Source of the DNA: a virus
DNA: 33,687 bases
Reading direction: 5' to 3' (one strand)
IMG/VR virus record: IMGVR_UViG_3300019093_000036
Location: 1 to 33,687 of that record
Each line of letters opens with the position of its first letter. Position 1 is the first letter of the stretch. Below the pieces are notes generated by a model. The model did not search any database, had not been told where the DNA came from, and saw nothing but the letters and a program-made list of their open reading frames with translations. The position numbers and the translations under genes are program-made. Below, piece after piece: positions 1 through 33,687 of the stretch.

Positions 1-199
1 CGGATTAGGATCGCAAGCCAGATTACAAGAATATCGCGCTCACCAAAATGAAATAAATAAAGGTAGTAATATCACAGTAACGGCTATGGAAAAGGTCCAA
101 CTGATGAAAGAACATGATATACGTCCCGGAACACCAGAATGGTTTAGATTATGGTTTTCAAGACCGTATCTCACCAATGAGAAGCCGATAGGAAAGTAA
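1..199 (+). CDS. C-terminal fragment of an unidentified phage gene
   Basis: Reading from base 2, an open frame runs to a TAA at 197-199 and gives about 65 residues, so this is the 3' end of a gene that starts outside the window. The fragment is hydrophilic at first and ends in an aromatic-rich stretch (PEWFRLWFSRPYLTNEKP). I do not recognise a domain. Its stop is directly followed by the ATG of the Dps-like gene at 200 with no gap, which fits one transcription unit running into the next four genes. Confidence 0.6.
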   Translation, partial: GLGSQARLQEYRAHQNEINKGSNITVTAMEKVQLMKEHDIRPGTPEWFRLWFSRPYLTNEKPIGK

Positions 200-640
200 A
201 TGGATAAATTGATACAACTTACACGAATAGCATTCAGCACAACCTTTAGTTTTTATATAAAGGTTCATAGTTTCCATTGGAATGTAGAAGGACCAGACTT
301 TTACGAATATCATAAACTATTTGAAGAAATTTATACAGAAGTGTATGGTGCCGTAGATCCATTTGCCGAAAATGTTCGCAAATTAGGAGGATATATGCCT
401 ACCAGTTATCACACATTGAACATGCTGACTCGCATTGAAGATGAGAATCAAGTTCCCAATCTACAACAAATGATTCAAGAACTGCTGTTGGACAGTGAGA
501 AAATTCAGATTGTGTTGAAGAAAAACTACGATGCTGCCGAGGCCGCAGGAGAACATGGACTCAGCAATTTTCTAGCCGAGCGTATGGATGCTCATAAAAA
601 ACACGCATGGTTCCTGCGTTCCAGCATTAAGAGAGCATAA
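200..640 (+). CDS. Dps-like ferritin (DNA-protection/miniferritin family)
   Basis: This 146-residue protein matches the Dps family over its whole length. The ferroxidase signature is intact: H26 (FHWNVEG), H38 (EYHKLF), D53 and E57 (VDPFAE), with the same 12-15-4 spacing as E. coli Dps H51/H63/D78/E82. A glycine-rich turn and a C-terminal HKKHAWFLR helix also fit. Family members oxidise Fe(II), store iron in a dodecamer and protect DNA from peroxide. The N-terminus is short and lacks the long basic tail that E. coli Dps uses to bind DNA. It starts right after the preceding stop, and its TAA overlaps the next ATG (TAATG), so it is translated with the lytic transglycosylase gene. Whether it acts in the infected cell or is packaged cannot be told from sequence. 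Confidence 0.88.
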   Translation: MDKLIQLTRIAFSTTFSFYIKVHSFHWNVEGPDFYEYHKLFEEIYTEVYGAVDPFAENVRKLGGYMPTSYHTLNMLTRIEDENQVPNLQQMIQELLLDSEKIQIVLKKNYDAAEAAGEHGLSNFLAERMDAHKKHAWFLRSSIKRA

Positions 641-1503
641 TGCGTATAATAGAATTATTTGAAGATGAAGCCACTGCTGCAGGCCCCCTGTCTGCTCCCT
701 CAGGTAATAAGGGAGTAGAAGTAGCCGATGTTCAAAAAGCCTTGCTGGCATTAGGATCTGCCAGTTCGCAGGATCTTGGAAATCTCGGTCCAAAGCGGGA
801 CGGTGTCGATGGGATATTAGGCCCACTAACTGCTGCGGCACTGAAAAAATTCCAAGCAGCCAACAAATTACCGGCCAGTAGTCGGGCTGATGATGCTACC
901 ATAGCCGCGTTAAATTCTGCACTAACAGCAGGTAAAATTACCATAGTTAAATCCACACCAGCTGATCTCGCATCATTTGCGCTAAGAGGTGACCCTAGTG
1001 CCGAAGATCTTGCTGCTATACAAAGTCCCGAGTTTAATGACAAATTAAATAAAATAGGGCAGAAACTAGGAGTAGATCCCAAAGACTTACTGAGAATCAT
1101 GAAGTTCGAAACTGGCGGCAGTATGAGTCCAAGTCAAGGTTCCGGCACTAGCAGCGCAGTTGGGTTGATCCAATTTATGCCGCAAACTGCTAGAGATCTA
1201 GGAACTACCACACAAGACCTAGCACAAATGTCTGCTGTTGAACAATTGGATTATGTTTATCGGTTTTATAAAATGAATGGAGTTCGACCAGGCATGGATG
1301 TAGGCGATCTCTACATGCTGACCTTTATGCCAGCCGCTGTAAATAAGCCTGATGATTTTGTGCTAGGTGATGCCAACGGTGGCGATGTATTTGGTCTGAA
1401 CAAAGCCAAAGTTTGGCAACAAAATCCAGCATTTGGTAAGAGCCAGGGTAAAAGTTATTTCACTGTAGGCGATGTTAAAAGCACTATAGAAAGGCGGGCA
1501 TAA
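640..1503 (+). CDS. Peptidoglycan-binding + lytic transglycosylase protein with capsid-targeting-like N-terminus
   Basis: A 287-residue protein with two recognisable parts. Residues about 25-90 form a PG_binding_1-type domain (VADVQKALLALG, then DGILGPLTAAALKKFQAANKL). Residues about 130-270 look like a soluble lytic transglycosylase/lysozyme-like domain: a candidate catalytic Glu in MKFETGG followed by AVGLIQFMPQTARDLG. Such enzymes cleave the MurNAc-GlcNAc bond. The first residues, MRIIELFEDE, resemble the start of T4 Alt and contain an LxE prohead-protease-type site, so packaging in the capsid and processing are possible. There is no signal peptide, which argues against a plain secreted endolysin. 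The start overlaps the dps stop (TAATG) and the stop overlaps the next gene in the same way. A tail-associated role is the main alternative. Confidence 0.8.
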   Translation: MRIIELFEDEATAAGPLSAPSGNKGVEVADVQKALLALGSASSQDLGNLGPKRDGVDGILGPLTAAALKKFQAANKLPASSRADDATIAALNSALTAGKITIVKSTPADLASFALRGDPSAEDLAAIQSPEFNDKLNKIGQKLGVDPKDLLRIMKFETGGSMSPSQGSGTSSAVGLIQFMPQTARDLGTTTQDLAQMSAVEQLDYVYRFYKMNGVRPGMDVGDLYMLTFMPAAVNKPDDFVLGDANGGDVFGLNKAKVWQQNPAFGKSQGKSYFTVGDVKSTIERRA

Positions 1504-1874
1504 TGAGAGCACGGGAATTTATTACTGAAAAAAGGCTTGGAAAAATTTCCAAACGAGCTCAACAGCCCAGTAGAGGTATATTAATCTACGGTGACGAGGA
1601 TCATATCAGTGGCGATTATGTATCATTTAAATTAGGCCAAGCTATGGCCATGGCCGATGGTACAGGAAAAAAGCTAGACATGGACGGAGTAAGCTGGCAT
1701 GGGAAACGGAAAACAGTTCAACCGTATTCTGAGTTAGAACAAAACATGTTTAAACAGGCTGCTAAAGCAGTTGGCGCAGATTATAACGATATCAATAAGG
1801 GCGATATAAACAGTGAGGAATTATCAAGCACTAACACAGTTAGCCCTATTTCAAACTGGATGACAAAAAAATGA
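1503..1874 (+). CDS. Conserved phage protein with capsid-targeting-like N-terminus, function unknown
   Basis: A basic protein of 123 residues beginning MRAREFITEKR. That start resembles the T4 internal-protein capsid-targeting sequence (MKTYQEFIAE, from memory) and ends in an IxE site that prohead protease gp21 would cleave. The rest has no domain I can name; it contains a YGDEDHISGDY segment, a WHGKRK segment and ends SNTVSPISNWMTKK-like, a pattern I recall from hypothetical proteins of freshwater T4-like phages. The gene sits between TAATG and ATGA overlaps, so it is translationally coupled on both sides. A small packaged internal protein is the most economical idea, but this is inference from the N-terminus and neighbours. 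Confidence 0.75.
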   Translation: MRAREFITEKRLGKISKRAQQPSRGILIYGDEDHISGDYVSFKLGQAMAMADGTGKKLDMDGVSWHGKRKTVQPYSELEQNMFKQAAKAVGADYNDINKGDINSEELSSTNTVSPISNWMTKK

Positions 1875-4800
1875 ACAACGAATTTAAAAAAATCTCCAAA
1901 GATGACGTAACCAGATATGTTTTAGAAAGTGCCAGTGGTGGCGGGACCAGTGCAGGAAATGTTGCATCTGTATCCAAGGCAATGGGTGGGGTTCAAAGCA
2001 GAAGTAATCTACTGGTTCAGGACACAAGTCAATCACTTACTCCACGTAGCCCCGTTGCTCACGCTGCTCAGAAAGTAGCTAAGGGTAGTGGTAAGCATAC
2101 TGATCGCAAACAACAGAGCAAACAGGTTCGCGGTGAAAAACACAAGACCAAGGACTTTGCTGAAAATCAGGATCATGAGATCAGCATGGCCGGCAGCGAA
2201 CTACACAGCATCTTCCAAAATGCCAAACAATTACACACCATGATCAAGACCAAGAGTGAAGAAGAAGGTCTAGACGCTTGGCAACAAAGCAAGATTACCA
2301 AAGCAGCAGATTATCTCAATAGTGTGCTACAGAGCCTACAACATGAGATGATGGGCGAGGGTGATCGCACAATGAGTCGTGCTGCCAAGGGCATGATGAA
2401 ATACGGCAAGGATGGAATGAAAGCATTGGCCAAGGCCGGTCGTGATGGTGCTAGCGAAAAACAGTTAGATACTATTCGCGATAAACACGATCACTATAAT
2501 GAAGGGTGGAGTCAAAAATACAAAAATAGTATCAACTGCAGTCATCCAAAAGGATTTAGTCAGCGGGCTCACTGTGCCGGCAAGCGTAAGCACAATGAAA
2601 GTATAGAAATGGAAATGACTTGTCCGGATTGTGGTATGTGCGAAACACATGGCGACAATATGATGGAAGTTAAACAACGCCTAGATGCCAAGTGTTGGAA
2701 AGGCAAGCATAAAGAAGGCACCAAGATCAAAGGTGGCATTAGAGTCAATAACTGTGTGCCAAATGAAAGTATCCAAGAATCAGAAAAAAGATGTATGCAA
2801 TGCGGCATGACCAATTGTAGTTGTCCTCCAGGCAAATGCAAATGTAAACCTATCGCAGGATGGATGCCTGGCAAAGGATTCAAAAAAGACGTAGCGGAGG
2901 CCACCGGAGATGAACGATTTGATTCCATGATGAGTCAGATCACCGGTGGTACCGGTGCCAGGCAAGGTGTAGATAATTTAAATAAGTCTCTCACTGCAAG
3001 ATCAGGCAGTAACCCTGAAACTGCATTGGCCAAATGGGGTCAGGAATTCATAAAGTGGCTTGAAGATATTTGCCGTAATTTTTCCAGGCAAGGTGTAGAT
3101 AGGTTTAGTAAATTAGAAAAATTAAGCGAATTCGAAGACGGTGGCGAAACCATGGCGCACTGGTTGATTGAGGTTGCTAAACAGACCAAGACCTCAGGCA
3201 TTACACTGGCAGACATACAGGAATTTTCTAGCGAGTTTAATACCTACGGAATGTGGCCTTGGCAGCAGTTCCCTATAGCCTGGAGTCAGGGCGAATGGCA
3301 AGACTACAAAGATCAATGGACCGGCCCCGATGGTTATATAGCCAGCCTAAGACAAGGTGTGGCGGAAGGCTTAATATCAAGTGGAGATGCTGCTCTTGAA
3401 CTATTAGAACTAAACATATTCAAAGACCTAATAGGTGAGCATAGTCTCAGTAATTACGATGAGGAGTTTTCTCAAAGCCCTAAATGGCAAAAAGTTGTAG
3501 CAAAATGGGCCCCAAAGGCCGAAGGGTTATATAATGCAATTATTAGGCTTCACAATCTCGGTAAAAAAATAAGCAGCCAAGAAGCCAGAGCAATCACTGA
3601 TACTGCTTATGATGGCAGTGACGCTTACAATGATCCAGAATCTGCGGCTAGTGATCTGCCAAGAATATACGCACAACAATATAACGCAATTTTACAATTT
3701 ATTGAAAACTTATCAAATCCCAAACCTAACACCATACACGAGCAAGGTGTGGCAGAAACTCAACTAGCCGAACTAGATCGCCCAAGTGGTAAGTTGTTCA
3801 TTATTGTCAAAGCAGACAACGCCGGTGCTACTCATGTATTTGGCGACTTTGGATCATTTCCACAGGATGTCATGCACAAGATCAGCAAGCGTGGCACTAG
3901 AGATAAATCCGGTGCTAAAACCAAACTAAAGATTGATTTCTTGTTTGACAATTTTAGATCCACTATCCAACAACTGAGAACCATATTTAGGGACGTAGAT
4001 TTTGTAGGAGCCGAAGCCGCAGAATTTATTATTCACAGTTCCGCACTACGCAGCGATCAAGGTGAAGATGTTAAACAACTAAAAGACTACATTGAAGCCG
4101 GCGATGATCGTCGTATGACCATGTATCAAAAGCCCGAAGAGGATGATGATGGTGATGACGGCGAAACAACTGGTGGTAATATGCTACGCATTGATCCCGA
4201 AACTGGAGCAGCACGTAAGGTAGTTGGTGTGAAACCACAAACACAAATGGGTGGTAAATCTGTCGAACAACCAGGCATGACCACTTACAGATTTAAAGAT
4301 CCTGTATTCGCTCGACAACTGCGTGGAATGAATTTAGGATTCAATATCAAAAATGATAGTATTACCGTAGATCAAAAACAGAAACAAGAGCTGTTGAGAA
4401 AGCTGGGCAACAAGTTCGACGATATTTTTACCAGCCAAGAACGGTTCAAGGAAGATGATATCAATGAACTACGCGATATGGGCGATAAGCCCACAGATGG
4501 CGAATTACTATTGCTAATGAGAAAGTATAGAATGGCCAAGGTAAAAGGACAAGATCCATACAGCGTCATGCGTCGTGAAGAAATGTTTAAACTGCTAGAC
4601 AATGAAGATCGTGTAAAAGAGTTAAAACATCGCACTACCATAGAAAATACACTAAGCGAAAAAGCAGTTAGTCAGCAACAGCAAAAGTTCTTTGGTATGG
4701 TTCATGCCATGCAGAAAGGCAAAAAGATTCCAGGTGCCAGTGCTGAACTAAAGAAAACTGCTAAGGATATGAGCAAGAGTGATGCGAAGGATTTTGCCAA

Positions 4801-5260
4801 GACTCGGCATGCTGGACTACCTAAGAAGGTATCAGAATTTAAAATGGCATTGCCCCCTACAGGAATGAGTCCAGAAGAAGCACAAAAATTCGCAGCAGAT
4901 CAACAGGCTCGATCACAGGCCATGTATCAACAACAGCAACAACAGCAAACACAACAAGCACTACCACTCGGTGCTATTCCGGGAAGAAATTCACCACACC
5001 CAAAGACACATGTATATGATGAAAAATTAGATGCGTGGATTCCTGGGGCACCACTGGCACCTGCTAACGAAGACTCTTATATGGAGTCATTATCTGCTGC
5101 TCTAGAACAAAAACTCAGCGTAAATGATACTCCCGAAGTATGGCGTGATGATTTTGAACATGCGGATCCTGTCAAATATCCACAGTTTAGAAACAAGACC
5201 GTTGAGAAAAAACATCGCATGGCCGATGTGGCTCGCTACAGACAGATTCAGAAAACATGA
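1871..5260 (+). CDS. Large modular phage protein (Cys modules, VAE junctions, DUF3008-like segment)
   Basis: A 1129-residue mosaic protein, mostly hydrophilic, starting in an ATGA overlap. Visible modules in order: a Gln/Lys-rich N-terminus; a GWSQKYKNSINC...HCAGKRK module (about 212-240); a CxxCxxC cluster (C251, C254, C257); a CWKG...NNCVP module (C275, C295); a six-Cys cluster (C308, 311, 316, 318, 323, 325); two segments separated by QGVAE-type junctions (VAE ending at 343, 499 and 629); an acidic stretch (EEDDDGDDGE); a DUF3008-like segment around 932-990 (QQQQKFFGMVHAMQKGKK...DFAKTRHAGLPKKV); a poly-Gln run; and a C-terminus ending in RMADVARYRQIQ. I recall the same modules shuffled among ORFs of uncultured T4-like phages. 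The Cys groups could bind zinc. Function is unknown; a capsid-internal precursor cut into pieces is a hypothesis. Confidence 0.75.
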   Translation: MNNEFKKISKDDVTRYVLESASGGGTSAGNVASVSKAMGGVQSRSNLLVQDTSQSLTPRSPVAHAAQKVAKGSGKHTDRKQQSKQVRGEKHKTKDFAENQDHEISMAGSELHSIFQNAKQLHTMIKTKSEEEGLDAWQQSKITKAADYLNSVLQSLQHEMMGEGDRTMSRAAKGMMKYGKDGMKALAKAGRDGASEKQLDTIRDKHDHYNEGWSQKYKNSINCSHPKGFSQRAHCAGKRKHNESIEMEMTCPDCGMCETHGDNMMEVKQRLDAKCWKGKHKEGTKIKGGIRVNNCVPNESIQESEKRCMQCGMTNCSCPPGKCKCKPIAGWMPGKGFKKDVAEATGDERFDSMMSQITGGTGARQGVDNLNKSLTARSGSNPETALAKWGQEFIKWLEDICRNFSRQGVDRFSKLEKLSEFEDGGETMAHWLIEVAKQTKTSGITLADIQEFSSEFNTYGMWPWQQFPIAWSQGEWQDYKDQWTGPDGYIASLRQGVAEGLISSGDAALELLELNIFKDLIGEHSLSNYDEEFSQSPKWQKVVAKWAPKAEGLYNAIIRLHNLGKKISSQEARAITDTAYDGSDAYNDPESAASDLPRIYAQQYNAILQFIENLSNPKPNTIHEQGVAETQLAELDRPSGKLFIIVKADNAGATHVFGDFGSFPQDVMHKISKRGTRDKSGAKTKLKIDFLFDNFRSTIQQLRTIFRDVDFVGAEAAEFIIHSSALRSDQGEDVKQLKDYIEAGDDRRMTMYQKPEEDDDGDDGETTGGNMLRIDPETGAARKVVGVKPQTQMGGKSVEQPGMTTYRFKDPVFARQLRGMNLGFNIKNDSITVDQKQKQELLRKLGNKFDDIFTSQERFKEDDINELRDMGDKPTDGELLLLMRKYRMAKVKGQDPYSVMRREEMFKLLDNEDRVKELKHRTTIENTLSEKAVSQQQQKFFGMVHAMQKGKKIPGASAELKKTAKDMSKSDAKDFAKTRHAGLPKKVSEFKMALPPTGMSPEEAQKFAADQQARSQAMYQQQQQQQTQQALPLGAIPGRNSPHPKTHVYDEKLDAWIPGAPLAPANEDSYMESLSAALEQKLSVNDTPEVWRDDFEHADPVKYPQFRNKTVEKKHRMADVARYRQIQKT
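2958..3101 (+). repeat. 18-bp direct repeat pair and related CAAGGTGTRG copies inside the mosaic gene
   Basis: CCAGGCAAGGTGTAGATA occurs at 2958-2975 and again at 3084-3101, 126 bp (42 codons) apart and in frame, encoding RQGVD both times. The shorter core CAAGGTGTGG recurs at 3353-3362 and 3743-3752, where it encodes QGVAE. The core therefore marks segment boundaries at DNA level as well as protein level, as expected if modules are exchanged by recombination at short homologies. Confidence 0.8.
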
Positions 5261-5270
5261 GAATACGTAC

Positions 5271-5299
5271 TTGACAACAGACAAATAATCGCTTATACT
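5271..5299 (+). promoter_or_regulatory. Sigma-70-type promoter for dsbA-like gene
   Basis: TTGACA at 5271-5276 and TATACT at 5294-5299 with a 17-nt spacer. The predicted start point (about 5306) lies just before the Shine-Dalgarno AAGGAG at 5307-5312, giving a very short leader. An inverted repeat TTATAC-TAGT-GTATAA (5293-5308) overlaps the -10 and start point and could be an operator. Confidence 0.85.
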
Positions 5300-5321
5300 A
5301 GTGTATAAGGAGAATTATTCT

Positions 5322-5597
5322 ATGAGTAAAGCATATGGTGCGCCCGAACAGGCCAAGATCAAACAGATCGTTGCCGAAGGGGTTACAGTCATGCAGGAAA
5401 TCCAAGATCTTACCGAAGGTCTCAATGACACTATCAAAGCAGTTGCTGAAGAACTAGATGTTAAACCCAGTGTGATTAAAAAGGCAATTCGCATCGCACA
5501 GAAAGATACCTGGGATCAAGTATTCCGTGAGTTCGACGATCTAGAATCCATTGTGGATATCAGTGGGCATGCCAATCGTCGCAAGGATGATGAATAA
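5322..5597 (+). CDS. dsbA: DsbA-like double-stranded DNA-binding protein
   Basis: A small protein of 91 residues starting at the ATG at 5322 (MSKAYGAPEQAKIKQIV), chosen over an upstream in-frame GTG because AAGGAG lies 9 nt before it. The sequence is mostly helical (MQEIQDLTEGLNDTIKAVAEELDVKPSVIKKAIRIA) and matches, from memory, the DsbA-like proteins that T4-type cyanophages carry near gene 43. T4 DsbA is an 89-residue dsDNA-binding protein that helps late-promoter transcription. The segment DVKPSVIKKAIRIA looks like a helix-turn-helix-type DNA contact. It has its own strong promoter and is followed two bases later by the membrane protein gene. It is unrelated to the oxidoreductase DsbA. Confidence 0.72.
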   Translation: MSKAYGAPEQAKIKQIVAEGVTVMQEIQDLTEGLNDTIKAVAEELDVKPSVIKKAIRIAQKDTWDQVFREFDDLESIVDISGHANRRKDDE

Positions 5598-5599
5598 AT

Positions 5600-5899
5600 A
5601 TGATTAATACTCTGTTTGGGCCTACCGTAGAGTGGATTAGGAGTGATTATGAGTCCAATCGTTTTCGGTTTATTATGGAGTTGGTTGCTTGGGCTATTAG
5701 TATTGGGTGTGCTATTACGATGGCTGTCACAGTACCGTCCCCTCCCTTTATTATTATGTACCCTCTGTGGATTACTGGTTGTGCTATCTATGCCTGGGCT
5801 GCTTGGACTCGCCGTTCATTTGGTATGCTGGCTAACTACCTCTTGCTTGTCACCATTGATTCCACAGGCCTGGTAAGGTTATTGCTAAATATACATTGA
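5600..5899 (+). CDS. Small conserved phage membrane protein
   Basis: 99 residues with about three hydrophobic segments: roughly 26-46 (ELVAWAISIGCAITMAVTV), 50-70 (PFIIMYPLWITGCAIYAWAAW) and 76-96 (GMLANYLLLVTIDSTGLVRLL). The N-terminus (about 1-24) is polar and probably cytoplasmic. I recall near-identical proteins next to dsbA and gene 43 in T4-like cyanophages, with no assigned function. The WITGCAIYAWAAWTR segment is vaguely reminiscent of the PnuC transporter fold, but it is far too short to be a full transporter. It starts two bases after the dsbA stop; an AAGGATG inside the dsbA end can serve as ribosome-binding site. A second hydrophobic ORF in another frame of the same region is treated as a shadow. 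Confidence 0.7.
   Translation: MINTLFGPTVEWIRSDYESNRFRFIMELVAWAISIGCAITMAVTVPSPPFIIMYPLWITGCAIYAWAAWTRRSFGMLANYLLLVTIDSTGLVRLLLNIH
5884..5893 (+). promoter_or_regulatory. Possible T4-type late promoter (GCTAAATATA)
   Basis: GCTAAATATA lies at the end of the membrane protein gene, upstream of the polymerase leader. It resembles the T4/cyanophage late promoter core TATAAATA / CTAAATA. The identical 10-mer occurs at 20338-20347, again just upstream of a gene. No good -35/-10 pair was found for the polymerase gene, so this may be its promoter. Confidence 0.35.
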
Positions 5900-5908
5900 G
5901 TAAGGTTA

Positions 5909-5926
5909 GATCAGCCACAAATGATC
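5909..5926 (+). promoter_or_regulatory. Polymerase-leader hairpin 1 (5-bp stem, 8-nt loop GCCACAAA)
   Basis: GATCA (5909-5913), loop GCCACAAA (5914-5921), TGATC (5922-5926). The loop is identical to that of the second hairpin downstream while the stem differs at four of five pairs, all compensated. A 5-bp stem with an 8-nt loop is also the geometry of the T4 gene 43 translational operator (established for T4; the loop sequence here is different). Confidence 0.65.
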
Positions 5927-5935
5927 GTTAAGGTA

Positions 5936-5962
5936 TTTGAGAGCCACAAATCTCAAAAGGAG
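5936..5962 (+). promoter_or_regulatory. Polymerase-leader hairpin 2 abutting the Shine-Dalgarno
   Basis: TTTGAGA (5936-5942), loop GCCACAAA (5943-5950), TCTCAAA (5951-5957), followed at once by the Shine-Dalgarno AAGGAG (5957-5962) and ATG at 5970. A protein bound to this hairpin would cover the ribosome-binding site, as T4 gp43 does on its own mRNA. The repressor identity is inferred. Confidence 0.7.
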
Positions 5963-5969
5963 AAAAATT

Positions 5970-8642
5970 ATGAGTTATATTGATGCCCGCTGGGATCGTG
6001 ACCGAGACATTGTTCAGGTTGTCGAAAGAGATCCAAAAAAAGGTCGTATCTATCAAGAATACGCCGCCAGATACATTTTCTATTATCCAGATGCTCGAGG
6101 AAAATATCGCAGCATTCATAACGAACCGTTGAATCGTGTAACGGCTAAAAGTTTTAAAGAATTTACCAAAGAACAAAAGATTCACAGCAATCATAAACTT
6201 TATGAAAGCGACATGAATCCTGTATTCCGTTGCCTTGAAGAAAACTACCTGGATAGAGATGCTCCAAAACTAAATGTAGCATTTTTCGATATCGAAGTAG
6301 ACTTTGATCCAGAACGAGGGTACGCAAGTCCCGATGATGCTTTTATGCCTATCACTGCCATTGCTGTACACTTACAATGGTTGGATACACTGGTATGCTT
6401 GGCCGTTCCACCCAAAACACTCACCATGTCAGAGGCACAAGAACAGGTTAAAGAATTCCCTAACACTATCTTATTTGAAACGGAATACGAAATGTTAGAT
6501 ACATTTCTTAATCTTATCGAAGACGCAGATGTGCTCAGTGGATGGAACAGTGAAGGATTTGATATACCATATACGGTAAATAGAGTCACCAAGGTACTAA
6601 GCAAAGAAGATACACGAAGGTTTTGTCTGTGGGATCAAATGCCCAAGAAACGCGAATACGAAAAGTATGGAAAAACTGCTGTTACATATGATCTAGTTGG
6701 TCGTGTACATTTGGATTCGTTGGAACTTTATAGGAAATATACATATGAAGAGCGTCACACCTACCGATTGGATGCCATTGGAGAAATGGAAATTGGAGAA
6801 AATAAAACCGTCTACGAAGGATCTCTGGACCAACTATACAACAACGACTTCCGCAAATTCATCGAATACAACAGGCAAGACTGCGCACTTCTGGACAAAC
6901 TCGACAAAAAACTCAAGTTCCTGGATCTAGCCAATACAATTGCACATGAAAATACCGTACTGCTACAGACCACTATGGGGGCGGTGGCTGTAACAGAACA
7001 GGCCATTGTCAACGAAGCACATCGTCGCGGAATGATGGTGCCCAGCAGACCCAGACGCAGCGAAGATGGCACCGATACACAAGCAGCAGGTGCTTATGTA
7101 GCTTATCCTAAAAAAGGTCTCCATGACTGGATTGGCAGTATGGACATTAACAGTCTATATCCATCAGTGATTCGCGCACTCAATATGGGACCAGAAACCA
7201 TTGTTGGTCAATTACGCATGGATTATACCCGAGAAGAGATTGACATTAAAATGGCTAAAGGTTCCAGTTTTGCCTCAGCATGGGAGGGTAAATTTGGAAC
7301 CAATGAATACGAATTTGTCATGGCACAAGATCGCAGTCATGAAATTGTAGTCGATTGGGAAGATGGCAGAAATGAAATCATGAGCGGTGCTCAGGTCTAT
7401 GAAATGGTTTTCAATAGCGGTAAACCATGGATGCTTTCGGCCAATGGCACAATCTTCACACACGAATTTGAAGGTATTATTCCCGGCCTGCTGAAACGTT
7501 GGTATGCCGAGCGTAAAGAAATGCAGGCCAAACTGAAAGACTCTATTAAAGCGGAGAATAAAATTGAAGAAGAATACTGGGACAAACGACAATTGGTTAA
7601 GAAAATTAATCTTAACAGTCTATATGGTGCTATTCTTAATGCTGGTTGTAGGTTCTTTGATAATCGCATCGGTCAGTCTACCACCCTTACCGGGCGTTCA
7701 ATTGCCCGACACATGGCCGGTAAGATCAACGAAGTTATAACCGGCGACTACAACCATGTAGGCAAGGCTGTTATCTATGGCGACACAGACAGTGCTTACT
7801 TTACAGCTTATATCGCACTGAAGAACGAAATCGCCAAAGGTGAGATTGCTTGGGACAAGGACACCGTGGTCAAACTGTATGATACTGTAGCAGATGAGGT
7901 AAATTCTACATTTGCAGATTTCATGTTAGAAGCATTTCATTGTCCTAAATCACGCGGGGAAGTTATCAAAGCCGGTCGAGAAATTGTTGCTATCAAAGGC
8001 CTATTCATTACCAAGAAACGCTATGCAGTTCTTAACTACGACAAAGAAGGCAAGCGACTCGACGTAGAGGGAAAACCTGGCAAGATCAAGGCCATGGGAC
8101 TGGATCTCAAACGCAGTGATACTCCAGAATTCATGCAGGATTTCTTAACTGAGATTTTGACCAAGGTACTGAATGGTGCCCAGGAAAAAGAAATACTAGA
8201 GAGAATCAGCGAATTTAGAACAGACTTTAAAACTCGCCCCGGTTGGGAAAAAGGCAGTCCTAAACGTGCTAACAACATCACCGAATATCAAGCCAAAGAA
8301 GCCAAACAAGGCAAGGCCAATATGCCAGGTCATGTTAGAGCCAGTATTAATTGGAATACTCTTAAACGAATGAATAATGACAAGTATTCTATGAATATCG
8401 TTGATGGTATGAAAGTGATCGTGTGCAAACTCAAAGACAATCCATTAAAATATACCAGTGTGGCATATCCTGTAGATGAACTGCGTTTGCCTAAATGGTT
8501 CCAAGAATTGCCATTTGATCACGGTGAAATGGAAGCCACTATCATCAATAATAAATTAGACAATCTCATTGGGGTTCTGGAATGGGATTTAGATTCAACT
8601 ACACAGAACAATACATTTGGTAATCTTTTTTCATTTGATTGA
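5970..8642 (+). CDS. 43: T4-type family B DNA polymerase
   Basis: 890 residues, close to T4 gp43 (898). The start at 5970 (MSYIDARWDRDRD) is chosen because AAGGAG precedes it; an in-frame ATG at 5937 would fall inside the leader hairpin. All catalytic motifs are visible. The 3'-5' exonuclease has Exo I FFDIEVDF (D107, E109), Exo II SGWNSEGFD (from 190) and Exo III YNRQDC (300-305, D304). The polymerase has motif A DINSLYPSV (D392), motif B KKINLNSLYG (from K544) and motif C YGDTDS (603-608; D605, D607). It should be an active proofreading replicase. Its leader carries two loop-identical hairpins suggesting translational control. The sliding clamp gene follows 56 nt downstream. I see no inserted intron, intein or split, which are common in this gene. 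Confidence 0.96.
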   Translation: MSYIDARWDRDRDIVQVVERDPKKGRIYQEYAARYIFYYPDARGKYRSIHNEPLNRVTAKSFKEFTKEQKIHSNHKLYESDMNPVFRCLEENYLDRDAPKLNVAFFDIEVDFDPERGYASPDDAFMPITAIAVHLQWLDTLVCLAVPPKTLTMSEAQEQVKEFPNTILFETEYEMLDTFLNLIEDADVLSGWNSEGFDIPYTVNRVTKVLSKEDTRRFCLWDQMPKKREYEKYGKTAVTYDLVGRVHLDSLELYRKYTYEERHTYRLDAIGEMEIGENKTVYEGSLDQLYNNDFRKFIEYNRQDCALLDKLDKKLKFLDLANTIAHENTVLLQTTMGAVAVTEQAIVNEAHRRGMMVPSRPRRSEDGTDTQAAGAYVAYPKKGLHDWIGSMDINSLYPSVIRALNMGPETIVGQLRMDYTREEIDIKMAKGSSFASAWEGKFGTNEYEFVMAQDRSHEIVVDWEDGRNEIMSGAQVYEMVFNSGKPWMLSANGTIFTHEFEGIIPGLLKRWYAERKEMQAKLKDSIKAENKIEEEYWDKRQLVKKINLNSLYGAILNAGCRFFDNRIGQSTTLTGRSIARHMAGKINEVITGDYNHVGKAVIYGDTDSAYFTAYIALKNEIAKGEIAWDKDTVVKLYDTVADEVNSTFADFMLEAFHCPKSRGEVIKAGREIVAIKGLFITKKRYAVLNYDKEGKRLDVEGKPGKIKAMGLDLKRSDTPEFMQDFLTEILTKVLNGAQEKEILERISEFRTDFKTRPGWEKGSPKRANNITEYQAKEAKQGKANMPGHVRASINWNTLKRMNNDKYSMNIVDGMKVIVCKLKDNPLKYTSVAYPVDELRLPKWFQELPFDHGEMEATIINNKLDNLIGVLEWDLDSTTQNNTFGNLFSFD

Positions 8643-8650
8643 TTTTTACC

Positions 8651-8679
8651 TTGACTTTGCCGCAAAATCTAAATAAACT
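8651..8679 (+). promoter_or_regulatory. Candidate promoter for the clamp gene
   Basis: TTGACT (8651-8656), 17-nt spacer, TAAACT (8674-8679). It is weaker than the other promoters in the window. A late-type CTAAATA (8669-8675) overlaps the -10, so the site could be read by two polymerase forms. The Shine-Dalgarno AAAGGAA follows at about 8685-8691. Confidence 0.5.
8669..8675 (+). promoter_or_regulatory. Possible T4-type late promoter core (CTAAATA)
   Basis: CTAAATA about 24 nt upstream of the clamp ATG, in the same orientation as the gene. It is one of four such heptamers found in the short intergenic leaders of this window. Confidence 0.3.
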
Positions 8680-8698
8680 AACACAAAGGAAATATATC

Positions 8699-9433
8699 AT
8701 GCTAGACCTACTTAAAGACATCGTTGCACATACTCAGAAACTTGGTTTCTTAAACATTGTTAAAGTTACGGGAACAGACAAGCAAACACTTATCGATTCC
8801 ATGGCAGAAGACCGCACTGTGATCATGTATGCCGAAACTACTGATCCGCAACCAGAAATGATTGGCACATTTGGTATGCCCCAACTGGAAAAACTTCGTT
8901 ATCTAGTAGATGGCAAAGAATATCAACAGGATGCCACCATTGAGGTGGTTCGCGAAACTCGCAACGGAGAATTGGTTCCAGTTGGCCTCCACTTTGAAAA
9001 TGCTGATGGTGATTTTAAAAACGATTACCGTTTTATGAACCAGGACATTATTAACGAGAAACTTAAAACCGTTAAATTCCGTGGTGTTAAATGGGATGTA
9101 GAAGTTGAGCCCACTGTCAGTGCTATTCAGAGATTTCAATTCCAAGCAGGTGCCAATACTGAACATGTTACCTTTTTGGCCAAGGTCGATGGCGATAAAT
9201 TAAAATTTACATTCGGTGATGTTAGCACACACGGCGGAGAATTTATATTTGCCTCCGGTGTTACAGGTAAAATTACCAAGTCCTGGACATGGCCTGTTGC
9301 ATCTGTGCTGGGCATTTTTAAAATCGCCGATGCTAACAATGCTAAGATCAGTTTCAGCAATGAAGGCGCTATGCAGATTACGCTAGACAGCGGCCTGGCT
9401 ACCTACAAATACATTATTCCAGCACAGGCATGA
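8699..9433 (+). CDS. 45: gp45-like sliding clamp
   Basis: 244 residues from the ATG at 8699 (MLDLLKDIVAHTQKL), preceded by AAAGGAA; T4 gp45 has 228. The call rests on clamp-like features rather than strong identity: a beta-rich, acidic protein; FGMPQLEKLRYLVDG in the first half; and a C-terminal half with KLKFTFGDVSTHGGEFIF, a WPVASVLGIFK segment, then KISFSNEGAMQITLDSGLATYKYIIPA, the typical clamp ending. Its position right after gene 43 supports this. Clamps ring DNA and tether the polymerase; in T4, gp45 also activates late transcription. The stop overlaps the next start (ATGA at 9430-9433), so the DNA transglycosylase is translationally coupled to the clamp. Loader genes (44, 62) are not in the window. 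Confidence 0.78.
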   Translation: MLDLLKDIVAHTQKLGFLNIVKVTGTDKQTLIDSMAEDRTVIMYAETTDPQPEMIGTFGMPQLEKLRYLVDGKEYQQDATIEVVRETRNGELVPVGLHFENADGDFKNDYRFMNQDIINEKLKTVKFRGVKWDVEVEPTVSAIQRFQFQAGANTEHVTFLAKVDGDKLKFTFGDVSTHGGEFIFASGVTGKITKSWTWPVASVLGIFKIADANNAKISFSNEGAMQITLDSGLATYKYIIPAQA

Positions 9434-11064
9434 GACCTCCAATTAACCTAACTCCGCTACAAAAGGATTATGCTGTATTTCTTCCAGCAATCAGTTCGTT
9501 CTACAGCACTTATGTAGCCAAGCAACGACTCAGCGAGTATATACCCAAAGAACGTATGCCAGCAGGGTTTGATCGCGGCATCGAAGGCATGAATTTTCTC
9601 AATGCCGAAGAGGGGTATTTTACCTATAAGTACGCTCTTTATTCTGCAGGGCATGCTCAACTGGATCTTAAAAAAGCCCTCACCGACGATTCGATGCTGC
9701 AACAACGAGATCGTGCCAATACCATGATTCTCGGCGACTCAGGCGGATACCAAATTGGTAAAGGTATTCTTAAATTTGACTGGAAAGACTTTGAAGGTAA
9801 GTCAGCCAATAAAACACGAAGTGAAATTGTCAATTGGTTAGAAGCAACAGCAGATTGGTCAATGACACTGGATGTTCCTATTTGGGCTTGTGATAAAAAT
9901 AATCAACCCAGAACCGGATTGACCAGTCCAGATGATTGCTTAACAAAAACTCGATTCAATAATGAATTTTTCATAAAGAACCGGCAGGGTAAAACAAAAT
10001 ACCTAAATGTTCTACAGGGCAGCGATTGGCTTAGCGCAGAAACATGGTATGAGGGTGTTAAAGAATACAGCGACAATAACATCTATGGCGACCAGGCTTT
10101 TGAAGGCTGGGCGTTTGGCGGTGTCAATATGAGCAAGATGGACATGACACTGAAACGCATAATGATCCTGCGCGAAGAAGGATTACTCAAAGGAAAAGAT
10201 TGGATACACTTTCTCGGAACTGCTCAACTAGACTGGGCTTGCTATTTAACTTCAATTCAACGTCGAATCAGGGAACATATCAATGAAAACCTTACCATAT
10301 CTTTTGACTGCGCCTCACCGTTTGTCGCAACTGCACACGGACTTACCTACACCAATGCAATCCACACGTCCAAAAAGTTCAGTGTTGTTATGGACAAGGC
10401 ACCAGATAACAAAGCACTTGCAGAATCCACAATCCCATTCCCATTTGAATCGGAGATCGGCCGCAGGTTAGTAATGGGAGACATTGCCTACTATGATCTA
10501 GGTCAACGCAAAACTGATGCCGAATTAAACGGTGTTAAATTTAATCATTTAGATCCAAAGCACTATCATGTTGCCCCCCGTGTTAACAAACTAGGCAAAA
10601 TTCCAACCAATACCAGTTGGGATAGTTTTGCTTACGCACTTTATATGGGGCATAATGTCTACTGCCATATTGCTGCTGTTCAACGAGCCAATCAATTGGC
10701 CGATATTGAATGTACCAAATACAAACCAGATTGGCGTGAATGGAATAAACTCAATGCTAAAAACCTCAATAGCAATCAATTTAGTGAGTGGGTTCCACGA
10801 AGCATCCTGTATTTTGATCGATTCGTTGAAGAACTTTTTGCAACTAAAAATCTCACAGAGGCTATGGATATGCTTGAACAACCCAATGCTAAAGCATTTT
10901 TAACTAGCATTGCAGGAGCAAGAAACACTACAAATGGTCAAAGCGACAACATGTTTGGTAGTCTTTTTTCAGTTGAAGAAGTTACACGAGCAGATGATAT
11001 TTGGTTGGAAAACCCCGAAGATGAAAAACTTCGAGCACTAGAAGATGATCTCAAATCTGAGTAA
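9430..11064 (+). CDS. dpdA: TGT/DpdA-like DNA 7-deazaguanine transglycosylase
   Basis: 544 residues, in the tRNA-guanine transglycosylase superfamily. The substrate-pocket residues of TGT are recognisable in order: DSGGYQ (D103; TGT DSGGFQ, D102), D148 (TLDVPIW; TGT D156), Q196 (NVLQGSD; TGT VQG, Q203), FGGVNM (G230-G231; TGT G230), and the nucleophile motif SFDCASPF (D293; TGT FDCVMPTR, D280). The canonical CxCxxC...H zinc site of TGT is not visible. Phage TGT paralogues with this pattern are DpdA enzymes, which replace guanine in DNA with preQ0-type 7-deazaguanines and protect against restriction. A tRNA role is less likely in a replication operon with QueD- and QueE-like genes nearby. The start overlaps the clamp stop (ATGA). 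Confidence 0.8.
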   Translation: MRPPINLTPLQKDYAVFLPAISSFYSTYVAKQRLSEYIPKERMPAGFDRGIEGMNFLNAEEGYFTYKYALYSAGHAQLDLKKALTDDSMLQQRDRANTMILGDSGGYQIGKGILKFDWKDFEGKSANKTRSEIVNWLEATADWSMTLDVPIWACDKNNQPRTGLTSPDDCLTKTRFNNEFFIKNRQGKTKYLNVLQGSDWLSAETWYEGVKEYSDNNIYGDQAFEGWAFGGVNMSKMDMTLKRIMILREEGLLKGKDWIHFLGTAQLDWACYLTSIQRRIREHINENLTISFDCASPFVATAHGLTYTNAIHTSKKFSVVMDKAPDNKALAESTIPFPFESEIGRRLVMGDIAYYDLGQRKTDAELNGVKFNHLDPKHYHVAPRVNKLGKIPTNTSWDSFAYALYMGHNVYCHIAAVQRANQLADIECTKYKPDWREWNKLNAKNLNSNQFSEWVPRSILYFDRFVEELFATKNLTEAMDMLEQPNAKAFLTSIAGARNTTNGQSDNMFGSLFSVEEVTRADDIWLENPEDEKLRALEDDLKSE

Positions 11065-11072
11065 ATCTTTGA

Positions 11073-11101
11073 TTGATTAATTTTATTAACTCCGCTATAA
11101 T
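11073..11101 (+). promoter_or_regulatory. Sigma-70-type promoter, probably giving a leaderless mRNA
   Basis: TTGATT (11073-11078), 17-nt spacer, perfect TATAAT (11096-11101). The ATG at 11108 lies six bases after the -10, where transcription should start. No Shine-Dalgarno is present. The 15-mer TATAATAGATACATG is repeated exactly at 21047-21061. Confidence 0.8.
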
Positions 11102-11107
11102 AGATAC

Positions 11108-11626
11108 ATGAAAAGAATATATGCAACCGAACCCACAGCAGATGTAAACTTTTTTACCGGAGTAGAGGTAGAACATACCCCTGCTTACGGTAAGAAAACA
11201 TTATTTGTTGTGGGACTACAAAGATTCCAAGATATTCACACACACTTGCTAGGGTGTGAACATATTTTCTTTGGTGCCAATCACAGTTTTAATCCACCAG
11301 CAAACGATCCAGATTATTGGCGTGCCTGGGAGGAAATGATTAGTGATTTCCTTAACAGAGATTACCTTTGTACTCTGGATATACCAATCAGCGCAGTTGA
11401 AGAATTCAATGACGGTGGATTATGTGAATACAGCAATTTTATTCCGCAAATCCGCATTGCTATTCCATATGTAAAATTGTGGAATTATAATACCATGATT
11501 AAAATTGACGACAGAGATTTTAACGCAACCAATCCCGGAGTGTGGTGTCACAGCCTGCACACTCTTATGGATCGTAGTAAATTCACAGGCTGGAACCAAT
11601 ATAACAATGATGAGATTCTAAAATGA
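11108..11626 (+). CDS. Conserved phage protein next to dpdA, function unknown
   Basis: 172 residues, starting MKRIYATEPTADVNFFTGVEV. I recall this family from marine T4-like phages, where it is unnamed. The predicted order of strands and helices (KTLFVVG, RFQDIHTHLLG, HIFFGAN, a helix WRAWEEMISDFLNRDY, CTLDIPI, QIRIAIPYV, NTMIKIDD) looks like part of a beta/alpha barrel, such as the half-barrels of radical SAM enzymes, but there is no Cys cluster. The last conserved block is DFNATNPGVWCHSLHTLMD. It starts at a probable leaderless start, and its stop overlaps the next start (ATGA). Its place between DpdA and the QueD-like protein hints at a role in base modification; that is inference only. 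Confidence 0.7.
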   Translation: MKRIYATEPTADVNFFTGVEVEHTPAYGKKTLFVVGLQRFQDIHTHLLGCEHIFFGANHSFNPPANDPDYWRAWEEMISDFLNRDYLCTLDIPISAVEEFNDGGLCEYSNFIPQIRIAIPYVKLWNYNTMIKIDDRDFNATNPGVWCHSLHTLMDRSKFTGWNQYNNDEILK

Positions 11627-11808
11627 TTACTAGTAAAATTACCAAAACTCCAAACGGAACTACCGAGGAAAGATTATTTAAACTACTCGAAAGCATCGAT
11701 TGGAAATTGTGGGAAATCATGAACATGATGAAAGACAATCTTCCAGAAAAACCCAAGACCGCTAAGGCGCCTAAACCCGCAACTAAAAAAGAAGCGACAC
11801 CGGAATGA
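11623..11808 (+). CDS. Small charged phage protein
   Basis: 61 residues: an N-terminal helix (TEERLFKLLESIDWKLWEIMNMMKDN) followed by a Lys/Pro/Ala-rich tail (KPKTAKAPKPATKKEATPE). Both ends overlap neighbours by ATGA, so it is very likely translated as part of this run of genes. I do not recognise the family. A short helix with a disordered basic tail would suit a nucleic-acid or protein-binding accessory factor. Confidence 0.6.
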   Translation: MITSKITKTPNGTTEERLFKLLESIDWKLWEIMNMMKDNLPEKPKTAKAPKPATKKEATPE

Positions 11809-12188
11809 ACAACGTGCTGAAGCAAGATTGGAGACCTAGCCAGATGTCCTATATTCGAATTCGAACTGAATTTGAAGGATTTCATTGCTATCCCAATGCC
11901 GGAAGTATTGATCCTCGTATTCAATTTTTAGAAAATGAACATAGGCATATGTTCAAAGTAGAGGTTAAAATATCAGTCGACCATCTTGACCGAGAATTAG
12001 AGTTCTTCCTGGTCAAATGGGCACTAAATGATTTTATCAAATCTGGGAGCCAAGATCATCGCTCCTGCGAAATGATAGCACAGGACATTCTTGTAAATCA
12101 TCTACTTCCTAAATACGGACAAAGGTATTATGAGATTGTGGTCTCCGAAGACGGAGAATCAGATGGAATTATTGAGTATAAACCTTAA
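11805..12188 (+). CDS. QueD/6-pyruvoyltetrahydropterin synthase-like T-fold protein
   Basis: 127 residues from the overlapping ATG (11805), or 114 from the internal ATG at 11844, which has GGAG upstream and begins close to the conserved part. The pattern fits a T-fold QueD-like enzyme: H27 in GFHCYP with C28 next to it; H46 and H48 in EHRHMFKVEV (family HGHxYxVEV, the three zinc ligands); ELEFFLVKWAL (family G-hydrophobic-DF-xLK); QDHRSCEMIA (family DH and PTxEN, E89); and IVVSEDGESDGIIEY (family E-T...Y, E115). QueD makes 6-carboxytetrahydropterin, the substrate of QueE. The spacing between zinc ligands is longer than in E. coli QueD, and the catalytic Cys sits in an unusual place, so activity is uncertain. 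QueE and DpdA homologues nearby strengthen the call. Confidence 0.55.
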   Translation: MNNVLKQDWRPSQMSYIRIRTEFEGFHCYPNAGSIDPRIQFLENEHRHMFKVEVKISVDHLDRELEFFLVKWALNDFIKSGSQDHRSCEMIAQDILVNHLLPKYGQRYYEIVVSEDGESDGIIEYKP

Positions 12189-12228
12189 TAATATTTTTTA
12201 AACTTTCTTTTTATTTTTTATTAATATC

Positions 12229-12459
12229 ATGGCACATCCTGCTTATATCACTAAATCTTTTCGTATGAAACCCGAAGTCAACAAGATCTTTGACGATCTC
12301 GAAGAATGGCTCGACGTTTGCCGCTTTAATCTCATGCACTACGATGAAAAGGACCTTTATCGCAGTCCCGATTACAAGGAATTCAAACGCCGCAGCCGTT
12401 ACGAAAACAATCGTCGCGGTGGTAATAACAATAATCGTCATCAGGCCAATCAGGCATGA
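12229..12459 (+). CDS. Small conserved phage protein with basic Asn/Arg tail
   Basis: 76 residues: MAHPAYITKSFRMKPEVNKIF, then an acidic helix (DDLEEWLDVCRFNL) and a tail rich in Arg and Asn (RRSRYENNRRGGNNNNRHQ). I recall similar small proteins in T4-like cyanophages next to this glycosyltransferase gene, unnamed. The tail suggests RNA or DNA contact. A 40-nt AT-rich gap precedes it, without a clear Shine-Dalgarno, promoter or hairpin. Its stop overlaps the next ATG (ATGA at 12456). Confidence 0.65.
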   Translation: MAHPAYITKSFRMKPEVNKIFDDLEEWLDVCRFNLMHYDEKDLYRSPDYKEFKRRSRYENNRRGGNNNNRHQANQA

Positions 12460-13655
12460 GAAAACTATGGTATATGGGTCTAGAACCCTACAAGGCCAGG
12501 TACACTCTACAACTCCAAGATTGGAACGAGTCGGTATTTGAATGTCGTAATATTGACTACGAGTTTGTACAAGGCGACACCTTAGATACCGATCAAGCCA
12601 TTGTAACCGGGCAGGTGTTAGATGCGCACGGCCGTACCTACTACTCCATGACTCAATTGGCCAAATTGGTCAAACTCATGAAGCAAGGTCAGGTAACCAA
12701 TGAGGATGTGATTTATTTCGAAGACATGTTTACTCCCGGTATCGAAAGTCTTCCTTATATTCTCAATCAAATTGATGCTGCTCATCGGCCCCGCATCTTT
12801 GTTCGCTGTCTTGCACAAAGTATCGATCCAGATGATTTTGTTCATGTTTGGGGGATGAGTCAATGGATGGGTCAATATGAGAAAATGGTTGACTCTTTTG
12901 TCGATGGTGTACTGGCCAGTAATGAAGAAATGGTCATGCACATGAAGATTGCTGGGTGGACTGCTCCAATCTACAACATCTCTGGGTTGGCTTTTGGGAA
13001 ACAGGAAGTAATGAGTCGTGTAGATGATGTAACACCGTTTGAGAATCGCACTCATCGTGTGGCATTTTCTGCTCGTTGGGATCAAGAGAAACAACCAGAC
13101 TTCTACATGGATTTGATTGAGGAATGGTTCCGCCGCTATCCAAACGATATTGCTCGAGTTCAAAATCGCCAACCGGTAGAATTCTGTATTCTTTCCGGAA
13201 GTCAATTACGTTCAAACAGTGACCGTTATGTACAACGTGCTCGTGAGCTGGAATCCCGAGGACTGTTGACAATCTACGAGGATCTGGAAAAGGATGAATA
13301 CTATCGTATTCTAAATGACACTCGTGTGCTGTTTAATTGTGCGCTACAAGACTGGACCAGCAATACAGTTAGCGAAGCCGATTCACTTGGGTGTAATGTG
13401 CTGTTTCCAGCATATCGCAGTTTCCCAGAAACTTTTGCCAATGATCATGAGCGCCTTTATATTCCTTGGAGTTTGGAAGATGCTATTGATAAATTAGAAA
13501 ATCTTCTTAAACATGAACATCCAAACTTAGGTAAGATCAGTGATTGGACCAACGGCTGTATTGATCGCATTGTGGATATTCTAGAAGGACATGGAGAAGA
13601 GTGGCGTAGAGACAGTGTGGATTATAGACAACACTCTCGTCGAGCCAAGTATTAA
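12456..13655 (+). CDS. GT-B type glycosyltransferase
   Basis: 399 residues. The C-terminal half (about 190-390) has the Rossmann-like glycosyltransferase group 1 layout: VAFSARWDQEKQPDFYMDLIEEW near its start, EFCILSG, a helix YVQRARELES, and the nucleotide-sugar binding region NCALQDWTSNTVSEADSLGC followed by NVLFPAYRSFPE. The N-terminal half would be the acceptor domain. Similar proteins occur in T4-like marine phages. The substrate cannot be read from sequence; because it lies in the deazaguanine/replication region, modification of phage DNA is possible, with virion glycosylation or a host target as alternatives. T4-type hydroxymethyl-dCMP supply is not seen here. It starts in an ATGA overlap and is followed by a promoter. 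Confidence 0.75.
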   Translation: MRKLWYMGLEPYKARYTLQLQDWNESVFECRNIDYEFVQGDTLDTDQAIVTGQVLDAHGRTYYSMTQLAKLVKLMKQGQVTNEDVIYFEDMFTPGIESLPYILNQIDAAHRPRIFVRCLAQSIDPDDFVHVWGMSQWMGQYEKMVDSFVDGVLASNEEMVMHMKIAGWTAPIYNISGLAFGKQEVMSRVDDVTPFENRTHRVAFSARWDQEKQPDFYMDLIEEWFRRYPNDIARVQNRQPVEFCILSGSQLRSNSDRYVQRARELESRGLLTIYEDLEKDEYYRILNDTRVLFNCALQDWTSNTVSEADSLGCNVLFPAYRSFPETFANDHERLYIPWSLEDAIDKLENLLKHEHPNLGKISDWTNGCIDRIVDILEGHGEEWRRDSVDYRQHSRRAKY

Positions 13656-13656
13656 C

Positions 13657-13685
13657 TTGACCTACTAACACATTAGTGTTAGAAT
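13657..13685 (+). promoter_or_regulatory. Sigma-70-type promoter with operator-like palindrome in its spacer
   Basis: TTGACC (13657-13662), 17-nt spacer, TAGAAT (13680-13685). The spacer holds a palindrome CTAACAC-ATTA-GTGTTAG (13665-13682, 7-bp arms), so a dimeric repressor could block this promoter. About 50 nt of leader separates it from the protease ATG; AAGGAAA precedes the ATG. Confidence 0.75.
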
Positions 13686-13735
13686 AGAACTTGGTTAACT
13701 CCACTTAAATAGTGTTACATAGTAAGGAAACTCAA

Positions 13736-15760
13736 ATGAAACTTAAAAAACTTGCCGCCGGTATTGCTTTTCTAATGTCAACTGGGGCCATGGCCCAGAC
13801 CGCAGTTTGGGAGACTAGCGAATACTACAAAAGCCGAACAGTAGATAGTGTCAAAGCCAGTTCTGCATGGAGTCGAGGCTACACCGGTAAAGGTAGTGTG
13901 ATTGCCATTATCGATTCTGGCATTGATACCAAAAATACCGAATTTGCCAATCGTATTAAACTGATCCAGGACTTTTCTGGAAGTGGAACAATTAATGACA
14001 ATATTGGTCATGGCACCCATGTTGCAGGAATTGCGGCGGCGGCCTACAATGGAACCGGAGTCGTGGGTGTTGCATTTGATTCACAATTACTAATTGGCAA
14101 AATCACTAATAACGGCCTGTCACTTGGTACTACAATCCTAAAAGGAATAACCTGGGCCAATGCTAACAATGCAGATGTAGCCAACCTAAGCTCAAATTCC
14201 ACATTGTCAGCTTCTGCACTAAATGCCAAATTAATTGCTCCAGGAATTTACACCACCAATTTTACCAATACCGCTAACCTAGCAGGCGGCCTTAACCCAA
14301 CGGAATGGGCTAATGCCATGAAAGGTAATATGGTATTGGTTATTGCCGCAGGTAATGATAACACAGCCTGGACTGGAGGACTTAGTCAGATTGCTACTGC
14401 TACAGATAAAAGTGGAAATCTTATTCTCGGTGGTCGGGTAATTGTTGCCGGTAACTGGAACGAACAAAGCAATACCGGATTAGGTCCTAACAGTAATGGT
14501 GCTGCTACACTTTGCCAGGTATTAGTTGCAGGTGTATGTCAAGACAAATATAAAATGAGCCAGTTTTATTTGTTGGCTCCGGGTACCGGAATTAGTTCAA
14601 CTGTGCCAACTGCAATTAACAAATCCGGTGTTCTAAATATGACTGGTACATCTATGGCCGCACCGGCAATTAGCGGCGGTGTAGCTATTATTCACCAAAT
14701 GTGGCCGCAGATGACAGGTGCTAATATTGCTCAATTATTGTTTGTTACAGCCAACAAAAACCTTCCCGGATATGATCCTAACAAGTACGGTCAAGGGCTG
14801 ATGGATCTTGACAAGGCTACTCGTCCTGTTGGTACATTGGGTATTCCTACCACAGGAAGGTTAAGCGGACCGACAACTACTGCCATTCAACCTGTGTTGG
14901 TTACTACTAGCGGGAGTGCTGGGACAGGCAAGATCAACGGAGTCATGTTGGTAGACAGTTTCCGACGTGATTTCTATATGCCAGGCAAAACACTAACTGC
15001 CTACAATAATCAAAGTTATTTCAATGTAGCACAGGCAGCAATGCCATACCAAACCGGTAATAACTATAGCCAGTTCAACAACTACACTGATTATGTTCAT
15101 AACGAAACTGGCGATTTTGAAGTTAAACTGTATCGTAACAACACATTCAATATGGTTGGAAATAATCCAGGCATGATCGAAATGGGGTATCAGTTGCGCA
15201 ATGACTATGCCAATGTTAAATTTACATCAGGCATGTTTATAGAAAACAACACCTGGCTTGGCAATGCTCTAAACAGTTTTGGCGGAGGTGGAGATAACAA
15301 AATGAGCTCTACATACTTCACAGGTGTAGGCATTGATCGCAATGTCGGCAAGAACAATTTCTATGCCAATGTTACACACGGGGTTACACTGGCATCCAGC
15401 ACCAGCGATAATATCAGTAACCTAGGTTCCGTGATGAGCTATACCTGGACACTGGGTGCTGAACACAAGGTAGATACCAAAAATGCCCTGGGCCTAATGG
15501 TATATCAACCTGTGTCGGTATATCGTGCCATGGCAGATGTCACTGCGCCGGTAGGATTGGACAGCGATTTCAATGTTGTTCAGAATAGCCGTCAGAATCT
15601 TGCTGCTACTGTTCGAGAAACACGAGTAGGGCTTTACTACAAGTTCAAAGATGAAGATCGTTCAAATATCCTGGCATTTGTAGAAAATCGTCAAAACTAC
15701 CGCGGTCAGACTGGTGTTAGCGACAATGTTGCCGGGATTTCCTTTAATCAACGGTTCTAA
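13736..15760 (+). CDS. Exported subtilisin-like (S8) serine protease with barrel-like C-terminus
   Basis: 674 residues from the ATG at 13736, which follows AAGGAAA. Residues 1-20 form a classic Sec signal peptide (MKLKKLAAGIAFLMSTGAMA, cut before Q21). The S8 catalytic set is complete: D60 (AIIDSGID), H92 (GHGTHVAGIAA), N207 (AAGNDN) and S306 (GTSMAAPAISGG). After about residue 370 the protein changes to alternating polar/hydrophobic strands and ends GISFNQRF, with a terminal Phe as in outer-membrane barrels; an autotransporter-like passenger plus barrel is plausible. A secreted protease is rare in a T4-type genome; it may remodel the host surface or act on other cells. It has its own promoter with a candidate operator and is followed after one base by the cupin gene. 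Confidence 0.88.
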   Translation: MKLKKLAAGIAFLMSTGAMAQTAVWETSEYYKSRTVDSVKASSAWSRGYTGKGSVIAIIDSGIDTKNTEFANRIKLIQDFSGSGTINDNIGHGTHVAGIAAAAYNGTGVVGVAFDSQLLIGKITNNGLSLGTTILKGITWANANNADVANLSSNSTLSASALNAKLIAPGIYTTNFTNTANLAGGLNPTEWANAMKGNMVLVIAAGNDNTAWTGGLSQIATATDKSGNLILGGRVIVAGNWNEQSNTGLGPNSNGAATLCQVLVAGVCQDKYKMSQFYLLAPGTGISSTVPTAINKSGVLNMTGTSMAAPAISGGVAIIHQMWPQMTGANIAQLLFVTANKNLPGYDPNKYGQGLMDLDKATRPVGTLGIPTTGRLSGPTTTAIQPVLVTTSGSAGTGKINGVMLVDSFRRDFYMPGKTLTAYNNQSYFNVAQAAMPYQTGNNYSQFNNYTDYVHNETGDFEVKLYRNNTFNMVGNNPGMIEMGYQLRNDYANVKFTSGMFIENNTWLGNALNSFGGGGDNKMSSTYFTGVGIDRNVGKNNFYANVTHGVTLASSTSDNISNLGSVMSYTWTLGAEHKVDTKNALGLMVYQPVSVYRAMADVTAPVGLDSDFNVVQNSRQNLAATVRETRVGLYYKFKDEDRSNILAFVENRQNYRGQTGVSDNVAGISFNQRF

Positions 15761-15761
15761 A

Positions 15762-16232
15762 ATGAAAATTGGCCAATGGATGCTGGGCCTGCTGGACAAG
15801 GCAGGCCGTAAACGAATTATTATGGATCGAGTAAATCATGAACCTTACCTTGAAAGATATTATGTTTTCCTTAAAGACAGATCATGGTTTCCATTTAACA
15901 TATTCATTCATAAATTTCTTAAATCAGATCCCGATGATGTTCATGATCATCCATGGCCTTACGCCACGTTGATCCTTAAAGGTGGCTACAATGAATGGGT
16001 TCCAGTTTTTGACAAGGATGGCAAAAAGGTTGATGAAGTTTGTCACTGGCGTAGTCCTGGCCATTTTAGGTTTAGTAGTGCTAATAGCTATCACCGTATT
16101 GAAATGGTTGAAGGGATAACTCCTTGGACTATGTTTATGCCAGGTCCACAAAAGAGGGAATGGGGATTCCTAGTCAATAATCGTTGGATACACAACGAAA
16201 AGTATTTGTCAGAAAGAGCCACTGCTCATTGA
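15762..16232 (+). CDS. Cupin-fold phage protein
   Basis: 156 residues from the ATG at 15762, one base after the protease stop. The middle matches a cupin (double-stranded beta-helix): DVHDHPWPYATLILKGGY with H61 and H63 as likely metal ligands, then GHFRFSS, YHRIEMVEG and WTMFMPGPQKREWGF. I recall this family (LERYYVFLKDR...FNIFIHKFLKSDPDD) from marine and freshwater phages, without known function. Cupins include dioxygenases, isomerases and small-molecule binders, so no reaction is claimed. The tight linkage to the protease suggests co-transcription from the promoter at 13657. Its last 7 bases overlap the convergent radical SAM gene. Confidence 0.75.
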   Translation: MKIGQWMLGLLDKAGRKRIIMDRVNHEPYLERYYVFLKDRSWFPFNIFIHKFLKSDPDDVHDHPWPYATLILKGGYNEWVPVFDKDGKKVDEVCHWRSPGHFRFSSANSYHRIEMVEGITPWTMFMPGPQKREWGFLVNNRWIHNEKYLSERATAH

Positions 16233-17086
16233 AATTTAGTAATTTGTTGATCTGCCTGTGATACGCAGGCCAGCATAGAGCATATTTGGGGCTCCGTTGG
16301 TGGAGCCCACCATTCTGACCAAATGTTTCCTAGAGGTTGATTGTTACAATCACTCCCTGCTACCCAACCATTATGATTTATTCTTAACCGCTCTATTCCC
16401 ACATTACAATGCATTCCAGTGTAAACTGGATTTGTGCTATATTTTTCATCATGCCGTTGTTGCCAAGTAGTTGTTTCGAACTGTATTTTTTTCTCTACAA
16501 CAACTCTACCTTGCATTATATCTAATTGATGTTCGGTGTAATCAAACATTCCACAATCTTCTCTGGCATTGTTATATAAAACAGATTTGCTGACTATAAA
16601 CTTATGTTCTCGTTCTACGGTCAATGCTCGCTCAAGATCTTCCTCAAAATGATCCGGACGAATAGGAACAATGACATCAATGGGTTTTAATTTTGACCTA
16701 AATGTTTCTATGATGTATTTGATTAACGCAGGATTTTGCCAATAGTGATAACTTAATCTCAACTGATCAACCAAAGGTTCCACCGCCCACCAATCCATCC
16801 ATAGTTGCCCGCCGTTGGTGTGAAGCTCAATTGTTCCTCCGGCTTCTTGACATAATTTTAAAATCCTAACAGTTCCGTCCATATCTAGAGGTTCACCACC
16901 GTTAAATGTCCAATCTATAGTTCTTCCTAACTCAGCATAGTGATCTATTATTAATTTGGTTATTCGAACATAGTCAACTGTATCCGGAGGAAGACCTCCA
17001 CCTCTCAATGAGCCAGGGCAATAACTGCATTCTGCTTTACAGTAATCGTTGAGATACCAGGTGATTTGAGTTTTTAATTGAGTCAT
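16226..17086 (-). CDS. Radical SAM enzyme with SPASM/Twitch-like C-terminus
   Basis: 286 residues on the strand opposite to all neighbours. The N-terminus has the radical SAM cluster CxxxCxxC (C16, C20, C23 in DYCKAECSYC), and GGEP appears at about residues 63-66 (FNGGEPLD), with LHTNGG downstream. The C-terminus has a second Cys group (MHCNVGIERLRIN...GSDCNNQ, then ICSMLAC), typical of SPASM or Twitch domains that bind auxiliary Fe-S clusters in peptide- and protein-modifying enzymes. The substrate is unknown; the neighbouring protease, cupin or another phage protein are possibilities. No Shine-Dalgarno precedes the ATG. Its promoter would lie in the 51-nt divergent region 17087-17137, where only a weak minus-strand match is visible. 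Confidence 0.82.
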   Translation of the reverse strand: MTQLKTQITWYLNDYCKAECSYCPGSLRGGGLPPDTVDYVRITKLIIDHYAELGRTIDWTFNGGEPLDMDGTVRILKLCQEAGGTIELHTNGGQLWMDWWAVEPLVDQLRLSYHYWQNPALIKYIIETFRSKLKPIDVIVPIRPDHFEEDLERALTVEREHKFIVSKSVLYNNAREDCGMFDYTEHQLDIMQGRVVVEKKIQFETTTWQQRHDEKYSTNPVYTGMHCNVGIERLRINHNGWVAGSDCNNQPLGNIWSEWWAPPTEPQICSMLACVSQADQQITKFQ

Positions 17087-17089
17087 CTG

Positions 17090-17118
17090 TTGACACAGCC
17101 TAAATAATAACGTATACT
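17090..17118 (+). promoter_or_regulatory. Strong sigma-70-type promoter for mazG-queE operon
   Basis: TTGACA (17090-17095), 17-nt spacer, TATACT (17113-17118). The start point should be near 17125, leaving a leader of about 13 nt before the first ATG and no Shine-Dalgarno. The region is divergent with the radical SAM gene. Confidence 0.85.
17100..17106 (+). promoter_or_regulatory. Possible T4-type late promoter core (CTAAATA)
   Basis: CTAAATA inside the spacer of the mazG promoter. It is one of four such heptamers in intergenic leaders here; alone it is weak evidence. Confidence 0.25.
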
Positions 17119-17137
17119 ATTTACTCGTAGACAACAC

Positions 17138-17434
17138 ATGGTAGCTTTTATGAATAAAATTGATGAAATCTTGCTAATCACTCAAGAGGAGTGCGCCGAA
17201 GTCACTCAGGCCATCAGCAAGTGCTTTAGGTTTGGACTTGACAATATTAAACCAGGAAAACCAAAAAGTAACAGAGAACATCTTGAAGAAGAACTAGGCG
17301 ATTTAGTGGCAATGATTACACTTTTAGAAATGCATGGCGTAATTAGTCAACACAATATCGAAAAGGCCAAACTGGCCAAATTTGAAAAACTTAAACAATG
17401 GTCAAATATCTATGAGCAAGCTGAAGATCAGTGA
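17138..17434 (+). CDS. mazG: MazG-like nucleotide pyrophosphohydrolase
   Basis: 98 residues from ATG 17138, or 94 from ATG 17150 (MNKIDEILLI), which matches the usual family start better; neither has a Shine-Dalgarno. The all-alpha MazG signature is present: EECAEVTQAISKCFRFG followed by HLEEELGDLVAMITLL, supplying the ExxE and ExxD acidic residues that bind Mg2+ and the triphosphate. MazG-type enzymes hydrolyse NTPs or dNTPs to monophosphates. Phage versions are common in T4-like cyanophages, where roles in nucleotide recycling have been proposed. It is the first gene of the operon and overlaps the queE-like gene by 23 nt. Confidence 0.82.
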   Translation: MVAFMNKIDEILLITQEECAEVTQAISKCFRFGLDNIKPGKPKSNREHLEEELGDLVAMITLLEMHGVISQHNIEKAKLAKFEKLKQWSNIYEQAEDQ

Positions 17435-18275
17435 ACTGTTCTACTCCATACAAGGAGAAGGTCGATATATGGGAGTGCCCAGTGTATTCCTTCGTACCTT
17501 TGGCTGTAACTTTACCTGCGATGCGTTTGGTATGCCACGTGGAACAAAAAGTATAGAACGAGTACAAGTAGCATTTGCACACGGTAATACTCCTTACAAG
17601 GACTATAAAGAATTACCCCTTGTGAGCACAGGCTGCGACAGTTATGCCAGTTGGGATCCAGCATTTAAAGACCTAAGCCCTCTACTAACTACAGATGCTA
17701 TTGTAGAGCGTATTATGGAAATTCTCCCACACGGTGAATGGCGTGACGAACATCTGGTTATCACAGGTGGCGAACCATTGCTAGGATGGCAACGACAGTA
17801 TCCAGACTTGTTGGATCATCCTAAGATGGCAAGGCTTAAAGAAATCACATTCGAGACCAACGGCACCCAAACACTTACACCAAAATTTAAAGAATATTTA
17901 AGAAAATGGGAATGTTATCACGATGGCAATTTTCATAGAGAAATTACATTTAGTGTCAGTGCTAAACTGCCCTGTAGTGGCGAAGCATGGGAAGATGCTA
18001 TTAAACCCAAAACAGTCTATGAATACGAAACCTATGGCACTGCCTATCTAAAATTTGTTATTGCTACAGAACAAGACTTTGCCGATGCCCAACGTGCTAT
18101 TGCTGCCTATCGTGGTGCAGGGTTTGAAGGACATGTTTATCTAATGCCAGTAGGTGGGGTAGAAAGTGTCTATTCTATGAATAACAAAAATGTGGCCATC
18201 CTGGCTATGAAAAATGGTCTACGATATAGCGATCGTCTCCAACTTCCCTTATTTTCTAACGCCTGGGGAACATAA
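17412..18275 (+). CDS. queE: QueE-like 7-carboxy-7-deazaguanine synthase with split cluster motif
   Basis: 287 residues from the ATG at 17412 (MSKLKISELFYSIQGEGRYM); the longer in-frame start at 17382 is less likely because the family begins near KISELFYSIQGEG. Family marks: SIQGEG, VFLRTFGCNFTC, ITGGEPLLGW (119-122 GGEP) and FETNGT. QueE is a radical SAM enzyme that converts carboxytetrahydropterin to 7-carboxy-7-deazaguanine. The Cys motif is odd: C32 and C36 (Cx3C) are followed by F39 where the third cluster Cys should be. Instead C75 (STGCDSYASW) lies 38 residues on, after an inserted loop, and probably completes the cluster. I recall this form from other phage QueE-like proteins. With the TGT/DpdA-like and QueD-like genes it points to deazaguanine made for DNA. 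It overlaps mazG by 23 nt. Confidence 0.82.
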   Translation: MSKLKISELFYSIQGEGRYMGVPSVFLRTFGCNFTCDAFGMPRGTKSIERVQVAFAHGNTPYKDYKELPLVSTGCDSYASWDPAFKDLSPLLTTDAIVERIMEILPHGEWRDEHLVITGGEPLLGWQRQYPDLLDHPKMARLKEITFETNGTQTLTPKFKEYLRKWECYHDGNFHREITFSVSAKLPCSGEAWEDAIKPKTVYEYETYGTAYLKFVIATEQDFADAQRAIAAYRGAGFEGHVYLMPVGGVESVYSMNNKNVAILAMKNGLRYSDRLQLPLFSNAWGT

Positions 18276-18640
18276 TGGAATGGTTTAAAAAACTCTTTGA
18301 AAAGAAAGTCACAGAAACACCTGCTGCCGAACCCAAGGCTGCTCCAACAGAAAAAGAAATTGCCACTGCCAATAAAGAGCCATGGGTGGCTGTGCTGACT
18401 ACTCACGTCAACAAAGAAAACATTCGCAACGGTTTTTTTGAACTTGATTGGAACGAATACTTTGTGCTACAATTACGAGGTGCTGGTTACACAGGCGAAA
18501 CAGATGAGGCCATTGTGGATGCTTGGTTTACTGAACTGTGTCGCAATGTTGGTACAGAAGAAGGGGTTGATATGGGACGTCGTGGTTCTGGTTATGTTAA
18601 TCGCGCCCTACGTGATGATGGGCGAACTGAGATTTATTAA
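18275..18640 (+). CDS. Conserved T4-like phage protein, function unknown
   Basis: 121 residues. A charged N-terminal helix (MEWFKKLFEKKVTE), a Pro/Ala/Glu-rich linker, and a folded part from about residue 36: EPWVAVLTTHVNKENIRNGF, FELDWNEYFVLQLRGAGYTG, then IVDAWFTELCRNV and a C-terminal RTEI. I recall this family in freshwater T4-like phages beside the RNase H gene, without a function. TAATG overlaps on both sides couple it to queE and to the nuclease. No catalytic motif is visible. Confidence 0.7.
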   Translation: MEWFKKLFEKKVTETPAAEPKAAPTEKEIATANKEPWVAVLTTHVNKENIRNGFFELDWNEYFVLQLRGAGYTGETDEAIVDAWFTELCRNVGTEEGVDMGRRGSGYVNRALRDDGRTEIY

Positions 18641-19632
18641 TGAGCAAAACTTATATTTTAGTTGATACTGCAAATACATTTTTTAGGGCCCGACATGTGG
18701 TCCGTGGAGATCTCAATGATAAGATTGGTATGAGCATTCATACCGTATTGAGCAGTGTTCGCAAGGCCTGGAGAGACTTTAAAGGCGACCATGTCATCTT
18801 CTGCCTAGAGGGGCGTAGTTGGCGCAAGGATCATTATGCTCCTTATAAACGACAAAGAGCAGAAGCCCGTGCCGCACATAGTCCACGTGAAGCAGAAGAA
18901 GAACGAGTATTCTGGGAAACATTTGATCAGTTTAAAGACTTTGTTCTGAACAAGACCAATACCAGTGTGCTACATAATTCACAACTGGAAGCAGATGATC
19001 TCATTGCTGGTTGGATTCAAAGCCATCCTAAAGACAATCATGTGATTATCAGCACAGACGGAGACTTTGCACAACTTATTGCTCCTAATGTACGTCAATA
19101 TAACGGCATCATGGGTGTTACCACTACACATGAAGGCTACTTTGATGAGAAAAATAAACCGGTAATTGATAAAAAGACCAAAGCAGTTAAACCTGCGCCC
19201 GAGCCAGAATGGCTGCTATTTGAAAAGTGTATGCGAGGTGATACTAGTGACAACATCTTCAGTGCTTATCCTGGTGTGAGAGAAAAAGGCGGTAAGAACA
19301 AAGTCGGTTTACGAGAAGCATTTGCCGATAGGAAGACTCGTGGCTACAACTGGAACAATATGATGCTACAGAGATGGGTTGATCATGAAGGAGTTGAACA
19401 TCGTGTATTAGACGATTATCAACGTAACGTACAACTATGCGATCTTACTGCTCAACCTGCCGAGATTAGAAAGATTATTCAAGAAACAATAGATCAAGAA
19501 ATTGAAAAGGCAAAAAATATTCCACAAGTAGGAATAAGATTACTTAAATTCTGTGCGGCTTTTGACTTGCAAAAGATCAGTGAACAAGTAGAAAGTTATG
19601 CAGAACCACTTAACGCAAGGTACGCTCAATGA
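18640..19632 (+). CDS. rnh: T4 RNase H-type 5'-3' exonuclease (FEN family)
   Basis: 330 residues; T4 RNase H has 305. The FEN/5' nuclease metal-binding acidic residues are visible: D9 (ILVDTANTFF), the helical-arch region with APYKRQRAEAR, E117/D119/D120 (QLEADDLIAG), D140/D142 (STDGDF) and D201/D204 (RGDTSDNI). A helix-hairpin-helix-like segment follows (YPGVREKGGKNKVGLREAF). In T4 this enzyme removes RNA primers from Okazaki fragments and works with the clamp and gp32. It starts in a TAATG overlap and ends in an ATGA overlap, so it is part of the mazG-queE operon. Confidence 0.88.
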   Translation: MSKTYILVDTANTFFRARHVVRGDLNDKIGMSIHTVLSSVRKAWRDFKGDHVIFCLEGRSWRKDHYAPYKRQRAEARAAHSPREAEEERVFWETFDQFKDFVLNKTNTSVLHNSQLEADDLIAGWIQSHPKDNHVIISTDGDFAQLIAPNVRQYNGIMGVTTTHEGYFDEKNKPVIDKKTKAVKPAPEPEWLLFEKCMRGDTSDNIFSAYPGVREKGGKNKVGLREAFADRKTRGYNWNNMMLQRWVDHEGVEHRVLDDYQRNVQLCDLTAQPAEIRKIIQETIDQEIEKAKNIPQVGIRLLKFCAAFDLQKISEQVESYAEPLNARYAQ

Positions 19633-20111
19633 CATCATCGACAGCAAAAAATCTAATACCAAATAAAGAATGGTTAGTCAAATACGGCAATGAAAAAATT
19701 GGCAGTATTTCCAAGGAAAAAAAGGGCTACGCATTTTTGCGAAATGGCAAAAAGATCTCTTTTAAAAATCTATCCGAGGTCAAATCTCAACTAGGGATTG
19801 CACTGTTTGAAGACAATATTAAAAAAATAAAAACAGACAAAGAAGATAAAAATTATTCAATCTACGATTATCCCTGTAAAACTAAACCCTACGATCCAGT
19901 ATTTAATTTACGAAATCGACTGCCACTATATGTTAAAAATCTCAAAAGTAAAAGTAGATATTGTGCCGGATATTATCTCATCGAGTTTCGCAAAGGCTGG
20001 ACAAAGGCCTATTGCCCTAAACTGATTACATTACAAAGATATCCTTATCAAGGTCCATTTAAAACTGAAGAAGAGATGAAACTTCAGTTAAATATATCAA
20101 ATAAATCATGA
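19629..20111 (+). CDS. Conserved T4-like phage protein, function unknown
   Basis: 160 residues, basic (KNLIPNKEWLVKYGNEKIGSI at the start). The family recurs in cyanophages and related phages (from memory), with a second conserved block around residues 86-148: PCKTKPYDPVFNLRNRLPLY, SRYCAGYYLIEFRKGWTKAY and CPKLITLQRYPYQGPFKTEEEM. Strand-rich and strongly positive, it may bind nucleic acid, but no known domain is recognisable. ATGA overlaps at both ends place it in the RNase H operon. Confidence 0.7.
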   Translation: MTSSTAKNLIPNKEWLVKYGNEKIGSISKEKKGYAFLRNGKKISFKNLSEVKSQLGIALFEDNIKKIKTDKEDKNYSIYDYPCKTKPYDPVFNLRNRLPLYVKNLKSKSRYCAGYYLIEFRKGWTKAYCPKLITLQRYPYQGPFKTEEEMKLQLNISNKS

Positions 20112-20329
20112 AAGAATTAAACACACTACCTATTGAAGATTTCTTAAATCGTGCTCGTGTTGCTATTAAAAGCAATCAACGAGACCTTACCCTTTCCATT
20201 AAAGAAGTAACTGATCTTCAAAATAGTTTAAGTGTAGTAATGACCCGTTTAGCAGGAGAATTAGATCAAGTAATGACCAATATTCCATCAGGAGATATTG
20301 AAATACGTATGAATGGTGGAAAATTTTAA
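20108..20329 (+). CDS. Small helical phage protein
   Basis: 73 residues, mostly helical with a possible coiled coil (DLTLSIKEVTDLQNSLSVVM, then RLAGELDQVMTNI), ending in a short strand-like IEIRMNGGKF. It starts in an ATGA overlap with the preceding gene. No family is recognised; the size and overlap support it being a real gene. Confidence 0.6.
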   Translation: MKELNTLPIEDFLNRARVAIKSNQRDLTLSIKEVTDLQNSLSVVMTRLAGELDQVMTNIPSGDIEIRMNGGKF

Positions 20330-20337
20330 TAAAATGG

Positions 20338-20347
20338 GCTAAATATA
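20338..20347 (+). promoter_or_regulatory. Possible T4-type late promoter (GCTAAATATA)
   Basis: GCTAAATATA, identical to 5884-5893, located 25 nt before the ATG at 20372. No -35 of sigma-70 type is present at a fitting distance, which favours a late-type site. Confidence 0.35.
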
Positions 20348-20371
20348 GTTACTCTTTTGGAGAACTATGTC

Positions 20372-20671
20372 ATGAGCCGACCGAAACCCACAGTAATACT
20401 AGAAACCACAAATAAAAAAACTTTTAAAGTAGATCAAGTTCTAGAAGCTGAGGCCATTTGGGCAGTTTTTTACAAAGATAAACCTATCAATTTAAAAACC
20501 AGCAGTATGGTAGCACAACACATTGGTCCTAAATATAGAAAGGTTAGTTTTTCCAATGCAGGCCACGCTCACAATCTCGCAAACAAAATGAATAAACTGT
20601 TTAACACTGAAGATTTTGTCGTATATAAACTAACCACCGGTGAACAGGTCACCAATGAATCAAAAGATTGA
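20372..20671 (+). CDS. Conserved T4-like phage protein, function unknown
   Basis: 99 residues from the ATG at 20372, with GGAG ten bases upstream; an upstream in-frame TTG at 20357 overlaps that GGAG and is rejected as a start. The pattern MSRPKPTVILETTNKKTFK...EAIWAVFYKDKPINL...GPKYRKVSFSNAGHAHNLANKMNKLF is familiar from T4-like cyanophages, where it is unnamed. The SNAGHAHNLANKLN-type segment is the most conserved part. It overlaps the next gene by 17 nt. Confidence 0.7.
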   Translation: MSRPKPTVILETTNKKTFKVDQVLEAEAIWAVFYKDKPINLKTSSMVAQHIGPKYRKVSFSNAGHAHNLANKMNKLFNTEDFVVYKLTTGEQVTNESKD

Positions 20672-21044
20672 AATAACACGCTATGTGGCAGAACAATTAG
20701 GACTGCCCGTTGATGATAAGAATTTAAGAAAACATAAACGCCTTTGGTGGCAAAATTTAAGAGTTAAACCCAAAGGCGGACTGCGTCTTACTGAAGACGG
20801 ATATACTGCTCTTTGCCAAGCCAAAATTAGAGATCTCAAAGTCAAATATGACGCCAAGTTTGAGTATAAGAGCGAGTTTATTCTCCTGCTAGACAACTAT
20901 ATAGACGCACCTTGGTACATTACTCCAAAAGCCATTCATGTGTTCAACGACCGTTTAGCTGTTCAACTAGTGTTGTTTTCAGGCAACATTGAACGACTAA
21001 TACGGGCAAAAATTGCCAGCGACTTGACAGCAACCGCTGACTAA
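20655..21044 (+). CDS. Conserved phage protein, function unknown
   Basis: 129 residues from the ATG at 20655; an in-frame GTG at 20640 is a less likely start. It is basic and helical (MNQKIEITRYVAEQLGLPVD), with KRLWWQNLRVKPKGGLRLTE then DGYTALCQAKI suggestive of a winged-helix-like fold, and ends with a helix IERLIRAKIASDL. The 5' end overlaps the previous gene by 17 nt. Its last codons contain the -35 element of the promoter that drives the MoxR-type gene. Confidence 0.65.
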   Translation: MNQKIEITRYVAEQLGLPVDDKNLRKHKRLWWQNLRVKPKGGLRLTEDGYTALCQAKIRDLKVKYDAKFEYKSEFILLLDNYIDAPWYITPKAIHVFNDRLAVQLVLFSGNIERLIRAKIASDLTATAD

Positions 21045-21052
21045 GGTATAAT
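21024..21052 (+). promoter_or_regulatory. Consensus sigma-70 promoter for the MoxR-type gene
   Basis: Perfect TTGACA (21024-21029), 17-nt spacer, perfect TATAAT (21047-21052). The -35 lies inside the preceding gene. The start region repeats TATAATAGATACATG; here the ATG (21059) opens a four-codon ORF (MLKQ, stop TAG), and the main gene begins 55 nt further on. Confidence 0.9.
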
Positions 21053-21113
21053 AGATACATGTTGAAGCAGTAGGCAATCGACATTAACCACTACTAACTT
21101 TGAGAGTTTTTAA

Positions 21114-22193
21114 ATGTCAGAGAAAATTTCCGCAAATCGTACCGTTAGCCCGAACGAAGCTAAACGTAGCATTCGCAAGTGCATTAAAATCCAGCGCCCT
21201 GTATTCATGTGGGGTCCTCCGGGTATCGGCAAAAGCGATATTGTCAAACAAGTCGGCGACGAATTTGGACGTGAGGTTCGCGATGTGCGATTGAGTCTTT
21301 GGGAACCCACCGATATCAAAGGTATTCCTTATTACAATAGCGATCAAGGCACAATGACCTGGGCACCGCCATCAGAACTGCCTACTGACCCAGATAGCAC
21401 TGATATCCTGTTCCTGGACGAGCTTAACTCGGCTGCCCCGGCTACGCAGGCTGCGGCATATCAGTTAATTCTTAATCGCCGCGTTGGCACCTATGTTCTT
21501 CCCAAAGGTGTTAGCATCGTAGCAGCAGGCAATCGCGAGACTGACAAGGGTGTTACTTATCGTATGCCGGCTCCGTTGGCAAATCGCTTCCTACATATCG
21601 AACTGCGTAGCGACTACGAAGATTGGCTCCAGTGGGCCACGCTGAACAAAGTTCATGAGCAGGTAGTTGGCTACATTGGTTTTGCCAAACAGGATCTCTA
21701 CGATTTTGATCCAAAAAGTGCCAGCCGTTCCTTTGCTACTCCACGTAGCTGGTCCTTTGTTAGCGAACTGCTTGAGGACGATGACTTGCCAGAAAGCACA
21801 CTGACTGACTTGGTTGCTGGCGCTGTAGGTGAGGGTCTTGCTGTTAAATTTATGGCACATCGTAAGGTTGCCAAGCAGATGCCTGACCCAACTGAGATCC
21901 TTAACGGCAAGGTCAAAGTCTGCAATATCAAAGAAATTTCGGCTATGTATTCACTTACTGTGAGTATGTGCTACGAACTGCAATCTGCATATGAGAAAAA
22001 AGTTAAGGATTGGGATCCTATGGCAGATTGCTTCTTTGGGTTTATGATGGACAATTTCCCAACAGAATTAGTTGTGATGGGAGCCAAGACGGCGCTCACA
22101 ACCTACAAACTTCCATTTGATGCCAGCAAGTTGAAGAACTTCGATCGATTCCACGAGAAATACGGCAAGTATATTATCACCGCAATGGAGTAA
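21114..22193 (+). CDS. MoxR-type AAA+ ATPase
   Basis: 359 residues. Walker A is GPPGIGKS (34-41), Walker B ILFLDELN (D102, E103), and a sensor-1-type Asn lies in VAAGNRETDKG. The region WEPTDIKGIPYY and the RMPAPLANRFLHIEL segment (arginine finger region) are typical of MoxR-family ATPases. MoxR ATPases act as chaperones that remodel or activate partner proteins, almost always together with a VWA-domain partner. The next gene encodes such a protein, so the two probably form one system. A GAGAG before the ATG is the only visible ribosome-binding site. A terminator follows directly. Confidence 0.88.
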   Translation: MSEKISANRTVSPNEAKRSIRKCIKIQRPVFMWGPPGIGKSDIVKQVGDEFGREVRDVRLSLWEPTDIKGIPYYNSDQGTMTWAPPSELPTDPDSTDILFLDELNSAAPATQAAAYQLILNRRVGTYVLPKGVSIVAAGNRETDKGVTYRMPAPLANRFLHIELRSDYEDWLQWATLNKVHEQVVGYIGFAKQDLYDFDPKSASRSFATPRSWSFVSELLEDDDLPESTLTDLVAGAVGEGLAVKFMAHRKVAKQMPDPTEILNGKVKVCNIKEISAMYSLTVSMCYELQSAYEKKVKDWDPMADCFFGFMMDNFPTELVVMGAKTALTTYKLPFDASKLKNFDRFHEKYGKYIITAME

Positions 22194-22219
22194 AAATAAG
22201 GCCCGAAAGGGCCTTATTT
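22194..22219 (+). terminator. Rho-independent terminator after the MoxR-type gene
   Basis: AAATAAGGCCC (22194-22204), GAAA tetraloop, GGGCCTTATTT (22209-22219): a perfect 11-bp stem whose 3' arm ends in a T-rich run. It starts at the end of the gene and precedes the next promoter by 5 nt. Confidence 0.9.
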
Positions 22220-22224
22220 GTCTC

Positions 22225-22253
22225 TTGACATATTAAATAAGTGTGTGTATAAT
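22225..22253 (+). promoter_or_regulatory. Consensus sigma-70 promoter for the metallopeptidase/VWA gene
   Basis: Perfect TTGACA (22225-22230), 17-nt spacer, perfect TATAAT (22248-22253), 32 nt before the ATG, with GGAGAA as Shine-Dalgarno. Confidence 0.92.
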
Positions 22254-22285
22254 AGCTCATATACAGTTAAACAACGGAGAAAGCA

Positions 22286-23545
22286 ATGGCATCAGTAATG
22301 AAATCCGAAAAGACCAAGAAGATTGTTCCTAAGAACTTTACTCAGGCAGAAAAGAATAAAATTGTAGAAAAATTGGTAACTGCACGTATTGGGTTGTTGC
22401 TCCGGCATCCGTTCTTTGGTAACCTTGCTACTCGTATGCAACTCATCGATGCCACTGACTGGTGCTCCACACTGGCCACAGATGGTCGTCGCTTTTACTA
22501 CAATAACGACTTTGTAAATCGATTGACTCCAAAGCAGGCCGAGTTTGGCTTTGCACACGAAGTGCTCCATAACGTGTTTGACCATATCGGTCGTCGAGAT
22601 GGACGTCATGCTGTATTGAGCAATATTGCTGCCGACTATGCCGCCAACCAGATCCTCAAAGATGAGCGCATTGGTGAAGTGCCGGATTGGATTAAAATTT
22701 TCCAAGATAACAAATATCGCGGTAAGTCTTACGAAGAAATCTACGACGAGCTTTACGAAAAAGCCGATAAGATCAAAATAGAAGATCTCGGAGAACTGTT
22801 AGACGAGCATCTTGACGACACCGAGAAAGGCGATGAAGATGGTGATGGAGAGGACGAAGGCAAAGGAAAGCGTCCTCGTCTCACTGCCGAGGAGCGGAAA
22901 CAGATCCGCGACGAGATCAAAGAAGCAGTAGTAGCCGCGGCACAGGCAGCAGGCGCAGGTAAAGTGCCGGCAGGTATTGCTCGTATGATCAAAGATTTTA
23001 CCGAGCCCAAGATGGATTGGCGGCAGATGTTGCGTATGAATATCCAAAGTATTATCAAGAGCAACTTCAGTTTTAACCGCCCAAATCGCAAAAGCCAACA
23101 TTGTGGTGCTGTATTGCCTGGTATGATGAATGAGGAAACTATTGACATAGCCTGTGGCATTGACATGAGTGGCAGTATTACTGATGCAATGGGCAAAGAC
23201 ATGATCAGTGAGATCAAAGGTATCATGGAAGAATACCAAGACTTTAAACTTAAACTTTGGTGTTTTGATACTGATGTTTATAGCTATGCCGAATTCTCCA
23301 GTGACAACGCAGATGAGATCAACTCATACGAGTGCAAAGGCGGCGGCGGGACTGACTTCGAAGCCAACTGGAATTTTATGAAAGAGGAAGGTATTGAACC
23401 CAAGAAGTTCATTATGTTCACAGACGGACTGCCTTACGGCACATGGGGTGACGAACATTATTGCGATACGCTGTTTATTATCCACGGTAGTGAAACTATT
23501 GTTCCACCGTTTGGACAATACGCCTATTACAAAGATGCTGCCTAA
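22286..23545 (+). CDS. Metallopeptidase-like/VWA protein (DUF2201 type), MoxR partner
   Basis: 419 residues. The N-terminal half (about 20-150) has a zincin-like HExxH (H91, E92, H95 in AHEVLHNVFDH), as in the DUF2201 putative metallopeptidase domain. A charged linker follows (about 165-200, DDTEKGDEDGDGEDEGKGK). The C-terminal part (about 285-415) is VWA-like, with a MIDAS motif DMSGS (D293, S295, S297), a later GGGGTDF and MFTDG. Family members pair with MoxR ATPases. Protease activity is not proven for the family. Phage function is unknown; it might remodel host complexes or virion components. The stop overlaps the next ATG (TAATG). Confidence 0.85.
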   Translation: MASVMKSEKTKKIVPKNFTQAEKNKIVEKLVTARIGLLLRHPFFGNLATRMQLIDATDWCSTLATDGRRFYYNNDFVNRLTPKQAEFGFAHEVLHNVFDHIGRRDGRHAVLSNIAADYAANQILKDERIGEVPDWIKIFQDNKYRGKSYEEIYDELYEKADKIKIEDLGELLDEHLDDTEKGDEDGDGEDEGKGKRPRLTAEERKQIRDEIKEAVVAAAQAAGAGKVPAGIARMIKDFTEPKMDWRQMLRMNIQSIIKSNFSFNRPNRKSQHCGAVLPGMMNEETIDIACGIDMSGSITDAMGKDMISEIKGIMEEYQDFKLKLWCFDTDVYSYAEFSSDNADEINSYECKGGGGTDFEANWNFMKEEGIEPKKFIMFTDGLPYGTWGDEHYCDTLFIIHGSETIVPPFGQYAYYKDAA

Positions 23546-23838
23546 TGGCTCTCAGTAGAGGACAAGTAAACCCGTTAAGTGCTTTGGGGGTAAGAAAATT
23601 AACTTTTATCCCTGAGCATTTTAGTTCTATTTCAGTATCCACTGCTGTAGATATCAAATTATTAGATCACTGGATTAACTACCACTTAAATAGTAGGTAT
23701 GCAATCAAGCGAAGCCTGAGTGTCGATAAACTTAATAAGGTAGTCGATGTAACGGTAATTGGCATAGAGGATCCCAGGGAGATCACTATGCTGTCATTAG
23801 GATGTCCCTATTTACACAACAACAAGGAAGATTTTTAA
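23545..23838 (+). CDS. Conserved phage protein, function unknown
   Basis: 97 residues starting in a TAATG overlap with the VWA gene, which suggests co-translation with that system. It has a strand/helix pattern (KLTFIPEHFSSISVS, then KLLDHWINYHLNSRYAI, then KVVDVTVIGIEDP) and a C-terminal LGCPYLHNNKEDF. I do not recognise a family. Confidence 0.6.
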   Translation: MALSRGQVNPLSALGVRKLTFIPEHFSSISVSTAVDIKLLDHWINYHLNSRYAIKRSLSVDKLNKVVDVTVIGIEDPREITMLSLGCPYLHNNKEDF

Positions 23839-23839
23839 A

Positions 23840-24115
23840 ATGGATGATCAAGCACAATTAGCAACAGAAACAGATATCGGCGGCCAAGCACCTGCTGCTC
23901 CTGCTCCCGAACTCAGCATTAGCGACCTTCAGAATCTACGTGCTATTGTAGATACCGCAGCACGTCGTGGCGCGTTTCAAGCAGCAGAAATGAGCGCAAT
24001 TGGCGCAGTTTTTGATCGTGTTAATGCATTTCTAAATGCCGTAGCACCTGCTGCCCCGGCACAAACCGAAGAATCGGCTCCCGCAGAAACAGTTGCAGAA
24101 GCAGTTGCAGAATAA
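23840..24115 (+). CDS. Small acidic phage protein with Ala/Pro-rich ends
   Basis: 91 residues. A central conserved helix pair (LSISDLQNLRAIVDTAARRG, AFQAAEMSAIGAVFDRVNAFL) is flanked by low-complexity Ala/Pro/Glu ends. I recall the central part from T4-like cyanophage hypotheticals. It begins two bases after the previous stop. Function unknown. Confidence 0.65.
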   Translation: MDDQAQLATETDIGGQAPAAPAPELSISDLQNLRAIVDTAARRGAFQAAEMSAIGAVFDRVNAFLNAVAPAAPAQTEESAPAETVAEAVAE

Positions 24116-24127
24116 ATAGGAGTTCAC

Positions 24128-24700
24128 ATGAAACATGTGGGAAAAATGAAAAACAATGGCGCGAAAATCGTCATTGCATATCGCACTTTGCCGGGTGATC
24201 CTCTCAGCGCCTTGGTGGTAGGAACCAATGTGCTAGGAGATTCCTATCACGATAGCCTCATGCAACTGCTTCAAACCAATGAAGCACAGTCGGCCAATGA
24301 ACTAGCAGATATTCTGTCAGTCCGTCGATTCCCCGACGGCAGTAACATGTTGGAGTGGTTTCATAACAATGGTCACCTTAAAAAGGTTCCCACAAATGGT
24401 GTATTGGTAACTCCTACTCCTCAGAGTAATGTTCCCCTCGATGAGCTCAATGTTATCATTGCAGAACAAAAAGGAGTGACTCTTGAGGATTTAGCAATTA
24501 CCGATGGTGGCAAGCCCAACCCTAAATCTGATAAAACTCCGGAGCCTGTGGCTGAACCTGTTGTCGAAGAATTGAGTGCTGTAGATCTAAGGTCTCGCGC
24601 CGATGCTCTAATCAAACAGGCTCAGCAACTGCGCAAAAAGGCAGACGAACTGGATCCACCAAAAAGCAAAAGCAAGAAAGCCGCTGTTGAAGTTGAATGA
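24128..24700 (+). CDS. Conserved T4-like phage protein, function unknown
   Basis: 190 residues, with AGGAG before the ATG. The N-terminal part (MKHVGKMKNNGAKIVIAYRT, LPGDPLSALVVGT, YHDSLMQLLQTNEAQSANEL) is a pattern I recall as widespread and unnamed in cyanophages and freshwater phages. The C-terminal part is a charged tail with a coiled-coil segment (LRSRADALIKQAQQLRKKAD) and a Lys/Ser-rich end. The stop overlaps the thyA start (ATGA at 24697). Confidence 0.7.
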   Translation: MKHVGKMKNNGAKIVIAYRTLPGDPLSALVVGTNVLGDSYHDSLMQLLQTNEAQSANELADILSVRRFPDGSNMLEWFHNNGHLKKVPTNGVLVTPTPQSNVPLDELNVIIAEQKGVTLEDLAITDGGKPNPKSDKTPEPVAEPVVEELSAVDLRSRADALIKQAQQLRKKADELDPPKSKSKKAAVEVE

Positions 24701-25563
24701 AACAGTACCTAGGTGCTCTTAAAAATGTTCTAGAAAATGGAGACCTACATCCTGATCGTACAGGCGTAGGTACCCGCAGTCTTTTTGGTCTTCAACTGCG
24801 TTTCGATTTAACAGCGGGATTTCCAGCCGTTACCACTAAAAAACTTGCCTGGCGATCTGTAGTAAGCGAACTACTTTGGTTTATCGAAGGCAGTGGGGAT
24901 GAAAGAAAACTGAAGGAACTACTACACGGTGAACCAAACAGTGATAAGAAAACTATTTGGAGCGACAACGAAAGTGCTGATTATTGGCAACGCAAAAAAA
25001 AGTTTAAAGGTGATTTAGGCAGAATTTACGGCGTTCAATGGCGCACTTGGAGAGCCCCGGTGTTTGGTGCAAATCGTATGGGGATCAAGCACATTGATCA
25101 ACTGGTTGACCTAATCAACGGTATCAAAGCAGATCCATACGGTAGGCGACATATTATTACAGCATGGAATCCAGGTGAACTGGATCTAATGGCATTGCCA
25201 CCGTGCCATATGATGGCTCAGTTCTATGTCAGTAATGGACAACTAAGTTGTCAAATGTATCAGCGCAGTGCGGATATGTTTTTGGGAGTGCCGTTTAACA
25301 TCGCTAGCTATGCACTGTTTACGCACATGATAGCCCAGGTCTGTAATTTAGAGGTAGGGGAGTTGATTATTACGTTAGGTGATGCTCATATCTACAATAA
25401 TCACATCGATCAAGTTAAAGAACAATTGTCCAGAGAGCCTATGGCTTTGCCTGTTCTAACACTGAATCCAGCAATCAGTGTCATTACCAATTTTGGTATG
25501 AATGATATTGAACTAATTGGATATAACAGTCACGGCGCCATAGCAGCACCAATGGCTGTTTAA
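24697..25563 (+). CDS. thyA: Thymidylate synthase (ThyA type)
   Basis: 288 residues (E. coli ThyA 264). Catalytic C170 lies in LPPCHMMAQFYV, followed by QMYQRSADMFLGVPFNIASY and a GDAHIYNNH segment, and the end (AAPMAV) matches the mobile C-terminus (APVAI in E. coli). It converts dUMP to dTMP with methylene-tetrahydrofolate. The pyrimidine-discriminating residue is N201 (PFNIAS), as in dUMP enzymes; dCMP hydroxymethylases have Asp there, so this is not a T4 gp42-type enzyme. Extra length lies in the region around residues 65-100. It starts in an ATGA overlap and its stop overlaps the convergent fibre gene; a terminator lies just beyond. Confidence 0.93.
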   Translation: MKQYLGALKNVLENGDLHPDRTGVGTRSLFGLQLRFDLTAGFPAVTTKKLAWRSVVSELLWFIEGSGDERKLKELLHGEPNSDKKTIWSDNESADYWQRKKKFKGDLGRIYGVQWRTWRAPVFGANRMGIKHIDQLVDLINGIKADPYGRRHIITAWNPGELDLMALPPCHMMAQFYVSNGQLSCQMYQRSADMFLGVPFNIASYALFTHMIAQVCNLEVGELIITLGDAHIYNNHIDQVKEQLSREPMALPVLTLNPAISVITNFGMNDIELIGYNSHGAIAAPMAV

Positions 25564-26780
25564 ACTACTAAAACTTCTATAATTCCATAGCCCTTTTCTT
25601 GGCCGGAAAGGGCTTTTCCTATTACAGCATTAGGACTATCACCTTCGGTCCATGCTGCGGCATAACCAGGATGGAAACTGGTTACCAATAGATCGCCTTT
25701 TTCTATTCGACCTTGAACTCGGCAAGGAACACGGCCTTTTAAGGCAATATAGGGGTGAGTTTCGTCTGTTCCGGCGTCAGAATTCATCATATATGCTGGA
25801 TTTTTACTCACTATTCCTGCCACTGCTGTATTGGCCTTAATGCCAGTTGTTGTGACTTCTTTTTCTCCACCGATAACCAATACAGTTCCAATTTCATAAA
25901 CTGCATCAGCGGCATATCTTTCGGCCAAATCGGCATATCTAGAGGAAGTAGCAGTTGCATTTACCACTCTGGTAGAAACATTATATGTAAAAGAACTGGT
26001 AGAGAACAATCCACCTGTGGTAGACACCATAGGAATAGAAAGTATTCCGGTTGTAGTAGATCCTACTACAACATTGGTCGCTGTCACTGCTATTAATGAT
26101 TCTGCTGCCGTTCCCCAGAAATAATAATCGGCTGCTCGACTGGATCCGTTTCTATTGCAACCGGCTAATGTTATACCTTTTTTAATCCCATACTTGAAAT
26201 CTGGACGATTTCCAGTGGAATCAATTAGATCTGAATTTTCAATAATCACAGTCGAAGTAGAAACAACATCATTAAAAGCAGTAATAGTAACTATGGGTCG
26301 ATTATTTAAATTACCCTTAATAATGGGTATTGTGGTGTCTCTATAAGATTCTTCTCGAAATACCCACAATGCTTGTTGAATAGAAGAAATTGTCGGGCCT
26401 ATGGTTAGATATGAACTTCCATTGAATGCCTTAAGTTGATTATTATTACTATCCCACCATAATTCGCCGGTTAAAGATTGACTAGGCGATTCCGATTGTA
26501 CCCTGAGTACCGCCAATCCTTTGAAATTTTTACCATCGTAACAAACATTTAATCGACGTTGATCGGCAGTGGAATTGAACCATATCTGTCCCAATATTGG
26601 TCGAGTAGGTGGAGTTGTATTAGAAAAGTTTTCTAGTAATTTAAGAAAGTTTTCGTTTTGTATCTCGCCGTATCCAGCATAGTTTCTACCAACAAAAGTT
26701 AGATCAGTGGTAAGATCCAAACTGGCATCTTGCAATACAACGAGAGAATTTCCATTGGTTTTATTTAGGATATATGGCAT
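25560..26780 (-). CDS. Tail-fibre-like protein, paralogue 3 of 3
   Basis: 406 residues. The N-terminal 120 residues match those of the next two upstream genes: MPYILNKTNGNSL, LTFVGRNYAGYGE, NENFLKLLENF, GQIWFNS, then GELWWDSNNNQLKAFNGSSY. The middle is beta-rich and Thr/Ser-rich, and the C-terminus (ALKGRVPCRVQGRIEKGDLLVTS...GKALSGQEKGYGIIEVLV) looks like a trimeric fibre tip. AGGAAA precedes the ATG on this strand. Its last codons host the forward terminator of thyA. Probably a short or distal tail fibre. Confidence 0.72.
   Translation of the reverse strand: MPYILNKTNGNSLVVLQDASLDLTTDLTFVGRNYAGYGEIQNENFLKLLENFSNTTPPTRPILGQIWFNSTADQRRLNVCYDGKNFKGLAVLRVQSESPSQSLTGELWWDSNNNQLKAFNGSSYLTIGPTISSIQQALWVFREESYRDTTIPIIKGNLNNRPIVTITAFNDVVSTSTVIIENSDLIDSTGNRPDFKYGIKKGITLAGCNRNGSSRAADYYFWGTAAESLIAVTATNVVVGSTTTGILSIPMVSTTGGLFSTSSFTYNVSTRVVNATATSSRYADLAERYAADAVYEIGTVLVIGGEKEVTTTGIKANTAVAGIVSKNPAYMMNSDAGTDETHPYIALKGRVPCRVQGRIEKGDLLVTSFHPGYAAAWTEGDSPNAVIGKALSGQEKGYGIIEVLVV
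25589..25617 (+). terminator. Forward-strand terminator after thyA, inside the convergent fibre gene
   Basis: AGCCCTTT (25589-25596), loop TCTTGGCCGG, AAAGGGCT (25607-25614), then TTTT up to 25617. An 8-bp stem plus a T-run on the plus strand, about 26 nt after the thyA stop. It lies within the C-terminal codons of the opposing fibre gene, so the sequence serves both coding and termination. Confidence 0.7.
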
Positions 26781-26798
26781 TGTAATTTTCCTGTGTTA

Positions 26799-27575
26799 TT
26801 ACCAAGGGCCGTCATCTGTTATTCTAATACGAGACCATACATTTGTAGCAGTACATATGTATAGATAATTAAAATTAGTGCCAGTGGAACCATAAGCAAA
26901 TTGCCCGACAGTGCCAGTGCTATTTTTAGCCGGAGGAGGATTATTTCCTAGATATAAATCTCCCGATAATTGTATATCTCCTAATATGGTTAAACCTTTG
27001 ACTGTAGCAGTTGTAGTACCGGTCACTAGATAAGAGAAGTTTGATAATGTGTTGATAACAAAAGGTTCTGAAGATATATAACCTAATGTAACTCCATAAT
27101 TTTTTATTAAAGTTAAATTTTTTGCATTGAAATCAATATCTCTAATCTGTATAGGTGGAGATATCCATCCATTTTCTACAGTACCAAACTGTGGGCCAAC
27201 AACGCGAGATATACCATTGTTATATATTTTTAACTGTTGATTTACAATATCCCACCAAAAATCACCATTGACTAATCCAGTTGAAGTCGACGAAAATACT
27301 ACTGTATTAGCAAGTGATCTAAAAGATCCATCATATATTTTTAATCTCTTTGCAGTGGTATCGTACCACAACTGGCCTTTTAATGGGCCGTTAGGTGGAT
27401 TGTTGGCAGTATTGGCATTATTGGCCAATAACTTTATTAGATTATTATTATAGTATTCGCCGAACCCAACATAATTTTTTCCAATTAAAGTAAGACTGGT
27501 TGTATAATCATTAATAGAGCCATCTGCTAATAAGACTAAAGTGGTTCCGTCTGTGTTTGATATTGTATATGCCAT
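26799..27575 (-). CDS. Tail-fibre-like protein, paralogue 2 of 3
   Basis: 258 residues. It shares the N-terminal pattern with both neighbours (MAYTISNTDGTTLVLLADGS, LTLIGKNYVGFGE, NNLIKLLANN, GQLWYDTTAKRLKIYDG, GDFWWDIVNQQLKIYNNG). The C-terminal tip (GQFAYGSTGTNFNYLYICTA then TNVWSRIRI) resembles the tip of the collagen-like fibre protein encoded at 29606-30256, so tips seem exchangeable between fibres. AGGAT serves as ribosome-binding site. Virion role inferred. Confidence 0.7.
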   Translation of the reverse strand: MAYTISNTDGTTLVLLADGSINDYTTSLTLIGKNYVGFGEYYNNNLIKLLANNANTANNPPNGPLKGQLWYDTTAKRLKIYDGSFRSLANTVVFSSTSTGLVNGDFWWDIVNQQLKIYNNGISRVVGPQFGTVENGWISPPIQIRDIDFNAKNLTLIKNYGVTLGYISSEPFVINTLSNFSYLVTGTTTATVKGLTILGDIQLSGDLYLGNNPPPAKNSTGTVGQFAYGSTGTNFNYLYICTATNVWSRIRITDDGPW

Positions 27576-27581
27576 TCGATT

Positions 27582-28931
27582 TTATCCTATTTTCCAGCTG
27601 TTACCATTAAAAAATACAGGAACATAGTAACCCGGAGATCCGGCAACTACATTATTATAGAATGTAGTGGTGCTGGCATTACTAACAAACGCTCGCATTC
27701 CTTGAATACCGGTCGGTAATGTTGTTACAGTATAGATTTTTGTATTGGTTATTGTTTCGCCAACATTTAAATTTCCACCAATACCGACTCCACCTACTAC
27801 TGTTAGGGCACCTGTAGTAGTCGATGTTGACGCCGCAGTACTGTAGATTGTTGTGGTATTACCAATATTTAATCTACCACCTATACCGACTCCGCCGGCT
27901 ACAGTAAAAGCGCCTGTAGCAGTCGAAGTTGATATTGAAGTATTTGATAATGACAATGTAGAAGTGGTTAAATTGAGACTTTTAACATATAGTTTTTTAC
28001 CTACATGAAGATTACCACTTTCTATATACACAGAATCTAATAAAGAAGTAGCAGCCGTAGTAAAAACTATCTTTCCACTCGGAGTAGTATTAGAAATAAT
28101 AGCATCATTGCCATTTTTATAAAATTGAATAGGAGTGTTATCCCCGGCATTAGAAGAAATTGTTACACCATAACTTCCAACAAAACTAACCTTGCCAGTA
28201 ATTATTTCACCACCTAAATTATTTTTTCTTAAAAATGATGAAACAGGGTAGATAGAATTACCAATAGATAGATTATATGTTGATGAAGAAACTCCATTAA
28301 AGATAGCATTAATATCTGTGGCTAAATTTACACCCGGAACCAATGAAGTGAATCCTTCTATTGTGCTCGGGCCAGGAGTAAACGCATCCTTTGCAACAAT
28401 AGATACAACCTTTCCGGATACTTTGTTTAATATAACATCATAAGGTCCGCCGGTATTTGCCGGCAATGATGCAACAAATGCTCCTGTATCAGTTGATGTT
28501 GATGGTCCTACAGTAGTCCAATTTCCAGAACTGTAAATTTTAAGTTGATTTTTACTGATGTCAACCCATATATCTCCATTTTTAAGACCTTGACTGGATT
28601 CTAATTTTGGATCGGTAATTTGCTGATATATTCCAGTAACACTGGGCCACCTTATGTTAGAAGGGGTCCCGTCCATGATTCTCAAAATTTTATTATTAGA
28701 ATCACTGGTATCATACCATAGTTGTCCTTCTATGGGATTTACAGGTGAAATTGGACTGGCAAAGTTTTCTAATAGATGTAAAAAATTTTCTGCAGTTTTT
28801 TCCCCGTAATTAGGATAACCTCTTCCTATTAAATTTAGGCTTGTATCAATAGTATTAATACCAGGAGACATGTCCGGTACCAATATTGTGTAAGGTTTAC
28901 CCTTATCTGAAAATTTCAGGCGATATGGCAT
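27582..28931 (-). CDS. Tail-fibre-like protein, paralogue 1 of 3, with internal repeats
   Basis: 449 residues. The N-terminal domain is related to the two downstream genes (MPYRLKFSDKGKPYTILVPD, LNLIGRGYPNYGE, NFLHLLENFASP, GQLWYDT, GDIWVDISKNQLKIYSSGNW). Near the C-terminus the unit TGAFTVAGGVGIGGRLNIGN recurs 34 residues later as TGALTVVGGVGIGGNLNVGE, a beta-helical repeat typical of fibres. It ends with a tip around FVSNASTTTFYN and VPVFFNGNSWKIG. Only 5 nt separate it from the preceding gene. Confidence 0.72.
   Translation of the reverse strand: MPYRLKFSDKGKPYTILVPDMSPGINTIDTSLNLIGRGYPNYGEKTAENFLHLLENFASPISPVNPIEGQLWYDTSDSNNKILRIMDGTPSNIRWPSVTGIYQQITDPKLESSQGLKNGDIWVDISKNQLKIYSSGNWTTVGPSTSTDTGAFVASLPANTGGPYDVILNKVSGKVVSIVAKDAFTPGPSTIEGFTSLVPGVNLATDINAIFNGVSSSTYNLSIGNSIYPVSSFLRKNNLGGEIITGKVSFVGSYGVTISSNAGDNTPIQFYKNGNDAIISNTTPSGKIVFTTAATSLLDSVYIESGNLHVGKKLYVKSLNLTTSTLSLSNTSISTSTATGAFTVAGGVGIGGRLNIGNTTTIYSTAASTSTTTGALTVVGGVGIGGNLNVGETITNTKIYTVTTLPTGIQGMRAFVSNASTTTFYNNVVAGSPGYYVPVFFNGNSWKIG
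27781..27932 (-). repeat. In-frame 102-bp period repeat in the fibre gene
   Basis: Two copies of a roughly 55-bp related stretch (plus-strand starts ATACCGACTCC at 27781 and ATACCGACTCC at 27883) are spaced 102 bp, or 34 codons, apart. They encode the two GGVGIGG units. Confidence 0.7.
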
Positions 28932-28936
28932 GCTGA

Positions 28937-29587
28937 TTAAATTCCGTTACTTAGACTCTGTATTCTAACAGTGTAATCAATTTGTATCATTCTATTTAAT
29001 GATTTTTGTACAGGATGGAATATCACATGCGTTAACAAGTCTCCCATTCCGGGACCTTCGGCACTATAGGATCTTAAACCTAACTCGTCAAAGACATATG
29101 TACCATCGGTATTTGTAGCATTATCAAATGCTGCTTGTCCTTCGGGCTCGCCAAAATCCAATAAGCAACTTACGAGAATGTCACTATAAGGAGCACCTAA
29201 TATATGTCGAACCTCCATGAAATTTCTTGCAGGATCAAGATTATCGCCGGACTTAGGATCGATAGTCTTAATATAGGTTTGATTATAAAGGGCAGCACTG
29301 GTGCCAACAGTATTTGGGGTTAAGTAAGTTATAATTCCAGTTTCGTCTATTCTAGTTCCGCCATTACCAAATGTCATTTCAGCAATGGTTCCAAATCCTT
29401 GATTGCTTAAACTTCTTGCTAATGCCAACGAAAAATTTTCATAGTGTATAGCATTTCTTTTATCAATGAAAACTTCTTTGGTCTGTGGGTCAAAAATCTT
29501 GATGTGCCCCTGAACCGTAATTTTTCCCTGCTCATTGGGCTTGGTCTGTACCGGAGGACTGTTTTTAACTGGTTCTGTTTTGTTCAT
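28937..29587 (-). CDS. Conserved phage virion/tail-associated protein
   Basis: 216 residues. After a Pro/Lys-rich N-terminus it has a pattern I recall from T4-like phage tail-region genes: GHIKIFDPQTKEVFIDKRNA, IHYENFSLALARSLSNQ, IAEMTFGNGG, FDELGLRSY and a C-terminal LTHVIFHPVQKSLNRMIQID. No enzyme motif is visible. Its neighbours are all fibre-like, so it is probably a tail-fibre or connector component. The leader reads AAATAAATAATATCATG on this strand, AT-rich without a Shine-Dalgarno but with a late-promoter-like TAAATA. Confidence 0.65.
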   Translation of the reverse strand: MNKTEPVKNSPPVQTKPNEQGKITVQGHIKIFDPQTKEVFIDKRNAIHYENFSLALARSLSNQGFGTIAEMTFGNGGTRIDETGIITYLTPNTVGTSAALYNQTYIKTIDPKSGDNLDPARNFMEVRHILGAPYSDILVSCLLDFGEPEGQAAFDNATNTDGTYVFDELGLRSYSAEGPGMGDLLTHVIFHPVQKSLNRMIQIDYTVRIQSLSNGI

Positions 29588-29605
29588 GATATTATTTATT
29601 TTAAA

Positions 29606-30256
29606 TTAAAAAGCAGGAGTTGAGATTTTTTTCCAGACATTGGTTGCCACACAGATATAAATGAAATTGTTGTTATAGGCTATATCACCCACTGTCCCAG
29701 GACTGGTTTCAGTTGCCGGTATAGAGGCTGCACGAAATCCTGAAGATCCTTGCGTACCTTGTGTACCTGCATTTCCAGTATTTCCTCTTTGTCCGGTTAT
29801 ACCTTGAACTCCTTGTGTACCCACTCCTGTGGTACCTTGATTGCCTAACGTACCTTGAATACCTATCGCACCTTGGCTACCTGTAGTACCCTGCCCGGCA
29901 TTTTGACCCGCGATACCCTGACTACCATTAGTTCCCTGGGGACCTGCACCGCCTTGCGCACCTTGAGAACCGACTGGACCCCCATATCCTATACCGATAG
30001 CACCTTGACTACCACTGGCGCCTTGAGCTCCTGCTACATTGCTGACTCCTGCAGGCCCCTGACTACCCGAGGTTCCTACAGTTCCGGCTGTTCCTTGCGA
30101 ACCAGAGGTACCCTGGGGGCCCATGTGTTCGATCTGCGTTATTTGATCAATGAGATCTTGAAATCTTACCCGTCTGGCCAATCTGCGATCCTCGACCACA
30201 AAGTACGTTTCATTGGTTGCTGTAGTAATAACTGGCAATTGCGAAATCTTTGGCAT
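29606..30256 (-). CDS. Collagen-like fibre protein
   Basis: 216 residues. A short N-terminal domain (MPKISQLPVITTATNETYFV, then RRLARRVRFQDLIDQI) resembles an attachment domain. Residues about 45-175 are Gly-X-Y repeats rich in GxQG, GTQG and GSQG triplets, forming a collagen-like triple helix. The tip (GDIAYNNNFIYICVATNVWK) resembles that of the 258-residue fibre paralogue at 26799-27575. Collagen-like repeats are common in phage fibres and vary in number by recombination. AGAGGA precedes the ATG, and the gene begins next to the stop of the large upstream gene. Confidence 0.8.
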   Translation of the reverse strand: MPKISQLPVITTATNETYFVVEDRRLARRVRFQDLIDQITQIEHMGPQGTSGSQGTAGTVGTSGSQGPAGVSNVAGAQGASGSQGAIGIGYGGPVGSQGAQGGAGPQGTNGSQGIAGQNAGQGTTGSQGAIGIQGTLGNQGTTGVGTQGVQGITGQRGNTGNAGTQGTQGSSGFRAASIPATETSPGTVGDIAYNNNFIYICVATNVWKKISTPAF

Positions 30257-30257
30257 A

Positions 30258-33200
30258 TTAAAAATCCTCTAGTGGCTGATCATCATTGGTAGTAATGGAA
30301 TATCCAGCATCGTCGACCAATGCAACATCTCCTCCATAATAATACTTATCTGGTAACTCTGCGGGTCTGGCCTGTATAAATTTAGCAGGAACGGTAATAC
30401 TATCCATAATTGATCTAGTTTGGCTAGTATTAATTATATCATTCCATACTGTGGCTTCTCGTTTAATTACAGTTAATTTTACTCCCGGTTTCAATCCTTC
30501 TTGTATATTTAAGACTAATTTGGCGGTAATATTAGGTAAATTTGACAAAGTTACATTAAATTCCGCAGGAATATAATCCAATCCATGATAAATGTATCCA
30601 TTAACAGAACTTAATTCTTGACTATTTTCATATACCCATACTTGATTAGTAGCAGTGACAATATAACCTGTTCCTAATACTGTAGTGATAGGCAATTGAT
30701 CTACAGAATCCACAGACCCATTGAGAACAAATTTTGGACTATCATAAGATGTAACAATATCTTGGTGAAATATTCCTGCTTTACGCAATTTTCTACCACC
30801 ATATATTACTTCAATTTGGTCGGCAGCATTATAATTTGCAGAAAGTTCTATACCATTGTTATTAAATTGATAGTAGGTTCCTGTATTTAGAATACCGGAT
30901 GACGAAAATATAAAATAAGTATTGGTCGATGTCGAAGTCAATTGTGTTTGAGAAAGAACTGTTTCCTTTGCCGGTATGGTCTGTTCAGGACTTTGATCAA
31001 TGACCTTTGTATGCTCTTCACTATAAAAACTCGGTGCTGTTCCTAATGTTGACCTTCTTAATTGCCCTAAAACATTTCCTGTAATTGTAAAAAATTCAAT
31101 ACGCTCCCCATCGATAATTATTACACCCGGAATATTTTTAGCGGCCAAAGGCGGAGTTAATACCGAAGCATCGGCAACATGTATTTCAGTATCTGTAAAA
31201 TTCAACTCTCGTGTCAGGTAAGTGGTGTTTTGTTTGCTTAGTCTCTTAAAATGAGTTCTATTGAAGATATCATTGAACACCCGGTAACCTAAAATAGTTG
31301 TTGCTAAATTGGCATTACTGATTGAAATTATGGTAATATTATCGCTGTTGTAATGTTCAAATTTAGAACTTATTTGAACAGTAATATAATCATCTAAAAC
31401 TTCATAATCCAGACGATTGACCAAAGGTACACCATTTACTATTACCCAAAGATAATTTGTATCAAGCACCGGACGGCTAATCCTATATCTTCTTCCTGCT
31501 ACACCTGAGAATCTTTCTGTCCTAATCAGCATGGTATCATGATTATTATAGGTAATCACTCGTAATTGTTTACCCGGAGTAAGATTAGATCCTGGACTAA
31601 TAATTAGATATGGTAGAATTATATCATAATCCCAGTCGGAATTGTTCGGCTTACTGATAATTGCTATAACATCATTCAACTCTAAACTTGCTTTTATGTT
31701 TACTTGATTTCCGGAAATTATCTCATAGTCAAATCCTCGACGTAATTCTTTACCGTTAACATATACTCTAACTCGCTCATCATTCGTTGTATATGAACCG
31801 GAATTATTAATAATAAATTGCTTATTAAAAGTATTTTCTACACGATAATAATCTGCATGTGGAGGTCTTAAAATTTTCCTGTAACCTGTAGTAGGATCAT
31901 ATAGTTCAACAATGGCCTGCTCTACTACAGGTTCTATATTTCCAGGAAGGTACGACAACAAATAGTTGGTGTTATTGGTAATCAATATTGTTTCTTCTCT
32001 AACTTCATTAAAATACTTGTTGAAATTTCCAAAGAACCATGCTATAACTGTATTTTCTATACTAGGAGACAAGCCGTAAACATTAACTGCGGCTCTGCGA
32101 TTCCCTGAACCTACATAGGTTAACTCATAATAAGGTGTCTTAGAAGAGTCACTGGTAATTGGCAGGCCATTAACGGTTACATAAGCACTTTTAACTGTCA
32201 ATCTCGATGCTAAACTCTGTACCTGAGTCGATGTTGACCCTATAATAGAAACACTAGACGAGTCTATTACACCAGATTCTTTATCAGGTCTTCCACCTCC
32301 TATACCTACAATCATATATCCCAACTGACCGTTAACTGTCTGCGGAGGAACTACAATACTATTAGTTGCCCAATTGATTGTATATTCCGAAATGTTATTC
32401 CAGTTAGTGGTAGTGTTGTAAGTGAAAATGTTTCCATTAAAAGAAACTATAATGCTATTAATACTAGGAGGAACCATAGACAACTGCTGTGTAGTAGTCG
32501 AATTGGCTATAATTTGCACATACGAAGACAACACTGTCGGAGCACCTTGAGGATTTTTAGTATAGACGTTGATGCCAACACTTTCATTAATTTCTCCAGG
32601 AACCAATTCTTCCGGAGCATGGCTGGTGTTGGGTGTAATGAATCCATCCCCATCAATAGTAATATCCTCTGGTAATATACCAAGAGCACTAATTCTAGTA
32701 CCTGTAGTCCAAGACCCTCCATCAATTGCACTATCTAAGATTGATGCATTTGAATCTAGTGTCCAAAATTCCATAGTAGATCCAACAGGTATGTCTCGAA
32801 TTGTTGCAGAATTAACTACAATACGATTAGTAACCGTATCAATACTTACAACACTAACTGTAGAAGTTGAAAAGACATTGGTTAATGTACTAATTACATT
32901 GACATATTGTCCTTTAGATATTCCCCGAATTCCTACCAATCCTATACTAGTCCATGTGCCGCCAATACTGAGAGATACGGCATTTGTCAAGGTGCTGGTG
33001 TAATATGATACGTCATCATTCCATGCAGAATCAGCAAAGGGATCTATATCCCATTGGGTAGTGTAATCAAATTTTAACGATTCAATTCTATTTTTAGGAT
33101 AAACAATTCCGGAAATTAATTGTCCTAAATCTAACCCGGGCATTCCAGAAGTAGCCGTATAATAATTTAATGTTCTATCTACAGCATTAAGTAGGTTAAT

Positions 33201-33687
33201 TTTTTTAGTATAGGAAATTTTTAAAGTTTGATACAACTTAGGAGTGTAGTTTAAAAATCTAATTTTGCTATACTGTTTTTTATACTCACCGATAGACTCG
33301 CCATACTCTAAATCATAATTAATAATTGTATAATCTGAATTTAAAACCAGAGAGCCGTCCAGTGTAATTGTAATTTTAGATTTTTCAGGTTCAGGTATCC
33401 ATGTTAATACAAATTCATTATTATATCCATTACATAAAAAATTATCTGTTTGATACAAATCTGTTATTTCAGAAGACCTACTTGTTCTATCAAACTTTAG
33501 CCCAATTAAATTAGTTCTAACTGTGCCGGTGATCGAACGATTATCTTTCCAAGATTTCCAAGGATAGACGTTGGTTAATGTGCTATCGATATTCACCGTT
33601 TCAAACTCATCATCTATGTCATTATAATAAGCAGGTAAATCAAAGTCTGTGGTATAAGATCTTGACGTATCTAATACAGAGTAGTTC
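30258..33687 (-). CDS. Very large virion structural protein (5' end outside window)
   Basis: Over 1140 residues are visible on the minus strand. A GTG at 33594-33596 could be mistaken for the start, but the frame stays open to the window edge (upstream residues include TTDFDLPAYYNDIDDEFETV), so the gene is truncated by the window. It consists of repeated beta-sandwich-like units with a common theme of V-x-V-N-G then a L...DY-hydrophobic step (VRVYVNGKELRRGFDYEIIS, LWVIVNGVPLVNRLDYEVLD). It also has an insertion with TEIHVADASVLTPP and VIIIDGERIEFFTI, and an acidic C-terminus (NDDQPLEDF). I recall similar large proteins in T4-like virion modules. It is the promoter-proximal gene seen of the minus-strand block. 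Confidence 0.72.
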   Translation of the reverse strand, partial: NYSVLDTSRSYTTDFDLPAYYNDIDDEFETVNIDSTLTNVYPWKSWKDNRSITGTVRTNLIGLKFDRTSRSSEITDLYQTDNFLCNGYNNEFVLTWIPEPEKSKITITLDGSLVLNSDYTIINYDLEYGESIGEYKKQYSKIRFLNYTPKLYQTLKISYTKKINLLNAVDRTLNYYTATSGMPGLDLGQLISGIVYPKNRIESLKFDYTTQWDIDPFADSAWNDDVSYYTSTLTNAVSLSIGGTWTSIGLVGIRGISKGQYVNVISTLTNVFSTSTVSVVSIDTVTNRIVVNSATIRDIPVGSTMEFWTLDSNASILDSAIDGGSWTTGTRISALGILPEDITIDGDGFITPNTSHAPEELVPGEINESVGINVYTKNPQGAPTVLSSYVQIIANSTTTQQLSMVPPSINSIIVSFNGNIFTYNTTTNWNNISEYTINWATNSIVVPPQTVNGQLGYMIVGIGGGRPDKESGVIDSSSVSIIGSTSTQVQSLASRLTVKSAYVTVNGLPITSDSSKTPYYELTYVGSGNRRAAVNVYGLSPSIENTVIAWFFGNFNKYFNEVREETILITNNTNYLLSYLPGNIEPVVEQAIVELYDPTTGYRKILRPPHADYYRVENTFNKQFIINNSGSYTTNDERVRVYVNGKELRRGFDYEIISGNQVNIKASLELNDVIAIISKPNNSDWDYDIILPYLIISPGSNLTPGKQLRVITYNNHDTMLIRTERFSGVAGRRYRISRPVLDTNYLWVIVNGVPLVNRLDYEVLDDYITVQISSKFEHYNSDNITIISISNANLATTILGYRVFNDIFNRTHFKRLSKQNTTYLTRELNFTDTEIHVADASVLTPPLAAKNIPGVIIIDGERIEFFTITGNVLGQLRRSTLGTAPSFYSEEHTKVIDQSPEQTIPAKETVLSQTQLTSTSTNTYFIFSSSGILNTGTYYQFNNNGIELSANYNAADQIEVIYGGRKLRKAGIFHQDIVTSYDSPKFVLNGSVDSVDQLPITTVLGTGYIVTATNQVWVYENSQELSSVNGYIYHGLDYIPAEFNVTLSNLPNITAKLVLNIQEGLKPGVKLTVIKREATVWNDIINTSQTRSIMDSITVPAKFIQARPAELPDKYYYGGDVALVDDAGYSITTNDDQPLEDF

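What the first reader, a model, noticed from the sequence alone, without database searches (positions are those of the whole stretch)
5909..5972. Twin hairpins with the same 8-nt loop and different stems in the DNA polymerase leader
Two consecutive hairpins precede gene 43. Both have loop GCCACAAA closed by an A-U pair. The stems are GATCA/TGATC (5909-5926) and TTTGAGA/TCTCAAA (5936-5957); four of the five comparable pairs differ but stay paired. Conserved loop plus compensated stems is what loop-specific RNA recognition looks like. The second stem touches the Shine-Dalgarno. In T4 and RB69, gp43 represses its own translation by binding a hairpin with an 8-nt loop at the same place (established), but with one hairpin and another loop. 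A duplicated operator with a new loop in this phage would be undescribed as far as I know.
Basis: partly seen in the sequence, partly recalled or inferred. Interest (0 to 1): 0.88.

Follow-up and report, generated by a model that had tools for sequence, protein, structure and literature searches.

The report
Twin RNA pseudoknots before polymerase gene
In a large group of uncultured T4-like phages the messenger RNA of the viral DNA polymerase begins with two small knotted RNA structures side by side, the second touching the ribosome-binding site, most likely a switch by which the polymerase limits its own production, built differently from the known T4 version.

Summary
Both hairpins are at the stated places. 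In all 69 distinct leaders of gp43 relatives (81-97% identical) two such units are recognisable, and 64 keep exactly 8-nt loops; stems covary strongly. The '8-nt loop' is only partly a loop. Its first three bases (GCC, ACC or GCU) pair with a triplet just upstream (GGU, GGC or AGU). Each unit is therefore a compact H-type pseudoknot: S1 3 bp, L1 1-3 nt, S2 4-7 bp, L3 five nt (AYAAA-like). A scan for GCU loops that ignored the upstream triplet found only AGU partners in gp43 leaders; 10 independent G-C to A-U exchanges on the gp43 tree all agree (p=0.002). Units occur only before gene 43, in collection-wide scans and in three contigs of 195-331 kb. A second clade (~64% identity) keeps only the proximal unit, sometimes with the Shine-Dalgarno inside the stem. 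Named phages lack it and Rfam has no such family. The best explanation is an autogenous translational operator for gp43, working like those of T4/RB69 gene 43 but built like the T4 gene 32 pseudoknot, and doubled. The structure is well supported; that gp43 is the ligand is inferred.

The parts
5886..5891 (+). TAAATA box, T4-late-promoter-like; predicted transcript start about 5897-5898, so the pseudoknots would begin about 6 nt from the mRNA 5' end
   Evidence: Box TAAATA/TAATTA/TAAGTA found in 160 of 174 two-unit leaders, mostly 21-22 nt before loop 1; aligned leaders show a conserved GAG 5 nt after the box; NATAAATA concentrated upstream of ORFs in related contigs. Start site inferred.
5904..5906 (+). 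unit 1 (distal), S1 5' strand GGU, pairs with 5914-5916
   Evidence: Covariation with loop bases 1-3:
5907..5908 (+). unit 1 L1 (2 nt)
   Evidence: spacing triplet-loop 6-7 nt in nearly all distal units
5909..5926 (+). unit 1 S2 stem GATCA/TGATC (5909-5913 with 5922-5926), containing S1 3' strand GCC 5914-5916 and L3 ACAAA 5917-5921
5932..5934 (+). unit 2 (proximal), S1 5' strand GGU, pairs with 5943-5945
5935..5935 (+). unit 2 L1, a single A facing the 7-bp S2
5936..5957 (+). unit 2 S2 stem TTTGAGA/TCTCAAA (5936-5942 with 5951-5957), containing S1 3' strand GCC 5943-5945 and L3 ACAAA 5946-5950
5957..5962 (+). Shine-Dalgarno AAGGAG of gene 43; its first base is the last base of the unit 2 stem
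   Evidence: in clade 2 the S2 3' strand is itself CGG of CGGAG
5970..8642 (+). gene 43, family B DNA polymerase (890 aa), the regulated gene and presumed ligand
   Evidence: Pfam DNA_pol_B and exo1; PHROG 262 E 1e-194; nearest solved structures are RB69 gp43

Best explanation
The gene 43 leader carries two tandem copies of one compact H-type RNA pseudoknot. In each, an RGY triplet pairs with the first three bases of the apparent 8-nt hairpin loop (S1), stacked directly on the variable stem (S2), and an A-rich five-base strand (AYAAA) crosses S1. The proximal unit abuts the Shine-Dalgarno sequence. When gp43 is in excess over DNA primer ends it binds the conserved S1/L3 face of the units, stabilises the proximal pseudoknot and blocks 30S binding, so the polymerase represses its own translation. 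The distal copy adds affinity or cooperativity. Supported here by comparative evidence: the RNA structure, its duplication, its restriction to gene 43 and its position. Inferred: gp43 as ligand, repression as outcome, cooperativity of the two units.
For: Two units in all 69 gp43-retrieved leaders. S2 covariation in all four inner pairs. S1: in a set found without requiring S1, 415 of 416 candidate units have a complementary triplet, the exception being an unrelated sequence; 37% when the upstream bases are shuffled. In 286 leaders the 454 units show only GGT/GCC 360, GGC/GCC 62, AGT/GCT 20, GGT/ACC 12, never a mismatched combination. A scan blind to the triplet for GCU loops returned gp43 leaders that all have AGU; 10 independent concordant exchanges, sign test p 0.002. 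RNA level: the commonest S1 pair next to S2 is U.G. Gene specificity: every GATC-stem match in a 2.9-million-contig scan that could be judged lies before a gp43 gene; contigs of 331, 270 and 195 kb have units only there, other matches at about the control rate and unlike the consensus. In five loci another gene sits between unit and gp43, overlapping gp43 by ATGA, and the unit stays at the head. Precedent: T4, RB69 and RB49 gp43 and its leader RNA.
Against: No binding or repression data exist. T4/RB69 gp43 operators are simple hairpins with another loop (AAUAACUC), so the polymerase would have to recognise a different RNA shape. Nine clade-2 leaders have no unit, scattered over the tree, and no residue of gp43 convincingly tracks the loss. 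S1 has only three pairs, one invariant. S1 exchange events are counted on a gp43 tree; leaders could have moved by recombination.
Confidence: 0.6

Rival explanations
1. The pseudoknots are bound by another phage replication or RNA-binding protein, for example the gp32-like ssDNA-binding protein, which binds a pseudoknot in T4, or a RegA-like repressor.
For: T4 gp32 nucleates on a pseudoknot of the same topology followed by UAAA repeats (PMC535899); these phages encode gp32 homologues; L3 is often AUAAA.
Against: The units occur only before gene 43 and not before gene 32 or elsewhere in the contigs scanned; gene 32 leaders there carry a different repeated motif, AGGCAAC/AGGCATA.
Confidence: 0.13
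2. A tandem riboswitch: each compact pseudoknot binds a small molecule such as a nucleotide or deazapurine and controls polymerase translation without a protein.
For: Small H-type pseudoknots with A-rich loops are used by riboswitches such as preQ1-I (from general knowledge); tandem arrangement; conserved bases cluster at S1/L3.
Against: Restricted to one gene, with no copy at nucleotide-metabolism genes in the contigs scanned; no Rfam riboswitch match; three-base-pair S1 and unconserved S2 leave little room for a pocket.
Confidence: 0.09
3. Ligand-free structural element: a 5' mRNA stabiliser or ribosome-standby/timing structure that sets a fixed translation level.
For: The predicted transcript starts about 6 nt before unit 1; 5'-terminal structures can protect mRNA; clade 2 replaces the distal unit by a different 5' hairpin.
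Against: Identity of S1 and L3 bases is conserved while the stem is free to change, which suggests recognition, not mere stability; the same element is not used at other genes.
Confidence: 0.13
4. DNA-level dyads (protein-binding inverted repeats or GATC methylation sites) unrelated to RNA folding.
For: The S2 arms are inverted repeats and one common stem contains GATC.
Against: Stem sequence is free (GCGA, GTCG, CCG and others); U.G is the commonest junction pair in S1; S1 pairing is a pseudoknot, impossible as a simple DNA palindrome; always in sense orientation before gene 43.
Confidence: 0.02
5. Two simple hairpins recognised through the full 8-nt loop.
For: 8-nt loop strongly conserved; T4/RB69 precedent.
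Against: Loop bases 1-3 covary with an upstream triplet.
Confidence: 0.03

Closest known systems
T4 / RB69 / RB49 gene 43 translational operator (gp43 autogenous repression)
   Same: Same gene, same distance before the start codon (T4 loop begins 31 nt upstream, unit 2 here 27 nt), short stem with an 8-nt apparent loop, stems free to vary while the loop is kept (T4 AGCCT/GGGCT and RB69 AGAC/GTCT share loop AATAACTC).
   Different: Two units instead of one; loop GCCAYAAA instead of AAUAACUC; first three loop bases paired upstream, so a pseudoknot, whereas the T4 review reports no evidence of one in gene 43; gp43 binding untested.
T4 / T2 / RB69 gene 32 operator pseudoknot (gp32 autogenous repression)
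   Same: H-type pseudoknot near the 5' end of the leader upstream of the Shine-Dalgarno; single-nucleotide L1 facing a 7-bp S2 as in unit 2 (T2 details from general knowledge; pseudoknot and UAAA repeats).
   Different: Different gene and presumably different protein; S1 only 3 bp; duplicated; no cooperative UUAAA array; absent from gene 32 leaders of the same phages.
Rfam DUF2815 RNA (RF03084) and freshwater-2 RNA (RF02980)
   Same: Weak, sub-threshold resemblance of the leader up to the start codon (17.5 and 14.3 bits; gathering 41.2 and 49.9).
   Different: Far below threshold and at chance E-values (0.45 and 4.3); no assignment possible.

Membership tests
T4/RB69-type gp43 operator | lies in the gene 43 leader at the ribosome-binding site | tested here: met
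T4/RB69-type gp43 operator | single hairpin with 8-nt loop containing UAAC (T4, RB69) or UAAA (RB49) in the loop centre | tested here: not met
   Two units; loop GCC-AYAAA with YAAA at loop positions 5-8; T4 and RB69 loops AATAACTC
T4/RB69-type gp43 operator | no pseudoknot | tested here: not met
   S1 covariation; PMC3014915 states no evidence of a pseudoknot in the T4 gene 43 site
T4/RB69-type gp43 operator | bound by gp43, represses its own translation | not testable with these tools
   needs gel shift and reporter
T4 gene 32-type pseudoknot operator | H-type pseudoknot upstream of the Shine-Dalgarno | tested here: met
T4 gene 32-type pseudoknot operator | located at gene 32 and followed by UUAAA/UAAA repeats | tested here: not met
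   units only at gene 43; gene 32 leaders lack the unit
T4 gene 32-type pseudoknot operator | bound cooperatively by gp32 | not testable with these tools
   needs binding assays with the gp32 homologue
any Rfam 15 family | score at or above gathering threshold | tested here: not met

The most novel reading that the evidence does not exclude
A new family of phage regulatory RNA: the first DNA polymerase operator made of two tandem pseudoknots, bound by the polymerase with one protein per unit, giving a steep, cooperative autogenous switch in a large group of uncultured T4-like jumbo phages.
Probability: 0.45. Interest if true: 0.85.

Novelty: new variant of a known kind. Interest (0 to 1): 0.72.

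Why it matters
Autogenous control of phage DNA polymerase is a textbook RNA-protein system (T4 gp43 was a target of the first SELEX experiment) known from a few coliphages. Here is an independent, strongly conserved solution in a widespread group of freshwater jumbo phages, with hundreds of natural variants that amount to a ready-made mutational scan. The single and double forms, the natural losses and the gene-insertion cases make it possible to ask how a polymerase acquires, doubles and loses an RNA target, and whether polymerases of this family recognise pseudoknots as gp32 does.

Tried and rejected
Single-sequence folding: no signal. Rfam: nothing at threshold. Search of 15 related contigs for the bare loop octamer: roughly control level overall, so uninformative without the stem. 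Unit before gene 32: absent. Leaders of named relatives (Phosso, 121Q, Atu_ph07, MIJ3, Vibrio 2.275.O, SCTP-2, GAP32, XacN1) and of S-SM2 and phiN3: no unit. Scan for ACY loops on the GATC-type stem: mostly chance hits; the two distinct gp43 leaders found have GGT/ACC as predicted. Residues of gp43 that track loss of the unit: only one column (431), not convincing. Cellular genomes: no gp43 relative found, so no host clue. A pseudoknot energy calculation could not be run because the function is not in the installed ViennaRNA; stacking of S1 alone is about -5.8 kcal/mol. Literature search in the open library found no description of this element; subscription papers, including Petrov and Karam 2002, were not readable.

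Full report
Observation. One sequence alone proves nothing: the folded leader is no more stable than shuffles. The proof is comparative. A search with the window's gp43 gave 80 related loci with 81-97% identical polymerases. All 69 distinct leaders among them show two units at nearly constant spacing (28-31 nt apart), 64 with exactly 8-nt loops, the rest with one 9-nt loop or one mismatched closing pair. Stems run through GATCA/TGATC, GCGA/TCGC, GTCG/CGAC, GCGG/CCGC, TTTGTCT/AGACAAA, TTGCCG/CGGTAA and others. On 65 distinct units all cells pair, with 108 two-sided changes against 34 in shuffles.

Every unit is preceded, one to a few bases before the stem, by GGU, GGC or AGU. In a search that did not require it, 415 of 416 candidate units had such a triplet complementary to the first three loop bases; the one exception is an unrelated sequence. 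Shuffled upstream bases give 37%. Across 286 distinct leaders and 454 units the only combinations are GGU/GCC (360), GGC/GCC (62), AGU/GCU (20) and GGU/ACC (12); combinations that would break a pair do not occur. As a prospective test I scanned IMG/VR for the GCU loop variant without specifying anything upstream. All gp43 leaders returned have AGU, whereas among matches not lying before gp43 (all loop variants pooled) 11 of 98 have a complementary triplet at the same offsets. On a tree of 187 gp43 proteins this is 10 independent G-C/A-U exchanges, all concordant (p 0.002). Each unit is therefore an H-type pseudoknot: S1 of 3 bp, L1 of 1-3 nt, S2 of 4-7 bp, no base between S2 and the S1 3' strand, and L3 of 5 nt (N-N-A-A-R). 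In the window: unit 1 5904-5926, unit 2 5932-5957.

Where it occurs. Scanning 2.9 million viral contigs for the commonest distal unit (GATC stem) returned only sites before gp43 genes. In contigs of 331, 270 and 195 kb the only consensus-like units are the two before gene 43; the remaining matches are near the random rate and unlike the consensus. A fourth contig (364 kb, clade 2) has a 3-bp S2, below the cut-off of that scan, and no other consensus-like match. In a second clade (gp43 about 64% identical) most leaders keep only the proximal unit. There the S2 3' strand is often the CGG of the CGGAG Shine-Dalgarno, and the distal place holds a different conserved hairpin. Nine leaders of that clade have lost the unit, in scattered lineages. 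In five loci an unrelated gene lies between unit and gp43, overlapping the gp43 start by ATGA, and the unit stays at the head of the pair; one such protein is weakly sulfotransferase-like, below the Pfam cut-off. Named phages with 32-50% identical polymerases, T4 and RB69 lack it.

Transcript. A TAAATA-type box (T4 late promoter like) sits 21-22 nt before loop 1 in most leaders and is followed after 5 nt by a conserved GAG. NATAAATA is strongly concentrated upstream of ORFs in related contigs. The mRNA probably begins about six bases before unit 1, so the leader is little more than the two pseudoknots and the Shine-Dalgarno. This is an inference.

Mechanism. Position at the ribosome-binding site, restriction to one gene, and conservation of S1 and L3 identity with free S2 sequence point to a ligand that reads the S1/L3 face and blocks initiation. 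T4 and RB69 gp43 repress their own translation by binding the leader of gene 43, and RB49 gp43 has a related site (PMC3014915); T4 gp32 does the same with a pseudoknot (PMC535899). The simplest reading is autogenous repression by gp43 with a gp32-like RNA architecture, duplicated. The ligand is not shown. I put the full statement at 0.6, the pseudoknot structure itself at about 0.95.

Membership. It fails defining features of the T4/RB69 gp43 operator (single hairpin, UAAC loop, no pseudoknot) and of the gene 32 operator (gene, protein, UAAA array), and matches no Rfam family; so it is filed with none of them, although it probably works like the first. I rate it a new variant of a known kind.

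Limits. All relatives are metagenomic contigs. S1 evidence rests on one two-sided varying pair and one wobble/Watson-Crick varying pair. Leaders may have recombined relative to gp43. Geometry of the T2 gene 32 pseudoknot and of preQ1 riboswitches is from general knowledge. The key 2002 operator paper could not be read.

Noticed in passing
L408, L409 (and L405-L407, L410, L411), about 110 nt upstream of the gp32 start: gp32-homologue leaders carry repeated AGGCAAC or AGGCATA motifs close to the Shine-Dalgarno, unlike the T4 gene 32 pseudoknot; possibly the site of gp32 autoregulation in these phages.
   Followed up: no
clade-2 leaders, e.g. L386, L364, L391 just upstream of gp43: A second conserved element: GAGTCG, stem, loop ACRTTAC or CGTAA, stem, CATG, directly after the TATAAATA box, with covarying stems; in the 364-kb contig the full arrangement was seen only there.
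   Followed up: partly
L118:3222-3863, L160:6254-6922 (minus strand), L366:1426-2001, L398:1207-2001, L399: Genes of unclear family inserted between the RNA unit and gp43, overlapping the gp43 start by ATGA; one is weakly sulfotransferase-like, below the Pfam cut-off.
   Followed up: partly
G001, G005, G014 contigs; window 5886-5891: NATAAATA (T4-type late promoter) is rarer than expected overall but strongly concentrated in the 120 nt upstream of ORFs; gp43 appears to use such a promoter.
   Followed up: partly
window 5301-5597: 98-aa ORF matching PHROG 639 (transcriptional regulator); a gene in a similar place is annotated DsbA or DNA-binding in MIJ3 and Phosso, so a neighbour shared with jumbo-phage gene 43.
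   Followed up: partly
window 9430-11064: 544-aa ORF downstream of the presumed clamp gene with no Pfam or PHROG match.
   Followed up: no
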